Shown here one piece after another: positions 1 to 64,000 of a DNA stretch of 64,000 bases (within the stretch, counting starts at the first letter, position 1; every line of letters starts with the position of its first letter). The stretch covers positions 62,001 to 126,000 of the forward strand of contig JAABRO010000061.1 of assembly GCA_011390885.1 (NCBI GenBank). Direction: 5' to 3'. The position numbers and the translations under genes were made by a program. Source of the stretch: Gemmatimonas sp. GTDB taxonomy: Bacteria > Gemmatimonadota > Gemmatimonadetes > Gemmatimonadales > Gemmatimonadaceae. A model generated the notes under the pieces. That model searched no databases. It worked only from the letters and a program-made list of their open reading frames with translations, and had not been told where the DNA came from.

Positions 1-387
1 CGAGAAGGCGAGCGCAAGCGAGTACTTCACGAGCACGACGATGCCCGCCACCACGACCGGCAGGATGAGGTACGTCTGCACGATCGACTGCTGGTAGCCC
101 TTCTTGCGGCGCGTGAGCGTGTACACCCACGCCACCGGCAGCGAGGTGGCGAAGGCGGTGAACATCGCGATCGCCGTGGCGAGCGGCGTGGGGCCGGGGC
201 CGCCAGCCACCGGCGCGCCCGGTGTCGGCGCGGCGAGCAGGTCGGTGAGCGACTCGCTGCCGAGCGCTCCCCACGCCGAGGGCACATAGCGGTAGATGAG
301 TGCCGCGACGGCGCCGGCGATGAGGTAGTAGATCGTGGTGCGCGCGACGACGTTGCGCCACAGCGGGTGGGCGATGATGCGATCCAT
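1..387 (-). CDS. DUF4956 family membrane protein (C-terminus beyond window)
   Basis: The reverse strand reads MDRIIAHPLWRNVVAR followed by a hydrophobic segment, a Pro/Gly/Ala-rich loop, a second hydrophobic segment ending SLPVAWVYTLTRRKKG, and then YQQSIVQTYLILPVVVAGIV. The RRKKGYxQSxVQTxxxLP signature before a membrane helix is what I know from DUF4956 polytopic membrane proteins, whose function is unknown. The gene runs off the left edge, so only the first ~129 residues are visible. ATG at 387 is the first ATG; the frame stays open upstream (a TTG at 423), so the start is uncertain. It is divergent from the phosphatase gene. Confidence 0.75.
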   Translation of the reverse strand, partial: MDRIIAHPLWRNVVARTTIYYLIAGAVAALIYRYVPSAWGALGSESLTDLLAAPTPGAPVAGGPGPTPLATAIAMFTAFATSLPVAWVYTLTRRKKGYQQSIVQTYLILPVVVAGIVVLVKYSLALAFS

Positions 388-483
388 GGCGGCGAAGATG
401 CGGCCCGGGGGGCCGGACCACAACGGCGGAGGCGGGGTCTGATCGGTATGTTGGGACGAATCGACTCTTCCCGAGGACTTCGC

Positions 484-2100
484 ATGCTGCCTCTGCTCGT
501 CGCCCCGCTGCTGCTGCTGGCCGGCGTCGCTCGTGGACAGGCCCCGCCGCCGGCGGCGGGTGACTCGTCCGCGGTCCGCCCGTCGCTCGTGCTGGTCCTC
601 ACCGTGGACCAGCTCTCGCCGCGCTACCTCGAGCAGTGGCGCGAGCAGCTCACGGGTGGCCTGGGCCGGCTGCTGCGCGAGGGCGCCGTGTTCACGCAGG
701 CGTACCAGGACCATGCGATCACGGAAACGGCGCCGGGGCACGCGTCGATTCTCTCCGGACGCTTTCCCTACAGCACCGGGATCGCGGCCAACGCCGTCGG
801 CGTGAACACCGACGACGCCCCGCTGCTCGGCACGTTCGAGACGGGGGCCAGCCCCGAGCGGTTCACGGGCACCACGCTCGCCGACTGGCTCGTGCAGGCG
901 GAGCCCGCGTCACGTGTGCTGTCGGTCTCGCGCAAGGACCGCGGCGCGATCCTGCCGGTGGGGCGCGGCAAGCACGACGTGTACTGGTACGCGCGCTCGC
1001 TGGGCCGCTTCACCACGAGCACCTGGTACGCGGACACGCTGCCCACCTGGGTGACCCGCTTCAACGACGAGCGCCGCGTGTTCGCGCACCACGCCGGTCG
1101 CGTGTGGGACCTGCTGCTCCCCGACTCGGCCTACACCGAGCCGGACAGTGTCACGGGCGAGAGCTTCGGTCAGGAGTTCACGTTCCCGTACACGATGCCG
1201 ACCGACTCCATGCTCGCGGCGAACCTGCTCATCTCGTTCCCGTTCATGGACGAGCACACACTCGACTTCGCATGGCGCGGCGTGCAGGAGCTGCAGCTTG
1301 GCCGGCGTGGTGTGCCGGACCTGCTCGCGGTGTCGCTCTCCACCACCGATGCCGTGGGGCATCGCTGGGGGCCGGATTCGCGCGAGATGCACGACCAGGT
1401 CCTGCGGCTCGACCGGATGGTGGGGGCGTTCCTCGACTCCCTGGTGCAGGCGGTGGGCGAGGACCGGCTCTCGGTGGTGCTCACGTCGGATCACGGCATG
1501 GCGCCAAGTCCGGAGGTGCGCTCCACGCGGCAGGACAACCGCGGGGCGCGGCGCGTGATGCTCGACGAGTTCCAGGCGCCCGTGAACGCCGCGGCGGTCG
1601 TGGCCGCGCGCGCCAAGCTGCCGCTCGAAGCTCTCGGCTTCGATGGCTTCACGCTGAGCGTGGACCGCGAGCTGGTGCGTGGTCGCTCACGTGACCTGCG
1701 GCGTGTCGCCGAGGCCTTTGCCGAGGTGGCGCGCAGCATTCCCGGCGTCCTGCGCGTGGACCTGCTGGATGACCTGGCGAAGTCGGACACCGTGCAGGAT
1801 GCGATCGCGCGCCGCTGGCTGCACATGTTCCGCCCTGGCGGGAACGAGGTGGCCGTGGTGACGCTCGCCCCCTATCACATCTTCGGGGACGCGAACGTGG
1901 CCACGCACGGGAGTCCGCACGACTACGACGCGCACGTGCCGCTGGTCTTCTGGGGGCGCGCGTTCGGCGCAGGGCAGGACGACGGCTTCGTGCGTGTGGT
2001 GGACATTGCGCCCACGCTGGCCGACCTGCTCGGGATTGCCGTGCGCGAACGCCGCGTCGATGGGGTCGTGCTCACGCGGGCGCGGCGCGGCGCGCCCTGA
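484..2100 (+). CDS. secreted alkaline phosphatase / phosphodiesterase family protein
   Basis: A 538-residue secreted hydrolase of the alkaline phosphatase superfamily, close to PafA-type phosphatases. ATG 484 is chosen because GAGGA lies 6 bases upstream, a TATGTT hexamer (447-452) precedes it, and it gives a compact signal peptide (MLPLLVAPLLLLAGVARGQA). The motifs appear in family order: LTVDQLSPRYL with the first metal-binding Asp, ITETAPGHASILSG with the likely Thr nucleophile, STTDAVGHRWGPDS, LTSDHGM, and a C-terminal THGSPHDYDAHVPLVFWG with the last metal His. This supports a two-zinc phosphomonoesterase or diesterase in the periplasm. The substrate cannot be told. A strong hairpin follows the stop. 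Confidence 0.88.
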   Translation: MLPLLVAPLLLLAGVARGQAPPPAAGDSSAVRPSLVLVLTVDQLSPRYLEQWREQLTGGLGRLLREGAVFTQAYQDHAITETAPGHASILSGRFPYSTGIAANAVGVNTDDAPLLGTFETGASPERFTGTTLADWLVQAEPASRVLSVSRKDRGAILPVGRGKHDVYWYARSLGRFTTSTWYADTLPTWVTRFNDERRVFAHHAGRVWDLLLPDSAYTEPDSVTGESFGQEFTFPYTMPTDSMLAANLLISFPFMDEHTLDFAWRGVQELQLGRRGVPDLLAVSLSTTDAVGHRWGPDSREMHDQVLRLDRMVGAFLDSLVQAVGEDRLSVVLTSDHGMAPSPEVRSTRQDNRGARRVMLDEFQAPVNAAAVVAARAKLPLEALGFDGFTLSVDRELVRGRSRDLRRVAEAFAEVARSIPGVLRVDLLDDLAKSDTVQDAIARRWLHMFRPGGNEVAVVTLAPYHIFGDANVATHGSPHDYDAHVPLVFWGRAFGAGQDDGFVRVVDIAPTLADLLGIAVRERRVDGVVLTRARRGAP

Positions 2101-2105
2101 GGGCC

Positions 2106-2138
2106 CCCGCGGACGCGCCGAGCGGGCGCGTTCGCGGG
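2106..2138. terminator. hairpin between convergent genes
   Basis: Arms CCCGCG-g-ACGCGCC and GGCGCGT-t-CGCGGG pair over 14 positions (one G.U) around a 5-base loop, in the 52-bp gap between the phosphatase stop and the convergent DUF4332 stop. There is no U-tract, so it is a bidirectional GC-rich terminator candidate. Confidence 0.6.
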
Positions 2139-2152
2139 ATGCCCGGCCGCAG

Positions 2153-2560
2153 TCAGTGCGAGATGCGCGGGTCGAGCGTCTTGGCCTGCTCCACCCACTT
2201 GGTCACGCTCGCCTCGGTGGGGAGCGCGCGCACCAGCTTCTTCTCGGCGTTCACCTCGGCCATCTTCGCGGTGAGGTTGTCGGGGCGGCGCGTGGCCAGC
2301 TCCTTGACCGTGTCCACCCCCGCGGCCTCGAGCAGCTCCGAGTACTCGCCGCCGATCCCCGAGATGCGCATGAGGTCGGCCATGTTCGCGAGCTTGAGCA
2401 GGTGCGATGCGTCGAAGCCCGTCTGCTCGGCCACGGCGGCGCGCCCCTTGGCGGTGCCGCACTGCTCGAGCAGGTGATCGGTGGTGGTGATGCCGGCCGT
2501 GGCGAGCTTTTCGGCACGGGCCGGACCGATGCCCTCGATGTCGGTGATCTTGTACGCCAT
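2153..2560 (-). CDS. DUF4332 helix-hairpin-helix protein
   Basis: A 135-residue soluble protein that begins MAYKITDIEGIGPARAEKL. It contains two helix-hairpin-helix-like units: IEGIGPARAEKLATAGI near residue 8 and ISGIGGEYSELLEAAGV around residue 72. This is the DUF4332 layout; such HhH pairs resemble those in DNA polymerase and ligase helper domains, so nucleic-acid binding is plausible but unproven. The ATG at 2560 is the natural family start, with a GGAG about 9 bases upstream. It is upstream of, and co-oriented with, the RND efflux genes only by chance as far as the sequence shows. Confidence 0.82.
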   Translation of the reverse strand: MAYKITDIEGIGPARAEKLATAGITTTDHLLEQCGTAKGRAAVAEQTGFDASHLLKLANMADLMRISGIGGEYSELLEAAGVDTVKELATRRPDNLTAKMAEVNAEKKLVRALPTEASVTKWVEQAKTLDPRISH

Positions 2561-2606
2561 GCGATGCGTCTCCGCGTTGGATGAAGAACGGGGATGGCGG
2601 CGCGGC

Positions 2607-5803
<3,197 letters not shown>

Positions 5804-5807
<4 letters not shown>

Positions 5808-7000
5808 GGCGTGGTCCTCGCGGTGGTGAGGGAGGTGCTGTCGGTCGCGGCGGCCGGCGTCATGGGAGTGGTGCCGGTGCGCGATTCCGGGGCGAGCGGA
5901 TCGACGATGCGCACCGCGCCGCCCTCGCGTACGAGCGAGTTGCCGGCCACGATGATCGTGTCGCCGAAGGCGAGTCCCGAGAACACCTCGACCTTGCCAT
6001 CCACGTCGTCCCCGACGCGCACGGCGCGTCGCTCGGCGAGTCCGTCCTTCACGATGAACACGCTGCGCGCGCCGCTCGCGCCGAGCACCGCGCGCGTGGG
6101 CACCACCAGCGCGCCCTCGCGCGTGTCGAGGCGAATGGTGGCGCGCACGGTGTAGCCGGGGCGGAGCTGCGCCGTGGACGGCCCCGTGACGGCGATTTCC
6201 ACCGGCACGAGGCGCGACACGGAATCGGCGGCCGGGAAGATGCGGCGCACGCGGCCCGGATACTCGGTGCCGCCGAGGGCGTCCACCTTGAGCGCCACCG
6301 ACTGGCCGGTGCGCAGCTGCGCGACCTCCAGTTCGGAGACGGGCATGCGCACCACCAGTGTGCTCAGGTCGGCCACGGTGAACAGTCGCGTGTTGGGCGA
6401 CACGATGTCCCCGCCGCGCACGAACCGGCCGGTGATCACGCCGTCGATCGGCGACTTGACCACGGCGAAGCCGAGGCGCGTGCGCAGCTGCGCCAGCGAG
6501 GCGTCAGCCGAGGCAAGCGCGGCCTGGTCGCGCTCGTTCTCGATGGCCGTGATGATCTGCTGCTGGAAGAGCTGCGCCGAACGCGCCGCGGTGGAGCGCG
6601 CGAACTCGGCCTGGGCTTCCGCCGCGCGGACCTGCGCCTCGAGCTCGCGCGCGTCGACCTCGGCCAGGACCTGGCCGGCCCCGACGCGCGTGCCCTCCTC
6701 GACCTTCACGTCGAGCAGCGCGCCGCCGAGCTGGGCGTTCACGGCCACGGTCACGAGCGGTTCGAGCTGTCCCGTGACGAGACTGGTGTTGGACATGGAC
6801 GCCCGCTGCACCAGCTCGATTTCGACGGGCGTGACCTGCGGACCGCCGCGGCCACCCGGCCCGCCGCGTCCGCCACCCGGCGGGCCACCGCCCGGACCGC
6901 CACCGCCGGCGGTCTCGGGTGAACCCCCTCCACCGCAGGCCGCGAGGAGCAGGGCACCGGCGAGGACGAGCGGGGAATATCGGGAATGCGACGAAGGCAT
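5804..7000 (-). CDS. RND periplasmic adaptor (HlyD/membrane fusion lipoprotein)
   Basis: A 398-residue adaptor linking the pump encoded downstream to an outer-membrane channel. The start ATG at 7000 gives a lipoprotein signal (LAGALLLAACGGG, lipobox Cys at about residue 22). A Gly/Pro-rich tether about 30 residues long (GGGPGGGPPGGGRGG) leads to the lipoyl half-motifs (VNAQLGGALLDVKVEEGTRV and KSPIDGVITGRFV), which bracket an alpha-helical hairpin. The beta-barrel and membrane-proximal domains follow. The stop overlaps the permease start by four bases. The unusually Gly-rich linker should set the distance from the lipid anchor. Confidence 0.9.
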
Positions 7001-7223
7001 GAGGCAAGGTCGAGGCGTAAACGAGGCGGGCACGGCGCCGAGGTTCGGCGGCGTGCCCGCGACCACTGGTTGTACGCATGAACCGGGGTTCATGTTCGTC
7101 AACCGAGGCACGAGCCGGGTCACGAGACGGTGGCGGTGCGGGCGCTGGGCGCACGGCACGCCACCGGGGCGGACCTCTTCGCGAGGGCAGACGGTCGCGA
7201 CCGCTCGACGTTAGGGAATCGGC

Positions 7224-7234
7224 TATATTCCGCC
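7224..7234 (+). promoter_or_regulatory. -10 hexamer for leaderless DUF983 gene
   Basis: TATATT at 7224-7229 ends five bases before the ATG at 7235. Transcription should start at or within a base or two of the start codon. No Shine-Dalgarno sequence could fit. It is one of a set of similar sites in this window. Confidence 0.6.
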
Positions 7235-7717
7235 ATGATCTCGGCTCCTGCCCCCGTGGCTGAGCGACGGCCGATGGTTGCCGCCGGCCTTCCCCGCGCG
7301 ACCACGGCACAGATGCTGCGTCGGGCCTTGCTCCTGCGGTGCCCCCACTGTGGAGGGCGGGGCATTTTCGCGAGCTTCTTCACGCTCAAGCGGCACTGCC
7401 CCACCTGCGGCCTCCGCATCGAGCGCGGCGAGAGCGACTACTTCGTCGGCGCCTACCTCTTCAACCTCATCGCCGTCGAGCTGATCCTCTTCTTCTGCGT
7501 CTGCGGCTTCGTCTTCGTGACGTGGCCCGACGTGCCGTGGGACCTGCTCACCTGGGTGACGGGCGCCCTGATGCTGTCGGGATGCTTCCTCTGCTATCCC
7601 TTCGCGAAGACGACCTGGCTGGCGGTGGACCTCGCGATCCGGCCGCTGACGGCGGAGGAGATGCGCTGGCACCACGAGGGTGGGGATCTGGGCGATCGGG
7701 AACTGCCGCACGTCTGA
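7235..7717 (+). CDS. DUF983 membrane protein with zinc-ribbon
   Basis: A 160-residue protein. Residues ~33-65 hold two CxxC pairs (LRCPHCGGRGIF and HCPTCGLRIERGESDYFVGAYL), a treble-clef/zinc-ribbon-like module. Two hydrophobic helices follow (LFNLIAVELILFFCVCGFVF and a segment before CFLCYPFAKTTWLAVDL). This order is diagnostic of DUF983, a family of unknown function often near cytochrome oxidase genes in other phyla; no oxidase genes are seen here. It appears to be leaderless. Its stop is directly followed by the GTG of the permease gene, so the two are probably one operon. Confidence 0.85.
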   Translation: MISAPAPVAERRPMVAAGLPRATTAQMLRRALLLRCPHCGGRGIFASFFTLKRHCPTCGLRIERGESDYFVGAYLFNLIAVELILFFCVCGFVFVTWPDVPWDLLTWVTGALMLSGCFLCYPFAKTTWLAVDLAIRPLTAEEMRWHHEGGDLGDRELPHV

Positions 7718-9355
7718 GTGGGCGGGGTGGTGACGCCGGCCCCGTGGACGCAGCTGCAGGCGGTGTTCCAGCTCGAACTGCGCATCCAGCGGCGTGAACC
7801 GGCCACGGTGCTGTACCTGCTGGTCTTCCTGCTGCTCACCTTCGGCTTCGTGAGCAGCGGTGCCGTGGAACTCGTGCGGGACCGCGGCGCGCTCCCCAAG
7901 CTGTCGCCGCTGGCGATCGCGCTGGCCATGGGCGGGCTCACGGCGTTCGGTCAGGTGATCACCACGATGATCACGGCCAGCGCCGTGCTCCGCGACGCCG
8001 CGTGGCGCACCGACCAGCTGCTCTTCACGACCGCGCTCGATGCGCGCGCGTGGGTGCTGGGGCGATGGGCCGCCGCCCTCACGGTCATGGCGATGGTCTA
8101 CGGCGGACTGGTGGCCGGCGTGCTCTTGGGCGCGGCGGCCCCCTGGGTGGCGCGCGATGTGCCGTGGGCCACCGTGCTCGGGCGCGCCTTGTGGCCGTGG
8201 CTCACGGTGACCCTCCCGACCACGCTCGCCGTGGGCACGCTGCTCACGGTGGCCGCCGTGCGCACGCGCCGGCTGCTTGGCGTGCTCGCCGCGGCGCTCG
8301 CGCTGCTCTTCCTCTGGCAGGGGTGCGAGGCCGTCGCTCGCTCGGCCGAGGCCGGCTCGCTGCTGGCGCAGGTGGCGGCGCTGGCCGACCCGTTCGGCAC
8401 GGTGGCGGTGCAGGCGGTCACGGCCGACTGGCCGGACGCCATGCGCGCGAGCCGCCTGGTGCCGGTGCTGGGGCTCGTCGGTGTCAGTCGCCTCGTGTGG
8501 CTGGGGGTGGCGCTGCTCGCGGGGGGCGTGCTCCTGCGCACGATGCGGCCGGGCCGGGGTGCCGCTCCCGTCAGGGCAGCGTCCGACGTGGCGTCGGCCC
8601 CGGGCACCATGCGCCCGTTGCGCTCCGTCGCGCGCTCGCCGCTGGCCGCGGTCGCTGCGTTCACGGCGCGGTGGACGTGGCGCGAACGGGGCTGGCGGGT
8701 GATCGCCGGGCTCGGCGTGCTGAACGTGCTGGCGCACGCCATGGGGAGTGACCTGGCCCCGGCGGCCACGGCGGGCGACCTCGTCGCGCTGGTGCGGGAG
8801 CACGCGCGCCTCTTTCTCATCCTGCTCGCCACGATCTACGCGGGCGAACTGCTCTGGCGTGATCAGGACCAGCGCGTGGTCGAACTGGTGGAGAGCGCGC
8901 CAGTGGCCACGCGCACGTTGGTGGGCGGGCGGGTGCTGGGGCTGATGGCGTCGCAGGCGGCGCTCGTGGCGGCGCTCGTGGTGGCCGCGTGGCTCGGTGC
9001 ACTGACGCGACACGGCCTCGTGGTGGCCCCGCTTCCCATGCTTGCGGGTGCCGCCCTCTGGATCTTCGTGCCGTTCGTGCAGTGGCTGCTGCTCTCGTTG
9101 GCAGTGCACGTCGCGATCCGCCACAAGGTGATCGCGCACCTCATGCTGATCGCGGGCTGGGTGGGCGCGGTGGCGCTCGACGCGAACGGCGTGTCGTCAC
9201 CCTGGGTGCGCTTCGCGGACCCGCCGGCCATCGAAAGCGGCCTGCCACTGCCGTTCGCGGACGCCGCGTGGCGGGCGGCCTGGTGGAGCACCGTGAGCGC
9301 GGTGTTGTTCGCGCTCACGGTGCTCGGCTGGAGACGCGCTACTTCTCGACGATGA
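7718..9355 (+). CDS. ABC-2-type permease-like membrane protein
   Basis: A 545-residue polytopic protein with two similar halves of about six membrane segments. Each half contains a cytosolic motif typical of ABC-2 permeases: VLRDAAWRTDQLLFTTALDARAW in the first and LLWRDQDQRVVELVESAPV in the second. These match the permease part of the large proteins in which an ABC permease is fused to an M1 aminopeptidase domain, but here the protein ends right after the last helix and no peptidase part or ATPase gene follows. The GTG start directly abuts the DUF983 stop. Its 3' end overlaps the opposing lipoprotein gene by 17 bp. Confidence 0.75.
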   Translation: MGGVVTPAPWTQLQAVFQLELRIQRREPATVLYLLVFLLLTFGFVSSGAVELVRDRGALPKLSPLAIALAMGGLTAFGQVITTMITASAVLRDAAWRTDQLLFTTALDARAWVLGRWAAALTVMAMVYGGLVAGVLLGAAAPWVARDVPWATVLGRALWPWLTVTLPTTLAVGTLLTVAAVRTRRLLGVLAAALALLFLWQGCEAVARSAEAGSLLAQVAALADPFGTVAVQAVTADWPDAMRASRLVPVLGLVGVSRLVWLGVALLAGGVLLRTMRPGRGAAPVRAASDVASAPGTMRPLRSVARSPLAAVAAFTARWTWRERGWRVIAGLGVLNVLAHAMGSDLAPAATAGDLVALVREHARLFLILLATIYAGELLWRDQDQRVVELVESAPVATRTLVGGRVLGLMASQAALVAALVVAAWLGALTRHGLVVAPLPMLAGAALWIFVPFVQWLLLSLAVHVAIRHKVIAHLMLIAGWVGAVALDANGVSSPWVRFADPPAIESGLPLPFADAAWRAAWWSTVSAVLFALTVLGWRRATSRR

Positions 9356-10310
9356 TGAGGTAGGGCGACGCCGCCCAGAACCGCGCCGGGTCGGTGATGC
9401 GCACGCTGGTGCCGCGGAAGGAGCCGTCCTTGTCCTTCCGCTCCGACTCCACGAGCGAGGCGTCGTGCCGCGACACGATGCGGTAGCTCTTGTCCGCGCG
9501 CGGCAGCGGAATCGTGATCGTTTCCCGCTTGTCGGCCACGGTGAAGTAGGACGCATCGAGGTCGCGCGCCGGCACCAGCGTCTCGCCGATGCGCGTCACG
9601 AGCAGCAGGCGCGACCCGCCTTCCTCGCGCACGAGCTTGCGGTCGAGCAGTTCGCGCTTGGTGCCCACCGTGTAGTACACGCGGTTCGCGCTCGTCTGCA
9701 CCTGCCGCACGGTGTCGGTGAGGGCGACCTTCTCCTCGGTGAGGCGCACGTTGGCCTCGCGCAGTTCGCGCACTTCGGTCTCGAAGGCCGCGATCTCGCG
9801 GTCGCGCAGCTCGAGGCGCGACTGCAGGTCGCCGAGCAGCTGGGCCGTGGTGCTGGCCTCGCCGCGCAGTCTTACGATGGAGTCGCGCGTGCGCGAGAGG
9901 TCGGCCGTGCGCGCGTTCAGGCGCTGGCGGAGGGTCTTCAGGCGGGCGAGGATGTCCTCGCGGGCCGCGGCGGCCTGGGCGCGTCCGCTCTCGTCGCCCG
10001 TCTGCGGCTTGACTTGCGAGGTGAGGCCGCGCACCTGACGGAGCTCGGCGTCGATCTGGTCGGCGAACTTGCTGGCTTCGGCCAGCTCGGAGAGCGCGCG
10101 GTCCTTGTCCGCATCGGCGCTGCCCACGATGGCGGCCAGCGAATCGCGCGTGGCGGTTGCGGCGGCGAGCTCGGCGGCGAGGCGTTCAGCCTCGGCCACG
10201 GCCTTCTGGTCCTGGCAGCCGCTGAGTGCGGCAAGGGCGAGCGCCGACCCGAGCGCTGCGCGAACGAACGACGCGCGCGAGCGGAGGCGGGGCAGGGAAA
10301 TCTGGATCAT
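9339..10310 (-). CDS. coiled-coil lipoprotein, unknown function
   Basis: A 323-residue exported protein with lipobox ALSGC near residue 32. Residues ~35-215 are almost all heptad-rich Ala/Arg/Glu/Leu helix (for example LRQRLNARTADLSRTRDSIV and RLELRDREIAAFETEVREL), predicting a long coiled coil. A compact C-terminal domain follows, beginning RVYYTVGTKRELLDRKL and ending FWAASPYLIIVEK. The layout (lipid anchor, coiled coil, small globular domain) recalls cell-envelope spacer proteins. I do not recognise the C-terminal domain beyond noting that YYxxGTxxEL segments are common in envelope proteins. It is monocistronic and converges with the permease gene. Confidence 0.75.
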   Translation of the reverse strand: MIQISLPRLRSRASFVRAALGSALALAALSGCQDQKAVAEAERLAAELAAATATRDSLAAIVGSADADKDRALSELAEASKFADQIDAELRQVRGLTSQVKPQTGDESGRAQAAAAREDILARLKTLRQRLNARTADLSRTRDSIVRLRGEASTTAQLLGDLQSRLELRDREIAAFETEVRELREANVRLTEEKVALTDTVRQVQTSANRVYYTVGTKRELLDRKLVREEGGSRLLLVTRIGETLVPARDLDASYFTVADKRETITIPLPRADKSYRIVSRHDASLVESERKDKDGSFRGTSVRITDPARFWAASPYLIIVEK

Positions 10311-10444
10311 GTCGGAACGGAGTCTGGGGAGGCGAGCCGGACCGCGTCACGCGGGCAACAACGGGGAAACGTCCCACGCGTCCGGACCCGGCGAACGTAC
10401 GCCGACTGGCGGGTCGGCGGAAGTGACGCCCGTCACAGCCGGTG

Positions 10445-11047
10445 TCAGCAGTCGCCGCGCTTGTGGGCGATCGGCTCGCAGGTGAAGGCACCGTCGGCCC
10501 AGAGCCCGCGCCGAGCACGGCGCGCGTCGGCCACGGCCGCACGCACGGCCTCGATGTGCCGCACGTTGGGAGGGAAGACCACCGCCACGGCCCACCCGTC
10601 GCGCGCCTGCTGCAGGTTGAGGTGCGTGCCGCCGAGCTCGGCTGTCCACACATGAGCGAGCGTTCGCCCATAGCGGTCCTCGCGCTGCACATCGTACTCC
10701 AGCCACGCCGTGTCCCCGCGCGCGAGCACGCGACGCAGGGCATCCCGCGAGCGCGTGCCGAACGGGCGCTGCGACATTTCCGGCGCGTCGAGCAGGAGCA
10801 GGCGCACGCGGCGGTCGTCGGTGCAGCGGAAGGAATCGCCGTCGCTGACGGCGGCCACGATGCAGAACGTGCGCGGCGGAGTCGACGGCGTGCGGGGGAT
10901 GGTCGGTGCCGCGTTCGGCGTCGACGCGTCGGCGGCGACCGGCGTTCCTCCGGCTGCCGGTGCGTCTGCCGGTGCCTCGGCCGGCTGGCAGGCGAGGAGC
11001 GCGAGCAGCGCCGGACACATCGCGAACAGGTATCGAGTCACAGCCAC
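10445..11047 (-). CDS. thermonuclease-family (SNase-like) lipoprotein
   Basis: A 200-residue exported protein. An N-terminal signal with LLACQ lipobox and a 40-residue Ala/Pro/Thr-rich linker precede a staphylococcal-nuclease fold. Visible motifs are VSDGDSFRC, VRLLLLDAPE (metal and catalytic Asp/Glu strand) and REDRYGRTLAHVW, with the RYGR Arg expected in the active site. A final Cys-rich tail (FTCEPIAHKRGDC) could form a disulphide. The GTG at 11047 overlaps the end of the YdcF-like gene by ten bases, so it is the third gene of an S9 peptidase-YdcF-nuclease operon. A Ca2+-dependent envelope nuclease is likely; activity is unproven. Confidence 0.82.
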   Translation of the reverse strand: MAVTRYLFAMCPALLALLACQPAEAPADAPAAGGTPVAADASTPNAAPTIPRTPSTPPRTFCIVAAVSDGDSFRCTDDRRVRLLLLDAPEMSQRPFGTRSRDALRRVLARGDTAWLEYDVQREDRYGRTLAHVWTAELGGTHLNLQQARDGWAVAVVFPPNVRHIEAVRAAVADARRARRGLWADGAFTCEPIAHKRGDC

Positions 11048-11871
11048 CCCCGAAATCGGTACACGAGCAGGCCCACGGCCTCGTGCACGGCGGCGCGCGC
11101 CACCACGAGGCGCGCGCCGCTCGTGTCGAGCCGTGTGATCGCCACGTCGCGCGCGGTGGCCGGCGCACAGGTGACGGAGAAGCCGGTGGCCTCGAGCGTC
11201 GCGCAGGCGCGGCGGGCATGCAACGGCGACGTGACCACGCGGAGGTGCTGCCAGCCGCGCGCCCTTGCGAGCGCCGCGAACGCGAGGCTCTCCGTGTACG
11301 TGTTGGTCACGCCGGTGGCGATGTGCACCTGCACGCCGCCGCCGAGCAGCGCGGCCACGCGTCGCTGGTCGGCGCCACTGGTGACGACACGGCCGCGCAC
11401 CGCGCGCCCCTGCTCCGACAGCAGCAGGTGCGGAATGCCGAGCCGCTGCGCATCGTCGAGTGCACTCACGAGTCGCGTGAGCGCGATGTCGCCGATGTGC
11501 CCCGCATCGGTCATGGCGCCGGAGTAGACGACCACGGCATCGGCCGGACGTCCCTCGGCGTCGGCGCGCAGCAGCGCGAGGGCCGGCCGTTCCACGAGCG
11601 GCGTATAGGCCACGAGCAGGAAAAGCGCCGTCGCGACGCCTGCGCCCAGCCAGAGTGTCCAGCCGACGCGCGTGCGCGCGATGACCGCGCCGAGCACGAG
11701 CGCCGCCAGGCGCAGCACCGTGTCACGCGCCGAGAGTGCATCGGCGAGGCCGATCGTGAGCGCGACCTCCATGGTACCGAGCGCGAGGGCGGCCCCGCAC
11801 GCGATCACGAGCCACGCCGGCGCGCGCTGGCCGGCGGGCAGGATCGCGACGGGGCCGCGGTCGAGCGTCAC
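11038..11871 (-). CDS. YdcF/SanA-like DUF218 membrane protein
   Basis: A 277-residue protein. The first ~95 residues hold three or four hydrophobic helices (WLVIACGAALALGTMEVAL; TLWLGAGVATALFLLVAYTP). The rest is a DUF218 domain: DAVVVYSGAM, HLLLSEQG, ATGVTNTYTESLAFA and VTSPLHARRA follow the family's order, with the conserved Thr/Asn-rich loop and the R/H of the last motif. Such proteins are linked to envelope integrity or polysaccharide metabolism, with no firm reaction. GTG at 11871 overlaps the peptidase stop (GTGA), which fixes the start and indicates coupling. Confidence 0.8.
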   Translation of the reverse strand: MTLDRGPVAILPAGQRAPAWLVIACGAALALGTMEVALTIGLADALSARDTVLRLAALVLGAVIARTRVGWTLWLGAGVATALFLLVAYTPLVERPALALLRADAEGRPADAVVVYSGAMTDAGHIGDIALTRLVSALDDAQRLGIPHLLLSEQGRAVRGRVVTSGADQRRVAALLGGGVQVHIATGVTNTYTESLAFAALARARGWQHLRVVTSPLHARRACATLEATGFSVTCAPATARDVAITRLDTSGARLVVARAAVHEAVGLLVYRFRGWL

Positions 11872-13961
11872 TCCTGCGAGATGGGCGCGCCGCCCGGCTT
11901 GCCCGGCGGGGCCTTCCACCGCTCGAACCAGCTCCGCAGGAACGCCTGCGTGCGAAGGAAATTGGACGGCGTGCTGCTCGTGCCGTGCCATTCGTTGTTG
12001 AAGCGCACCATCGCCGTGGGCACCTTCAGCACCTTGAGCGCCTCGTAGTACTCCTCCGTCTGCGGCATCGGCGTGCGCAGGTCCATCACGCCCGTCATGA
12101 GCATGGTGGGCGTCTTCACGTTGCCCACGTACATGAGCGGCGAGCGGCGCAGATGCTCCGACGGGTCCTCCCAGGGGAACTTCTCGAAGTTGCGGTACCA
12201 GCTCGGTCCGTCGGTCGTGCCCACGAAGCTCAGCCAGTTGGTGACGGGGCAGTTGGCGCTGGCGGCCGAGAAGCGATTGGTCTGGCCCACGATCCAGCTC
12301 GTGAGCACACCGCCGCCCGAGCAGCCGAACACGTACAGCCGGTTGTCATCGATGTAGCCGCGCTTGATCACCGAGTCCACGCCGGCCATGAGGTCGTCGT
12401 AGTCCTTGCCGGGGTAGGCGTTCTTGATCGCGTTGCCGAACGCCGAGCCGTAGCCGGTGGAGCCGCGCGGGTTCGTGTACAGCAGCACGTAGCCGTGCGC
12501 GGCGTGGTCCTGTCGCGCGAAGCTGAAGCCCACGTTGTACATCGAGTGCGGCCCGCCGTGGATCTCGAGCATGAGCGGGTACTTCTTCGCCGGATCGAAG
12601 TCGGGCGGCTTCACGATCCACCCCTGGATGCGCATGCCATCCACCGACGTGTACCAGATCTCTTCGGTGCTCGCGAGCTGTTTGCCGGCGAGCAGGTCGC
12701 CGTTCACGTGCGTGAGCTTGCGCAGCTGCGTGGGCGTGCGCACGTCGAAGGCGACGAGGTCGTTCGGCTCCGTGGGCGTGCTGCGCGTGCCCACCACGAG
12801 CCCCGACTTGCCCATGTCGCTCACGCCGAGCATGTGCGCGCCCGTGGTGATCGCGCGGTGCTGGCCGGCGAGCGAGACGTAGTGCAGGTTGCTCGCGCCT
12901 TCGTTCTGCACGGTGAAGTAGATGCCGCGGCCGTCGGGCGCCCACGTGAGATCGCCGGGCGACCGATCGAGCGAGGCCGTGAGGTTGCGCACGTTGCCAC
13001 CGTCGGCGTCCATCACGTAGAGCGACGCGTCCTGCCACGTGGCGCTGGTGGAGTCGTAGCCGGTGTACGCGATGAGGCGGCCGTCGGGCGACGGCGTGGG
13101 GTTGCTGTCGGGGCCCTTGCGCGTGGTCAGCTGGGTGACGGCGCCGGTGGTCACGTCCACGCGATAGACGTCGGATTCGCGCCAGGCGTACTCCCAGTCG
13201 TCGGTGCGAAGCCCGCTGAAGAGCAGCGCCTTGCCATCCGGCGTCCAGCGGCCGCCGCCGTGGTTCCAGTCACCGCTGGTGACCTGTCGCGGCGCGCCGC
13301 CGTCGGCGGAGACCACGAAGAGGTGCGAGAAGCCCTCCGGAAGGAAGCCCTGTCGATCGGCGCGGTACTTCACGCTGGTGACGACGCGTGGCGCCTCCGT
13401 CCACTTGGCCCCCTTGGGCGCCGGCGGCAACGCGAGCGGCCACGACTCCCGCTTGGGCACCTGCATCTGGAACGCGATGTGCTTGCCGTCGGGCGACCAC
13501 GAGATCCCGCTTGGCGACTCCACCAGGCGCGTGATCTGCGAGGTGGCCCCTTCGGCGTCCATCCAGCGCACGAAGATCTGCGATCCGCCCGGCTCGCCGG
13601 ACGCGAGGTACACGATGCGGGTGCCGTCGGGGGACCACTGCGCCGACGAGCCCTTTACGAGGAAGCGATTCTTCGTGCCGTCGGCGTTCATGAGCCACAG
13701 CGCCGACTCGCGCTTGTCGTTCACGCCATCGATCCACGTGCGCGTGTACAGGATCTGCTGGCCGTCGGGCGAGAGCTGCGGATTGCTCACGTCCTGCCAG
13801 TTGAAGTAGTCGGCGATGGTGAGGCGGTTGGCCGGCATCGCGGCGGCAGCCTGCGCGTGGAGTGCGGCGGGCGCGGGCAGCGTGAGCGCGGTGCTGGCGC
13901 CGAGCAGTGCCGTGACGAACCATCGACCGCGCGGGGCGCGGATCGTGGGCGTTGGGTGCAT
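11868..13961 (-). CDS. secreted S9 prolyl oligopeptidase / acylaminoacyl-peptidase
   Basis: A 697-residue exported serine peptidase. After a signal peptide ending LPAPAALHAQA, residues ~35-400 form a WD40/PD40-like beta-propeller with repeated SPDG/TPDG blades (LSPDGQQILYTR, WSPDGTRIVYLA, WAPDGRGIYFTV). The C-terminal alpha/beta-hydrolase has nucleophile FGCSGGGVLTSW, Asp in GVMDLRTPMPQ and His in NNEWHGTSS, a complete Ser-Asp-His triad. GGAGG lies 4 bases before ATG 13961, giving a rare clear ribosome site. It probably degrades oligopeptides in the periplasm. First gene of an operon with the YdcF-like and nuclease genes. Confidence 0.93.
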   Translation of the reverse strand: MHPTPTIRAPRGRWFVTALLGASTALTLPAPAALHAQAAAAMPANRLTIADYFNWQDVSNPQLSPDGQQILYTRTWIDGVNDKRESALWLMNADGTKNRFLVKGSSAQWSPDGTRIVYLASGEPGGSQIFVRWMDAEGATSQITRLVESPSGISWSPDGKHIAFQMQVPKRESWPLALPPAPKGAKWTEAPRVVTSVKYRADRQGFLPEGFSHLFVVSADGGAPRQVTSGDWNHGGGRWTPDGKALLFSGLRTDDWEYAWRESDVYRVDVTTGAVTQLTTRKGPDSNPTPSPDGRLIAYTGYDSTSATWQDASLYVMDADGGNVRNLTASLDRSPGDLTWAPDGRGIYFTVQNEGASNLHYVSLAGQHRAITTGAHMLGVSDMGKSGLVVGTRSTPTEPNDLVAFDVRTPTQLRKLTHVNGDLLAGKQLASTEEIWYTSVDGMRIQGWIVKPPDFDPAKKYPLMLEIHGGPHSMYNVGFSFARQDHAAHGYVLLYTNPRGSTGYGSAFGNAIKNAYPGKDYDDLMAGVDSVIKRGYIDDNRLYVFGCSGGGVLTSWIVGQTNRFSAASANCPVTNWLSFVGTTDGPSWYRNFEKFPWEDPSEHLRRSPLMYVGNVKTPTMLMTGVMDLRTPMPQTEEYYEALKVLKVPTAMVRFNNEWHGTSSTPSNFLRTQAFLRSWFERWKAPPGKPGGAPISQE

Positions 13962-14065
13962 GGGACCTCCGGTGGAGCGGCGGGGGGCGAATCGAGGGGC
14001 GTCCGGCTGTCGCCGGGCGCGGCGGCGCGGCGTCGCGCCGGCCACGGGTGGAGAATGGTCGCCGG

Positions 14066-14446
14066 TCAGTCGCCGCGGTAGGTCACCCGGAAGCCGCCCG
14101 TCTCGGAGACCTCCACGGCGACGAGCTGCGGCACGCGCTCGCGCACGGCGCGCCAGATCCAGATCGCGAGCGACTCGCTGGTAGGGTTGAGCAGGCCGGG
14201 CACGTCGTTGAGCACGCGATGGTCGAGCGCGCCGTGCACCGGTGCCCAGGCGTCTGCCAGGTCGGCGAAGTCGAGCACCCAGCCCGTGTCCGGATCGACG
14301 GGCCCGCGCACGGTGAGTCGGACCCCGAAAGTGTGGCCGTGCATGCGGCCGCAGGGGTGGCTCTCGGCGACGGACGGCAACCAGCGCGCGCTCGCGAGCG
14401 CGAAGTCGGCGGAGAGCTCCGCCGTGGGCGCGCCGGGATCGGTCAG
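14066..14446 (-). CDS. queD: 6-carboxytetrahydropterin synthase QueD-like, non-AUG start
   Basis: A 126-residue T-fold enzyme of the queuosine/7-deazaguanine pathway, converting dihydroneopterin triphosphate to 6-carboxytetrahydropterin. It matches E. coli QueD well: PCGRMHGHTFGVRL (catalytic Cys plus two zinc His), DPDTGWVLDFADL, LDHRVLNDVPGLLNPTSE and VEVSETGG. The N-terminal strand, needed for the fold, begins only if translation starts at CTG 14446, which overlaps the upstream TGA as CTGA. The next start-like codon (TTG 14380) would remove that strand, and no ATG, GTG or TTG lies in frame upstream. The family's first zinc ligand (AAHRLP) is Arg here (SARWLP). queE-queC are 10 kb away. Confidence 0.82.
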   Translation of the reverse strand: MTDPGAPTAELSADFALASARWLPSVAESHPCGRMHGHTFGVRLTVRGPVDPDTGWVLDFADLADAWAPVHGALDHRVLNDVPGLLNPTSESLAIWIWRAVRERVPQLVAVEVSETGGFRVTYRGD

Positions 14447-15219
14447 CGCCGGCCGGGCGAGGCGGCGCTGGAGTCGCCGCCGGTGACGCCGAGCGAGTCG
14501 AGGAAGGCGAACATGCTGTCGTAGCGCGCGGCCACGAGGTCACCATCCACGAGGCGGCGCACGCCCTTCCACTCCCGGACCAGCGACGACGACTTCACGT
14601 CGAGCGAGCTCTCGATCACGCGCCGCTTGCTGGTGCTGGCGTGAATGAAGCGTCCCTCGCCGATGTACATGCCGATGTGCGTGATGCGGCTGCCCTTCCC
14701 GAAGGTGAGCAGGTCGCCGGGCTTCATCTGGCTGCGATCCTTGGGGATCTCACGACCGACGCGCGCCTGCTCCTGCGCGGTGCGCGGGAGCGAGATGTCG
14801 AAGGCGGACACGATGTGTCGGATGAGCGCGCTGCAGTCGAGGCCGCGCAGCGGGTTGTTGCCGCCGAGCAGGTACTTGATGCCGATGGACTGCTGCGCGC
14901 GCGCGACCATGGAGTCGCGCAGCGCCCCCACGGACGCCGAGAGCGCGGCGAAGGCCCGGGGACGGGCCGCGTCGACGGCGAGTCGCGGCGCGGCGGCGCC
15001 GCTGGTTTCGGCCGCTTCCGCACGCGACGCAGCGCTCGCGGCGTTGCCCGACGAAGAAGCACCCATCTGCGCCTGCACGGGGGTCGCGGCCACGAAGGCG
15101 GCGACCATGGCGGTCAGGGCGAAACGAATCGGTCGCTGGCGTGCTGGGGAGGGCACGTCGAGGCGGCGGGTGACAGGGCGGAAACGAGCGGCGAGGACGG
15201 CACGACACCGTCCCGCCAT
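14443..15219 (-). CDS. NlpC/P60 peptidoglycan endopeptidase
   Basis: An exported cell-wall hydrolase of about 258 residues. A long Arg-rich leader and signal segment (ALTAMVAAFVAATPVQAQ) and an Ala/Ser-rich linker precede an NlpC/P60 domain with catalytic Cys in GLDCSALIRH, His in ITHIGMYIG and the third polar residue in FIHAST. It should cleave D-gamma-glutamyl-diamino acid bonds in peptidoglycan stems. The start is uncertain: ATG 15219 is taken because TAGGTT sits 15-20 bases upstream; GTG 15231 or 15156 are alternatives. Its stop overlaps the CTG start of queD, so the two are co-translated. Confidence 0.85.
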   Translation of the reverse strand: MAGRCRAVLAARFRPVTRRLDVPSPARQRPIRFALTAMVAAFVAATPVQAQMGASSSGNAASAASRAEAAETSGAAAPRLAVDAARPRAFAALSASVGALRDSMVARAQQSIGIKYLLGGNNPLRGLDCSALIRHIVSAFDISLPRTAQEQARVGREIPKDRSQMKPGDLLTFGKGSRITHIGMYIGEGRFIHASTSKRRVIESSLDVKSSSLVREWKGVRRLVDGDLVAARYDSMFAFLDSLGVTGGDSSAASPGRR

Positions 15220-15234
15220 CGGCGACCCCACAAC

Positions 15235-15609
15235 CTAGCCCGCGACCTGCGCTGCCGCCACCGCCTCGGTCAACCGCGCCCGATTCACCCCCCGGTGGGA
15301 GCCGTGCCACACGGCCACCCCGTCCCGGAACACGATCGCCTGCGGTGACTCGTGCCGGATGCCAAGTGACGACTCGATTTCGTTCGACAGCGAACGGCTG
15401 GAGAGCACGTCGACCTGATAGACGGGCACGTCGGGGTGCGCGCCGAGGAACGCCGTGACCTCCTCGAGCGCCATGGCGGAGAGGCCGCACGTCGGGCTGT
15501 GCTTGTACAGCAGGGCGACCGGGGTGTCCGCGAAGCGGGTGTCCCAGGCGGCGCGGACGTCCAGGGCGGAGCGGATGAACGGCATGTCGGCAGCGTGCGT
15601 GCGGGGCAT
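15235..15609 (-). CDS. YtxJ-like monothiol redox protein
   Basis: A 124-residue thioredoxin-fold protein. LLYKHSPTCGLSAMALEEVTAFL carries a single active-site Cys in the position seen in YtxJ (DUF2847) proteins, which are linked to bacillithiol chemistry in Firmicutes and some other phyla. VYQVDVLSSRSLSNEI and HESPQAIVFRDGVAVWHGSH (cis-Pro loop) complete the fold. ATG 15609 (MPRTHAADMPF) is chosen as it leaves a full domain without the unlikely long N-extension. It is co-oriented with the NlpC gene, with a 15-bp gap. The bacillithiol role is inference from the family. Confidence 0.72.
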   Translation of the reverse strand: MPRTHAADMPFIRSALDVRAAWDTRFADTPVALLYKHSPTCGLSAMALEEVTAFLGAHPDVPVYQVDVLSSRSLSNEIESSLGIRHESPQAIVFRDGVAVWHGSHRGVNRARLTEAVAAAQVAG

Positions 15610-15715
15610 GATCGGGAACGAATGGAGACGCCAGCCACTAACTCCTCGCAACACCACATCGTGCCCCATGCCGCCTCGCGTCCCTTCCATGTCGCCGACC
15701 GCCTTCATCCGATCC

Positions 15716-16495
15716 ATGTCGACGAGCGCCCGGCTCGTGGCCGGCCTGCTGCTGGCCGCGATCGCCAGCCACGCCGAGGCGCAGACGCCGCGGGTGGATC
15801 ACGGCGCCTACTCCGTGCTGCTCTCCCGCCACGTCCGGGACGGCCTCGTGGATTACGACGCGTTCCGGGACGCGCCCGAGTTCCGGCGCTACCTCGCGCT
15901 GCTCGCCGAGACCGATCCGTCGGCGCTGCCGCGCCGCGAGCAGCTGGCCTTCTGGATCAATGCGTACAACGCGTACACCATCGCGCAGGTCAACGCGCAC
16001 GGCGAGCGCGCGTCCATTCGCAACATCAACAAGTCACTCGGCTTCCTGAAGACCGGCGGCGCGTGGTCGGAGCCGATGGCGGTCATTGGCGGCACGCGCT
16101 ACACCCTCGACCAGATCGAGCACGAGCGCATCCGCCCCGTCTTCCAGGAGCCGCGCATTCACTTCGCCCTCGTCTGTGCGGCGATCGGCTGCCCGCCGCT
16201 TCGCAACGAGGCGTACTCGGCAGAGCGTCTCGATGCCCAGCTTGACGACCAGGCGCGCGCGTTCCTGCTTCGCTCTCCCGCCAAGAACCGCGTGGACGTG
16301 GCTCGGCGGGAGGTCGCGCTGAGCCCGATCTTCAAGTGGTACGGCCGTGACTTCGCCCCGGATGAGCGCGCGCTGCAGCGCTGGCTGAGCCGGTACTGGC
16401 CCACCGGCCCCGAGCGGGCGCTGCTCGAGGCCGGCACGGCCAGGGTGCGCTGGACCGACTACGACTGGTCGCTCAACGGGCGGGGCGCGCGGTGA
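15716..16495 (+). CDS. exported DUF547 protein
   Basis: A 259-residue secreted protein. The signal peptide is MSTSARLVAGLLLAAIASHA followed by EAQ. The DUF547 core is visible as DGLVDYDAFRDAPEF, REQLAFWINAYNAYTI, IRPVFQEPRIHFALVCAAIGCPPLRNEAY and PIFKWYGRDF. The conserved WINAYNA and HFALVCAxxGCPPL blocks are strong family marks; the function is unknown. An in-frame ATG at 15668 would add 16 residues and cannot be excluded. The gene is divergent from the YtxJ-like gene. Confidence 0.85.
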   Translation: MSTSARLVAGLLLAAIASHAEAQTPRVDHGAYSVLLSRHVRDGLVDYDAFRDAPEFRRYLALLAETDPSALPRREQLAFWINAYNAYTIAQVNAHGERASIRNINKSLGFLKTGGAWSEPMAVIGGTRYTLDQIEHERIRPVFQEPRIHFALVCAAIGCPPLRNEAYSAERLDAQLDDQARAFLLRSPAKNRVDVARREVALSPIFKWYGRDFAPDERALQRWLSRYWPTGPERALLEAGTARVRWTDYDWSLNGRGAR

Positions 16496-16546
16496 GCGTG
16501 GGGCACGCACGCCGGCATCAGGCGGCATCGCCGCGCGCCGTCGGAT

Positions 16547-16557
16547 TAGCTTTGGGG
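16547..16557 (+). promoter_or_regulatory. -10 hexamer for leaderless DsbA-like gene
   Basis: TAGCTT (16547-16552) is followed by TGGGG and the ATG at 16558. The same TGGGG-ATG arrangement recurs 800 bp downstream before the BNR-repeat gene. Confidence 0.55.
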
Positions 16558-17301
16558 ATGCCGTGGCTCCGCATCCTCAGCCCAGCCATTTCCATGCCGA
16601 TGCACCGCACCATCCGTCGCAGTCGCACGCGCTCGCTGTCGATCACGCGCTCCGCGCGGTTCGCCGCGACGTTGACGATCGCGACCCTGTTCGCCGTGCC
16701 CCCGCTCGATGCGCAGGACCTCTCGCGCGCCGGCCATGACATCGGCTCACCCGATGCGCTCGTGGAGGTGGTCGAGTTCCACGACCTCGGCTGCTCGCAG
16801 TGTCTCCGGTTCACCTCCTCCATCTTCCCGGCGCTCGAGCGCGAGTTCATCAGGACCGGCAAGGTGCGCTGGAAGTCGGTGCCGTTCGTGCTCGGCTCCT
16901 TCCGCCACTCGGCATTCGCCTCCGAGGCTGCCGAGTGTGCCGCGGAGCAGGGCAAGTACCTGCCGGTGCATGACGCCCTGCTGGCGCGGCAGGCCGAGTG
17001 GAAGGCCTCGCTCTCGGTGCCCACGGCATTGTTCGCGTCGATCGCGCGTGGCGCGGGCGTGGACACCGCGCGCTTCGGGGCGTGCGTGCGCAGCGAGCGC
17101 ATGCGTGATCGGGTGCGCGACCACAAGGCCATGGCCCGCGTGCTGCAGGTGTACGGTACGCCGACCTTCCTCGTGCAGCGGCAGAAGCGCATCCTGGGCG
17201 CGATCCCCGCGGACCAGTTCGCGGCCTTCCTGCGAGAGGAAGTCAAGGAGGCGCAGACGCGCGCCGCCCGCGAGCGCATGGGACGGCGTCCCGCGCCGTA
17301 G
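16558..17301 (+). CDS. DsbA-like thiol oxidoreductase / disulphide isomerase
   Basis: A 247-residue exported thioredoxin-fold protein of the DsbA/DsbG group. A long basic leader and signal helix end near PPLDAQ. The active site is HDLGCSQCLRF (CSQC) at about residue 80, the alpha-helical insert runs through FVLGSFRHSAFASEAAECAAEQGKYLPVHD, and the cis-Pro loop is YGTPTFLVQ. These elements support periplasmic disulphide exchange. ATG 16558 is chosen because a promoter-like hexamer sits 5 bases upstream; a GTG at 16492 is less likely. Two further Cys (AAEC, GACV) lie in the helical insert. Confidence 0.85.
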   Translation: MPWLRILSPAISMPMHRTIRRSRTRSLSITRSARFAATLTIATLFAVPPLDAQDLSRAGHDIGSPDALVEVVEFHDLGCSQCLRFTSSIFPALEREFIRTGKVRWKSVPFVLGSFRHSAFASEAAECAAEQGKYLPVHDALLARQAEWKASLSVPTALFASIARGAGVDTARFGACVRSERMRDRVRDHKAMARVLQVYGTPTFLVQRQKRILGAIPADQFAAFLREEVKEAQTRAARERMGRRPAP

Positions 17302-17340
17302 GGCGCGCCGTACCGCCTCGCCGGCGGCGCACTGTCGGGA

Positions 17341-17351
17341 TAAGCTTGGGG
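17341..17351 (+). promoter_or_regulatory. -10 hexamer for leaderless BNR-repeat gene
   Basis: TAAGCT (17341-17346), TGGGG spacer, ATG at 17352. It is nearly identical in sequence and spacing to the site at 16547. Confidence 0.55.
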
Positions 17352-20300
17352 ATGGCCTCGATCACCACCCCAACCCCTCCAGCCGTGCTCGCTCGCCACA
17401 CCCGCGCCGTCGTCCTCGGCGCGCTGCTGCTCGCCCCCCTCGCCCCGCCGCTGGGTGCCCAACTCGTGCCCGATTCGGCCACCCGCGCCGCGATGCGCTG
17501 GCGGTCGATCGGTCCGGTGAACATGGCCGGCCGCATCACGAGCCTCGCCGTGGACCCGACGAACCCCAAGGTCTACTACGTGGCCGGCGCCACCGGCGGC
17601 GTGTGGAAGACGGTCAACGCCGGCACCACCTTCTTCCCCGTGTGGGAGCACGGCCCGATCGCGTCGCTCGGCGACATCGCGATCGCGCCGAGCAATCCGA
17701 ACATCGTGTGGCTCGGCACCGGCGAGGAGGACTCGCGCAACTCCGTGGCGCCGGGGTGGGGCGTGTACAAGAGCACCGACGGCGGCGTGACGTGGCAGTC
17801 GGTGGGGCTCGAGAAGACGCAGCACGTGGGACGCATCGCAATCCATCCCACGAACCCGGACATCGTGTACGTCGCGGCGCTCGGCGCGCAGTGGGGCGCC
17901 AACCCGGAGCGCGGCCTCTACAAGACGATCGACGGCGGCAGGACGTGGACGCTGAGCAAGTTCATCAGCGACAAGGCCGGCTTCGTGGACGTCACGCTCG
18001 ACCCGCGCAACCCCGACGTGGTGTACGCCGCGAGCTGGGAGCGCGTGCGCAAGCCGAGCTCGTTCAAGAGTGGCGGCCCGGGGTCTGCGCTCTGGAAGAG
18101 CACCGACGCCGGCGCGACGTGGACCGAGGTGAAGGGCGGCGGCTTTCCTGAAACGATGAAGGGGCGCATCACGGTGAAGCTCGCGCCGAGCAACCCCGAT
18201 GTCGTGTACGCGATGGTGGAAGCCGATTCCATGCGCGGCGCATCGCCGGCCATGCTGCTGAGCGGCCTGTATCGCTCCGCCGACGCGGGGCGCACGTGGA
18301 CGTGGATGAACACCGAGAACCGCCGGCCGTTCTACTTCTCCGAGTTCGCGGTGGACCCCACGAACGCCGATCGCCTCTATCGGCTCGCGGTGGCGTTCCA
18401 TGTCTCGGAGGATGGCGGCCGCTCGTGGCGCGCCAGCATGCTCGGCATCCATGAGGATTACCACGCCATGTGGATCAACCCGAAGGATCCCGACCACTTC
18501 CTCGTGGGCGGGGATGCGGGGCTCTTCGTGACGTACGATCGTGGCGGCACCTACGACGCGCTCAACAACATGGCGATGGGGCAGTTCTACGGCATCAGCT
18601 ACGACTACCAGGTGCCGTACCTGGTGTGCGGTGGCCTGCAGGACAACGGCACGTCGTGCGGACTCAGCCGGCGCCGTGGTGGCCAGCTGCAGATGACCGA
18701 CTGGTTCGCGCTCTTCGCGGCCGACGGGCTGCAGTCGGCGCAGAACCCGTTCAATCCCGACCTCGTGTACTTCGAGTCGCAAGGCGGCAACCTCATGCGT
18801 CGCAACCTCGCCACCGGCGTGCTCGACCGCATCCGTCCGCGCACGGTCACACGCACGCAGTTCGGCAACCAGATCGCGCAGGTGCGCGCGCAGGCCGCCG
18901 GCAAGCCGCTCACCGCCGAGCAGCAGCAGCGCATCGCCGACCTGCGGGCGCAGATGCAGCGCGAGCTCGCCGATCCGACCGTGGCCACACGCTGGAACTG
19001 GAACACGCCGTTCATTCTCTCGCGGCATGACGCGAACGTGTTCTACGCGGGCGCCGAGAAGCTGTTCAAGTCGGTGAAGGGCGGGCTCGAGCTGTTCGCG
19101 ATCTCCGCCGACCTGAGCACCGCCGACGAGAACGTGCTGCGCATCACGACGGGCTTCGACGCGCAGGGCAATCCGGCCCCCGATGCCACGGGCGGCATCA
19201 CGCGCGACGCCACGGGTGCGGAGGAGAACGCCACGATCGTGACGCTCGGCGAGTCGCCGCTGCGCGCCGGCATGCTCTACGTCGGCACCAGCGACGGCAA
19301 GGTGTGGCTCACGCGCAATGACGGCGGCACGTGGGAAGACCTGAGCGGTCGCTTCGCCGGTGTGCCGAAGGGCACGTACGTGAGCCGGGTGGAAGCGTCG
19401 CGCCACGACACGGCCACCGTGTACGTGTCGTTCGACAATCACCGCGAGAACGACTTCACGCCCTATCTGTTCGTGTCCACCGACTACGGCCGCACGTTCA
19501 CGTCGCTCGCGGGCGGTATTCCGCGCGACCGTCCCAACACGGTGTACGTGGTGCGCGAGGACCCGGTGAACCGCGACCTGCTGTACATCGGCACCGAGCT
19601 CGGCGTGTCGGCCTCGCTCGATCGCGGTGCGTCGTGGTTCCGCCTCGACGGCAACCTCCCGGTCGTGCCGGTCTACGACCTCCAGGTGCACCTGCGCGAT
19701 CGCGAACTCATTGCCGGCACGCACGGCCGCGCGATCCAGATTCTCGACGTCGCGCCGCTGCAGCAGTTCACGAGCGCGACCATGACGAAGGCGGTGCACC
19801 TCTTCGAGCCGGCGCCGGCGTTCCAGTACGGGCAGCTGCCGGCACCGTCGGAGCCGCGCGCCCAGCGGCCGTGGAAGGGGGACGGCGGACCGAGCGGCGC
19901 GGTGCTGTCGTACCGTCTCGCGTCGCCCGTGACGGGAAACGTGCGACTCATGATCGTGAACGCTGCCGGTGACACGCTCGCGCGCCTCACCGGGCCGAAC
20001 ACGGCCGGCCTGCACAGCGTGCAGTGGAACCTCACGGCGGGCGGTGGTGGCGGGTTCGGTGGCGGCTTGGGCGGCGGGCGCGGCGGCGCGGCTGGTGTCG
20101 CGCGCGTGCCCGGCTTCCCCGCGGGGTACAACCCGCGGCCCGCCGAGGCCCGAGGCAACCCCGATTCCACGCAGACGCCGGAGGCTGTGCGCGCGCGCCT
20201 GCTCGCGGCGCAGCCGGGCGGTGGCGGCGGCGGCGGCGGTGGTGGTTTCGGCGGCGGCGCGGCGCGCCCCGTGGACACGGGCGACTACCGCGTCGTGCTC

Positions 20301-20390
20301 GAGGCGGGCGGTGCGATCAGCACCACGGTGCTGCGCGTGGTCACCGTGAATCCCGGCGAGCGTGCCGTGATGGTGCCCGCAGTGCGATAA
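17352..20390 (+). CDS. secreted BNR/sortilin-like beta-propeller protein
   Basis: A 1012-residue exported protein. After the signal peptide (LLLAPLAPPLGAQ), residues ~45-780 contain many BNR/Asp-box repeats (STDGGVTWQ, KTIDGGRTW, STDAGATWTE, SADAGRTW, STDYGRTF), forming two seven- or ten-bladed propellers as in VPS10/sortilin-like 'glycosyl hydrolase' proteins. The C-terminal part (GNVRLMIVNAAGDTLARLTG ... GDYRVVLEAGG) looks like a FlgD-type Ig domain split by a ~90-residue Gly-rich insert. No catalytic residues of a true glycosidase are evident. The role is unknown, probably surface binding. It appears to be leaderless. Confidence 0.85.
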   Translation: MASITTPTPPAVLARHTRAVVLGALLLAPLAPPLGAQLVPDSATRAAMRWRSIGPVNMAGRITSLAVDPTNPKVYYVAGATGGVWKTVNAGTTFFPVWEHGPIASLGDIAIAPSNPNIVWLGTGEEDSRNSVAPGWGVYKSTDGGVTWQSVGLEKTQHVGRIAIHPTNPDIVYVAALGAQWGANPERGLYKTIDGGRTWTLSKFISDKAGFVDVTLDPRNPDVVYAASWERVRKPSSFKSGGPGSALWKSTDAGATWTEVKGGGFPETMKGRITVKLAPSNPDVVYAMVEADSMRGASPAMLLSGLYRSADAGRTWTWMNTENRRPFYFSEFAVDPTNADRLYRLAVAFHVSEDGGRSWRASMLGIHEDYHAMWINPKDPDHFLVGGDAGLFVTYDRGGTYDALNNMAMGQFYGISYDYQVPYLVCGGLQDNGTSCGLSRRRGGQLQMTDWFALFAADGLQSAQNPFNPDLVYFESQGGNLMRRNLATGVLDRIRPRTVTRTQFGNQIAQVRAQAAGKPLTAEQQQRIADLRAQMQRELADPTVATRWNWNTPFILSRHDANVFYAGAEKLFKSVKGGLELFAISADLSTADENVLRITTGFDAQGNPAPDATGGITRDATGAEENATIVTLGESPLRAGMLYVGTSDGKVWLTRNDGGTWEDLSGRFAGVPKGTYVSRVEASRHDTATVYVSFDNHRENDFTPYLFVSTDYGRTFTSLAGGIPRDRPNTVYVVREDPVNRDLLYIGTELGVSASLDRGASWFRLDGNLPVVPVYDLQVHLRDRELIAGTHGRAIQILDVAPLQQFTSATMTKAVHLFEPAPAFQYGQLPAPSEPRAQRPWKGDGGPSGAVLSYRLASPVTGNVRLMIVNAAGDTLARLTGPNTAGLHSVQWNLTAGGGGGFGGGLGGGRGGAAGVARVPGFPAGYNPRPAEARGNPDSTQTPEAVRARLLAAQPGGGGGGGGGGFGGGAARPVDTGDYRVVLEAGGAISTTVLRVVTVNPGERAVMVPAVR

Positions 20391-20394
20391 TACC

Positions 20395-20447
20395 GTCATC
20401 CGGTCCGGATGACCTGCGCGGGGACATCGCCGGTCGGCGGTGTCCCC
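20395..20447 (+). terminator. two hairpins after the BNR-repeat gene
   Basis: GTCATCCGG-T-CCGGATGAC (20395-20413) is a perfect short inverted repeat. GGGGACATCGCC-ggtc-GGCGGTGTCCCC (20420-20447) is a 12-pair stem with one G.U. Neither has a U-tract, so termination without uridines is inferred. Confidence 0.5.
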
Positions 20448-20476
20448 GTTCGTCTCTCAGCCAGGAAGGAGCGCGC

Positions 20477-21439
20477 ATGAACGACCAGGCAGCCCAGGCG
20501 ATCGTGAGGATCGCCGCGATCGCCTCGCTCGCCGATGGCACGCAGGACGAGCGTGAACGCGGCGAGATCGCCGCGATCGCCACGCGGTACGGTACGTCGC
20601 TCCACGACGTGCACGTGACCGACGAGGCCAGCGCCGCGATGGAGGCGGCGCGTGTGGCGCGTTCGCTCACCTCGGCCGACGAGCGTGAGATGGCGTATCG
20701 CGTGGCGCTCGCCGTCTGCCATGCGGATGGCTACGTGAACACGCGCGAGACGCTCTTTCTGCGCAGCCTGGCCCAGTCGCTCGACGTGGATCCCATCCTG
20801 CTCGACACGGAAGTCGGCGACGTGAGCCGCGACGTGGACGCGTGGGTGGCGCCGGCTGCGGCCGCCTCCGTCGGCACGGCGTCCCTCGGGGCGGCCTCCG
20901 CCGGTGCGGCATCCGCCGGATCGCTCGATGACTTCATCCTCGACCAGGCGATCCTCACGGCGGCGCTCGAGCTGCTCCCGGACAAGCTCGCCAACCTCGG
21001 CATCATTCCGCTGCAGCTCCGGCTCGTGCATACCATCGGGCAGCGCAGCGGCGCGGCGGTGGACGGTCTCCAAGTGAAGGACCTGATGGCCACGCTCGGC
21101 CTGAGCGTGGTGGGACAGGCGCTGGAGACGGCGGTGCGCAAGACCTTCGGCGGGCTGGCCGGCGGCCTGCTAGGGCGCATGTTGGGCGGGGCCGGCGGCG
21201 TGGCGGCGGGTGCCGCCGTCACGTTCGGCACCACTTACGCGCTGGGGCATGTGGCCGAGCAGTACTACGCGCAGGGACGCCGCCTCTCCACCACCGACCT
21301 CAAGGCGCTGTTCGGGCGCTTCAAGGGTGAGGCCGACACGCTGTATCCGCGCGTGCAGCAGCGCATTGCAGAGAAGGCGCGCGGCAACACGATGGCGTCG
21401 CTCCTGCAGTCGGTGCGCGGGGACCTGCGCGGCGCCTGA
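20477..21439 (+). CDS. TerB-like / DUF533-type protein
   Basis: A 320-residue protein. Residues 1-115 are an all-helical TerB-like unit (IVRIAAIASLADGTQDERE, MAYRVALAVCHADGYVNTRETLFLRSLA); the repeated xADGxxxxxE loops are typical. An Ala/Ser/Gly linker leads to a second domain with LILDQAILTAALELLPDKLANLGIIP-like helices and a Gly-rich hydrophobic segment (GGLAGGLLGRMLGGAGGVAAGAAVTF), resembling EcsC/YcjF-like membrane-associating modules. GGAAGGA at 20464-20470 is a good ribosome site for ATG 20477. Function is unknown; tellurite resistance should not be assumed. Confidence 0.75.
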   Translation: MNDQAAQAIVRIAAIASLADGTQDERERGEIAAIATRYGTSLHDVHVTDEASAAMEAARVARSLTSADEREMAYRVALAVCHADGYVNTRETLFLRSLAQSLDVDPILLDTEVGDVSRDVDAWVAPAAAASVGTASLGAASAGAASAGSLDDFILDQAILTAALELLPDKLANLGIIPLQLRLVHTIGQRSGAAVDGLQVKDLMATLGLSVVGQALETAVRKTFGGLAGGLLGRMLGGAGGVAAGAAVTFGTTYALGHVAEQYYAQGRRLSTTDLKALFGRFKGEADTLYPRVQQRIAEKARGNTMASLLQSVRGDLRGA

Positions 21440-21787
21440 GGGTTATCATCCGGTCATGCCTTGCCGCCGCACGCCATCGTCGCACGCTCCGTCGCCAACC
21501 TGAGCGCGGTCGCCCCACTCCGGGTCGGCCGCGCGAGGACCGACACGGAGTGCACATGGCTCGTCGTACCTGGATCGTGCGTCCCGGCGGACGCCTGACC
21601 CGTTTTCGCAACCGGCAGGCGCGCTGCGATTGTCGCGGCCGCCGTCACGGGCGGCCCGCCGTTGGCCGAGGTCTGTGTCACGAAGGGCCGCGTCCGGCCC
21701 GTGTGGAGCGCCGTCGTGCGAAGGCGGGGGTTCGATGCGAGTGGGACGGCTGCTGCGCGATCGTCGAGCGCGAGCGAGATTGATCGC
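21440..21787 (+). other. 348-bp intergenic stretch with a possible promoter
   Basis: No convincing gene is seen. TATCAT (21444-21449) lies six bases before ATG 21456, which opens a 15-codon frame (MPCRRTPSSHAPSPT). The geometry copies the leaderless sites elsewhere. The rest is GC-rich with no recognised structure, so it could be a long 5' leader for the aminoacylase gene. Confidence 0.35.
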
Positions 21788-23413
21788 ATGACCACCCGTC
21801 GCGATTTCCTCGCTGCCAGCGCGGCTACCGCCGTCGCGGCGACCCCCATTCTGCGCGCCGCGCCCGCGGCACACCTCGCGCGCGCCGACCACGATCTCAT
21901 TCTGCGCGGCGGCACCGTGTTCGACGGCGGCGGCGGCGAGGGACGCGAGCTGGACGTGGGCATCACGGCGGGGCGCATCGCCGAGGTCGCCCCGCGCATC
22001 ACGGGACGCGGCGCCAGCGAGATCGACGTGCGCGGCCTCGCCGTCGCGCCCGGCTTCGTGGACATCCACTCGCACGCCGACGGCTCGCTGCAGGAGGACC
22101 CACGCGCCGAATCGGTGATCCGTCAGGGCATCACCACCATCGTGTGCGGTGCCGACGGCAGTTCGCGGGCGGTGGGATCGCCGGCGCGTCCGTTCGGCGC
22201 GTACTTCGACAGCCTCGACCGGTTGCGCCCCGCGTGCAACGTGGCGGCCATGGTGGGGCTCGGCAGCGTGCGCGGCGCGGTGGTGGGGGAGGACGACCGG
22301 CCCGCCACGCCCGATGAGTTGCGCACGATGGTGGCGATGGTGGAGCGCGCGCTCGCCGAGGGCGCGTGCGGCGCGTCGAGCGGCCTCGAGTACACGCCGG
22401 GCGCGTTCGCGTCGCGCGACGAGCTCATCGCATTGTGTCGTCCGCTGGTGCCACTGGGACGCGTGTATGCCACGCACATGCGCAACGAGGACGACCGCCT
22501 GCTGCAGGCGATCGAGGAGTCGATCGCGGTGGCGGAAGGCGCGCGCTGCGGGCTGCAAGTGTCGCATCTCAAGACGCAGGGGCCGCGCAACTGGGGGGTG
22601 CTCGACACCGTGTTCGCGCGCCTCGAAGGCGCGAAGGCGCGCGGACTCGACGTGGCCTTCGATCGGTATCCGTACCTCGCGTACGCCACCGGGCTCACGA
22701 GCCTGTTCCCGGTGTGGAGCCGCGACGGCGGCACGGCCGCGTTCTTCGCGCGCCTCGACGATCCGACGGCGGCCGCGCGCATTCGCGCCGAGACGCTTGC
22801 CAAGATCGAGCTGCTCGGCGGGTGGGACAACGTACAGGTGACGTCGGTGCGCGCGGTCGAAGATCGTGATGCCGAAGGGGCGCGGCTCGGGCAGTACGCG
22901 GCGCGCAGCGGCACCGACCCGTACGAGCGCACGGTGGCGCTGCTCCGGCGCAGCGAGGGCAACGTAGGCATGGTGGGGTTCGCGATGAGCGAGGCGAACC
23001 TCGAGCGCATTCTCGCGCATCCGATGGGCATGGTGTGCACCGACGGCGGTGGCTTCGCGATCGACGGCCCCACGCGCCGCGGGAGCCCGCATCCGCGCGG
23101 CATCGGCAGCTTCCCGCGTGTGCTGGGGCGCTACGTGCGCGAGCGTGGTGCGCTCACCTTGGGCGACGCGGTGGCGAAGATGAGCGCGGTGCCGGCCGCG
23201 CGCGTGCGGCTTGGTGATCGCGGGCGTATCGCCGTGGGGCAGGCGGGTGATGTGGTCGTGTTCGATGCGGCCACGGTGGCCGACGTGGCCACGTTCGAGC
23301 AGCCGTTTCAGTACCCCGCGGGGATTCGCGTGGTGGTGGTGAACGGCACGGTGGCGCTGCGCGACGGGGAGCGCGCGCGCGAGGGGACGGGGCGGGCGCT
23401 GCGGGTGGGGTGA
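21788..23413 (+). CDS. N-acyl-D-amino-acid deacylase family amidohydrolase (Tat-exported)
   Basis: A 541-residue enzyme with a twin-arginine signal (MTTRRDFLAASAATAVAAT). The amidohydrolase/D-aminoacylase core is clear: LILRGGTVFDGGG, VAPGFVDIHSHADGSL (metal HxH), CGASSGLEYTPGAFAS, ATHMRNEDDRLLQAIEE, CGLQVSHLKTQG (metal His), GMVCTDGGGF (catalytic Asp), and HPRGIGSFPRVLGRYVRE. It should release D-amino acids from N-acyl forms in the periplasm, perhaps from peptidoglycan turnover. GAGATT lies 6 bases before the ATG but is a weak promoter match. Confidence 0.9.
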   Translation: MTTRRDFLAASAATAVAATPILRAAPAAHLARADHDLILRGGTVFDGGGGEGRELDVGITAGRIAEVAPRITGRGASEIDVRGLAVAPGFVDIHSHADGSLQEDPRAESVIRQGITTIVCGADGSSRAVGSPARPFGAYFDSLDRLRPACNVAAMVGLGSVRGAVVGEDDRPATPDELRTMVAMVERALAEGACGASSGLEYTPGAFASRDELIALCRPLVPLGRVYATHMRNEDDRLLQAIEESIAVAEGARCGLQVSHLKTQGPRNWGVLDTVFARLEGAKARGLDVAFDRYPYLAYATGLTSLFPVWSRDGGTAAFFARLDDPTAAARIRAETLAKIELLGGWDNVQVTSVRAVEDRDAEGARLGQYAARSGTDPYERTVALLRRSEGNVGMVGFAMSEANLERILAHPMGMVCTDGGGFAIDGPTRRGSPHPRGIGSFPRVLGRYVRERGALTLGDAVAKMSAVPAARVRLGDRGRIAVGQAGDVVVFDAATVADVATFEQPFQYPAGIRVVVVNGTVALRDGERAREGTGRALRVG

Positions 23414-23435
23414 TGGCGGTGGTTGCGGCTCGCGA

Positions 23436-23466
23436 TTGTCAGACTTAGTCTAGTGACTTAGTCAAC
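23436..23466 (+). promoter_or_regulatory. operator/promoter of toxin-antitoxin pair 1
   Basis: Two copies of the palindrome GACTnAGTC (23442-23450 and 23455-23463) repeat with a 13-bp period directly before the antitoxin ATG. TTGTCA (23436-23441) and TAGTCA (23459-23464) are 17 bp apart, so the palindromes would lie inside the promoter. Autoregulation by the antitoxin or complex is the likely role. Confidence 0.6.
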
Positions 23467-23763
23467 ATGGAGCGATGTATGCCTGACCCCGCCGATCCCA
23501 CGCCGCCCGCCGCCGGTTCCTCGGACGCCGAGGAAGTCACGGTGCATTACGCCAAGACGCACCTCTCGCGACTGCTCCGGGAGGTGGCGACGGGTACGGA
23601 GTACGTCATCTCGCGTGGAGACACGCCGGTGGCGCGCCTGGTGCCGTACGGGGCCGAGGCGCCGCAGCGCGAGTTCGGCGTGCTGCGCGACCGGCTGGTA
23701 GTGCCGGAGGCGTTCCTCGAGCCGCTGCCCGCCGACGAGCTTGACGCCTGGGCGGGCGGCTGA
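23467..23763 (+). CDS. Phd/YefM-family antitoxin
   Basis: A 98-residue antitoxin. Residues ~24-60 follow the Phd/YefM DNA-binding fold: VTVHYAKTHLSRLLREVATGTEYVISRGDTPVARLVPYG. The tail after residue 65 (FGVLRDRLVVPEAFLEPLPADELDAW) is the acidic, aromatic segment that usually wraps the PIN toxin. ATG 23467 or ATG 23479 could be used. The stop directly abuts the toxin GTG (TGAGTG). It should bind the paired GACTnAGTC palindromes just upstream. Confidence 0.88.
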   Translation: MERCMPDPADPTPPAAGSSDAEEVTVHYAKTHLSRLLREVATGTEYVISRGDTPVARLVPYGAEAPQREFGVLRDRLVVPEAFLEPLPADELDAWAGG

Positions 23764-24144
23764 GTGCTGCTGCTCGATACGCATGCCCTGCTCTGGTGGC
23801 TGGCTGGCGACCCGAAGCTGTCGACGCACGCCCGCGTGGCCATCGAACGGGCGAGCAGAGTGCATGTGAGTGCGGTCAGCACGTGGGAGATCGCCATCAA
23901 GACGCAGCTCGGCAAACTGCCCGACGGCGCGCTACTGCTCGCCGAGCTGCCAATGGTGCTCGAGCGACAGGGGTTCGTCACGCTACCCATCGGGGCGCCC
24001 GATGCCCACATGGCTGGCATGCTTCCGCTGCATCATCGGGATCCCTTCGATCGCATGCTGGCGGCGCAGTCATTGCGCCTCGGGCTGCCGCTGGTGAGCA
24101 ACGATCCGGCGTTCGTGCCCTACGGGGTGACGCTGGTGTGGTGA
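23764..24144 (+). CDS. PIN-domain toxin (VapC type)
   Basis: A 126-residue ribonuclease toxin. The acidic active site is visible: LLLDTHALLWWL (first Asp), VSTWEIAIKTQLGKL (Glu) and HHRDPFDRMLAAQ (two Asp), the standard PIN quartet. It should cleave RNA when not bound by its antitoxin. GTG start abuts the antitoxin stop. It converges with queE with a 9-bp gap. Closely similar in layout to the toxin at 42274. Confidence 0.9.
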   Translation: MLLLDTHALLWWLAGDPKLSTHARVAIERASRVHVSAVSTWEIAIKTQLGKLPDGALLLAELPMVLERQGFVTLPIGAPDAHMAGMLPLHHRDPFDRMLAAQSLRLGLPLVSNDPAFVPYGVTLVW

Positions 24145-24153
24145 GGGCGACCT

Positions 24154-24798
24154 TCAGCGCACCCCGATGTCCTTGTGCGTCTGCACGCTGAGCCGCCACT
24201 GCGGGTGCGCCAGGCAGTACGCGATCGCCGCGGCCGTGTTTGCCGCACGATCGGGGCCGTCCATGGGCTGCAGCAGGAAGTGGTCGAACGCCATCTGCGC
24301 GAAGCGCGCCGGGTCCCCCTCGGCCTCGGCCTGCGGATACACGAGCTTGAGTTCGCTGCCGCGCGTCTGCACGAGCGTGGCGCGTGCCTTGGGGCTCACA
24401 CAGAGCCAGTCGATCCCCTCGGGCGCGGCGATCGTGCCGTTGCTCTCCACCGCGATCTCGAATCCGACCGCGTGCAGCGCGTCGATGGCCGCGCGGTCGA
24501 GCTGCAGCAGCGGCTCGCCACCGGTGCACACCACGAACGGCCGCACCTGCGGCGGCGAGTCGGCCGGCCAGCGCGCCTTCACGGCAGCGGCCAGCTCCTC
24601 GGCGGTGGCGAACTTGCCGCCGTCCGGACCCACGCCCACGAAGTCGGTGTCGCAGAAGCGGCAGGTGGCGGTTGCCCGGTCGGCCTCGCGCCCCGTCCAC
24701 AGGTTGCAGCCGGCAAAGCGGCAGAACACGGCCGGTCGGCCCGCGTTCACGCCCTCCCCCTGCAGCGTGTAGAAGATCTCCTTCACCGTGTAGGTCAC
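24154..24798 (-). CDS. queE: 7-carboxy-7-deazaguanine synthase
   Basis: A 214-residue radical SAM enzyme that ring-contracts 6-carboxytetrahydropterin to 7-carboxy-7-deazaguanine. It starts [19 protein letters not shown], the family N-terminus. The iron-sulphur ligands follow the CX14CX2C spacing (GCNLW...ATCRFC) described for the Burkholderia type. [13 protein letters not shown] is the SAM-binding GGE motif, and VESNGT and VSPKA follow in order. GTG 24798 overlaps the queC stop as GTGA, so queC-queE are co-translated. Its substrate would come from queD at 14066. Confidence 0.93.
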
Positions 24799-25502
24799 GC
24801 GCGCTCCGCGTACGTGATCGGATCGCGCGCGCCCGCTTCGGCAAAGCCCTTCAGGCGCAGCAGGCACGCGTCGCAGCGGCCGCAGGCATCGCCGTTGGGC
24901 GCCGGATCGTAGCAGCTCGTGGTCAGCGAGTAGTCCACACCGAGTGATTGCCCGAGCGCCACGATGCCGGCCTTGGTGAGGTGCAGCAGCGGCGCGTGGA
25001 TGGTGAGGCGCTGCGTGCCTTCCACGCCCGCGCGCGTGCCGAGGTTGGCCATCGTCTCGAAGGCGCGCAGGTACTCCGGGCGGCAGTCGGGATAGCCCGA
25101 GTAGTCGAGCGCGTTCACGCCCACGAAGATGTCCGTGGCGCCGAGCGTCTCCGCCCACGCGAGCGCGAACGAGAGGAAGATCGTGTTGCGCGCGGGCACG
25201 TAGGTGACCGGGATGTCGTGCGCCGCACTCACGTCGCGGTCCTTGGGCACGGCCACGTCGCTCGTGAGTGCCGAGCCGCCCCACTGGCGCAGGTCGATGT
25301 CCACGACCACGTGCTGCGACACGCCCTGCGCGGCGGCCACGCGGTGCGCGGCGTCGATCTCGTGCAGGTGCCGCTGGCCATAGCGGAACGTCATGGCGTG
25401 CGGCGCGAACCCCTGGCTGCGCGCCACGGCGAGCACGGTGGTGGAGTCGAGGCCGCCGCTGAGCAGGACGACGGCGGGACGTGGAGTGGACGGCTGCGTC
25501 AT
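24795..25502 (-). CDS. queC: 7-cyano-7-deazaguanine synthase
   Basis: A 235-residue ATP-dependent enzyme making preQ0 from 7-carboxy-7-deazaguanine and ammonia. The PP-loop is [17 protein letters not shown] at residue ~11. [17 protein letters not shown] and [19 protein letters not shown] are family blocks, and the zinc site is [21 protein letters not shown] (four Cys). The ATG at 25502 has TAGCTT six bases upstream and no ribosome site, so it is probably leaderless. First gene of queC-queE. Confidence 0.94.
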
Positions 25503-25514
25503 GCGGGAAAGCTA
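25503..25514 (-). promoter_or_regulatory. -10 hexamer for leaderless queC
   Basis: On the minus strand TAGCTT (25509-25514) is followed by TCCCGC and ATG. The same hexamer TAGCTT serves the genes at 16558 and 26875. Confidence 0.55.
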
Positions 25515-25570
25515 TCTCGGCCCAAGGGGATCGTGGTATCGTTCCGGCGACCCGATTCCTTCGAGCCGCC

Positions 25571-26830
25571 ATGCCCGTGTTCCGATCCGTGCGTCCTGCC
25601 CTCGGCCTCGCCGCCGTCCTGCTCGCTGCCTGCGCCGGCAACGGCGGAAGCACCGCCGCGCGCGCGTCGACGAACTCGTCCGCTTCTACGAACGCGAACG
25701 CCAACGCGAACGCGGGCGATCGCTCGTACGCGCCCGCGATCACCGAGGCGGACCTGCGCACGCGGCTGTTCATCTTCGCCGACGACTCCATGGAGGGGCG
25801 CGCGGCCGGTAGTCCCGGACACGAGCGCGCGCTGCGCTACATCGTGCGTGAACTCGAGCGGCTCGGTGTGGCGCCCCGTGGAGACTCGGGCTTCCTGCAG
25901 CGCGTCCCGATCGCGCGCTACGGCCCCGCGTCGAGCGACACGATCTGGTCGCACAACGTGGTGGCGGTGATCGAGGGGAACGATCCCGTGCTGCGCGAGG
26001 AGTTCGTCGCGCTCGGCGCGCACTCCGATCATGTCGGCATCGCCCGACGCGTGGTCGATCACGATTCGCTGCGCGCGTTCAACCAGGCCACGTGGGAGGC
26101 GACGGGACGCGACCCCAACTCGCGCGGCCCCACGCCGGCGCAGCGCGCCGCGGTGCGCGTGAACGTGGATTCGCTGCGCAGCGCGCGACCGGCGCGTGCC
26201 GATTCGATCTACAACGGCGCCGACGACGATGGCTCCGGTTCCATGGCCCTGCTGGAGATCGCCGAAGCCTTCGCGACGGCGCGGGTGAAGCCGAAGCGGT
26301 CGATCCTGCTGGTGTGGCACACGGGCGAGGAGATCGGCTTGAACGGGTCGGAGTGGTTCATGGACCACCCCACGGTGCCGCGCGAGCGCATCGTCGCGCA
26401 GGTGAACCTCGACATGATCGGTCGCGGCCTCGCGGCAGACGTGGCCGGCGGCGGGCCGGATCACCTCACCGTGCTCGGGCCGAGGCGGCTGTCGTCCGAG
26501 TTCGATGCGTGGGTGCGCGAGGTGAACGCCACGCAGTCGCAGCCGTTCGCGCTCGACTACGCGTTCGATGCGGACGGACACCCGCAGCAGTTCTACTGCC
26601 GCAGCGACCACTACCACTACGCGCGCTACGGCATCCCGATCGCGTTCTTCTTCACGAGCGTGCACGAGGACTACCACCAGGTGACCGACGAGCCGCAGTA
26701 CATCGCCTACCCGAAGTACACGCGGGTGACGCGGTACCTGCACGACCTGGCGGCGTTCGTGGCGGACCAGCCGAAGGCGCCCGTGGTGGACCAGCCGCGA
26801 CCGGATCCGACGGGGCGCTGCCGGCAGTAG
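25571..26830 (+). CDS. M28-family aminopeptidase lipoprotein
   Basis: A 419-residue exported zinc peptidase. The signal ends with lipobox LLAACAG and a low-complexity Ala/Ser/Thr/Asn linker (about residues 25-48). M28 metal ligands are in order: GAHSDHVG, NGADDDGSGS, WHTGEEIGLNGSEW and NLDMIGR, with the last His in SVHEDYHQVTDEP. Between the first two motifs an unusual ~50-residue insert occurs (ARRVVDHDSLRAFNQATWEA onward). It should trim peptides outside the inner membrane. The gene is divergent from queC. Confidence 0.9.
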   Translation: MPVFRSVRPALGLAAVLLAACAGNGGSTAARASTNSSASTNANANANAGDRSYAPAITEADLRTRLFIFADDSMEGRAAGSPGHERALRYIVRELERLGVAPRGDSGFLQRVPIARYGPASSDTIWSHNVVAVIEGNDPVLREEFVALGAHSDHVGIARRVVDHDSLRAFNQATWEATGRDPNSRGPTPAQRAAVRVNVDSLRSARPARADSIYNGADDDGSGSMALLEIAEAFATARVKPKRSILLVWHTGEEIGLNGSEWFMDHPTVPRERIVAQVNLDMIGRGLAADVAGGGPDHLTVLGPRRLSSEFDAWVREVNATQSQPFALDYAFDADGHPQQFYCRSDHYHYARYGIPIAFFFTSVHEDYHQVTDEPQYIAYPKYTRVTRYLHDLAAFVADQPKAPVVDQPRPDPTGRCRQ

Positions 26831-26842
26831 TCCAGCACCCGC

Positions 26843-26869
26843 TAGCTTCTTGCGCGTCCCCTCACGGAG
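26843..26869 (+). promoter_or_regulatory. promoter and ribosome site of the TerC gene
   Basis: TAGCTT (26843-26848) and GGAG (26866-26869) precede ATG 26875. The same hexamer that is flush with start codons elsewhere is here 26 bases away and a Shine-Dalgarno sequence is present, a leadered contrast to the leaderless genes. Confidence 0.45.
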
Positions 26870-26874
26870 CGCAC

Positions 26875-27663
26875 ATGGACTGGATTGCCGACCCGAACGC
26901 CTGGATCGGGTTGCTGACGCTGACGGTGCTCGAGATCGTGCTCGGCATCGACAACATCATCTTCATCTCGATCCTCGCCGGCCGGTTGCCGGCCGCGCAG
27001 CAGCCGAAGGCGCGTCGCCTCGGACTCATGGGCGCCTTCGTGTCGCGGCTGGGGCTGCTGTTCTCGATTGCCTGGATCGCGCGGCTCACCAATCCCCTCT
27101 TCGACCTCTTCGGGCGCGGGTGGGCGGGACGCGACCTCATCCTCCTCGTTGGCGGCCTGTTCCTGATCGGCAAGGCGGTCATGGAGATCCACCACAAGTT
27201 CGAGCCGAGCGAGGCCACGCCACAGGACGTGGCGAAGGCGGCGGCCAGCATGGGCGCAGTGGTCGCGCAGATCATGGTGATCGATCTCGTCTTCTCGCTC
27301 GACTCCGTGATCACGGCCGTGGGCATGGTGGACCAGATCGAGATCATGGTCGCTGCCAACGTGATCGCGCTCGGCGTGATGCTGCTGGCCGTCACGCCGG
27401 TGAGCGACTTCGTGGACCGTCACCCCACGGTGAAGATGCTGGCGTTGGCGTTCCTGGTGCTGATCGGCACGAACCTGGTGGCCGAGGCGATGGGACAGCA
27501 CATCCCCAAGGGCTACACGTACTTCGCGATGGCCTTCTCGGTGCTCGTGGAGATGCTGAACCTGCGGCTGCGCAGGACGATCGTGCCGGTGGAGCTGCGG
27601 GTGGACACCGACCAGGACGGCGTGCCGGACATTCGCGAGCGGGGTGGGGTGGCCGGATCCTGA
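26875..27663 (+). CDS. TerC-family membrane protein with acidic C-terminal motif
   Basis: A 262-residue integral membrane protein with about seven helices. Family marks are LEIVLGIDNIIFISILAGRLP near residue 19 and VIDLVFSLDSVITAVGMV near residue 140, each with the membrane Asp pairs thought to handle metal ions (Mn2+ export in characterised members). The last ~20 residues are polar and contain DTDQDGVPD, a thrombospondin-3/EF-loop-like calcium motif not usual for this family. GGAG is 5 bases before the ATG. Confidence 0.9.
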   Translation: MDWIADPNAWIGLLTLTVLEIVLGIDNIIFISILAGRLPAAQQPKARRLGLMGAFVSRLGLLFSIAWIARLTNPLFDLFGRGWAGRDLILLVGGLFLIGKAVMEIHHKFEPSEATPQDVAKAAASMGAVVAQIMVIDLVFSLDSVITAVGMVDQIEIMVAANVIALGVMLLAVTPVSDFVDRHPTVKMLALAFLVLIGTNLVAEAMGQHIPKGYTYFAMAFSVLVEMLNLRLRRTIVPVELRVDTDQDGVPDIRERGGVAGS

Positions 27664-27691
27664 CGGCGGGAGTGTCCTCCGGTGAGGACGG

Positions 27692-27730
27692 CGAGTTGGG
27701 CGGGCCGGTGCGCTCGCCCAGTGCAACTCG
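27692..27730 (+). terminator. hairpin after the TerC gene
   Basis: CGAGTTG (27692-27698) pairs with CAACTCG (27724-27730), with an inner GGGCG/CGCCC stem. A smaller GTCCTC-cggt-GAGGAC hairpin (27674-27689) lies just upstream. The pair probably ends the TerC transcript. Confidence 0.5.
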
Positions 27731-27759
27731 TTGAACGGCAGCGGTTTGCGGCGGCGTTG

Positions 27760-27827
27760 CCGGACCGGAGGTACGTGGTCCGGGCCATGCGATGACTGGG
27801 GGCAACCACTCTTTCGGAGGTTGTCCC
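27760..27827 (+). promoter_or_regulatory. structured 5' leader hiding the ribosome site of the barrel gene
   Basis: A first hairpin is CCGGACC-ggaggtacgt-GGTCCGG (27760-27783). A second pairs GGGGCAACC (27799-27807) with GGTTGTCCC (27819-27827), nine pairs with one G.U, ending on the base before the ATG. The Shine-Dalgarno GGAGG (27816-27820) lies partly in that stem, so ribosome access should depend on melting. Confidence 0.5.
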
Positions 27828-28445
27828 ATGATCGCTCGCTTCGTTCGATTCGCCGGTGCGCTCGTCGTCTCGGTTCCGCTCGCCCTCTCAGCGCAGGGGC
27901 TCGGCCAGGGCGGCTCGGTCACACCGTACGCCGGCTATCTCGTCACCGGCCAGATCTACAACGGCCCCATCGGCACCGATCTCGCCACGGCGAACACGCC
28001 CGTCATCGGGGCGCAGCTCGCCATCCCGCTCGTGGCCGGCCTCTCGCTCACCGGCAACGTGGGCTACGCCTCGGCCGATGTGCGCGTGGGGCTGCCGGTG
28101 ATCGGCGGCGTGAACGTGGGCACGAACAGCCTCTGGCTGTATGACGCCGGCCTCGAACTGGGCGGGCTTCCGCGTGGGGGCCGCGGGCTCGCGCCGTTCG
28201 TGCAGGCGGGCGTGGGCGGCATGTCCAACAACATCCGCAACAGCTTCCTGAACGTGCAGAGCACGAACCTCGTGTACACGGCCGGGGTAGGACTCGATGT
28301 CGGGCTGGCGCGCCAGGTCGGGCTCCGTGTGCAGGCCAAGGACTACATCGGCCGTTTCGACAGCGAGGAAGCCATCGGCATCGGCTCCCGCGGCGACCTG
28401 GTGCACAACTGGGCGCTGAGCGCCGGCCTGAAACTCGCCTTCTAG
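27828..28445 (+). CDS. outer-membrane beta-barrel protein
   Basis: A 205-residue exported protein, signal peptide FVRFAGALVVSVPLALSAQG. The mature part is a run of alternating amphipathic strands (GSVTPYAGYLVTGQIYNG, LSLTGNVGYASADVRVGLP, LAPFVQAGVGGMSNN, GVGLDVGLARQVGLRVQAKDY) and ends on a hydrophobic strand with terminal Phe (WALSAGLKLAF), the usual signal for the BAM complex. The family resembles small OmpW/OmpA-like eight-stranded barrels; the substrate is unknown. A clear GGAGG precedes the ATG but lies in a hairpin. Confidence 0.82.
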   Translation: MIARFVRFAGALVVSVPLALSAQGLGQGGSVTPYAGYLVTGQIYNGPIGTDLATANTPVIGAQLAIPLVAGLSLTGNVGYASADVRVGLPVIGGVNVGTNSLWLYDAGLELGGLPRGGRGLAPFVQAGVGGMSNNIRNSFLNVQSTNLVYTAGVGLDVGLARQVGLRVQAKDYIGRFDSEEAIGIGSRGDLVHNWALSAGLKLAF

Positions 28446-28473
28446 GGGTCGGGGTTTAGACTAGGCGTCAGTC

Positions 28474-28501
28474 CGGGGGCGGTGCCACTGCGCCGCCCCC
28501 G
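28474..28501 (+). terminator. hairpin after the barrel gene
   Basis: CGGGGGCGG (28474-28482) and CCGCCCCCG (28493-28501) form a perfect 9-bp stem with a 10-base loop, followed by ATCGTTTCC. It is a likely intrinsic terminator 28 bp after the stop. Confidence 0.65.
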
Positions 28502-28527
28502 ATCGTTTCCCGCAGCAACGTGATCTC

Positions 28528-30384
28528 GTGTCCGTCTCCACGCCGCTCATCCGCTTCGTCCTGCTGAACGCCCCGCGAGGGCTCTGTTCGGCCACGCCGT
28601 CCCGTCACGCGCGGTCGATCCCGATGGGGGCGGTCGCGCTCGTCGGTTCGCTGTTCGCGGGCTCGCTGCTCGCGAGCGCTCCGCTGGTGGCGCAGGGCAC
28701 GACGCCACCGCCGGTGCGTGCCGACTCGGGCGCGAGTGCGTCTGCGCCCACGACTCCGCCGCGCCGCATCACGGCCGAAGGGTCGGCCGCGCGGGCGGCA
28801 CAGGATGCCTTCGAGCGTAATCGACGGGCGGGGCTGCGCTTCTACAACGGCGGCGGCAACGCCTCGTGCGAGGTGCAGATCGGCACGCTCTGCTACTGGA
28901 ACAACAACGGCGACGTGCCGCCGCCGGCGGAGCGGACCGACCTGATCATCGATCGCGACCGGTTGCTCGAGACGCTCGCGCAGGCCGCGCGCACGGACCC
29001 GGGCGACGACTGGGTGGCAGGCATGCGCGTGCGGTACGCGCTCGAGCAGCAGAAGGTGTCGGTGGCGATCGCCGCGGCGCGCGAGTGCGGCGGCACGGCC
29101 TGGTGGTGCGACGCGCTGCGCGGCCTGGCGCTGCATTCCGGCGACCAGCATGTGGACGCGAGCGCGGCATTCGATCGGGCGCTAGCGGCGATGCCCGACT
29201 CCATGCGCTGCGCGTGGACCGACCTGCAGCCGTGGCTGCCCACGTCGATGCATGAGGCCTACGGTGCCAAGGGGTGCAGCGCGCGCGCGACGGACAACGC
29301 GCGCATCCTGCGCCTTGCCCAGCCGCTCTGGATGCTGCCGGCGAACGACCTGCGCAATGAGCTCTTCTCGCGGCACATCATTTCCATCGTGCACGGGCAG
29401 GGGCGGATTCCGTACGACATGCCGTTCGACGGGTCGATTCCGGCCATGCAGGTGCGCTACGGCTGGCCCACGGCGTGGTCCATGCAGACGGCCGGCGCGC
29501 TCGACCCGCGGCTCCCCAGCATCATCGGGCACGAGCCCACGCCCAGCTACGACTTCATGCCCTCGCCGGAGGCAATCGCAAACCCGCTTGCCGCCACGGC
29601 CGCCGATTGGGAAGTCGACCGCAAGGATGCGCGCATGCGCTATTCCACGCGCTACGCGACCGGATTCGCCGCGCTTCCGCATCAGGTGGCGCGTTTCAAG
29701 CGCGGCGATTCCACGGTGGTGGCCGGCGCCTGGCGCCTCATGCGCGAACAGCGCATGGGAGCCGCGCCGTATCGCGTGGGACTGTTCGTGGCCGATGACT
29801 CGCTCGAGCTCGTGGGCTCGCGCGTGATCGACAGCGCCACGGCAGCCGGCGCGGTCATCGCGAACCTCGGCGCGGCGCCACGTGTGCTCTCGCTCGAGGT
29901 GCTGGGCATGCGCTCGCGGCGCGTCGCGCGCGTGCGCACGGGCGTGTCGCCCCTCGAGCCGTCGGTGCGCGTGAGCGACATGCTGCTGCTCGCCGGCGGT
30001 GACGCGGGGCCCGCGCCCACGCTCGAGAGCGTCGCGCCGCGCGCCTGGGGGAGCAACGACATCGAACCGGGACGCGCCTTCGGCCTGTACTGGGAGACCT
30101 ACCTGCCGGTCACGCCGCAGAATCCGCTGCAGGTCACGGTGCGCGCCACGCGCACCAGCTCGAGCTTCTCGCAGCGCATCACGAACGCGCTGCGTCTGTC
30201 GCGCGCCATGACGCCCGTGGCCATCAGCTTCCGCGATGCCGGGCGCCCCGACGGGCAGCCGGGACGCGCCGTGCAGTTCAGCTGGCCCGAGGTGCCGCCC
30301 GGCGAGTATCGGCTCACGGTGCTGCTCGAGGGCGGCGGCATCACCGACAGCACGTCGGCGCTGTTCACCGTGCGGGAGCGCTGA
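28528..30384 (+). CDS. secreted protein of unknown function
   Basis: A 618-residue exported protein that I cannot assign to a named family. A hydrophobic segment near residues 35-55 (MGAVALVGSLFAGSLLASAPLVAQG) acts as signal. Residues ~85-125 hold YNGGGNASCEVQIGTLCYWNNNGDVPPPAERTDL with two Cys, probably disulphide-bonded. A helical TPR-like part follows, then MQVRYGWPTAWSMQT and a C-terminal Ig-like half (LQVTVRATRTSSSF, GEYRLTVLLEGGG). The GWPTAW block resembles GWxTD-type motifs but is not a clear match. GTG 28528 has no ribosome site. Confidence 0.65.
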   Translation: MSVSTPLIRFVLLNAPRGLCSATPSRHARSIPMGAVALVGSLFAGSLLASAPLVAQGTTPPPVRADSGASASAPTTPPRRITAEGSAARAAQDAFERNRRAGLRFYNGGGNASCEVQIGTLCYWNNNGDVPPPAERTDLIIDRDRLLETLAQAARTDPGDDWVAGMRVRYALEQQKVSVAIAAARECGGTAWWCDALRGLALHSGDQHVDASAAFDRALAAMPDSMRCAWTDLQPWLPTSMHEAYGAKGCSARATDNARILRLAQPLWMLPANDLRNELFSRHIISIVHGQGRIPYDMPFDGSIPAMQVRYGWPTAWSMQTAGALDPRLPSIIGHEPTPSYDFMPSPEAIANPLAATAADWEVDRKDARMRYSTRYATGFAALPHQVARFKRGDSTVVAGAWRLMREQRMGAAPYRVGLFVADDSLELVGSRVIDSATAAGAVIANLGAAPRVLSLEVLGMRSRRVARVRTGVSPLEPSVRVSDMLLLAGGDAGPAPTLESVAPRAWGSNDIEPGRAFGLYWETYLPVTPQNPLQVTVRATRTSSSFSQRITNALRLSRAMTPVAISFRDAGRPDGQPGRAVQFSWPEVPPGEYRLTVLLEGGGITDSTSALFTVRER

Positions 30385-30416
30385 ACACGGATTCGCGGCG
30401 GCGCCGTGGGCGGTTC

Positions 30417-30494
30417 GCCCGAGCGTTTGGCGTGAGCGTCTCGCCCGAGCGTTTGGCGTGAGCGTTTCGCGTGAGCGTTTCGCGTGAGCGTTTC
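30417..30494. repeat. six tandem copies of a 13-bp repeat
   Basis: Consecutive 13-mers GCCCGAGCGTTTG, GCGTGAGCGTCTC, GCCCGAGCGTTTG and three exact copies of GCGTGAGCGTTTC fill 30417-30494 in the intergenic space before the DUF1611 gene. The period is not a multiple of three and no open frame uses it, so it is a noncoding minisatellite that ends 15 bp before the -10 hexamer. Confidence 0.9.
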
Positions 30495-30508
30495 GCGGGC
30501 TCGCGCCG

Positions 30509-30519
30509 TAGAATCGGGC
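30509..30519 (+). promoter_or_regulatory. -10 hexamer for leaderless DUF1611 gene
   Basis: TAGAAT (30509-30514), CGGGC spacer, ATG 30520. No Shine-Dalgarno sequence is possible at this spacing. Confidence 0.6.
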
Positions 30520-31530
30520 ATGCGCCAACTCCGCAAACCCTACCTGCTGTACCTCGGTGACGCACGACAGCCCACCGACGCGAAGACCGCGCGCGGCCTG
30601 CGCGACTGGTGCCCCGACGACGTGATCGGCGAGTGGAGCCTGCCGTCGGCCGCTGTGTCGGTGGGGCTGCCTCGCTGGTCACCGGCCGAGGCCGCCGCGC
30701 ACGGCGCGGGCAGCCTCGTCATCGGCATCGCATCCGTGGGGGGCTCGCTGCCGCCGGCGTGGCTCCCCGACCTGATCGCGGCCATCGAGGCGGGGCTCGA
30801 CCTCGTGAGCGGCATGCACACGCGACTCACCTCCTTTCCGGAGCTCGTGGAGGCCGCCTCGGCGCACGAGGTCGCGCTGCACGACGTGCGGCACAGCGAC
30901 CGCCAGTATCCGGCGGCCACCGGGCGCAAGCGGTCCGGACGTCGTGTGGCTACGGTGGGCACCGACTGCGCGCTGGGCAAGAAGTACACGGCGCTGGCGC
31001 TCACGCGCGCGCTCGTGGCACGCGGCGCGAAGGCCACCTTTCGCGCCACCGGACAGACAGGCATCATGATCGCCGGCTCCGGCATCGCGATCGACGCGGT
31101 CGTGGCCGACTTCATCGCCGGCGCCGCCGAAGTGCTCTCGCCCGACAACGACGCCGACCACTGGGACGTGATCGAGGGGCAGGGGGCGCTCTTTCACCCG
31201 GCCTATGCCGGCGTCACGCTCGGCCTGCTGCACGGCTCGCAGCCGGATGCCTTCGTGCTCTGCCACGATCCCTCGCGCACCGCGATCGAGCTGTTCCCGC
31301 ACGCGTCCATTCCGCCGCTCGCCGACGCGATCGCGCAGTACGTCACGGCGGCGCGCGTGACCAATCCGGCCGTTCGCTGCGCAGGTGTGAGCATCAACTC
31401 GTCGTCGCTCACCGATGATGCGTGGGGCGCGTACGCGGCGGCCGTGGAGGCGGAGCTCGGCGTGCCCGTGTGCGACCCTATGCGAGGCGGCGTGGATCGC
31501 ATCGCCGAGGCGCTGCTGGCGCACGGCTGA
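30520..31530 (+). CDS. DUF1611 P-loop protein, DgcN-like N-acetyltransferase
   Basis: A 336-residue protein with the DUF1611 layout. The N-terminal domain (YLLYLGDARQPTDAKTARGL) is followed by a P-loop-like VATVGTDCALGKKYTALALTRAL, then FRATGQTGIMIAGSG, DHWDVIEGQGALFHPAYAGVTLGLLHGSQPDAFVLCHDP and a final GVSINSSSL. The family includes DgcN, reported to N-acetylate D-glutamate in a catabolic route with the racemase DgcA; no dgcA is adjacent. The specific substrate here is therefore open. The start is fixed by the hexamer 5 bases upstream. Confidence 0.8.
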   Translation: MRQLRKPYLLYLGDARQPTDAKTARGLRDWCPDDVIGEWSLPSAAVSVGLPRWSPAEAAAHGAGSLVIGIASVGGSLPPAWLPDLIAAIEAGLDLVSGMHTRLTSFPELVEAASAHEVALHDVRHSDRQYPAATGRKRSGRRVATVGTDCALGKKYTALALTRALVARGAKATFRATGQTGIMIAGSGIAIDAVVADFIAGAAEVLSPDNDADHWDVIEGQGALFHPAYAGVTLGLLHGSQPDAFVLCHDPSRTAIELFPHASIPPLADAIAQYVTAARVTNPAVRCAGVSINSSSLTDDAWGAYAAAVEAELGVPVCDPMRGGVDRIAEALLAHG

Positions 31531-31540
31531 CGGCCGTGTC

Positions 31541-31579
31541 GCGTCGGACCGCGCGCGTCGTCAGGAACCGACGCACGCG
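31541..31579. terminator. hairpin between convergent genes
   Basis: GCGTCGG (31541-31547) can pair with CCGACGC (31568-31574), or CGTCG (31556-31560) with CGACG (31569-31573), in the 65-bp gap between two stops. It is a modest bidirectional terminator candidate. Confidence 0.35.
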
Positions 31580-31595
31580 GGAACGTGCCGACGCC

Positions 31596-32126
31596 CTACG
31601 GCACGCCGGCCGCGATGAACTGCAGCAGCGCCATCACCAGCAGCACCGCCACGAGCAGCAGCGTGAAGGTGCGGTTGGTGCCCCCGAGGCGGCGCAGGAA
31701 GTCGAGGGATTCGGCCTCGCCCATGGGCTGCGCGCTCACGACACGCACCGCCGTGCTCGCGCGCCGGAAGAGCAGCCAATTCGCGATGCCGCCCGCGGCG
31801 ATGCGCGTGGACGCCTGAACGGACAGCACGATGAGGCGCAGCCGCTCGTTGGCCGGGTCGGTGATGGCCTCGAACGACACCGCATCGCCCCACAACCACT
31901 GCACCACCACGGTGGGGAGGAAGAAGAACATGGCGAACCACAGGTACATCTTGCGGTACAGGAACCAGTATTCGGTGCCGAACGCCGCGGCCCAGTTCCA
32001 CGTGGGCACGAACGACGCGTCCTCGAAGAAGGGCCTGAACTTGCGCCGGTAGCTCTTCTCCCAGCGCGGCCCGATGAACAGGCCCACACGCCGCTCGAAC
32101 TCGCTCTCCACCACGGGTGCCGTCAT
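31596..32126 (-). CDS. DUF2628-type membrane protein
   Basis: A 176-residue protein. The N-terminus FIGPRWEKSYRRKFRPFFED and the WNWAAAFGTEYWFLYRKMYLWF block, rich in aromatic residues before a hydrophobic helix (AMFFFLPTVVVQWLW), match DUF2628. A second hydrophobic segment lies at the C-terminus (TFTLLLVAVLLVMALLQFIAAG). The ATG overlaps the agmatine deiminase stop (ATGA), so it is the third gene of the aguB-aguA operon, but no function in polyamine metabolism is known. Confidence 0.78.
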   Translation of the reverse strand: MTAPVVESEFERRVGLFIGPRWEKSYRRKFRPFFEDASFVPTWNWAAAFGTEYWFLYRKMYLWFAMFFFLPTVVVQWLWGDAVSFEAITDPANERLRLIVLSVQASTRIAAGGIANWLLFRRASTAVRVVSAQPMGEAESLDFLRRLGGTNRTFTLLLVAVLLVMALLQFIAAGVP

Positions 32127-33193
32127 GCGCGCTTCGCTGACGCGTGGCGCGCCGACGGCTGCTGCTGCGACAGGCAGTGCAGCGTGCCGAGGCCCCACAC
32201 GAGGTCCACGGCGTGGATGCCCACGATGCGGCGCGTGGGGAAGCAGTCGGCGAGGATGTTGAGCGCCACGCGATCGTTCGCGTCGTTGAACGTGGGCACG
32301 ATGACCACGTCGTTGGCGATGTAGAAGTTGGCGTAGCTCGCCGGCAGGCGCGTACCGTCCATGATCACGGCGCGCGGGTACGGCAGCGTGATCACGCGCA
32401 GCGGTTCCCCGCGCGCATCGACGGCACGCTGCAGCCGGTGCAGGTTGTCGAGCGAGCGCGCGTGGTTCTCGTCGGCCGGGTCTTCCTCGTGCGCGAGCAC
32501 CACCACGCCGGGTGCTACGAAGCGCGCGATGTCGTCCACGTGTCCGTGCGTGTCGTCGCCCACGCACCCGTCGCCCAGCCAGATGGTGTGCGTGATGCCG
32601 AGCGTGTCCGCGAAGGCGCGCTCGTAGTCGGCGCGCGTGAGCCCCGGGTTGCGCACCTGCACGTCGGTGAGCAGCCACTCTTCCGTCACGAGCATGGTGC
32701 CGAGCCCGTCGGTCTCGATGCCGCCGCCCTCGAGCACGAGCGGCCCCGCGCCATCCGGGCGCAGGGCCTGATGCATGGGCAGCCCGGTGGCGCCGGCCAC
32801 CACCTCGGGGATGCGGCGGTCGTGCGTGTAGTTGTCGTACTTGGCCCAGGCGTTGAAGTCCCAGCGCATGAGCGCCACGGCCCCGTCGGGCGTGTGCACG
32901 CCGGTGGGCCCGCTGTCGCGCAGCCACACGCGGTCAGTGGGGGCCACGTGCAGCCGGTACGCGTCCGACGGCACGGCGTGCATGTCGAGGCAGGCCAGGG
33001 CGTCCTCGCGCACGACGTCGTCGTGGCACACGATCTCCACGCGCTCGCTCCCCGCGAGCGCGCGCACGATCTCGGCGTACACCCACGGGATGGGCTCGAA
33101 CTTGCCGGGCCAGTCGGGTTCGTGGTGCGGCCACGCGATCCAGGTGGCGTCGTGCCGCTCCCACTCGGCCGGCATGCGGAACGGCGGCGTCAC
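32123..33193 (-). CDS. aguA: agmatine deiminase
   Basis: A 356-residue enzyme of the peptidyl-arginine-deiminase fold that turns agmatine into N-carbamoylputrescine and ammonia. Key blocks: MPAEWERHDATWIAWPHHEPDW, VWLRDSGPTGV (substrate carboxylate/guanidine site), VLEGGGIETDGLGTML, GDDTHGHVDDIARFV (catalytic His/Asp), and the C-terminal nucleophile GLGTLHCLSQQQP. GTG 33193 overlaps the aguB stop as GTGA. The coupled amidase is the next pathway enzyme, which supports the assignment. No arginine decarboxylase is in the window. Confidence 0.93.
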   Translation of the reverse strand: MTPPFRMPAEWERHDATWIAWPHHEPDWPGKFEPIPWVYAEIVRALAGSERVEIVCHDDVVREDALACLDMHAVPSDAYRLHVAPTDRVWLRDSGPTGVHTPDGAVALMRWDFNAWAKYDNYTHDRRIPEVVAGATGLPMHQALRPDGAGPLVLEGGGIETDGLGTMLVTEEWLLTDVQVRNPGLTRADYERAFADTLGITHTIWLGDGCVGDDTHGHVDDIARFVAPGVVVLAHEEDPADENHARSLDNLHRLQRAVDARGEPLRVITLPYPRAVIMDGTRLPASYANFYIANDVVIVPTFNDANDRVALNILADCFPTRRIVGIHAVDLVWGLGTLHCLSQQQPSARHASAKRA

Positions 33194-34113
33194 CGGCCCA
33201 GCCAGCGATTGAGGATCGGGCCGTACGCGTCGATGCGGCGATCGCGCAGGAACGGCCAGTTGCGGCGCGTCTCCTCGATGAGCCCGAGGTCGCACTCGGC
33301 CACCAGCACGGCGGGATCGGTGCCGGCCTGTGCGAGGTAGCGTCCGAAGGGATCGGCGATGAACGACTGCCCGAAGAACTCGATGCCGTCGGTGCCGGCC
33401 TCGGGCTCGAGCCCCACGCGGTTGGGCGACGCCACGAACACGCCGTTGGCGATCGCGTGCGAGCGCTGCATGGTGCGCCACGCTTCCACCTGCGCAGTGC
33501 CGAACTCCGCCTTCTCGGCCGGATGCCAGCCGATGGCCGTGGGATAGAACAGGATCTCGGCGCCGAGCAGCGAGGTGATGCGCGCGCCCTCGGGGTACCA
33601 CTGGTCCCAGCAGATGAGCACGCCGATGTCGGCGTACTTCGTGCGCCACATGCGGAAGCCGGCGATGCCGGGGTGCGTGTGCGTGCGCTCGTCGGGGAGC
33701 ACGTCGCCGGGGGCGAAGTAGTACTTCTCCTCGAAGAGCGGGTCGTGCGGGATGTGCATCTTGCGGTAGGTGCCGAGCAGCGCACCGTCGGCGTCGATCA
33801 CGGCCGCCGAGTTGCGGTACAGGCCGGCCGCCTGCCGTTCGTAGATGGGCACCACGAGCACGACGGCGAGCTCCTTCGCGAGCGCCTGCAGCCGCTCCAC
33901 CGTGGGTCCGGGGATCGGCTCGGCGATATCGAAGCGATCGATCTTGAGCGACTTGCAGAAGTACGGCGCGTTGAAGAGCTCCTGCAGGCCGATGATCTGC
34001 GCGCCGCGGGCGGCGGCCTCGCGGACGCGCTCGATGGTGCGCTCGAGGTTGGCGGCGTGATCGTCGCCGGCGGTCTCCTGGATGAGACCGACCGACACCA
34101 GGCGTCGGGTCAT
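33190..34113 (-). CDS. aguB: N-carbamoylputrescine amidase
   Basis: A 307-residue nitrilase-superfamily enzyme. The Glu-Lys-Cys catalytic triad is visible: IIGLQELFNAPYFC (Glu), YRKMHIPHDPLFEEKYYFAPGD (Lys) and IGVLICWDQWYPEGAR (Cys). LFNAPYFC and YFAPGD are typical of the carbamoylputrescine branch, and the next gene makes its substrate. ATG 34113 (MTRRLVSVGLIQE) is the family start. Product is putrescine plus CO2 and ammonia in the cytoplasm. Confidence 0.93.
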   Translation of the reverse strand: MTRRLVSVGLIQETAGDDHAANLERTIERVREAAARGAQIIGLQELFNAPYFCKSLKIDRFDIAEPIPGPTVERLQALAKELAVVLVVPIYERQAAGLYRNSAAVIDADGALLGTYRKMHIPHDPLFEEKYYFAPGDVLPDERTHTHPGIAGFRMWRTKYADIGVLICWDQWYPEGARITSLLGAEILFYPTAIGWHPAEKAEFGTAQVEAWRTMQRSHAIANGVFVASPNRVGLEPEAGTDGIEFFGQSFIADPFGRYLAQAGTDPAVLVAECDLGLIEETRRNWPFLRDRRIDAYGPILNRWLGR

Positions 34114-34345
34114 GGATCGGGGGCGCGGGAAGTCTTGGGGGGCGTGCGCACGGGCACGCGTCGACAGGTCGAAAGTTCGCCGGACGGTGCGCCCGGGGGT
34201 AGGGCGGCGGGGCGATCCGCGCCAGTCTGAGAGGCAGCATCGCGTCACTGCGCCGACCGCGACCTGCAGCCTCCGTAGTTGCACGAACGACATGCGTAGC
34301 ACTCCGGACATGACGACGCCGCCGTGTCCGCAGAGGTTGTCCAGC

Positions 34346-35104
34346 ATGTCGTCTTCCCTCGTGCACTACGTCCCGATCCTCACCACGCTGGTGGGGCTCG
34401 TCTTCGCCCGAACGCTCTACCAGCACTGGCGTCGCAAGCCGGGCGCCACCTACCTGCTGTGGTGGTTTCTCGGCGTGCTCACCTATGTCGCCGGCACGCT
34501 CACCGAGTCGGTGACGGCGTTCATTGGCTGGCATCCCGCGGTGTTCCGCACGTGGTACATCACCGGTGCGCTGCTCGGCGCCGCGCCGCTCGCGCAGGGC
34601 AGCGTGTACCTGCTGCTGTCGCGGCGCGTGGCGCATACGCTCACCGTGCTCCTGCTCACGGCGGTGGCGGTGGCCGGCACGTTCGTGGTGCTGTCGCCGC
34701 TCGACACGACGCATGCATCGGTGGCCGCCGGCCGGCTCACCGGGCAGGTGCTCGAATGGACGTGGGTGCGGCGCTTCTCTCCCTTCCTCAACCTCTACGC
34801 CTTCATCTTCCTGGTGGGCGGTGCGGCGTGGTCGGCGTGGAAGTACCGCAAGGTCGAGGGCGCCGGGCCGCGGGTGGGCGGCAACGTGCTGATCGCCGTG
34901 GGCACGCTGCTGCCGGGGATCGGTGGCATGGCCACGCGCTACGGCTACACCGAGGTGCTCTTCGTGACGGAGTTGATCGGGCTGGTGCTCGTCTGGATCG
35001 TCTACCGGCTCATGGTGTCGGCGTCGGCGCCGAGCCTGCACGCGGCGCAGCGCGCGGTCGCCGGCCGATCGGCGGCCGGAAGCGCCGAGCCGGCTGCGGC
35101 CTGA
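34346..35104 (+). CDS. seven-helix membrane protein, unknown function
   Basis: A 252-residue protein with seven evenly spaced hydrophobic segments, beginning with YVPILTTLVGLVFARTLY and ending with FVTELIGLVLVWIVYRLM. Conserved-looking polar motifs between them are WRRKPGATYLLWW and WHPAVFRTWYITGAL. I do not recognise the family; the topology resembles sensory or heme-handling 7-TM proteins, but nothing proves it. The tail is Ala/Ser-rich. AGAGG 9 bases upstream supports ATG 34346; an ATG 54 bases upstream is also in frame. Six bases separate its stop from that of the TetR gene. Confidence 0.7.
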   Translation: MSSSLVHYVPILTTLVGLVFARTLYQHWRRKPGATYLLWWFLGVLTYVAGTLTESVTAFIGWHPAVFRTWYITGALLGAAPLAQGSVYLLLSRRVAHTLTVLLLTAVAVAGTFVVLSPLDTTHASVAAGRLTGQVLEWTWVRRFSPFLNLYAFIFLVGGAAWSAWKYRKVEGAGPRVGGNVLIAVGTLLPGIGGMATRYGYTEVLFVTELIGLVLVWIVYRLMVSASAPSLHAAQRAVAGRSAAGSAEPAAA

Positions 35105-35110
35105 CGCGCG

Positions 35111-35818
35111 CTACCCGTCCGCCCGCTCCAGTAGCGGGGTGAGGTAGGCCGCGAGCACGCGCCGCAGTTCGTCGAGGATCGGCTTCTTCTCGCTGCTCGC
35201 GGCGCGGTCGCGCTTGGCGAGCAGCGCCTGCCCGATCGTGGCACACACCATCGCCGCGCGGCGGCGCTCGCGGGTGGCGAGTGACGGATTGCGCGCGAGG
35301 AAGAGCAGGTCGAGCCGGTCCACGAACGAATCGAACAGCTGCCCGCGCAGCCGCAGCGGGGCGCTGCCCGTGGAGTCGGGTGGGGCGTCCACCGTGGCGA
35401 ACACGCGACGGAAGGCCGGGTTGCGATCGTGGAACGCGGCGAGCGGGCGCACGATGCGGTCGATGAGCCGCTCGAGCGAGAGCCCGCGCATCTCGGTGGC
35501 GAAGGCGCGCTCGTGCACGGCGCGCAGTTCGTCGGCATAGCGCATGGCGAGCGCGGCCACGACGGCATCGCGGTTGGGAAAGAACTGGTACAGCGATCCC
35601 TTCGCGGTGTGCGCGCGCTGCGCGATCGCCTCCGCCGTCGCGGCCTGCAGCCCGTGCTCGGCGATCACCTCGGCGGCCGCGTCGAGCAGCAGGTCCACGC
35701 GACGCTGCCCGCGCGACTGGCGTGGCCGGCGGCGGTACGCCTCGTCCGAGTCGGATTCGGCAGCGGGGGCCAGCTCGGGCGAGGCGGGAGGCGAGGTGCG
35801 GGAGGCGCGTGGCGACAT
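35111..35818 (-). CDS. TetR-family transcriptional regulator
   Basis: A 235-residue regulator. After a disordered Ser/Pro/Glu-rich N-terminus, RRVDLLLDAAAEVIAEHGLQAATAEAIAQRAHTAKGSLYQFFPNRDAVVAALA is the classic TetR helix-turn-helix (about residues 40-90). The C-terminal ligand domain begins near IDRIVRPLAAFHDRNPAF. CATATT (35828-35833) is nine bases before the ATG, so the mRNA would be almost leaderless. The ligand and targets are unknown; the adjacent glycerate kinase gene is the nearest candidate. Confidence 0.9.
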   Translation of the reverse strand: MSPRASRTSPPASPELAPAAESDSDEAYRRRPRQSRGQRRVDLLLDAAAEVIAEHGLQAATAEAIAQRAHTAKGSLYQFFPNRDAVVAALAMRYADELRAVHERAFATEMRGLSLERLIDRIVRPLAAFHDRNPAFRRVFATVDAPPDSTGSAPLRLRGQLFDSFVDRLDLLFLARNPSLATRERRRAAMVCATIGQALLAKRDRAASSEKKPILDELRRVLAAYLTPLLERADG

Positions 35819-35853
35819 GATGCAGGGAATATGCGCGTCGTCGTGACGCGTGT

Positions 35854-37344
35854 TCAGCCCGCGCGCACGTGCACCAGCACCACGTCCATCACGTTCGTGC
35901 CCGACGGGCCGGTGCGCAGCAGCGCGCCGGCGGCGTCGAGGGCGTGGTAGCTGCGGTGCGACTGCAGGTCCTGCTCGGGTGGCCGTCCCTCGCGGCGGAT
36001 CAGCGCGGCGGTGAGCGCGTCCACCACGGCGCCCGAGGCATCGGTGGGCCCGTCGCGGCCGTCGGTGCTGCCGGCCAGGATCGTGATGCGCGAGGCGAGC
36101 GCGCGTGCCATGGGGCCGGGCTCGATGGGGAGCACCGACTCCGGTGCGTCGAGCGTGAGCGCCGCCGCGAGCGCGAGCACCTGCATGCGGCCGCCGAGCG
36201 GCGGCTCGGCGTCGGCGTGTGCCAGCGTGGCGCTCACCGCGCGCATCCACGGTGCGAGCGCGCTGGCGGTGTCGCTCTCCTCCGACGAGGCGTCGTCGTC
36301 GGCGAGCATGGTGACCGTGGGTTCGCCGCCCCACACGAGCAGCGTCTCGCCGTCGTGTGAGAGCGCCTGCCGCAGCGCCACACGTGCGATGGCGCCGCCC
36401 ACCGACTCGGCCTCCCCCTGCAGCGGCTCATCGGCCACGAACACGTCGGCGATTCCCTCGCGACGCGCCGCATCGGCCGCCGCGTCGCACGCCTCACGAT
36501 TGCCCGCGATCACGCGAAACGCCACGCGCTCGAACGCCGGATGCGACGGTGCTGGCGGCGTGATCGCCTGCGCGCCGCTCCCGGCGAGGCCGAGTGCGCG
36601 CAGGAGCGGCGCATCGAGTGCACCGCGCAGGCCGTGCGCATCGCAGAGTGCGAGCACATCGTCGGGGAGCAGCGGATCGGCGGAGCAGGGCCCCGAGCCA
36701 ATGACGGCCGGATCGTCGCCGATCACGTCGGAGATCGCGAACACCTGCACCTGGCCCACGCCGCGGGCCGCGAGCGCCGTGGCGAGGCGACCGCCGCCCC
36801 AGCGCAGCAGTCGGCGGCGAATGGCGTTCATTTCGTGAATCGCCATGCCGCGCGCGAGCATGTCGTCCATCGTGCGCGCGAGCAGTCGCTGCGCGTCGGC
36901 CGGGTGCCCTACGAGCGAGACGAGTTCGGCGCAGGGCGCGGCGCACAGTGCGGTGGTGCCGCCGGAGACGAGCACGAGCGCGTCATCCCCCGCGTCCACC
37001 TGCGCGATCGCACTCGCAATCGCATCGGCGGCGGCGAGCGAGCCGATGTCGGGGAGCGGATGGTCACCCACGCGCAGCGGGAGCGGGCTTGCCGTCTCAG
37101 GACGGTGCGCTGCGACGATCAGGCCACCCGCCGGTGAGATGCCCGCCGCCTCGAGTGCGTCGAGCGCACCGTGCGCCATGTCCGGCGCGGCCTTGCCGAG
37201 TGCGAACACGTGCACCGGCACGCCGGACGCACGAGCGGCCAGCCACTCGGCGGTGTGACGCCGTGTGACTGGCCGAGGAGCGACGCCCTCGATCGCGGCC
37301 CGGTGCAGGCGCGCGAGGAGGGCGTGGGCGGGCGGACGACTCAG
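35854..37344 (-). CDS. glycerate 2-kinase (DUF4147/GckA type), non-AUG start
   Basis: A 496-residue cytoplasmic kinase of the MOFRL/DUF4147 family, which phosphorylates D-glycerate to 2-phosphoglycerate. Motifs: FALGKAAPDMAHGALDALEAAG, VLVSGGTTALCAAPC, MNAIRRRLLRWGGGRLA, FAISDVIGDDPAVIGSGPCSAD, and the C-terminal ITILAGSTDGRDGPTDASGAVVD MOFRL block. The family N-terminal helix (SRPPAHALLARLHRAAIEG) begins exactly at CTG 37344, which overlaps the peroxiredoxin stop as CTGA. I found no ATG, GTG or TTG in frame for at least twelve codons upstream of it; any start there would run through the peroxiredoxin gene. Confidence 0.88.
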   Translation of the reverse strand: MSRPPAHALLARLHRAAIEGVAPRPVTRRHTAEWLAARASGVPVHVFALGKAAPDMAHGALDALEAAGISPAGGLIVAAHRPETASPLPLRVGDHPLPDIGSLAAADAIASAIAQVDAGDDALVLVSGGTTALCAAPCAELVSLVGHPADAQRLLARTMDDMLARGMAIHEMNAIRRRLLRWGGGRLATALAARGVGQVQVFAISDVIGDDPAVIGSGPCSADPLLPDDVLALCDAHGLRGALDAPLLRALGLAGSGAQAITPPAPSHPAFERVAFRVIAGNREACDAAADAARREGIADVFVADEPLQGEAESVGGAIARVALRQALSHDGETLLVWGGEPTVTMLADDDASSEESDTASALAPWMRAVSATLAHADAEPPLGGRMQVLALAAALTLDAPESVLPIEPGPMARALASRITILAGSTDGRDGPTDASGAVVDALTAALIRREGRPPEQDLQSHRSYHALDAAGALLRTGPSGTNVMDVVLVHVRAG

Positions 37345-37928
37345 CGGGCGACCTTCTTGATGGCCGCGTCGAGCTCGTCGTACGCGTCCTGCGCCATGGC
37401 GCGGAAGCTCGTGGAATACGTGATCTTGCCGTCCGGCCCGATCACGTAGAGGTAGCGCTTGTGGAAGCCGGCCTCGTTGGCGGCGCCGTAGAGCGCGCCG
37501 ACCTTCTTGTCGGTGTCGGCGCCGAGCGCGAACTGGAAGCCGTCGTCCTTGGCCCACGCGATCAGGTCCGCGTCGGTGTCGGTGCTGATGCCGATGAGGC
37601 GCACCTTCTTCCCGTTCAGGAACATCGACTCGTACTTGTCGCGGTAGGTGTGCATCTGCGCCGTGCAGCCGCTGGTGCGCGCCTTCGGGAAGAACGCGAG
37701 CACGACGGTCTCGCCGCGATGCTTGCTGAGCGTGAACGGCTCGGCGGTGCGGCCGTCCTTCGTGACGGTGACGAGCGTGAAGTCGGGGGCCGCCTGGCCC
37801 ACCTGGAGCAGGCCGGCAGGCGCGGCCTGCGCGCGCAGCGACGAGGAGGCGAACGGCGTCGCGACCAACGCGACGGTGAGCGCGGTCATCGCCAGCGTGA
37901 GGCGACGGGCCGAGGAGACGAGCGACAT
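37341..37928 (-). CDS. exported AhpC/TSA (Bcp-type) peroxiredoxin
   Basis: A 195-residue thioredoxin-fold peroxidase. The signal peptide ends ATPFASSSLRAQA. VGQAAPDFTLVTVTKDG starts the domain, and VVLAFFPKARTSGCTAQMHTYRDKY holds the peroxidatic Cys (T-S-G-C). No resolving Cys follows within five residues, unlike E. coli Bcp. ATG 37928 has GGAG about 8 bases upstream. A longer start at 37973 is also plausible, because TATCTT (37980-37985) lies six bases before it. It is co-translated with the kinase gene. Confidence 0.86.
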   Translation of the reverse strand: MSLVSSARRLTLAMTALTVALVATPFASSSLRAQAAPAGLLQVGQAAPDFTLVTVTKDGRTAEPFTLSKHRGETVVLAFFPKARTSGCTAQMHTYRDKYESMFLNGKKVRLIGISTDTDADLIAWAKDDGFQFALGADTDKKVGALYGAANEAGFHKRYLYVIGPDGKITYSTSFRAMAQDAYDELDAAIKKVAR

Positions 37929-38197
37929 GAACGGACTCCGTGTGGACGAGACGGGTGCCGGGAACCGGCGCATCGGGGAAAGATACCCCGACGGATGGAC
38001 GGGTGTTCGATGGGGTGCGGTTCGGCCGGGCGTCCCCGATTCCGGACGCCATGTGCGTGGCCGGGTGGACAACGCTTGGTGACGTGCATCGCGTTTCCCG
38101 GGGAGACCCGGGGGAATCATGCTGGCACGGGTCGTGCGACTCTGTCGGGCAGCGCGCGGAGCAAGCCGCCGCCGAGGCCGACCCCTGGAGGTGCATC

Positions 38198-38818
38198 ATG
38201 CGAGTGACCCCGTTGCAGCAGAAGACCGTGTCCGTGATCGCCGTTGTCGGCAGCCTGATCCTGCTCGGCGCGTGCGGCGGTGGCACCGACAAGGCGCTCG
38301 ACGACGCGCTGCGGGCCGACCTGTCGATGGCGTCGTCGGCGCCGTCCATGCGCGCCGGCTACGTGAGCCCGATGGAGCTGGGGTATCCGCCCCCGGGGTA
38401 CGCGTATCCGCAGGCGTACGGGCAGGGGTATCCCCAGCCGTATCCGCCGGGGTATCCGCAGCCGTACCCGCAGGCGGGGTACCCGCAGCCGTATCCGCAG
38501 GCGGGCTATCCGGCCCCGTACCCGTACCCGCAGCCGGTGGCATACCCGGCACCGGCGCCGCAGCGTGCGCCGCAGCAGGTGGTGTATCGCACGTCGGGAA
38601 GCGGCTCCGGCAGCGGCTCGGGGAGCGGCGGTGTGGTCACGGAGAACAACACCAAGCGCGGCGCGATCCTCGGCGGCGCCACGGGCGCGGCGGTGGGCAT
38701 CATGACCAGCCGCGACAAGGTGAAGGGCGGCGCGGTGGGCGCGATCACTGGTGCGGTGCTGGGGGGCGTGGTGGGCTCGCAGATCTACACGCAGCCGCGC
38801 AGCCAGCGTCGCAACTGA
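38198..38818 (+). CDS. Pro/Tyr-rich lipoprotein with glycine zipper
   Basis: A 206-residue exported protein. GGAGG sits 6 bases before the ATG, a strong ribosome site. After lipobox LLGAC, residues ~60-115 are a degenerate repeat of GYPQPYPQ-type units (for example GYPQPYPQAGYPAPYPYPQP), then a Ser/Gly linker and a glycine-zipper domain (RGAILGGATGAAVGI ... GAITGAVLGGVVGSQI). Such lipoproteins insert in the outer membrane; the role is unknown. A terminator hairpin follows. Confidence 0.78.
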   Translation: MRVTPLQQKTVSVIAVVGSLILLGACGGGTDKALDDALRADLSMASSAPSMRAGYVSPMELGYPPPGYAYPQAYGQGYPQPYPPGYPQPYPQAGYPQPYPQAGYPAPYPYPQPVAYPAPAPQRAPQQVVYRTSGSGSGSGSGSGGVVTENNTKRGAILGGATGAAVGIMTSRDKVKGGAVGAITGAVLGGVVGSQIYTQPRSQRRN

Positions 38819-38842
38819 GTCGGTCGAAGAGGATGGTTGGAG

Positions 38843-38870
38843 CGGCGCGCGGCCTCGGGGTCGCGCGCCG
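38843..38870. terminator. hairpin between convergent genes
   Basis: CGGCGCGCG (38843-38851) and CGCGCGCCG (38862-38870) form a perfect 9-bp stem with a 10-base loop, between the lipoprotein stop and the opposing permease stop. Confidence 0.6.
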
Positions 38871-38877
38871 TCGTCGT

Positions 38878-39510
38878 TCAGGTCGGCTGTGGTGACGACG
38901 GGCGCACCGTGCGCGACCACGCCACGTGGCCGCGGACCGCGAGCACCACGAACACCGCGTACAGCAGCGCCGTGAGATACAGCTGCTTGTACGCGAAGAG
39001 GCCCACGTACACCACGTCGAGCACGATCCAGCACAGCCAGTTCTCGAGGCGCTTGCGCGCGGCGAGCCACTGGGTGACGAGGCTGCCCGCCACCAGCGCC
39101 GAGTCGAGCCACGGAAGGGAGGTGCCGGGGATGCGCGTCGTGATGAGTGCCATCATGATCCACGCGAGCAGCGCGACGGCTGCCGCGAGTGCGGCCTCGC
39201 GTGGCGGTGTGCGCGTGACGGGGAGCGAACGGTCGGCCGAAGAGGCATCGCCGCGCGTCCAGCGCCACCAGCCGTAGGCCGACAGCCCCACGTACACCAC
39301 CTGCAGGCCGGCGTCGGAATACAGGCCGGCACGCGTGAAGAGCACGGCGTAGAGCGCCACGTTCACGATGCCCACGGGCCACGCGGCGATGTGCTGGCGT
39401 GTCATGAGCCACACCGCGATCACACCGAACACGAAGCCCACGAGTTCGAGGGCGGAGCTGCCCATGGGGGCGAGTGCGGCGTCGAGCGCCTGCCACAAGT
39501 CGAGCACCAT
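38878..39510 (-). CDS. PnuC/PnuT-family vitamin transporter, probably thiamin
   Basis: A 210-residue membrane protein with about seven helices. ALELVGFVFGVIAVWLMTRQHIAAWPVGIVNVALYAVLF and YGWWRWTRG (WWxW) are PnuC-family signatures; WLARKRLENWLCWIVLDVVYVGLFAYK follows. PnuC carries nicotinamide riboside, but the homologue PnuT carries thiamin, and the divergent neighbour is a TPP-riboswitch-controlled TonB receptor, so PnuT is favoured. TATGCT (39519-39524) lies 8 bases before the ATG. No riboswitch is seen on this strand. Confidence 0.82.
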   Translation of the reverse strand: MVLDLWQALDAALAPMGSSALELVGFVFGVIAVWLMTRQHIAAWPVGIVNVALYAVLFTRAGLYSDAGLQVVYVGLSAYGWWRWTRGDASSADRSLPVTRTPPREAALAAAVALLAWIMMALITTRIPGTSLPWLDSALVAGSLVTQWLAARKRLENWLCWIVLDVVYVGLFAYKQLYLTALLYAVFVVLAVRGHVAWSRTVRPSSPQPT

Positions 39511-39609
39511 GAGCGGGAAGCATAGCGGGCGTGCGCGCCGGGCGCGTGCTCGACGCGTACCACCGCGACGGCATTGCGCGGACGCGCGCCCCCCGACTAC
39601 GGTTCCCGC

Positions 39610-39694
39610 ACGACCGGGGTGTCCGCGCCACTTGGGGCGCGGGCTGAGAGAGACCCGTAGAACCTGATCCGGTTCATACCGGCGTAGGGAGTCC
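39610..39694 (+). promoter_or_regulatory. TPP riboswitch (THI element)
   Basis: The conserved core is present in order: CGGGGTG, a GCGCC/GGCGC stem (P3), GGGCTGAGA...ACCC (P2/J), GAACCTGATC, CCGGT-tcat-ACCGG (P4/P5) and GCGTAGGGAGTC. The Shine-Dalgarno AGGGAG (39686-39691) for ATG 39698 lies inside the 3' core, so bound thiamin diphosphate should block translation of the TonB receptor gene. This matches the classical element closely. Confidence 0.93.
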
Positions 39695-39697
39695 TGC

Positions 39698-41839
39698 ATG
39701 CCTTCGTTGCTTCGGACGCGCCACGGGCGCGTTCCCGCCGCGCGCGTGTCCAATCGCGCGCCGTTCCTCGCATTCGTCGTCGCGCTCGGCGCGGCCACTG
39801 TGTCCCCCTCGGCGCTGCGCGCCCAGGTCACACGCGATTCGTCGCGCACCGATTCCACCCGCACGCTCGAGGGCGTGCTCGTGCAGGCGCTGCGCGCCGG
39901 CGACGACGCGCCCGTCACGCGCAGCACGATCTCGCGGGCCACGATCACGCGCCGCAACTACGCGCAGGATGTGCCGCTGCTGCTGCAGGGTGCCGTGCCG
40001 TCGCTCATCGGGTACACCGAGACCGGTGCGCCGTGGGGATACAGCTACCTGCGCCTGCGCGGTATGGACCAGACGCGTCTCAACCTGTCGATCGACGGCA
40101 TCCCGCTCAACGACCCCGAAGACCAGGTGTTCTATTTCGCCAACTTCGTGGACCTGCTGTCGGGTGTGCAGAGCGTGGATGTGCAGCGCGGCGCCGGCAC
40201 CACGGGCGCGGGCACGGCGGCGTTTGCGGGCTCGGTGAACTTCGAGACGCGTCCGATCGCGGCCATGCCGCGCGCGGCGGCGGCGGAGGTGCAGGCGGGC
40301 TCGTTCAACTCGCAGCGCCTGATGCTCGAAGGGAGCACCGGGCTCACGCCGCGCGGCTTCGCGGCGTACGCGCGCCTCTCCGGTGTGCGCACCGACGGAT
40401 TCCGGTACAACGCCGGTGTGCTCTCCGGATCGGGACTGCTGAGCGCCGGATGGTTCGGCGAGCGGCAGTCGGTGAAGCTGCTTGCGCTGGGCGGATTGCT
40501 GCGCGACACGCTCGCGTATCTCGCCGTGCCGGTGGAGGAGCTGCGTGTGGACCGACGGATCAACCCCATCGGCCCCGATGAGCAGGATCGCTTCGGCCAG
40601 CGACTGCTCGGCCTCACGTACACCCGTGAAGCGCTCAGCGGCGCGCGCTTCGCGACCACGCTCTACCGCATGTCGGCGAGCGGCAGCTACGACGTGCGCA
40701 TCGATCCCGATCCGGTGACGGGGCTCTGGAACTTCCACCTCGATCACACCTGGTACGGGCTCACGAGCGCCGTGACGCACGACGTGGGCGCGTGGCGGCT
40801 GAACGCCGGTGTGAACGCCAACACGTACGCACGCGATCACTACGCCTGGGTGGACGGCACGCGCGGCACGCCGGGGGCCGAGGCGCTCTACTTCAACACG
40901 GGACACAAGCAGGACGCGGCGGCGTTCGGCAAGGTGGCGTATCGCACGGGTGACGTCACGCTGTTCGGTGATGTGCAGGGGCGTGTGGCGCGTTTCCGCT
41001 ACGAGCCCACCGAGGGATCGGGCGTGCCGGAGGAGAGCGTGACGTGGGCGTTCCTCAATCCGCGCGTGGGGCTCACGTGGCAGGCGTCCGCGCCGCTGAG
41101 CGTGCGTGCCTCACTGGGGCGCACCACGCGTGAACCCGCGCGCAGCGACATGTTCGGTGGCGCCGACGACCTCGACGCCACGCAGTACGCGGCCATCGGC
41201 GACTTCCGCAACGTGCAGCCCGAGCAGGTCACCAATCTCGAGGTCGGTGCCAAGTACAAGGGCACGCGTGGCGCGCTCGACGTCAACGTGTTCGCGATGG
41301 AGTTCCGCAACGAAATCGCACCCATCGGCGTGCTCACGCCGCTTGGCTCGGCGCTGCGTCGCAACGTGGGCGAGAGCTACCGGCGCGGTGTGGAACTGGA
41401 CGGCCACGTGCGGGTGACGCCGCGCCTCACGGTGGGCGGCAATGCGGCGTGGCTGCATGCGCGCATCGCGTCGTTCACCGACGAGACGGGTGCGCAACCG
41501 GTGACGTATCGCGACGTGCCGCCGCTGCTGTCACCGGCGTGGCTGAGCGCGCAGCGCGTGGAGTGGGCGGCCACCGATTGGCTCGACCTCGGCTTCGAGG
41601 GGCGGTACCAGGGGCAGAGCTTCCTGCGCAACGATGGCAACCGCAGCACGGTGCTCCCCGACTTCTACGTGGCCGACGCGACGGCGCGTGTGCGGTTGCC
41701 GCGCGTGGAGCTCACGGTGCGCGGGGCGAACCTGGGGAACAGCCAGCGGTTCGCGAGCGGGTATGCCGTGGAGGGGGTGCCGTACTACTACGTGCTGCCG
41801 CCGCGGAGCGTGTTCGTGACGGCGCGGGTGGGGCGGTAG
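39698..41839 (+). CDS. TonB-dependent outer-membrane receptor, probably for thiamin
   Basis: A 713-residue receptor. A signal near residues 25-43 precedes a plug domain (AQDVPLLLQGAVPSLIGYTETG, IRGMDQTRLNLSIDGIPLND-type block, VQSVDVQRGAGTTGAGTAAFAGSVNF). The rest is a 22-strand barrel ending VPYYYVLPPRSVFVTARVGR. Plug motifs are typical of vitamin and siderophore receptors. Control by a TPP riboswitch and the divergent PnuT-like gene indicate uptake of thiamin or its phosphates, as with the Omr1/PnuT pair of Bacteroidetes. The substrate is inferred from regulation. Confidence 0.9.
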   Translation: MPSLLRTRHGRVPAARVSNRAPFLAFVVALGAATVSPSALRAQVTRDSSRTDSTRTLEGVLVQALRAGDDAPVTRSTISRATITRRNYAQDVPLLLQGAVPSLIGYTETGAPWGYSYLRLRGMDQTRLNLSIDGIPLNDPEDQVFYFANFVDLLSGVQSVDVQRGAGTTGAGTAAFAGSVNFETRPIAAMPRAAAAEVQAGSFNSQRLMLEGSTGLTPRGFAAYARLSGVRTDGFRYNAGVLSGSGLLSAGWFGERQSVKLLALGGLLRDTLAYLAVPVEELRVDRRINPIGPDEQDRFGQRLLGLTYTREALSGARFATTLYRMSASGSYDVRIDPDPVTGLWNFHLDHTWYGLTSAVTHDVGAWRLNAGVNANTYARDHYAWVDGTRGTPGAEALYFNTGHKQDAAAFGKVAYRTGDVTLFGDVQGRVARFRYEPTEGSGVPEESVTWAFLNPRVGLTWQASAPLSVRASLGRTTREPARSDMFGGADDLDATQYAAIGDFRNVQPEQVTNLEVGAKYKGTRGALDVNVFAMEFRNEIAPIGVLTPLGSALRRNVGESYRRGVELDGHVRVTPRLTVGGNAAWLHARIASFTDETGAQPVTYRDVPPLLSPAWLSAQRVEWAATDWLDLGFEGRYQGQSFLRNDGNRSTVLPDFYVADATARVRLPRVELTVRGANLGNSQRFASGYAVEGVPYYYVLPPRSVFVTARVGR

Positions 41840-41894
41840 CCTCGGCGCACGACCGCGTCATCCCGGAGGTCGCTGACGCGATGACCAGTGCAAA

Positions 41895-41914
41895 CTAGAC
41901 TTAGCTAAGGCTAG
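41895..41914 (+). promoter_or_regulatory. near-palindrome upstream of toxin-antitoxin pair 2
   Basis: CTAGACTTAGCTAAGGCTAG has a perfect 10-bp core (CTTAGCTAAG) and flanking CTAG boxes, with one mismatched pair. It shares the ACTTAG element with the operator of pair 1. It lies 63 bp before the antitoxin ATG, so it is a likely operator. Confidence 0.5.
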
Positions 41915-41977
41915 GATTGGGGCTCCGTCCCCGACCCCGCTCTCGCGAAATGCCTCGTCACTCCAGGGCGTCCGTAC

Positions 41978-42277
41978 ATGACCACCGTCAATACGCACGA
42001 AGCCAAGACGCAGCTCTCCCGTCTCCTCGAGCGCGTCGAGGCGGGGGAGGAGGTGATCATCGCCCGTGCTGGCAAGCCGGTGGCGGTGCTGTCTCGGTAT
42101 GTCGCGCAGCGCGCGCCGATCGCGCCACCCGGAGCGATGGCCGGTGTGGGGTGGATGGCGGACGACTTCGACGCGCCGGTCGAGGAGCTGTTCGACGCGC
42201 TCAGGGAGGCGGAGGTCCCCAACTCGGTGCGGCGCGGCGGCGCCATCTCGCCGTCGCGCAAGGGAGGGCGCCGGTGA
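41978..42277 (+). CDS. Phd/YefM-family antitoxin
   Basis: A 99-residue antitoxin. NTHEAKTQLSRLLERVEAGEEVIIARAGKPVAVLSRY is a textbook Phd/YefM DNA-binding domain. The tail (GVGWMADDFDAPVEELFDAL) is the acidic toxin-binding segment. The stop overlaps the toxin GTG as GTGA, a stoichiometric coupling. A near-palindrome at 41895 is the likely operator. It differs from pair 1 in sequence but has the same order. Confidence 0.9.
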   Translation: MTTVNTHEAKTQLSRLLERVEAGEEVIIARAGKPVAVLSRYVAQRAPIAPPGAMAGVGWMADDFDAPVEELFDALREAEVPNSVRRGGAISPSRKGGRR

Positions 42278-42663
42278 CGCTCCTGCTCGACACGCACGTC
42301 GTCTTCCGGTGGCTCGTGGAGCCGGCGCGGGTGAGCGACGCCGTGCGCTCGCTGATCGCGTCCGCCCCCGATGCCGTGCTCGTCAGTCACGTGTCGCTGT
42401 GTGAACTTGCCGTGAAGCGCACGACGGGCAAGTTGCGACTGGACGTCGCCCGATTCGCCGAGCAGGTGACAGCGACCGGCTTCGAGTGGCTACCGATCTC
42501 GCGTGAGCACATCCTTGCCTGCGACGCGCTCGCAACACGTCCGGATCACCGCGATCCGTTCGATCGCCTCCTCGTGGCGCAGGCCGACGTGGAACGGGCG
42601 CGCTTCGTGACCGCGGACCACGCGCTCGCCGCGTACGGCGAGCGCGTGATGGTGGTGGCGTAG
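42274..42663 (+). CDS. PIN-domain toxin (VapC type)
   Basis: A 129-residue predicted endoribonuclease. The acidic quartet is visible in LLLDTHVVFRWL, SHVSLCELAVKRTTGKL and HRDPFDRLLVAQ. The GTG start is fixed by the GTGA overlap with the antitoxin stop. It shares the HRDPFDR(L/M)L block with the pair 1 toxin, so both belong to one PIN subgroup (PF01850-like), distinct from the toxins at 44052 and 44620. Confidence 0.9.
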   Translation: MTLLLDTHVVFRWLVEPARVSDAVRSLIASAPDAVLVSHVSLCELAVKRTTGKLRLDVARFAEQVTATGFEWLPISREHILACDALATRPDHRDPFDRLLVAQADVERARFVTADHALAAYGERVMVVA

Positions 42664-42699
42664 CGCGCGGCACAACGGTCAGCGCGCCACCGCGTGCGA

Positions 42700-43590
42700 T
42701 CAGCGCACGACCACCAGCGCTGCCGGCAGCACGTCAATCGTTGCGAGGTGGCAGTCGAGCGCGTGCCGCTCGCCGTCCAGTTCACACGCCGCGTGCCCGT
42801 CCGTCTCCACGAGGCCGTCCGCTACCCGCTGGCAGGTGACGCCGGGCAGGTCGACGTGCTTCCCGAACGGCGCCGCCGCGAACAGTCGCGCGCGTTGCCG
42901 GGCGCTCGCATCGCGCACGAGGACCAGATCGAGCCGCCCGTCATCGAGCCCAGCGGCCGGCGCGATCCGGAACGACCCGCCGAACCACTGCCCGTTCGCG
43001 ATCACCACGAGCAGCCAGCGTGCGCGTTCGTCGAGCGCACCGGGCGCCACGCGCACCCGCGCCTCCACACCGCCGAAGCGGAACAGCTCGGCCAGCGCCG
43101 CCGCGATGTACAGCGCATCGCCGCGCAGCCAGCGTGCGCGCGTCATGCGCTCCAGCACCGCCACGTCGAAGCCGAAGCCGGCGGCGTTCACGAACGGCCG
43201 TCCGCCCAGTCGCCCCACATCCACTCGGCGCGTCTCGCCCAGCGCGATGCGCTCGGCCATCGCGGCGTAGTCGTGCACGGGCGCACCAAGCGACTTGGCG
43301 AAGTCGTTGCCGGTGCCGGCGGCGAGGATGCCAAGTGGCGTGTCTGCTCCCGCGGTCGCCAGGGCGCCACCCACGCGAGACACCGTGCCGTCGCCGCCCA
43401 GCACCACGAGCGCGCGCACGCCGTCGTGTGCGGCCTCGAGCGCGAGGCGGGCCTCGTCGCCGCTCCGCTCGGTGCGGACCACGTCGATCGGGCCGACCCG
43501 GGCAAGGGCGCGGGTCGCCGCGTCGAGGCGGCGGAGGGCTCGGCCGCGTCCGGCGGCGGGGTTCACGAGCAGGCGAATGGGGGCGGGCAT
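42700..43590 (-). CDS. diacylglycerol/lipid kinase (YegS/LCB5 family)
   Basis: A 296-residue cytosolic kinase. RLLVNPAAGRGRALRRL starts the nucleotide-binding domain, VVLGGDGTVSRVGGAL is the signature GGDGT loop and GILAAGTGNDFAKSLG the GTGND block. FVNAAGFGFDVAVLERM and NGQWFGGSFRIAPAAGLDDGRLDLVLV define the beta-sandwich lipid-binding half. It should phosphorylate diacylglycerol or a similar lipid. ATG 43590 is the family start. It sits between toxin-antitoxin pairs without apparent link. Confidence 0.92.
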   Translation of the reverse strand: MPAPIRLLVNPAAGRGRALRRLDAATRALARVGPIDVVRTERSGDEARLALEAAHDGVRALVVLGGDGTVSRVGGALATAGADTPLGILAAGTGNDFAKSLGAPVHDYAAMAERIALGETRRVDVGRLGGRPFVNAAGFGFDVAVLERMTRARWLRGDALYIAAALAELFRFGGVEARVRVAPGALDERARWLLVVIANGQWFGGSFRIAPAAGLDDGRLDLVLVRDASARQRARLFAAAPFGKHVDLPGVTCQRVADGLVETDGHAACELDGERHALDCHLATIDVLPAALVVVR

Positions 43591-43724
43591 GGAGTTTGGT
43601 GGGGCAGGACGGCCTAGTCGCGTGGCGCGCGGAACGTCGGTGCGGGAGACGCTCGGCGCAATGCGGATGGTGCGCGCGCGATTTCGCTGACGGTGATCCG
43701 GCCTGATGACGCTACACTGGCCGG

Positions 43725-43778
43725 ATGGCACTTCCGTCGGTCTCGGTTGGAGCGGAGACCGTTGACTCATTGCAATGA
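43725..43778 (+). other. possible 17-codon leaderless frame
   Basis: TACACT (43713-43718) and a six-base spacer precede ATG 43725, which opens MALPSVSVGAETVDSLQ and stops inside the operator of pair 3. The geometry copies the leaderless genes, but nothing else supports translation. Confidence 0.2.
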
Positions 43779-43797
43779 GTAAGATAAACTCATGTTC
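43762..43797 (+). promoter_or_regulatory. promoter with embedded operator, toxin-antitoxin pair 3
   Basis: TTGACT (43762-43767), 17-bp spacer, TAAACT (43785-43790) is an excellent sigma-70-type promoter. A perfect 16-bp palindrome ACTCATTGCAATGAGT (43765-43780) overlaps the -35 and spacer, and a third ACTCAT half-site covers 43788-43793. ATG 43798 is seven bases after the -10 element. Confidence 0.75.
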
Positions 43798-44055
43798 ATG
43801 ACACAGCGCCTGCAGGTCCTTTTGGACGACTCCGAGTTCGACGAGATCCGTCGCATCGCCCAGCGCCACCACATGACGGTGGCGGAGTGGGTGCGTCAGG
43901 CGCTGCGCGCGGCGCGCCGAGACGAGCCGAGTGCGGAGCCGCAGCGCAAGCTGCTGGTGCTGCGGGAGGCGGCGCGCCATGCGTACCCCACGGCGAGCAT
44001 CGAGCAGATGCTGGACGAGATCGAGGGCGGGCGCTTCGCGGGCGAGGGCTCGTGA
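43798..44055 (+). CDS. ribbon-helix-helix antitoxin
   Basis: An 85-residue antitoxin. RLQVLLDDSEFDEIRRIAQRHHMTVAEWVRQALRAARR is a ribbon-helix-helix (CopG/Arc-like) DNA-binding domain, a different class from the Phd antitoxins nearby. The C-terminal half (LREAARHAYPTASIEQMLDEIEGG) should bind the toxin. ATG 43798 is preferred over ATG 43792 because it is seven bases after the -10 element. The stop overlaps the toxin GTG (GTGA). Confidence 0.86.
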   Translation: MTQRLQVLLDDSEFDEIRRIAQRHHMTVAEWVRQALRAARRDEPSAEPQRKLLVLREAARHAYPTASIEQMLDEIEGGRFAGEGS

Positions 44056-44447
44056 TCTTCATCGACTCCAACATCCCGATGTATCTGGTTGGGGCGCCGC
44101 ACCCGAACCGGGACGCGGCGCACGCCGCGCTGGAGCAGGTCATCCGGCGCGGCGAGCGAGTGGTCACGAGCGCGGAAGTGCTGCAGGAGATCCTGCACCG
44201 TTACGCGCGCATCGAGCGGCTCGATGCGATCCAGGCAGCGCTCGATGTGCTGCTCGGCCTGGCGGACGAGGTCTTTCCCATCGAGGCGGACGACGTGCAC
44301 CGGGCGCACGCGGTGCTGCGCGGTCATCGCGGGCTGTCGGCGCGTGACGCGCTGCACGTGGCCGTGATGCAGCGCCGCGAGGTGCCGCGCATTCTGAGCT
44401 TCGATCGCGGGTTCGACGTGGTGGCGACGATCGAGCGGGTGGGGTGA
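44052..44447 (+). CDS. PIN-domain toxin
   Basis: A 131-residue PIN protein. VIFIDSNIPMYLVGAPHP (first Asp), TSAEVLQEILHRYARIERL (Glu) and GLSARDALHVAVMQRREV (Asp) give the active site; FDRGFDVV completes the fold. The SARDALHVAVM block places it in a subgroup distinct from the other toxins here. GTG start is fixed by the GTGA overlap with the antitoxin. Confidence 0.88.
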   Translation: MIFIDSNIPMYLVGAPHPNRDAAHAALEQVIRRGERVVTSAEVLQEILHRYARIERLDAIQAALDVLLGLADEVFPIEADDVHRAHAVLRGHRGLSARDALHVAVMQRREVPRILSFDRGFDVVATIERVG

Positions 44448-44463
44448 TGGTGCGCCGGTCTGA

Positions 44464-44610
44464 AGGCGTCGTGTCCGGGCCAAGCATCACCTGGCGCGAC
44501 TGCAGGCGGAGGCAAGACGCTCCGCCGCGGCCGAGCCGGGGCTCAGCGACATCGAAGACGAGGTCCGGGCGACACGGCGCGTTCGTCGCGCCCGCGAGTC
44601 ATCCGAATAG
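44464..44610 (+). pseudogene. decayed antitoxin remnant before a PIN gene
   Basis: An open frame of 48 codons reads KHHLARLQAEARRSAAAEPG then LSDIEDEVRATRRVRRARES and stops 9 bp before the PIN gene at 44620. The composition and position are those of the C-terminal half of an antitoxin, but the frame has a TGA just upstream (44461) and no ATG, GTG or TTG inside it. It is probably truncated, unless a CTG (44491) is used. Confidence 0.5.
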
Positions 44611-44619
44611 CGCACGACG

Positions 44620-45027
44620 GTGCGCCTCGTCCTCGACACCAACGTGATCGTGTCGGCGCTGCTTTCGGGTGGCGGTACGGCGGACATGGCGGTGCAACTC
44701 GTCCTGCAAGGGGCGGCAACGCTGCTCGCGGATTCACGCATCCTTGCGGTGTACGACGAAGTCACCGCGCGTCCACGCTTCAGGTTTGCAGAATCGGAGC
44801 GGCGCGTCTTCGTGGATACGCTGGCCACGATTGCCGAACCGGTTGTGGCGAGGCCACTTCGGGTGGCGCTCCCCGACGAAGACGACCGCATGTTCATGGA
44901 GGCCGTGCTGGCGGGCGGGGCCGACGCCATCGTGACCGGAAACGTGCGTCACTTCGTTCCGCGCCGCGGCACGCTCGGGATCCTCGTGCTCACGCCGCGC
45001 GAGTTCGTGGACCTGATGCGCGGATGA
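44620..45027 (+). CDS. PIN-family toxin component, apparently orphaned
   Basis: A 135-residue protein of the 'putative toxin-antitoxin system toxin component, PIN family' type. MRLVLDTNVIVSALLSGGGTA (first Asp), SRILAVYDEVTARPRF (Glu) and LPDEDDRMFMEAVLAGGADAIVTGNVRHF (acidic cluster) are all intact. GTG 44620 is 9 bp after the decayed antitoxin frame. Without a working antitoxin it may be inactive, chromosomally tolerated, or controlled by a non-cognate partner. Confidence 0.87.
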   Translation: MRLVLDTNVIVSALLSGGGTADMAVQLVLQGAATLLADSRILAVYDEVTARPRFRFAESERRVFVDTLATIAEPVVARPLRVALPDEDDRMFMEAVLAGGADAIVTGNVRHFVPRRGTLGILVLTPREFVDLMRG

Positions 45028-45049
45028 TGCGGAGGCAGGGGTTTGCTTC

Positions 45050-45820
45050 TCAGTGCTGCAACCAGAGCACCAGCGTGCCGCAGGCCGCGTGGCCGCGCAG
45101 GTTGAACTCGGCGGGCGTCGAGGCGGGCGTGTAGTACTCGATGCCGGCGATCATGGACACCTCGAGGCTCCGCAGGTCGAAGAACGGCATGCGCACATTG
45201 GAGGTGTAGCGCAGCATCCCATCGACGATGACGTTCACGTAGCAGGGCACTGCGCGGGCCTGGTCGCGCCCCGAGGCCGCCACGATCATGCCGTTCACAT
45301 CCAGATACCGCAGCCCCGGCACGCGGCCTCGCAGGATCGCCTCGAGCGTGCGCCCGCGCTGGCGCAGCAGCTCCGCGCGCGTGATGAAACGGCCGAAGCC
45401 CAGCACGCGTCGGGCCTCGAACTCCGCGATCGAGAAGTTGCGCGGCGCGTCGAGGTCGGCCTCGGTCAGCACGCTGTCGAGCACCGGCGGTAGCAGGTCG
45501 AGGTCCACGTCGAGTTCGAGCGGCGATCCGGCGGTGAGTGGCACGGTGGCTTGGGCCGGTGCGTAGCCCACCGCCCGGACCACCAGCACCTGGGTCCCGA
45601 CGCGCAGGCGACCGAGCATGAACTGGCCCAACGAATCCGAGCGCGTCTCGCGCGCCTGCGATGGCAGTGACACCGTGGCGCTCGCGATGGGCTGTCCGGT
45701 TGCGGCGCTACGCACGCGCCCGCGCAGGCTCGCGTCCTGCGCGTCGAGCACGTTCGGCAGGCCAAGCAGCGCGCACACGGCCATCCACCTCGCGGTGGAC
45801 CGCTGCGCCGGTCGCGCCAC
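45050..45820 (-). CDS. secreted carboxypeptidase-regulatory/TonB-plug protein without barrel
   Basis: A 256-residue exported protein. After a signal peptide ending LPNVLDAQD, residues ~30-105 are a carboxypeptidase-regulatory-like Ig domain (LRGRVRSAATGQPIASATV, SDSLGQFMLGRLRVG). The rest resembles a TonB-receptor plug: FEARRVLGFGRFITRAELL, RVPGLRYLDVNG, AVPCYVNVIVDGM, and it stops at ACGTLVLWLQH, where a barrel would begin. The paralogue at 45835 has the same layout. GTG 45820 is taken as start, 15 bp after the upstream stop; ATG 45784 is possible. Confidence 0.75.
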   Translation of the reverse strand: MARPAQRSTARWMAVCALLGLPNVLDAQDASLRGRVRSAATGQPIASATVSLPSQARETRSDSLGQFMLGRLRVGTQVLVVRAVGYAPAQATVPLTAGSPLELDVDLDLLPPVLDSVLTEADLDAPRNFSIAEFEARRVLGFGRFITRAELLRQRGRTLEAILRGRVPGLRYLDVNGMIVAASGRDQARAVPCYVNVIVDGMLRYTSNVRMPFFDLRSLEVSMIAGIEYYTPASTPAEFNLRGHAACGTLVLWLQH

Positions 45821-45834
45821 GCGCCCGTGATCGG

Positions 45835-46572
45835 CTACTTCGTCCACAGGATCACCGTGCCGCACCAGGCGCCGCTCTCGCGCTTTCCGGTGCCGCGGTG
45901 CTGCATCGGCACCGTGGACGTCGTGTGGAACTCGAGGCCCAGGATGTCGGTGGCCTGGAAGGCGCCGAGCGTGACTTCCTGCTCCATGCCATTCACGATC
46001 AGCTGCGGACGGCACGGCCTCCCGAGCCTGACCACCTGGATCGTCTCGTCGGACCCGCGTCCGACCACGCGTACACCCGGGATGCGCGCCGCCACGAGCA
46101 GCGCGATGCTGCGTCCCTCGTTCGCTTCGAAGACGTCGCGGGTGATGAACCGACCGAAGCCCTCGGCTCGGCGCTGTTCGAACTCCCGGAGGCGCCACGC
46201 GAGGGCGGCCGACACGCTCGCGCTTGTCCGCACGGTGGCGAGCCGCGTCATCGTGCTGCCCATTTCCATTTCGATCTCGAGCGTGTCGTGCACGCCGAAC
46301 GGCAGTCGTGAGGTCAGCAGGTCGTGTCCGATGGCGCGGACGGTGAGCACGTGTTCGCCACCCGGAATGCCGGTCAGGCGGAAGCGCCCCGAGGAATCGG
46401 TGCGCGCAGCCATGCCGAGCACGGGCAGCTCGACGAGGGCAAATGGGACTGGAGTCCCGACGGAATCGGCCAGCACGCGCCCCGTCAGCACGGCGGACTG
46501 TGCCGGCGCGACGAGCGGGAGCCCCATCAGGCCGAGGATGGCGAGAAACCCAGCGCGTGACTCTGTGCGCAT
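45835..46572 (-). CDS. secreted carboxypeptidase-regulatory/TonB-plug protein without barrel (paralogue)
   Basis: A 245-residue exported protein, signal peptide AGFLAILGLMGLPLVAPAQS. The Ig-like domain is LTGRVLADSVGTPVPFALV and SSGRFRLTGIPGGEHVL. The plug-like half shares with its neighbour FEQRRAEGFGRFITRDVFE, ARIPGVRV, RPCRPQLIVNGM and a terminal WCGTVILWTK. Two Cys at the same relative positions in both proteins suggest a disulphide. Tandem duplication is the simplest origin. The function is unknown. Confidence 0.75.
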   Translation of the reverse strand: MRTESRAGFLAILGLMGLPLVAPAQSAVLTGRVLADSVGTPVPFALVELPVLGMAARTDSSGRFRLTGIPGGEHVLTVRAIGHDLLTSRLPFGVHDTLEIEMEMGSTMTRLATVRTSASVSAALAWRLREFEQRRAEGFGRFITRDVFEANEGRSIALLVAARIPGVRVVGRGSDETIQVVRLGRPCRPQLIVNGMEQEVTLGAFQATDILGLEFHTTSTVPMQHRGTGKRESGAWCGTVILWTK

Positions 46573-46603
46573 CGATGGCTGCTCCAGTCGGACTCCGGTT
46601 GAC

Positions 46604-46636
46604 ACGGCCCCGGCACGCATCGCGCACCGGGGCCGT
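46604..46636. terminator. hairpin downstream of aconitase
   Basis: ACGGCCCCGG (46604-46613) and CCGGGGCCGT (46627-46636) form a perfect 10-bp stem 24 bp beyond the aconitase stop on the minus strand. It would end the aconitase mRNA and isolate the downstream plug gene. Confidence 0.65.
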
Positions 46637-46659
46637 CGCACAGCGCTACCTGCTGACGC

Positions 46660-49428
<2,769 letters not shown>

Positions 49429-49742
49429 GTGGCACGGGGAGTGCGGCGCAGGGCATCCTTCGGATGGCCGCTGCGATGTCCGGAATGGAGCCACTCGCCG
49501 CCCGGACCGGGCTGCACCCTCGCAGGGCGTGCGCCCGCGGTCGCGACGAGGCTACGTGAAATGTGCCACCGTGCGCGGATGGGGGCTACGTGAGCCGGGG
49601 GCAGCCCCCCCCGAGGACCGTTTACCGTGTACCGTGGCCGAGGACCGCGTCGGAGGCTGGCTGCCGAGGGAGCGGTGCTGGTCTGCCGCCATCACCCGGT
49701 GGTCGGCGACGGTAGACGGTACACAGTGAACGGTGGGGTTGA
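49429..49742. other. 314-bp intergenic stretch
   Basis: No gene was recognised here. The upstream half (next to acnA) is GC-rich without clear structure; the other half holds a heptamer-repeat element described separately. Confidence 0.5.
49617..49734. repeat. 118-bp element bounded by inverted heptamer repeats
   Basis: The left end ACCGTTTACCGTGTACCGT (49617-49635) is made of ACCGTNN heptamers. The right end ACGGTACACAGTGAACGGT (49716-49734) is its imperfect inverse (17 of 19 positions match) and is preceded by another ACGGTNN unit. It could be a MITE-like or STRR-like mobile or structural element. Copy number cannot be judged from one window. Confidence 0.6.
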
Positions 49743-50885
49743 TCAGGCCACCCGGACCGCCGTGTCCTCCTCCCGGTCCGCGGCGACCTGACGCTCCGTC
49801 ACCCCGATCGCCGCCGTCGGGCACTGCCGCACGAACGCGCCGTCGGCCGGACTCCATTCGAGGCTCGGGTTGGGCGCGAAGGCCCGACCGGCTGCGTCCA
49901 TGGCCATGACGTGCGGGGCGACCGCCACGCAGAGGCCGCACCCGGTGCAGCGGTCGCGATCCACCGACACCGCCACCGGGCGGCGCGGGTACACGCCGCC
50001 GTGTGCGCCGAGCACCGTGTCGAGGTCATCGAGCGCGATCCGCATGGCCTCGTAGCCGGCGCGCAGCAGCTCCGCGGTGTGGTGAAAGCTGAACCACGAC
50101 ACATGCGACACCTTGGGACGCACGAGCAGCATGGGCGGGCCGTGCCAGCGCTCGAGCATGCGTGACTGCAGCGTGTGCATCATGATGGTCGCGGCGCGCA
50201 TGTACACCGACGCGAACCCCTGCTCGCCCACCCCTTCCGCGGACGGCACGTCGGCAATGCCCACGTCCACCGCGATGACGGCATCGGCGCCGAGCGCCGC
50301 GATGGCCACAGGGAGGTTGTCGGCGGTGCCACCGTCAATGCAGGGGCGGCCGCCCACGTAGCCCGGCGGGAAGAAGCCGGGGAGCGCGCAGGAGGCGTAC
50401 ACGGCGTCCCGAATGGACACGTCGCGCAGCCCGGGCGTGCCCCACACCACTTCGACGCCCCGTTCCACGTCCACCGCGGTCACGAGCAGGCGGGTGCGCA
50501 ACTCCTCGAACGTCCCTTCGGGCACGATGTGATCGCACAGCGCGCGCAGCGGCGACTCGAGATAGATGGAGCGCGACTGCATGCGGTCGAGCAGCATGCC
50601 CATGTGGTTGATGCGGAAGAGGTCCTTGCGCCGCAACGCGAGCGCGCGCTCCGCCATCGTCTCCACGTCCATCCCGCCGGCGGCGGCGGAGGCGATCAGC
50701 GCCCCGATGCTCGAGCCGGCGAACACGCGCGGCACGACGCCCCGCTCGGCGAGCGCGCGCAGCGCCCCGATGTGGGCGAATCCCTTGAGGGCACCACCGC
50801 CCAGTACCAGCGCGATGCGCGGCTGGCCGTGCGCGGGCGTGCCGTGGGACAGGGTGCCGTGCGCGGGGGAGGGGCGGTCGGTCAT
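49743..50885 (-). CDS. patatin-like phospholipase fused to a 4Fe-4S ferredoxin domain
   Basis: A 380-residue protein. Residues ~20-250 are a patatin domain: LVLGGGALKGFAHIGALRAL (oxyanion loop), VFAGSSIGALIAS (GxSxG nucleophile Ser) and CIDGGTADNLPV (catalytic Asp). A linker leads to a C-terminal ferredoxin: RDRCTGCGLCVAVAPHVM plus a distant Cys in FVRQCPTAAI, enough to hold one [4Fe-4S] cluster. The fusion may make lipid hydrolysis redox-sensitive, or couple it to an electron carrier. It is divergent from the response regulator gene. Confidence 0.88.
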   Translation of the reverse strand: MTDRPSPAHGTLSHGTPAHGQPRIALVLGGGALKGFAHIGALRALAERGVVPRVFAGSSIGALIASAAAGGMDVETMAERALALRRKDLFRINHMGMLLDRMQSRSIYLESPLRALCDHIVPEGTFEELRTRLLVTAVDVERGVEVVWGTPGLRDVSIRDAVYASCALPGFFPPGYVGGRPCIDGGTADNLPVAIAALGADAVIAVDVGIADVPSAEGVGEQGFASVYMRAATIMMHTLQSRMLERWHGPPMLLVRPKVSHVSWFSFHHTAELLRAGYEAMRIALDDLDTVLGAHGGVYPRRPVAVSVDRDRCTGCGLCVAVAPHVMAMDAAGRAFAPNPSLEWSPADGAFVRQCPTAAIGVTERQVAADREEDTAVRVA

Positions 50886-50907
50886 GCCGAGGGGGGCGTG
50901 GGGCGCG

Positions 50908-50919
50908 TAGATTGCGGCA
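50908..50919 (+). promoter_or_regulatory. -10 hexamer for leaderless response regulator gene
   Basis: TAGATT (50908-50913) and a six-base spacer precede ATG 50920. No ribosome binding site is present. Confidence 0.55.
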
Positions 50920-51627
50920 ATGCGAATCCTCCTCGTGGAAGATGACACGACGCTGCGGGAGACGGTCGCGGCCTACCTGCGGGCCAGCGGTTTTGCCGTG
51001 GACGCCGTGGGTACGGGGAAGATGGCGCTTGTGCAGGCTGCCGTCAGCCCGTGCGATGCGGTGGTGCTCGATGTGCGCCTCCCGGACATCGATGGCTTCG
51101 CCGTGTGCCGCGCGCTGCGGGCCCGACCGGAGTCGCCGCGCATTCTCATGGCCACGGCCCGCGACGCCGTGCAGGACCGCATCGCCGGGCTCGACGAGGG
51201 CGCCGACGACTACCTGGTCAAGCCCTACGCGCTGGGCGAGCTCGTGGCGCGGCTGCGCGCGCTGCTCCGGCGGCCGGCCGAAACACTCCCCCCGCGGCTC
51301 GAGGTGGCGGACCTCTCGCTCGACGTGGCCACGCGGACGGCGACGCGCGGCGAGCGCCCGATCGCGCTCACGACCAAGGAGTTCGCGGTGCTCGAGGTGC
51401 TCATGCGCCACGCCGGCGAGGTGGTCACGCGTGAGCGCCTGAGCCGGCACGCCTGGGACGACAACTTCGATCCGGTCAGCAACGTGATCGACGTGTACAT
51501 CGCACGCCTGCGCCGCAAGGTGGACGCCGACGGCGAGCCGCCGCTGCTCGAAACGGTGCGCGGCGCCGGCTACCGGCTGGGCGCCGTGTCCGGATACGGG
51601 GAGCGCGCCGCGGCGGCGCGCGCATGA
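50920..51627 (+). CDS. OmpR/PhoB-family response regulator
   Basis: A 235-residue DNA-binding regulator. The receiver domain has MRILLVEDDTTLRETV (acidic pocket), VVLDVRLPDIDGF (phosphoacceptor Asp, about residue 51), ATARD and YLVKPYALGELVARLRALL (Lys). The C-terminal winged helix (LTTKEFAVLEVLMRHAGEVVTRERL, SNVIDVYIARLRRKV, TVRGAGYRLG) is of the PhoB type. Its stop abuts the kinase GTG, so it pairs with that kinase. The metal-efflux operon 2 kb downstream is the likeliest target. Confidence 0.96.
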   Translation: MRILLVEDDTTLRETVAAYLRASGFAVDAVGTGKMALVQAAVSPCDAVVLDVRLPDIDGFAVCRALRARPESPRILMATARDAVQDRIAGLDEGADDYLVKPYALGELVARLRALLRRPAETLPPRLEVADLSLDVATRTATRGERPIALTTKEFAVLEVLMRHAGEVVTRERLSRHAWDDNFDPVSNVIDVYIARLRRKVDADGEPPLLETVRGAGYRLGAVSGYGERAAAARA

Positions 51628-53094
51628 GTGGCACGTGAGCGTCGCGTGAGTCCGGCCACGGTCACCAAGCCGCGCCTTCGCACGCGGCTCATCGCGTGGT
51701 ACGCCGGCACGCTGTGCGCGGTGCTGCTGATCGGCGCCGGCACGATGCGCTATGCCATGCAACGTTCGCTCGATCGCGCGCATGCGGAATCGCTCGAGGC
51801 GTCGGTCGCGCTCTTCCGGCAGTTCTTTCGCGTGGAGATCGCCGAGTACCGCTCGGTGGAGGCTACGCTCGCGCACATCGCCGGTGAGCTGGTGTTCGAG
51901 GATCGCGTGATCGACGTGCATCGGCCCGATGGCTCGCTGTTCGTGGTGCCCGGCGCGGCCGCGACGCACGCGTATCCGGCGCTGCGACCGCCCGTGCGCG
52001 AGCTGCTGGCGCCGCTCGATCCGGAGCTCGCGCCGGGGTGGACGGTCGAAGTGCACGGCAGTGCGGCTACGCTCGAGGCGGCGTCGCGCCGGCTCGACTG
52101 GTGGCTGCTGGGCGGGATTCCGCTGGTGGTGGCGGCGGCGGCGCTCCTGGGATGGTGGCTGGCCGGGCGCGCACTGCGTCCGATCGGCTCGCTCGCGTCG
52201 CAGGTGCGCGCGCTCGACACGGCGCCGGGAGCGCGGCTGGCGATGCCCGACACCACCGACGAACTGGGGCGACTCGGCAGCAGCTTCAACATGCTGCTCG
52301 ACCGGCTCGACGACACGCTGGCGCAGCAGCGCCGGTTTCTTGCGGACGCTGCGCACGAGTTGCGCACGCCGATCGCGCGCCTGCGAAGCCGCGTGGAACT
52401 CGGGCGCCTCTCGCTCGATCGGGAGGACGTGCACGCGGACGCCGAGGCGGTGCGCCGCGAAGCCAGCGGCACGCTCGCGGCACTCGACGGCGAGTTGCAG
52501 AACACATCCGACGTGGTGCAGGGATTGCTCGCGCTGGCGCGCGCCGATGCCGACGCGGAGCCGTCGGCGTTGGCGGAGGGGTATCTCGACGACGTGTTCT
52601 CGGACGAACTCGCGCACTGGCGGGAGACGGCTGACGCCGCCGGCGTGCGCGTGGCACTGGGGCGCTTCGAGGAGGTGCGCGCCCACTTCGACGCGACGCT
52701 GCTGCGCCGCCTGCTGGCGCTGCTGCTCGACAACGCGGTGCGCTATTCGGCGTCGGGTACCACCGTGACGGTGCATCTGGTGCCGGCTGGCAACGAGGCG
52801 GTGCTCACGGTGGAGGACGAGGGCATCGGCATCGCGCCGGCGGACCGGGACGCGGTGTTCGCGCGCTTCCATCGCGCCGAGAACGCGCGCGCGCACCGTG
52901 CGGACGGCAGCGGGCTCGGACTCGCGCTGGCCCGCTGGATCGTGCAGCGGCACGGCGGCACGATCGAGGCGGCGTCACGCGCCGATGGCGGCCCCGGCGT
53001 CGCGTTCGTGGTCCGGCTGCCCGTCGTCGCGGCGCGCGCCGACGCGCCCGCCGACGTTGGCGATGCGGTCGGCCGCCTGCCACGCGCTTCGTAG
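51628..53094 (+). CDS. sensor histidine kinase
   Basis: A 488-residue membrane kinase. TM1 is RTRLIAWYAGTLCAVLLIGAG; a ~120-residue periplasmic domain follows; TM2 is LLGGIPLVVAAAALLGWWLA. HAMP begins RALRPIGSLASQV. The dimerisation box FLADAAHELRTPIARLRSRV has the phospho-His; the ATPase domain has LLALLLDNAVRYS (N box), VEDEGIGIAP (G1), FHRAENARAHRADGSGLGLALA (F/G2). Layout matches heavy-metal sensors such as CusS but no His/Met-rich loop is seen. The 3' end overlaps an antisense gene by 120 bp. Confidence 0.94.
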   Translation: MARERRVSPATVTKPRLRTRLIAWYAGTLCAVLLIGAGTMRYAMQRSLDRAHAESLEASVALFRQFFRVEIAEYRSVEATLAHIAGELVFEDRVIDVHRPDGSLFVVPGAAATHAYPALRPPVRELLAPLDPELAPGWTVEVHGSAATLEAASRRLDWWLLGGIPLVVAAAALLGWWLAGRALRPIGSLASQVRALDTAPGARLAMPDTTDELGRLGSSFNMLLDRLDDTLAQQRRFLADAAHELRTPIARLRSRVELGRLSLDREDVHADAEAVRREASGTLAALDGELQNTSDVVQGLLALARADADAEPSALAEGYLDDVFSDELAHWRETADAAGVRVALGRFEEVRAHFDATLLRRLLALLLDNAVRYSASGTTVTVHLVPAGNEAVLTVEDEGIGIAPADRDAVFARFHRAENARAHRADGSGLGLALARWIVQRHGGTIEAASRADGGPGVAFVVRLPVVAARADAPADVGDAVGRLPRAS

Positions 53095-53376
53095 CTGCGT
53101 GAGGGTGTGCGCGGCGCCGAGGTAGTCGCCGCTCAGCACCGCCCGTTCGCAATAGGCGTAGAGCCCGTCGATGCTGGCGGCGGCCGGTGTGTCGCAGGGA
53201 TGCGCGGCGCGGAGCGTGGCGATGTGGCGGTACGCGGCGCGCGCCTCACGCGCCCGGCACGCGACGATGGCCAGGTCGTAGGCGTGCAGCAGGCGCGCCA
53301 GGGGCGCCAGATCGTGGGCGGACGGCTCGTGGCACGTGGCGGCGCGCGACGGGGGCGCGTAGTCGGGCATGGGCAT
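52975..53376 (-). CDS. small helical protein resembling FliS (tentative)
   Basis: A 133-residue protein. The middle part (LARLLHAYDLAIVACRAREARAAYRHIATL ... IDGLYAYCERAVLSGDYLGAAHTLTQLRSAWQAA) has the helix pattern of the flagellin chaperone FliS, including the LYxY and LrxAW positions. No other flagellar gene is nearby. The last ~40 codons lie antisense to the kinase gene. The start is one of two ATGs (53376 or 53370). The resemblance is a visual judgement and may be wrong. Confidence 0.45.
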   Translation of the reverse strand: MPMPDYAPPSRAATCHEPSAHDLAPLARLLHAYDLAIVACRAREARAAYRHIATLRAAHPCDTPAAASIDGLYAYCERAVLSGDYLGAAHTLTQLRSAWQAADRIANVGGRVGARRDDGQPDHERDAGAAIGA

Positions 53377-53637
53377 GGCAGTGAGGGGCTGGTCGAGTCA
53401 GCCGTCCTGAACAGCGAGGCGGGCAGGGCGCGATGCCCTGTGTCTGTGTCATCGGCTCCGAGCGCCCGGGACTTGAGCGGCGAGCGTGACGCGCCGCACA
53501 CGATGGGCGTCCGGCGCGCGGCCGCGGCGAGTCCGTTCGGCGACGCCTGAGGCCGCTCGCCGGCACCGGCGCCGCGTTGATACGGCGTTCCTGCGGTGTT
53601 CATCGCGCGTTCATGTACGCGGCCTAGGTTGATCTGC
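53377..53637. other. 261-bp intergenic stretch
   Basis: No gene was found. Only the promoter next to the TolC-like gene (TAGGTT, 53625-53630) is recognised. Confidence 0.4.
53625..53637 (+). promoter_or_regulatory. -10 hexamer for leaderless TolC-like gene
   Basis: TAGGTT (53625-53630) and GATCTGC precede ATG 53638. Spacing is seven bases; no ribosome site is present. Confidence 0.55.
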
Positions 53638-54978
53638 ATGGACGGAACGAACGACTCTCGAGACGGTGCGACATGGCGTGCGGGTACGGGGTGGCGCGCC
53701 GCGATCGGCCGGCCGGCCCGGCGTGTGGCGCTCGCGGCAGGGCTCCTGCTCGGCGCGGTCCCCTCGCTGTGGGCGCAGGACCGGACACCGGCGCAGGCGC
53801 CGCTCACGCTGCGGGACGCACTGCGTCTGGCGGCCGATCGCTCCCCGCTGCTCGCCCAGACCGACGCGCGCTTCGGTGTGGCGCGTGGCGAGCTGCGCAC
53901 GCTTGGCCAGTGGCCCAATCCCACGCTCGAGTACCGCCGCGAGAACCTCGGCGCACCGATCGATCCGGACGAGTTCTTCACAGCCTACATCCCGATCGAC
54001 GTCACGGGGCGGCGCGTGCAGCTCGCGCGCGCGACGCGTCGCGGCGATGCGCGCCTGCAGGCGGAGCTCGCGGCGGCACGGCGCGACGGGGAGCTGGAGA
54101 TCGCGAGCCGCTGGATCGAGGCCGTGCTCGCCGCCGACCTGCGCGCCACGCTGGCGGCGCAGCACGCGGCGATCGCCGACATCGCGCGGCTCGAGGGGAT
54201 CCGGGCCGCGGAGGGCGTGACCTCCGAGGCCTCGGCGCTGCGCACGCGCGTGGAAGCCGATCGACTTGCGCACCAGCTCGCGCTCGCCGAGTCGCGCGCG
54301 CTGCGGGCGCGTCACGTGCTGGCGACTCGGCTCGGCGTGCCGGCTGACTCGCTGCCGCCGCTGCCATCGCTGCTCGACACGCCGGTGACGACGCCCGATG
54401 CGGCGCTCGCGGCGCTCAGCGACACCGAACTGCTGGCGCGCGCGCGGCGCGATCGCGAGGAACTGCGCGCGGCCACGCTGGCGCGCGAGGAGGCGGCGCT
54501 CCGGCGGCGCGTGGAGCGCGGCGGCGTGCTCGGCGACTGGCAGCTGCAGGGGGGCAGCAAGCTCACCGGCGGCTTCATGTCGGGGCAGGTGGGGCTCGCC
54601 GTGCCGATGCCGCTCTTCAATCGCAATGCCGGGGCGCGCGAGCGCGCTGCGAGCGTCGAGCGTGAGGCGGACGCGTCCTGGCGCGCCGCGATGCTGGCCG
54701 TGACGGGTGAGGTGGTCGCTGCGGCCGATCAGCTGCGCCGCCTCGAAGCACTCGGCGCGCGGCTGTCGGTGACCCCCGCCGATGGCGAGACGATCGCGGC
54801 GAGTGCGCGCGTGGCCTGGACGGAAGGCGAGATGACGCTGCTCGAACTGCTCGATGCCCAGCGCGCGGCGGCCGACGCCCGCGCCACGGCGCAACAATAC
54901 CGTGCCGACCTGCTGCTCGCCCGGCTCACGCTGGCGCGCGCGGTCGGTGCTCCCCTGTTCGATGGAGGTACGCCGTGA
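53638..54978 (+). CDS. TolC/CusC-family outer-membrane factor
   Basis: A 446-residue outer-membrane channel subunit. A signal ends near PSLWAQD. The two TolC repeats are visible: LTLRDALRLAADRSPLLAQTDARFGVARGELR opening the first and AALAALSDTELLARARRDREELRAATLAREEA the second, with YRRENLGAPIDPDEFFTAYIP-type strands and PMPLFNRNAGARERAASVERE before the last helices. The GELxTLGQWPNPTLEY block is typical of CzcC/CusC metal channels. It is first in a three-gene efflux operon and seems leaderless. Confidence 0.92.
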   Translation: MDGTNDSRDGATWRAGTGWRAAIGRPARRVALAAGLLLGAVPSLWAQDRTPAQAPLTLRDALRLAADRSPLLAQTDARFGVARGELRTLGQWPNPTLEYRRENLGAPIDPDEFFTAYIPIDVTGRRVQLARATRRGDARLQAELAAARRDGELEIASRWIEAVLAADLRATLAAQHAAIADIARLEGIRAAEGVTSEASALRTRVEADRLAHQLALAESRALRARHVLATRLGVPADSLPPLPSLLDTPVTTPDAALAALSDTELLARARRDREELRAATLAREEAALRRRVERGGVLGDWQLQGGSKLTGGFMSGQVGLAVPMPLFNRNAGARERAASVEREADASWRAAMLAVTGEVVAAADQLRRLEALGARLSVTPADGETIAASARVAWTEGEMTLLELLDAQRAAADARATAQQYRADLLLARLTLARAVGAPLFDGGTP

Positions 54979-56198
54979 TCGCTCGCGGACCCGCGTTCCT
55001 GCGCCGCGTGCGCATCGTGTCATTCCTCGGCGTGAGCGGGCTGCTCGTCGCGTGCGGTGCGGACCCCGAAGTCGTCGCGGACGTCGAGGCGGCCGCGCCC
55101 GACACCGCGCTGCTCGGAGCCGAGTCGGTGGCGATCGCCGGCTTCACGCTCGACACCGCGCGGCGCATTCCCTGGAGCGCCAGCACGAGCGCACCGGCGC
55201 GTCTCGTGCTCGACCCCACCCGGCACCAGACGCTCGGCTCCATCACCGAGGGGCGCGTGACGCGCGTGCTGGTGCGCGAGGGCGATGCCGTGCGACCGGG
55301 ACAGATCCTGGTGGCGATTCACAGCCATGAGATCATGGATGCGCGCAGCGGGCTCGTGAGCGCCGAGTCGCAGCAGCGCACCGCGAAGGCGGAGCGCGAC
55401 GCAGCGGACGTCGCGCTCGGACGCGCCGAGCGCCTGCTCGCGGCCAAGGCGGTGGGGCAGGCGGAGGTGGATCGCGCGCGGGTGGCGATGACGAGCGCGG
55501 TGTCCCGTCTCGCTGAGGCGGATGCCGAGCTGGTGCGCGCGACGGGACTCGTGGAACACCTGCTGGGCGACGGCCCGCTGCCGGCGGAGCTCGATCCGCA
55601 CGAGGTGCTCATTCGCGCGCCGATCTCGGGTGTGGTCATCGAGCGCACGGTGGTGCCGGGCACGGTGGTGCTGCCGGGGCAGCCGCTCCTGGCCGTGGCC
55701 GACCCGCGCGCGCTGCAGCTCGAGGTGCGCCTCAGCGACCGGCAGGTGAGCGACGTGACGGTCGGCAGCCGCCTCACGTTCACCCTCGTGGGTGATGCGA
55801 GCGGAACGACGGGCACGGCGGTCGTGCGTCGTGTGACGCCGGTGGTCGACGGTGCGACGCGCACGACCATGGCCATGGCGGAGCTGCTGACGCGGCCGGA
55901 CGGCACGCGCGCGGAGCGCTTCGCGAACGCGCGCATCGCGGGCGTCGCCGCCGATGATGCGCTCGTGGTGCCGTTGGCGGCGGTGCAGGCGCTCGCCGGC
56001 GACACGATCGTGATCGTGGCCGAGCAGCGCGGAGAGGGGCTGCACATCGCGGCGGTGCCCGTGCGGGTGGGGCGCCGCGACGCTGATCATGCGGAGATCG
56101 TGGCGGGACTCGAGGCGGGACGGGTGGTGATTGCGAAGGGCGCGGTGATCGCGCGCGCCGAGCTGCTCAAGCGGCGTGAGGGGGGCGGCGGTGAGTGA
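54975..56198 (+). CDS. heavy-metal RND periplasmic adaptor (CusB/CzcB type)
   Basis: A 407-residue adaptor. The signal has lipobox LLVACGAD. SITEGRVTRVLVREGDAVRPGQILVAI is the first lipoyl half; a helical hairpin (VSAESQQRTAKAERDAADVALGRAERLL) is followed by VLIRAPISGVVIERTVVPGTVV, the second. The beta-barrel and membrane-proximal domains come next, ending VGLEAGRVVIAKG-like. No His-rich N-terminal metal-binding tail is visible. GTG 54975 overlaps the channel stop as GTGA. Confidence 0.92.
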   Translation: MIARGPAFLRRVRIVSFLGVSGLLVACGADPEVVADVEAAAPDTALLGAESVAIAGFTLDTARRIPWSASTSAPARLVLDPTRHQTLGSITEGRVTRVLVREGDAVRPGQILVAIHSHEIMDARSGLVSAESQQRTAKAERDAADVALGRAERLLAAKAVGQAEVDRARVAMTSAVSRLAEADAELVRATGLVEHLLGDGPLPAELDPHEVLIRAPISGVVIERTVVPGTVVLPGQPLLAVADPRALQLEVRLSDRQVSDVTVGSRLTFTLVGDASGTTGTAVVRRVTPVVDGATRTTMAMAELLTRPDGTRAERFANARIAGVAADDALVVPLAAVQALAGDTIVIVAEQRGEGLHIAAVPVRVGRRDADHAEIVAGLEAGRVVIAKGAVIARAELLKRREGGGGE

Positions 56199-59100
56199 GG
56201 TGACGCACGACGAGGTGCACGACGCGAAGCCGTCGCCGCTCACGCGCCTCGTCGGGGGCGCGATGCAGCGGATCGGCCTCGTGCTGTCCCTCGCGGCGGT
56301 GGTGCTCGTGGCCGGCGTGCTCGCGTTCCTTCGCCTGCCGTTCGATGCGTTTCCCGACCTGACGGGTGTGCGCGTCGAGGTGATCACCGAGGCGCGCGGG
56401 TACGCGGTGGAGGAGGTCGAGCAGCTCGTTACGTACCCGATCGAGTCGGTGCTGATGGGGCTCGAAGGGGCCGAGCAGGTCCGGTCCACTTCCAAGGCCG
56501 GGCTCTCGCTGGTGACCGTGGCGTTCGAGGACGGCACCGACCTGTATCACGCGCGCACGATCGTCACGCAGCGCCTCGGCGATGCCACGGGTGAACTGCC
56601 GGATGGCGTCGAGCCGTCGCTCGGGCCGGTGTCCACGCCGCTCGGCGAACTCTACCAGTACGTCGTGGAGAGCGACTCGCTCACCCTCACCGAACTCAAG
56701 ACGCTGCACGACTACGTGATCCGCCCGCGCCTGCGCAGCGTGCCGGGCGTCACCGAGGTGAACTCGTGGGGCGGACTGATCGAGCAGGTGCAGGTCACCG
56801 TCGATCCGGCCGCGCTCAGCGCGCGCGGCCTCGTGCCCGGCGACGTGCACGACGCACTCGCCCAGAACTCGCTGGCCTTCGGCGGTTCGTACCTCGAAAC
56901 CGAGGGTGAGCGCTGGACGCTGCGCGGCCTCGGCCGTGTGTCGGGGCCGGAGGAGATCCGGCAGGTCGTGATCCGCACGGAGGGCTCGGTGCCCGTGCGT
57001 GTGGGCGACGTGGCCACGGTGGAGATCGGCTCGCTGCAGCGGTACGGCGCCGTGTCGCGCGACGGCACGCACGAGACCGTGGCCGGCATGATCCTCAAGC
57101 GCAAGGGCGAGGACTCGCGCCGCGTGATCGCGGGGGTGCTCGCGCGGCTCGAGGAGGTGCAGGCCACGCTGCCGCCCGGCGTGACGATCACGCCGTTCTA
57201 CGACCAGAGCGCGCTCGTGGCCCGCACCACGCAGACGATCTTCAAGAACCTGCTGCTCGGCGGCCTGCTGGTGGTGGCCGTGCTCTTTCTCTTCCTGCGC
57301 GACGTGCGCGCCTCGCTGCTCGTCGCGAGCGTGATCCCGCTGAGCATGCTGATCGCGTTCGCGGCGATGTGGGCCACCGGTTCGTCGGCCAACCTCATGA
57401 GCCTGGGCGCGCTCGACTTCGGTCTGCTCGTGGACGGCGCGATCGTGATGGTGGACCAGTTCGTGCGACAGTTCGAGGGCGAGCGTGGCAAGCGACTGGC
57501 GGCGCTCGATGTTGCGGCCCGTCGTGTCGAGCTGCGTCGCGCCGCCGTGGCGGTCGCGCGACCGGTGCTGTTCGGCGTGTCCATCATCGTCGCGGTGTAC
57601 ATCCCGATCTTCTCGCTGAGCGGCATGGAAGGACGCATGTTCCGGCCCATGGCGTTCACGGTCGTGGTGGCCGTGCTCGGCTCGCTGCTCCTGGCGCTCA
57701 CCTACGTGCCGGCGCTGGCGGCGCGCGTGCTGCGCCCTGAGGCCCGTCCGCCGTTCCCCTTGCTCGACCGGGTCACCGCCTGGTACGGCCGCGTGCTCGA
57801 CAGCATGCTGACGCATCCGGTGCGCGTGGTCAGCGTGGCGCTCGTGCTCGTGGCGGGTTCGCTGGTGGTGCTGCGCAACACCGGCACCGAGTTCATGCCG
57901 CGTCTCGACGAAGGCGCGATTCTCGTGAACACGCGCCAGCTCCCGAGCACCTCGCTCGAAGAGGCCATGCACCTCTCGCGGGCCGCGGAAACGATCGTGA
58001 AGCGGTTCCCCGAAGTGGTCACCACGATCACCAAGCAGGGGCGCCCCGACCTCGCCACCGAGGCGATGGGGCTGTTCGAGGGCGACATGTACGTGCCTCT
58101 CATTCCGCGCGACGAGTGGACCACGGCCAGCACGCGTGAAGGGCTCGTGGCCGCGTTCGACTCGGCACTCTCGGTGATTCCCGGCCTCGATGTGGCGTTC
58201 ACACAGCCGATGGCGATGCGCCTCGACGAGGCCGAGAGCGGCATCAAGACGGATCTGGGCGTGAAGGTGTTCGGCGCCGATCTCGATGCCATCCACGCCA
58301 CCGCCGAGCAGATTCGCAGCGTGGTTGCCGCGGTGCCCGGCGCCGCCGACGTGGCGGTGGAGGTCGCGGAGGGATCGGGGCAGCTCCGCATCACGCCGCA
58401 CCGGGAGGCGCTCGCCGCGTACGGCCTCACGATCGCCGACCTGCAGGCGGTCACCGACTACGCCGGTGCTCGGCGCACGGCGGCGGAGCTGGTGATCGGC
58501 CCGCGTCGCGTGCCGATCGCCGTGGCACTGCCGGTCAGCGCGCGAAGCGACATCGAGGCGATCGGCCGACTCACCATGCGCTCGTCCACGGGCGCGATCG
58601 TGCCGCTCGCGGCCGTGGCCGACCTGGCCTACACCGAGGGGCCGGAGATGGTGGGGCACGAAGACGCGCAGCGACGCACGCTCGTGGTGGCGAACGTGCG
58701 TGGGCGTGACCTGGGCGGCTTCGCGGCCGAGGTCCAGCAGCGGGTGGCCGCGCAGGTCACGCTGCCGCGGGGCGTGTTTCTGGAGTGGGGCGGTCAGTTC
58801 GAGAACCAGCAGCGCGCCATGCAGCGGCTCGAGCTGGTGCTGCCGGCAGCGATCCTGCTGATCGTGCTGCTGCTCTACGCGGCGTTCGGCTCGTGGTCGC
58901 AGGCCGTGCTCGTGCTCGCGAACGTGCCGTTTGCGCTCGTGGGCGGCGTGGCTGCGCTGTGGCTGCTCGGCCTCAACCTGAGTCTTTCCGCGAGCATCGG
59001 CTTCATTGCGCTCTTCGGCATCGCCGTGCTCAACGGCGTGGTGCTGGTGGAGCACCTCAACGACCTGCGCGGTGAGGGGCTCGGTCTCGAGGAGCGGGTG

Positions 59101-59331
59101 CGCGTGGGGTCACGCGACCGCCTGCGCCCCGTGCTCATGACGGCGCTGGTGGCCAGCCTCGGCTTCGTGCCGATGGCGATCTCGCACGGCGCGGGCTCGG
59201 AGGTGCAGCGGCCGCTCGCCTCGGTCGTGATCGGCGGGCTGGTGACGTCCACCATGCTGACCCTGCTGGTGCTGCCCGTGCTGTACCGGGCGCTGGAGCG
59301 GCGACGGGAAGCAAAAGCGGCGGCGCGCTGA
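56191..59331 (+). CDS. heavy-metal efflux RND permease (CzcA/CusA type)
   Basis: A 1046-residue proton-driven pump. FLRLPFDAFPDLTGVRVEVITEARGYAVEEVEQLVTYPIE is the HME signature after TM1; LGALDFGLLVDGAIVMVDQ in TM4 carries the HME DFG...D relay (family consensus ends VEN, here VDQ). AFGGSYLETEGERWTLRGLGRV and LQRYGAVSRDGTHETVAGM match CusA/CzcA. GTG 56191 overlaps the adaptor's stop by eight bases; an earlier GTG 56176 is possible. It exports Cu, Ag, Zn, Co or Cd; the ion is not decidable from this. It ends in a long terminator stem. Confidence 0.95.
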   Translation: MSEVTHDEVHDAKPSPLTRLVGGAMQRIGLVLSLAAVVLVAGVLAFLRLPFDAFPDLTGVRVEVITEARGYAVEEVEQLVTYPIESVLMGLEGAEQVRSTSKAGLSLVTVAFEDGTDLYHARTIVTQRLGDATGELPDGVEPSLGPVSTPLGELYQYVVESDSLTLTELKTLHDYVIRPRLRSVPGVTEVNSWGGLIEQVQVTVDPAALSARGLVPGDVHDALAQNSLAFGGSYLETEGERWTLRGLGRVSGPEEIRQVVIRTEGSVPVRVGDVATVEIGSLQRYGAVSRDGTHETVAGMILKRKGEDSRRVIAGVLARLEEVQATLPPGVTITPFYDQSALVARTTQTIFKNLLLGGLLVVAVLFLFLRDVRASLLVASVIPLSMLIAFAAMWATGSSANLMSLGALDFGLLVDGAIVMVDQFVRQFEGERGKRLAALDVAARRVELRRAAVAVARPVLFGVSIIVAVYIPIFSLSGMEGRMFRPMAFTVVVAVLGSLLLALTYVPALAARVLRPEARPPFPLLDRVTAWYGRVLDSMLTHPVRVVSVALVLVAGSLVVLRNTGTEFMPRLDEGAILVNTRQLPSTSLEEAMHLSRAAETIVKRFPEVVTTITKQGRPDLATEAMGLFEGDMYVPLIPRDEWTTASTREGLVAAFDSALSVIPGLDVAFTQPMAMRLDEAESGIKTDLGVKVFGADLDAIHATAEQIRSVVAAVPGAADVAVEVAEGSGQLRITPHREALAAYGLTIADLQAVTDYAGARRTAAELVIGPRRVPIAVALPVSARSDIEAIGRLTMRSSTGAIVPLAAVADLAYTEGPEMVGHEDAQRRTLVVANVRGRDLGGFAAEVQQRVAAQVTLPRGVFLEWGGQFENQQRAMQRLELVLPAAILLIVLLLYAAFGSWSQAVLVLANVPFALVGGVAALWLLGLNLSLSASIGFIALFGIAVLNGVVLVEHLNDLRGEGLGLEERVRVGSRDRLRPVLMTALVASLGFVPMAISHGAGSEVQRPLASVVIGGLVTSTMLTLLVLPVLYRALERRREAKAAAR

Positions 59332-59345
59332 TTGCGCGCCGCCGC
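59317..59345. terminator. bidirectional terminator covering a stop codon
   Basis: GCGGCGGCGCGC (59317-59328) pairs perfectly with GCGCGCCGCCGC (59334-59345), 12 bp, loop TGATT containing the permease stop. On the minus strand the stem is followed by TTTTGC, making a true intrinsic terminator for the gene at 59366. Confidence 0.8.
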
Positions 59346-59365
59346 CATTTCCGCCGTCACCGAGG

Positions 59366-59854
59366 TCAGCGCAGGATCTGAAACAGACTGTACAGGCTGA
59401 GGCCTGCGCCGCCGATGATCAGGACGGAGCCGGCGCCGTCGTCCACGGCGGTGCCGATGGCGATCGACGCGAGTCCCACCACGAGCAGCGCCATGTTGCG
59501 GCGGAAGCCCGGGTTTTCGGCCACGACGTTCGACGCGGGAGCCGTGGCGGTGGCCTCACTGAGCCGACGCTCGACCGCGGCGCGCGAGCCCAGCGAGGAC
59601 TCCGGCAGGCGCGGGCCGACGATGGCCTGCACCTGCGTGGTCGCGGGCGCCTCGATGACTTCCGCCGCCGGTGCCTCGGGCGCAACGGACGCGGCGACCG
59701 CGACCGCGACCGTCGCCGGCTCGGTGGCCTGCGCCGAGGCGAAGGATGTCCAGAGCAGGCTCATCGTGGCGATCGCGGCGCCCGCCAGGAGCCAGCGGCG
59801 GAGATCGGGACGCGTTGCGGCGCGGGCGGATGGGCGGACGGTCACTCGGGGCAT
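59366..59854 (-). CDS. small exported/membrane protein, unknown function
   Basis: A 162-residue protein. A signal-type helix (LLAGAAIATMSLLWTSFASA) precedes an Ala/Val/Pro/Thr-rich region, then a short conserved-looking segment (PGFRRNMALLVVGLASIAIGTAVDDGAG) and a final helix (VLIIGGAGLSLYSLFQILR). The two C-terminal hydrophobic segments should be membrane-embedded. AGGAG lies 6 bases before the ATG, a good ribosome site. I do not recognise the family. Confidence 0.65.
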   Translation of the reverse strand: MPRVTVRPSARAATRPDLRRWLLAGAAIATMSLLWTSFASAQATEPATVAVAVAASVAPEAPAAEVIEAPATTQVQAIVGPRLPESSLGSRAAVERRLSEATATAPASNVVAENPGFRRNMALLVVGLASIAIGTAVDDGAGSVLIIGGAGLSLYSLFQILR

Positions 59855-59995
59855 GGGAGCTCCTGGGGCAGGGGGGTCGGCGAGACGCCGGAACGGCAGC
59901 AGCGCGATCGTGTTCGTGATAGCATTGGTTCTAGGCGCCAAACGCGCAAATGTTCCGCGTCGTTCGCCGCGCGCGTCCACTCCGTCCGTTCTCTC

Positions 59996-61201
59996 GTGAC
60001 CGTTCCGTCCGCATCCGACCCGCTGCTCGCGCTCCGCGACGAGTTCCCGATCCTCGCGCGCTCCACCTACCTGGTCTCGAACTCGCTGGGCGCGATGCCC
60101 CGCGCCGTGCCCGAGCGGCTGGCGGAGTACGCGCGCCAGTGGGGCGAGCGGGGTGTGCGCGCCTGGGCCGAGGGGTGGTGGCGCATGCCCGAGACGGTGG
60201 GCGACGTGGTCGCGCCGCTGCTCGGCGCTTCGGCCGGCGAGGTGGTCATGGTGCCCACCGTCACGCAGGCGATGAGCACCGTGCTCTCGGCGCTCGACTT
60301 CCCGGCCGCGCGCAATCGCGTGGTCATGACCGCGCTCGACTTCCCGTCGGTGCGGTATGCTTACGACGCGCTTGCGCCGCGCCTCGGTGCGGAGATCGTG
60401 GTCGTGCCCAGCGTGGATGGCATCGGCATCGCCACGGAGCGCATGCTCGCGGCCATCGACGAGCGCACGCGCCTCGTGGCGATCTCGCACGTGTTCTTCA
60501 AGTCGGCGTTCATCAACGACGCCGCGGCGATCATCCGGCGCGCGCATGAGGTGGGGGCACTCGTGGCGCTCGACGCCTACCACTCGGTGGGCGTGATCCC
60601 GGTCGACGTGCACGCGCTCGGCGTGGATTTCCTGGCGGGTGGCGTGCTCAAGTGGCTGTGCGGCGGGCCCGGCGGCTGCTTCCTGTACGTGGCGCCCGGC
60701 GTGCGGGACCAGCTCGAGCCGGCGTTCACCGGCTGGCAGGCGCATCGCGCCCCGTTCGCCTTCGATCCGGCCATGCAGTACGCCGACGGCATCTGGCGCT
60801 GGCTGGGTGGCACGCCGGCGGTGCCGGCGCTGTTCGCGGGCATCGAGGGGCCGCGGCTGGTGCACGCGGCCGGCATGGACGCGGTGCGCGCCAAGAGTGT
60901 GCGGCAGACGGCCCGGCTCGTGGCCCTGGCCGACGCGCGCGGCTGGCGCGTGCACGCGCCGCGGGATCCGGCCGCGCGCGGCGGTACTGTGGCGTTCGAC
61001 GTGCCGCACGGCGCCGAGGTGGCCCAGGCACTGCTGGCGGACGACGTGGTCATCGACTTCCGGCCGGGGGCCGGCATTCGCGTGGCCCCGCACTTCTATA
61101 CCACCGACGCCGAGGTGGAGAAGGTGGCCGAGGCGATCGACGAGATCCTCGCGACCGAGCGCTGGCGGCGGTACGAAGGGCAGCGGCGCACCGTGACCTG
61201 A
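59996..61201 (+). CDS. class V aminotransferase / kynureninase-like PLP enzyme
   Basis: A 401-residue pyridoxal-phosphate enzyme. [38 protein letters not shown] is the kynureninase-like N-terminus; [16 protein letters not shown] holds the PLP-binding Asp/His region, and [21 protein letters not shown] the Schiff-base Lys. The [11 protein letters not shown] block also fits kynureninase. Substrate may be kynurenine or a related amino acid; no other kynurenine-pathway gene is seen. GTG 59996 has no ribosome site; TAGCAT near 59922 may be a promoter. Confidence 0.85.
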
Positions 61202-61281
61202 CCGCTGCCGGCGTGCGCTGGCGCAGGGCGCGTGCCTGCGACAACTTCCGCTCAACCGTCCCACCATCAGCCCCGTCCGCC

Positions 61282-61524
61282 ATGTCCGCTCCGAAGAAGC
61301 TGCGCAAGCAGTACGTGAACAACACCTATCCGCTCGTCATCCTGCGCTTCGAGGACGGCCACGAGATCAAGATCTACCAGAACTCCGGCAAGGTGTTCGA
61401 CGCGTGGGCGGGTGAGCGGGTGAAGATCATGGCCGTGCACGACCCCGAGAGCAAGGAATGGGAGCTCATCGAGACGCGCACCGGCGACGCGTTCGAGGAG
61501 CCGATCGTCGACGCGCCGCGCTGA
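61282..61524 (+). CDS. small conserved protein, unknown function
   Basis: An 80-residue protein, very polar, beginning MSAPKKLRKQYVNNTYPLVI and continuing RFEDGHEIKIYQNSGKVFDAW, GERVKIMAVHDPESKEWELIE. The regular strand/turn pattern predicts a small all-beta fold. It starts 80 bp after the kynureninase-like gene and ends 8 bp before the serine hydrolase GTG, so the three may be one operon. No family is recognised. Confidence 0.65.
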   Translation: MSAPKKLRKQYVNNTYPLVILRFEDGHEIKIYQNSGKVFDAWAGERVKIMAVHDPESKEWELIETRTGDAFEEPIVDAPR

Positions 61525-61532
61525 GTCCAGCT

Positions 61533-62471
61533 GTGTGGCGTCCCGTGTCCGGGCGGCGCACGCGATCGGTGCTGACGACGGCCGCACTGCTCGCGGCCGG
61601 CGTAGTCGCGTCGGCGCCGTCGGCGCAGGCGCAGCGGACGCAGCCGGCACGCGCGGTGGCGACCGACACGGCGGCGCTGCGCGGCACGCTCGATCGCCTC
61701 GCGGACGCGCATCGCGGTGTGGTGGGCTACACCGTGCGCGACCTCGACGCCGGCTGGGAGCTCTCGCGCCGCGGTGACGAGCCGTTCCCCACTGCCAGCC
61801 TCATCAAGGTGCCCATCCTGGTCACCGTGTTCGACCTGGTGGAGCAGGGCAGGCTCTCGCTCGACGACCGCATCAACGTGCTGCCGATCGACGTGGTGCC
61901 GGGCGCGGGCATGCTGCAGCACCTGCACCCGGGCATCACGATCACCGTGCGCGATGCGGCGTGGCTCATGACCACGATCAGCGACAACACGGCCACCAAC
62001 CTGCTGCTCGACCGGATTATCATCCGCCGCGTGTGGGACAAGATGGAGGCGCTGGGGCTGCCGCGCAGCAAGGTGCACTCCAAGTCGTTCCTGCGCGCCT
62101 CGAGCGTGGCCATGGACAGCTCCGTGAAGTATGGCCTCGGCGTGACCACGCCGCGCGAGATGGCGCAGCTCTTCGCACTCCTCGCCGACGGCAGGGCCGT
62201 CTCGCCGCGGGCCGATTCCGTCATGCGCGACATGCTCGCGGCCAACGAGGACGGGCAGCTGCTGCAGCGCTACGTGAGTGGCGTGCGCGCACCGCACAAG
62301 ACCGGTGCGACCGATGCGGTGCGCACCGAGTGCACGCTCTGGTACCTCGAGTCGCGCGTGGTGGCATGTGTGCTCACGCGCGAGAACGCGGACACGCGCT
62401 GGGTGCTCGACAGCGAGCCACAGGTGCTGATGGCCAGGATGGGCGAGGCGATCGTTCGCGCGTTCCGGTAA
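61533..62471 (+). CDS. exported class A beta-lactamase-like serine hydrolase
   Basis: A 312-residue penicillin-recognising enzyme fold. The signal peptide ends ASAPSAQAQ. Motifs: FPTASLIKVPIL (SxxK), TTISDNTATNLLLDR (SDN) and APHKTGATDAVR (KTG). The omega-loop Glu needed by true class A lactamases (ExxxN) is not evident between SDN and KTG (RASSVAMDSSVKYGLG). It is therefore more likely a carboxypeptidase, esterase or other serine hydrolase than a resistance enzyme. Confidence 0.82.
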   Translation: MWRPVSGRRTRSVLTTAALLAAGVVASAPSAQAQRTQPARAVATDTAALRGTLDRLADAHRGVVGYTVRDLDAGWELSRRGDEPFPTASLIKVPILVTVFDLVEQGRLSLDDRINVLPIDVVPGAGMLQHLHPGITITVRDAAWLMTTISDNTATNLLLDRIIIRRVWDKMEALGLPRSKVHSKSFLRASSVAMDSSVKYGLGVTTPREMAQLFALLADGRAVSPRADSVMRDMLAANEDGQLLQRYVSGVRAPHKTGATDAVRTECTLWYLESRVVACVLTRENADTRWVLDSEPQVLMARMGEAIVRAFR

Positions 62472-62487
62472 TCGCACAGTCTCCGCA

Positions 62488-62521
62488 TTGCGGTTTCGAG
62501 ACGGCGGTCCTATGATCGGGC
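62488..62521 (+). promoter_or_regulatory. sigma-70-type promoter of leaderless psuG
   Basis: TTGCGG (62488-62493), 17-bp spacer and TATGAT (62511-62516) are a strong promoter pair. GTG 62522 lies five bases downstream, so transcription should begin on the start codon. Confidence 0.75.
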
Positions 62522-63475
<954 letters not shown>

Positions 63476-63511
63476 GCGTGCGCGGACTTACTTTGTGGTA
63501 GCGGTCTGTGG

Positions 63512-63541
63512 TTGAACTTCGGTGGAAGCGTACGGTACTAT
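63512..63541 (+). promoter_or_regulatory. promoter of the TPR gene
   Basis: TTGAAC (63512-63517) and TACTAT (63536-63541) are 18 bp apart. GGAGG (63561-63565) follows, so this gene has a normal leader in contrast to psuG. Confidence 0.6.
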
Positions 63542-63576
63542 CCGGTAACCAGCTCGCTTCGGAGGCCTGACCCGAC

Positions 63577-64000
63577 ATGTCCGATCCATTCCTGAGTTCG
63601 GAAGAGTACGACGAACGGGCGCACGCCCTGTACAACGACGGTCGGTATGACGAGGCGTTGACGGTGCTGCGCGAGGGGCTCGCGCTCTATCCCAACGCCG
63701 TCGAGCTGCACGTGGGCGTCGGCTACGCGCGCCTCGCGCGCGAGGAGTTCGCGTGGGCGCGTCGCGCGTTCGACGAGGCGCTCGTGCTCGACCCCGAGCA
63801 CGAGGACGCGCTGGCCGGCTTCGGCGAGATTGCCCTCAAGCTCGGGCGCGCCGACGAAGGGCTGCAGGCGTTCGAACGCACCATCGAACTCGGCTACGAG
63901 GACGACACCGACCTCATGCTGCAGATCGGGCGCGCGCTCTTCCGCGAAGGGTACATCGAGGCGGCGCTCTCCTACTTCGAGCGCGCGGTGGCGCACGCCA
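63577..64000 (+). CDS. TPR-repeat protein (C-terminus beyond window)
   Basis: The frame stays open to the right edge; about 141 residues are visible. It begins MSDPFLSSEEYDERAHALYN and consists of tetratricopeptide repeats: DGRYDEALTVLREGLALYPN, REEFAWARRAFDEALVLDPE, LGRADEGLQAFERTIELGYE and EGYIEAALSYFERAVAHA, each with the expected A/G at positions 8 and 20. No signal peptide is seen. TPR arrays bind proteins; the partner is unknown. A ribosome site (GGAGG) lies 11 bases upstream. Confidence 0.9.
   Translation, partial: MSDPFLSSEEYDERAHALYNDGRYDEALTVLREGLALYPNAVELHVGVGYARLAREEFAWARRAFDEALVLDPEHEDALAGFGEIALKLGRADEGLQAFERTIELGYEDDTDLMLQIGRALFREGYIEAALSYFERAVAHA

Follow-up and report, generated by a model that had tools for sequence, protein, structure and literature searches.

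Probable CTG start codons at four-base stop/start overlaps in a Gemmatimonas genome, with a queD-like gene as the leading case

An NlpC/P60 and queD-like gene pair joined by CTGA

The window analysed here is a stretch of 64,000 nucleotides (G000:C61:62001-126000) from a draft genome of the genus Gemmatimonas, which amounts to 4.07 Mb with a GC content of roughly 70%. On its minus strand a gene for an NlpC/P60 protein is followed by a queD-like gene of the 6-carboxytetrahydropterin synthase family, and the two share the four bases CTGA (Table 1). A preliminary description of this DNA had proposed that the queD-like gene begins at the CTG of this overlap. Read directly, the minus strand at the junction is ...cggccggcg CTGA ccgatccc...; the NlpC/P60 gene ends in ...CGG CGC TGA and the queD-like frame runs CTG ACC GAT CCC... 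from position 14446, exactly where the overlap had been placed.

The open queD frame spans 157 codons, 31 of which lie upstream of the CTG. Between the upstream in-frame stop and codon +24 the only start candidates are the CTG (codon 0) and a TTG (codon +22, position 14380), and the open reading frame listing puts the start at the latter. Direct reading bore out the earlier statement that no ATG, GTG or TTG precedes this TTG in the frame. A start there would, as also claimed, cost the protein its first strand (AELSADFALASARW), given that profile position 2 of PF01242 is matched at residue 11 counted from the CTG and that the TTG is residue 23.

By sequence the product belongs clearly to the PTPS family (PF01242), and it shares the Cys, HGH and LDH motifs with the 6-carboxytetrahydropterin synthase QueD. 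It differs from QueD in narrowly missing the equivalog threshold of the NCBIfam model TIGR03367 (86.4 bits against a cut-off of 89.25) and in its zinc ligands: of the three zinc-binding His residues the HGH pair is kept, and the first is replaced by Arg in all five genomes of the genus that were compared, ASARWLP standing where many relatives have EAAHRLP. The same His is also lost in genera g7 and g29 (AAGRRL), independently or not. Because two other PTPS-family proteins of the genome (C9:44159 and C54:107866) retain it, the functional QueD may be a protein other than the one encoded at this locus. In other genera of the family (L020-L044) queD commonly follows an apparent queE, with stop and start often overlapping or nearly so, whereas in Gemmatimonas it lies behind the NlpC/P60 gene instead.

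Table 1. Coordinates of the genes and junctions discussed (window positions unless a locus is named)
Feature	Position	Strand	Remarks
CTGA junction, CTG start overlapping the NlpC/P60 TGA	14443..14446	-	CTG 14446-14444, TGA 14445-14443; CTGA in G000-G004
NlpC/P60 gene, stop shared with queD start	14443..15231	-	PF00877 1.3e-23; longest frame, start approximate
queD-like 6-carboxytetrahydropterin synthase family gene	14066..14446	-	126 aa from CTG; PF01242 1.4e-29
22 codons from CTG to TTG 14380, including first beta-strand region AELSADFALASARW	14381..14446	-	Over 14 of these codons (AELSA..RW), 23, 8 and 74 differences at first, second and third positions, ten genome pairs
Second CTGA junction	37341..37344	-	CTG 37344-37342 as glycerate kinase start, overlapping the peroxiredoxin stop
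Glycerate kinase-like gene (DUF4147/MOFRL), start CTG	35854..37344	-	PF13660 from residue 10 after CTG
Peroxiredoxin gene (AhpC-TSA), upstream of second junction	37341..37901	-	End coordinate is that of the stretch read, not a mapped start
infC conserved ATC start, AGGAGCTCGGCGT ATC CAG	L237-L240 (G000:C17:37060-37560 and orthologs)		Four genus genomes; known IF3 autoregulation type

The queD junction within the genus

Orthologs of the queD-like gene were found in four other genomes of the genus, each behind the same NlpC gene, and CTGA is present at the NlpC stop in all five (CTGACC in G000, G001 and G002, CTGAGC in G003 and CTGAAC in G004). The genomes compared are draft assemblies, of which at least some are MAGs, and they number five rather than six, G001 and the public locus L016 being one assembly (a 163,133-bp contig).

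In G000, G001 and G002 no ATG, GTG or TTG lies ahead of the conserved first strand of the protein. The TTG at +22 is the sole canonical candidate in G000 and G001; it is absent from G002, where the first canonical start is the ATG of RMHGH, beyond the conserved Cys. The other two relatives have ordinary starts 3-10 codons downstream of the CTG, and neither has one at the CTG position itself: in G003 a TTG follows the CTG by 3 codons, and in G004 an ATG follows it by 10.

As the first canonical codon of the frame, TTG 14380 is the obvious competitor, and its use would leave the in-frame segment upstream, including AELSADFALASAR, untranslated. Against this stand the match to PF01242 from profile position 2 and the manner in which the segment has diverged. 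Over the 14 codons AELSA..RW ahead of the TTG, differences at codon positions 1, 2 and 3 number 23, 8 and 74, respectively, in ten genome pairs. This dominance of third-position change shows, on comparative grounds, that the segment between the CTG and TTG 14380 is translated in the queD frame. Because of this pattern and of the missing TTG in G002, we regard a start at TTG 14380 as excluded for practical purposes, its probability being very small indeed. Kept across the genus and backed by the substitution pattern, the CTG start put forward in the preliminary description is thus supported.

Further CTGA junctions in the genome

The preliminary description had named a companion case at 37344, and this proved to be real. 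The junction between the peroxiredoxin and glycerate kinase-like genes reads CTGA in G000, G001 and G002, with TTGA in its stead in G003, and the first canonical codon lies 41 codons into the kinase gene. We surveyed some 40% of the genome (1.60 Mb with 1247 called genes), taking the 522 co-directed pairs in which the downstream frame stays open past the upstream stop. In the four-base-overlap frame there were 97 GTGA, 91 ATGA, 111 CTGA and 7 TTGA junctions; at most of the CTGA junctions an ATG or GTG close behind makes a special start unnecessary. Pairs lacking a canonical start between -60 nt and +8 codons were scored for coding versus non-coding composition over the interval that runs from the junction to the first canonical start. 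Three pairs only gave a coding LLR above 4, namely queD (7.4), C1:117904 (7.2) and C61:126770 (6.5), and all are CTGA overlaps (3/32, against 0/68 controls, which all stayed at or below 3.3; hypergeometric p about 0.03). Such scoring is coarse and insensitive, missing both the glycerate kinase gene and an EamA transporter gene (C61:39225) that are supported by homology. N-terminal edges from stop-to-stop tblastn were uninformative, as an out-of-frame overlap with a conserved upstream gene aligns too, and an unconstrained search for coding signal ahead of any canonical codon was noisy and dominated by signal peptides. No CTGA start candidate appeared in a 400-kb sample of the complete genome G047 (4,636,964 bp), a sample too small to exclude them.

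To queD and the glycerate kinase gene the survey adds three others, encoding a cpsB-like phosphatase, the EamA transporter and a TPR-type protein, and all five junctions are four-base overlaps. The cpsB-like gene (C1:117904) is the clearest parallel. Its sequence CTG ATC GAC CTG CAC ACG would be read as M followed by IDLHTHLLPGVDDG, the N-terminus of CpsB/CapC-type phosphatases; PF19567 is matched from profile position 1 at residue 1, GGAGG stands a few bases upstream as a good Shine-Dalgarno sequence, and the first canonical codon comes 20 codons downstream, past the HxH motif. CTG-IDLHTHLLPGVDDG is found in four of four genus members (G000-G003), and the codon at the CTG position is ATG, GTG or TTG in all 26 of the other family relatives listed. 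A pattern scan of 395 Gemmatimonadota genomes, in which A, C or G was allowed as the first base and which three genus members fit, matched 75 genomes, with CTG in those three only and ATG or GTG in the other 72. Homologs with an ordinary start at the very position of the CTG are thus known for this gene and, through the TTGA of G003, for the glycerate kinase gene.

In G000, G002 and G004 the EamA gene has CTGA, and no canonical start comes before the end of the first membrane helix; G003 likewise has CTGA at the upstream stop, followed two codons on by a TTG. For the TPR-type gene (C61:126770, also L062:6770), which lies 770 bases past the end of the window, coding signal extends from the CTGA overlap and no ATG, GTG or TTG occurs for 126 nt; in G001 and G003 the orthologous gene is clear of the upstream stop and has a GTG close by. 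Judged from these comparisons, at least five genes of the genome appear to start at CTGA, four of them backed across the genus and the TPR gene less firmly. The proposal that the organism tolerates CTG at stop/start overlaps gains support from the three added genes, two of which are conserved as CTG in relatives. Because the survey sought CTG in earnest only at such overlaps, the confinement to CTGA is in part a product of its design. Elsewhere, a GlpD-like flavoprotein gene (G000:C11:242936-244553) has its only nearby canonical start, a GTG, inside the first strand (FDLVVIGGG) and is possibly another non-canonical start, away from CTGA. A short sigma-54 activator-like piece (EREGRFRPDLYYRLNVILPEDLG) right after an upstream stop at G000:C11:275964 looks frameshifted or broken.

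The genomes being drafts, an assembly or sequencing error might be thought to mask an ordinary start, and the preliminary description had raised this for queD. The same CTGA recurs in separate species genomes (five for queD, four for cpsB and four for EamA), which excludes such an error at the queD junction and leaves the explanation a negligible probability in general.

CTGA by itself is expected by chance, since C precedes 560 of 946 TGA stops (59%), and the case for CTG therefore rests on the missing alternatives and on conservation. The background chance that the C is kept in relatives is 0.13 for queD, 0.20 for cpsB and 0.21 for EamA (product about 0.006); active selection for C at the junction is only suggested by these values, because C before TGA is favoured in general. 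This same preference, together with the ATC start of infC in the genus and the presence of ATC or ATA as codon 2 of cpsB, could be taken to mean that ribosomes re-initiate at other nearby non-canonical codons (ATC in cpsB, ACC or AGC elsewhere) and that the CTG is mere context of the TGA. In principle the cpsB-like gene could start at its ATC, as infC does, but its CTG sits exactly where relatives have ATG, GTG or TTG. At queD, EamA, glycerate kinase and TPR the junction offers no near-cognate codon besides CTG, which pairs with a CAU anticodon at two of three positions, as against one or none for ACC or AGC. We consider initiation at such other codons very improbable.

Probable initiation at CTGA and its relation to known systems

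For the queD-like gene, a start at CTG 14446 is very probable on the comparative evidence, and the ribosome terminating on the NlpC/P60 gene most likely re-initiates there with the ordinary initiator tRNA. A stop/start overlap of 1 or 4 bases is expected of a termination-reinitiation pair, and the CTGA junctions overlap by four. The ribosome, or its 30S subunit, on finishing the NlpC protein would already be positioned on the overlap and would accept the CTG at reduced efficiency, reading it with fMet-tRNA. CTG being a weak start codon, output of the downstream protein would probably be low relative to that of the upstream one and may be sensitive to IF3; both properties are inferred. In E. 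coli, initiation at CUG is inefficient, and its complexes are less stable than those formed on AUG, GUG or UUG (PMC11497404). Reinitiation rather than independent initiation is probably the route at CTGA. No obvious Shine-Dalgarno sequence was seen at the queD, EamA and TPR starts, which fits coupling; the good one at the cpsB-like gene would also allow independent initiation there.

The queD frame might instead be reached by a -1 frameshift out of NlpC, yielding a fusion protein, as the frame is open for 31 codons into the NlpC gene. Inspection by eye found no slippery heptamer near the overlap, however, and the NlpC protein, with its signal-peptide-like N-terminus, looks exported, whereas QueD-type enzymes are cytoplasmic. 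Moreover, G004 carries an ATG after the stop, and frameshifting would be needed in five unrelated gene pairs, each time exactly at a CTGA. This explanation is accordingly very improbable beside initiation at the CTG.

The possibility of a special initiator tRNA was rejected. The one present has a CAU anticodon, three G-C pairs and an ordinary anticodon arm (GGG-CTCATAA-CCC), and relaxed decoding through the tRNA is therefore not the cause. The gene for IF3 is present, and infC starts with ATC after AGGAG in four of four genus genomes; the corresponding codon is ATT in E. coli and ATC in Streptomyces (PMC5472188). Its recovery indicates that our comparison detects true non-canonical starts.

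Bacterial genes that start with CTG are considered extremely rare. The junctions described here share with those of termination-reinitiation at ATGA, GTGA and TGATG (Huber et al. 2019, PMC6728339) a four-base stop/start overlap of co-directed genes and differ in the start codon; that paper describes ATGA and TGATG and nowhere contains the string CTG. Conserved weak starts outside ATG, GTG and TTG that are under IF3 control are known from infC (ATT, ATC or ATA), Streptomyces sigR (GTC; PMC5472188) and S. aureus ccpN and cvfC1 (PMC13009471). In contrast to these, which use ATT, ATC, ATA or GTC, the present cases have CTG, which recurs in several genes of a single genus that are unrelated to one another, always as CTGA. 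A reconstruction of about 69,000 ancestral starts from 36 genome triplets counted 4 in which a canonical codon had given way to CUG, a figure that depends on annotation (Belinky et al. 2017, PMC5622118); here, several genus-conserved CTG starts occur in 40% of one genome. In Caulobacter dnaA a CUG gave a toeprint but proved to be unused in vivo (PMC8443254). Our literature search, which was limited, found no paper on start codons in Gemmatimonas. Non-canonical starts as such are already known, and what is new is the repeated, genus-conserved use of CTG at stop/start overlaps, which to our knowledge is undescribed.

It is conceivable, though we think it rather unlikely, that the genus employs CTG as a regular and selectively kept weak start, CTGA being a junction that sets protein ratios by keeping the downstream product at a low level dependent on IF3, with looser start-codon rules for reinitiation than for initiation de novo.

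Common gene-finders consider only ATG, GTG and TTG, and genes that start at CTGA will be missed or cut short in annotation. Annotated from a canonical start, the cpsB-like protein would be left without its HxH motif and the EamA protein without the first of its membrane helices. The CTGA genes also provide a natural setting in which to test whether start-codon choice is more permissive in a re-initiating ribosome than in one that initiates de novo.

Follow-up and report, generated by a model that had tools for sequence, protein, structure and literature searches.

The zinc ligands of QueD and related PTPS enzymes are regarded as indispensable, and a queD-like gene on a 64,000-nucleotide stretch of DNA from Gemmatimonas sp. 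(the window, taken as the whole stretch) raises the question of what becomes of such an enzyme when the first of these ligands is an arginine. The features that bear on this question are:

14066..14446, minus strand: QueD-like protein of 126 aa (COG0720, PTPS-I motif CGRMHGH) with Arg21 replacing the zinc ligand His16, from translation, PDB alignment and an AlphaFold (AF2) model
14384..14386, minus strand: CGC codon for the Arg of the first zinc-ligand position, from the frame translation and codon comparison
14444..14446, minus strand: proposed CTG start codon of queD, overlapping the stop of the upstream NlpC/P60 gene as CTGA (14443-14446)
14443..15231, minus strand: NlpC/P60 peptidase gene, upstream of the window queD
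24154..24798, minus strand: queE, intact (TIGR04508, 346.5 bits against a cut-off of 240)
24795..25502, minus strand: queC, intact (TIGR00364, 204.6 bits against a cut-off of 150.3)

The minus-strand frame with its end at 14066 translates as LTDPGAPTAELSADFALASARWLPSVAESHPCGRMHGHTF...VSETGGFRVTYRGD. An initial annotation of the window had described queE and queC as intact, and both do score above the curated cut-offs, at a distance of approximately 10 kb from queD.

The best solved relatives of the window protein are structures of E. coli QueD (4ntm, E 5.8e-37; 3qn0/3qn9, 8.1e-37), and in the PDB alignment, which is gap-free across the region, Arg21 lies opposite E. coli His16. That the first zinc His is an Arg, as initially proposed, is confirmed by this alignment and by 22 of 22 proteins of the clade described below; a misalignment hiding a His is ruled out by the lack of gaps. 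In E. coli QueD, His16, His31 and His33 are taken here to be the zinc binders, and Cys27, Asp70-His71 and Glu110 (E. coli numbering) are presumed to be the catalytic residues. The window protein retains Cys27, His31, His33, Asp70, His71 and Glu110, giving a complete catalytic set and a zinc site with Arg at 16 and His at 31 and 33. No new His or Cys is present clade-wide among the 22 Arg proteins (Cys8 occurs in 13 of 22 only). His25 could move in as a ligand, but its invariance in the Arg and His groups alike gives no sign from conservation that it has become one. The AF2 monomer model of the window protein (pLDDT 96.2, pTM 0.89) has the predicted fold of QueD, matching the E. coli protein with TM 0.92/0.96 at 0.9-1.3 A.

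By the motif definitions in PMC5041015, CxxxHGH is the signature of QueD (PTPS-I). The window protein carries it as CGRMHGH, and lacks both the PTPS-II motif CxxxxxHGH and the PTPS-III motif ExxHGH, with Gly at the Glu position of the latter. One of the 22 Arg proteins (L048, genome G214) reads CERVHGH, a hybrid PTPS-I/III signature. The window protein passes the Pfam PTPS model (102.3 against a cut-off of 22.4) and scores 86.4 bits with TIGR03367, the curated QueD equivalog, just below the cut-off of 89.25; because of this shortfall of about 3 bits and the incomplete His triad, it is filed, on sequence grounds, as a variant of QueD and not as a canonical member. The likeness to QueD, or 6-carboxytetrahydropterin (CPH4) synthase (PTPS-I, COG0720; E. 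coli 4ntm, 3qn9 and 3qna), extends to the fold, CxxxHGH, the catalytic Cys, Asp-His and Glu, two of the three zinc His and, in the relatives of the window protein, the queC-queE neighbourhood, whereas Arg stands for the first zinc His and Glu13, Cys112 and Cys116 are replaced. QueD2, the Zur-regulated second QueD on which Jordan et al. 2022 reportedly worked, is a relative of QueD for which a change in metal use has been discussed, but the A. baumannii protein (7v0f) is only a distant structural match to the window protein model. In Zur-linked QueD paralogues the zinc-binding residues are reported as conserved in PMC2770081 (see also PMC9508795). PTPS-II enzymes (CxxxxxHGH, tetrahydrobiopterin synthesis) belong to the same superfamily and share their motif with two paralogues in the window genome, A and B, whereas the window protein has CxxxHGH and the short QueDs lie apart from A and B on the tree. 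A search of titles and abstract starts in one open library returned no report of an Arg-bearing QueD.

The N-terminus that carries the Arg depends on the choice of start codon. The window frame contains no ATG, GTG or TTG ahead of the motif, and the first of these codons, TTG at 14380, comes after the Arg, so the coordinates of the window gene imply the CTG start. The identical CTGA overlap occurs in G175, G176 and G177, while in G178 an ATG lies close to this point. CTG is the only apparent plausible queD start in four of the five species of the window genus, with an in-frame TTG and GTG also present just downstream of the CTGA in G177. Gene callers restricted to ATG, GTG and TTG would begin the window gene at TTG 14380 and lose the strand that bears the Arg.

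A search of 179 genomes of the family with an Arg-type N-terminus as query matched 78; position 16 was read in all of these and also in the carriers G104 and G158. The alignment with phylum QueD homologues, a check put forward in the initial annotation, returned Arg in 22 of these 80 genomes with a short-type QueD and His in 58, and outside the family His in 23 of 23 carriers at E 1e-20 or better (from a sample of 395 phylum genomes). The Arg genomes are all five sampled of the window genus (g1), ten of g11, five of g9, G197 and G199. Beyond the phylum, the sample consisted of viral contigs and two stray records from other phyla (L035 and L036, both His); 80 viral loci were kept of 186 relatives, and the 79 readable ones comprised 78 with His and one with Arg (62 and one, respectively, among 63 distinct sequences). 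When 59 short QueDs are placed on a tree, all 22 Arg proteins group with the His-bearing G149 protein in one clade (support 100/97); the Arg is a trait of this clade and not an error. The G149 protein (L054/L080) retains His16 together with Ala13, Pro26, Thr34, Gly112 and Val116; given its place within the clade, the Arg label needs two changes on the tree, and a gain with reversion in G149 and two gains of Arg fit equally.

Only at position 16 does each group have a single fixed residue that differs from that of the other, and the Arg is written with five codons across the 22 genomes (CGC 11, CGG 7, CGA 2, CGT 1 and AGA 1). Invariant positions in the Arg group number 32 of 116 and include Cys27, His31, Gly32, His33, Asp70, His71 and Glu110, for which the chance of all seven being invariant is ~7e-5 under a random-placement model that ignores shared ancestry and family-wide conservation. 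What had been read from the window alone, that the catalytic Cys, the HGH pair and the C-terminal Glu are kept, extends in this way to 22 of 22 proteins. Glu13, Cys112 and Cys116, found in 35, 28 and 34 of the 37 His-group proteins, are Ala, Gly and Val in all 22 Arg proteins, and despite these changes the remaining two zinc His show no drift. Median pairwise dN/dS in the Arg genera (0.112 in g11, 0.169 in g9 and 0.167 in g1) lies within the range of 0.062-0.178 set by three His genera (0.062, 0.178 and 0.155), values that are rough, as pairwise Nei-Gojobori estimates with a mean pS of 0.52-0.65 in the Arg genera are near saturation. Judged from the five codons, the invariant remainder of the active site and a dN/dS of ~0.11-0.17, the Arg-type gene (queD-R, encoding QueD-R) is maintained under purifying selection.

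The genomic position of queD-R gives an indication of its origin. In 15 of the 22 Arg genomes, queC lies 0.7-0.9 kb upstream on the same strand and contig, with room for queE between, which is the queC/queE neighbourhood of QueD (the queC match is split or partial in two of the 15, G208 and G214). The two genes are 3-19 kb apart on the same contig in G000, G175, G177 and G178, and on different contigs in G176, G199 and G210. In G050, queC, queE (both identified by curated model) and queD-R overlap by 4 nt and 1 nt, and in genus g9 a relative of the window NlpC/P60 gene directly follows queD. A His-type QueD occupies the same slot in G149 and in five of the 13 other His genomes examined (G024, G080, G084, G108 and G112), so QueD-R most likely descended in place from the QueD of the operon. 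At G208:C24:41320-41954 the queC match consists of two adjacent pieces in separate frames, possibly a frameshift.

The initial annotation had further reasoned that, with queE and queC intact, the pathway is expected to work; the premise that it must then run through the window protein is left unsupported by the gene content of the family. Matches to queC and queA were found in 51 of 51 genomes tested (the queC match of G088 is weak, E 5.8e-4), and a QueF match over the cut-off in 47, though in several genomes this hit is weak and belongs only to a related gene close to folE. Short QueD is absent from 15 of the 51, and none of the 51 is without a further COG0720 protein. The other COG0720 proteins placed on the tree comprise the groups A and B, which lie apart from the short QueDs, and two very divergent proteins (in G024 and G084); 28 sequences of A and B were checked, and all have the three His. 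The divergent proteins (L153 and L155) read CExLHGH. A second QueD with three His, had one existed, might have explained the pathway in the window genome; two further three-His COG0720 proteins are indeed present there, but both have CxxxxxHGH in place of the QueD motif, and a second copy of CxxxHGH was not found in that genome. In g9, the genus of five Arg genomes, G116, G138 and G139 have an operon of queC-queE-NlpC/P60 from which queD is gone, and relatives in g9 without the operon queD still carry queC, queE, queF and queA. The presence of paralogues throughout and of pathway genes in these congeners means that the pathway argument is no proof that QueD-R makes CPH4. In the same three genomes, which lack queD, paralogue B (L145, L146 and L147) has lost the catalytic Asp and/or His, and G141 has an A protein only, which points to A as the putative source of CPH4 where queD is absent. 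A is not universal, as G024, with a His-type QueD, has no A copy among its three COG0720 matches, and is not simply tied to the use of BH4, as BH4-dependent hydroxylases occur in only 9 of 23 genomes tested. It is plausible that the CPH4 step is covered by a folE-linked paralogue whose zinc triad is complete. At L001 1261-3279 a PTPS-II-motif gene, a folE-like gene and a short-chain dehydrogenase-like gene stand in a row that resembles a tetrahydrobiopterin cluster (named by eye), and a Biopterin_H hydroxylase is encoded elsewhere in the same genome.

Two options had been offered for the window protein at the outset, that zinc is held differently or that the reaction has changed, and these remain a fair pair given the missing His and an otherwise intact site conserved over 22 species; the premise that went with them, of a pathway that must pass through this protein, is not supported. 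The favoured reading, itself evenly poised between right and wrong, is that QueD-R still acts as a CPH4 synthase, through a remodelled two-His/Arg site; it is favoured on account of the otherwise intact active site, in which both remaining metal His are present. QueD-R would then be a clade-specific form of QueD, derived in a single bacterial family from the usual QueD of a queC-queE-queD operon, in which the first zinc ligand was lost and arginine became fixed alongside Ala13, Thr34, Gly112 and Val116. For its activity, metal content and use of the Arg we infer the following: the protein would still form CPH4 for preQ0, and either His31 and His33 would retain the metal or the Arg16 guanidinium would supply part of the positive charge of zinc for enolate intermediates. 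Counting against a CPH4 synthase, other COG0720 proteins may carry out the step, relatives in g9 have lost the gene but not queC, queE, queF and queA, and the window protein scores just under the curated QueD cut-off. PMC7546909 reports, moreover, that the metal of a P. falciparum relative is bound by three His and that mutants of active-site residues, metal-binding His included, lose all or most activity, which speaks against an active QueD-R.

A changed reaction is possible, if on the unlikely side. A folE-linked paralogue would make the first product from dihydroneopterin triphosphate and QueD-R would be specialised, for instance in cleaving the side chain of 6-pyruvoyltetrahydropterin to CPH4, or in acting on another pterin. 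The concerted fixed changes at positions 13, 16, 34, 112 and 116 are consistent with this, as are the retained catalytic Cys, His, Asp and Glu and the link to the operon, and a possibly redundant paralogue would leave QueD-R free to change; however, no pathway gene or metabolite indicates another substrate, and the protein of G149, with His16 in the same slot and the same companion changes, suggests little change of task. It is unlikely that QueD-R is a zinc-free COG0720 enzyme in which the fixed Arg guanidinium takes the role of the metal and His31 and His33 serve as acid/base or substrate ligands. If so, it would be a natural zinc-sparing QueD whose own ligand set has changed, unlike the Zur-linked paralogues, in which the zinc residues are reported as conserved. 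Improbable, too, is a non-catalytic QueD-R that serves QueE/QueC as a partner, by binding pterin or in a structural or regulatory role, or that does so in mixed hexamers with a paralogue; the lost zinc ligand, the dispensability of the gene in congeners and the overlap with queE in G050 would suit such a part, but the catalytic residues tested are all invariant in 22 of 22 proteins, which would be unexpected in a dead enzyme. That the gene is a decaying redundant copy, with the losses of the ligand and of the ATG as steps to a pseudogene, is very doubtful: an apparent CTG start stands in place of ATG in the window genus, the paralogues may make the gene redundant and many relatives lack it, yet the frame is open in 22 species and a pseudogene is disfavoured by the dN/dS of 0.11-0.17 (rough, being near saturation) and by an Arg held with five codons. 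A sequencing or assembly artefact has a negligible chance, for although most of the assemblies are drafts in many contigs, the Arg is common to 22 separate genomes, and independent ones with proteins 48-75% identical to that of the window all show it, which rules out sequencing error.

The Arg lineage amounts to a natural experiment on the part of the metal in QueD chemistry, with G149 as a close comparison that bears the His. Were QueD-R active without zinc, it would provide a metal-sparing step in queuosine synthesis; were it inactive, it would show that a place in the queD slot of the operon does not by itself make a protein a CPH4 synthase, and that the step can fall to a paralogue encoded outside the operon. 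The one viral Arg belongs to a queD-like gene at L279 1019-1357 (plus strand; IMG/VR 3300048502_000088), in a record in which queC was not found, and its Arg16, encoded by CGC, apparently arose independently of the family clade. The His members of the L279 group have Asp13, Thr34, Val112 and Val116 in common.
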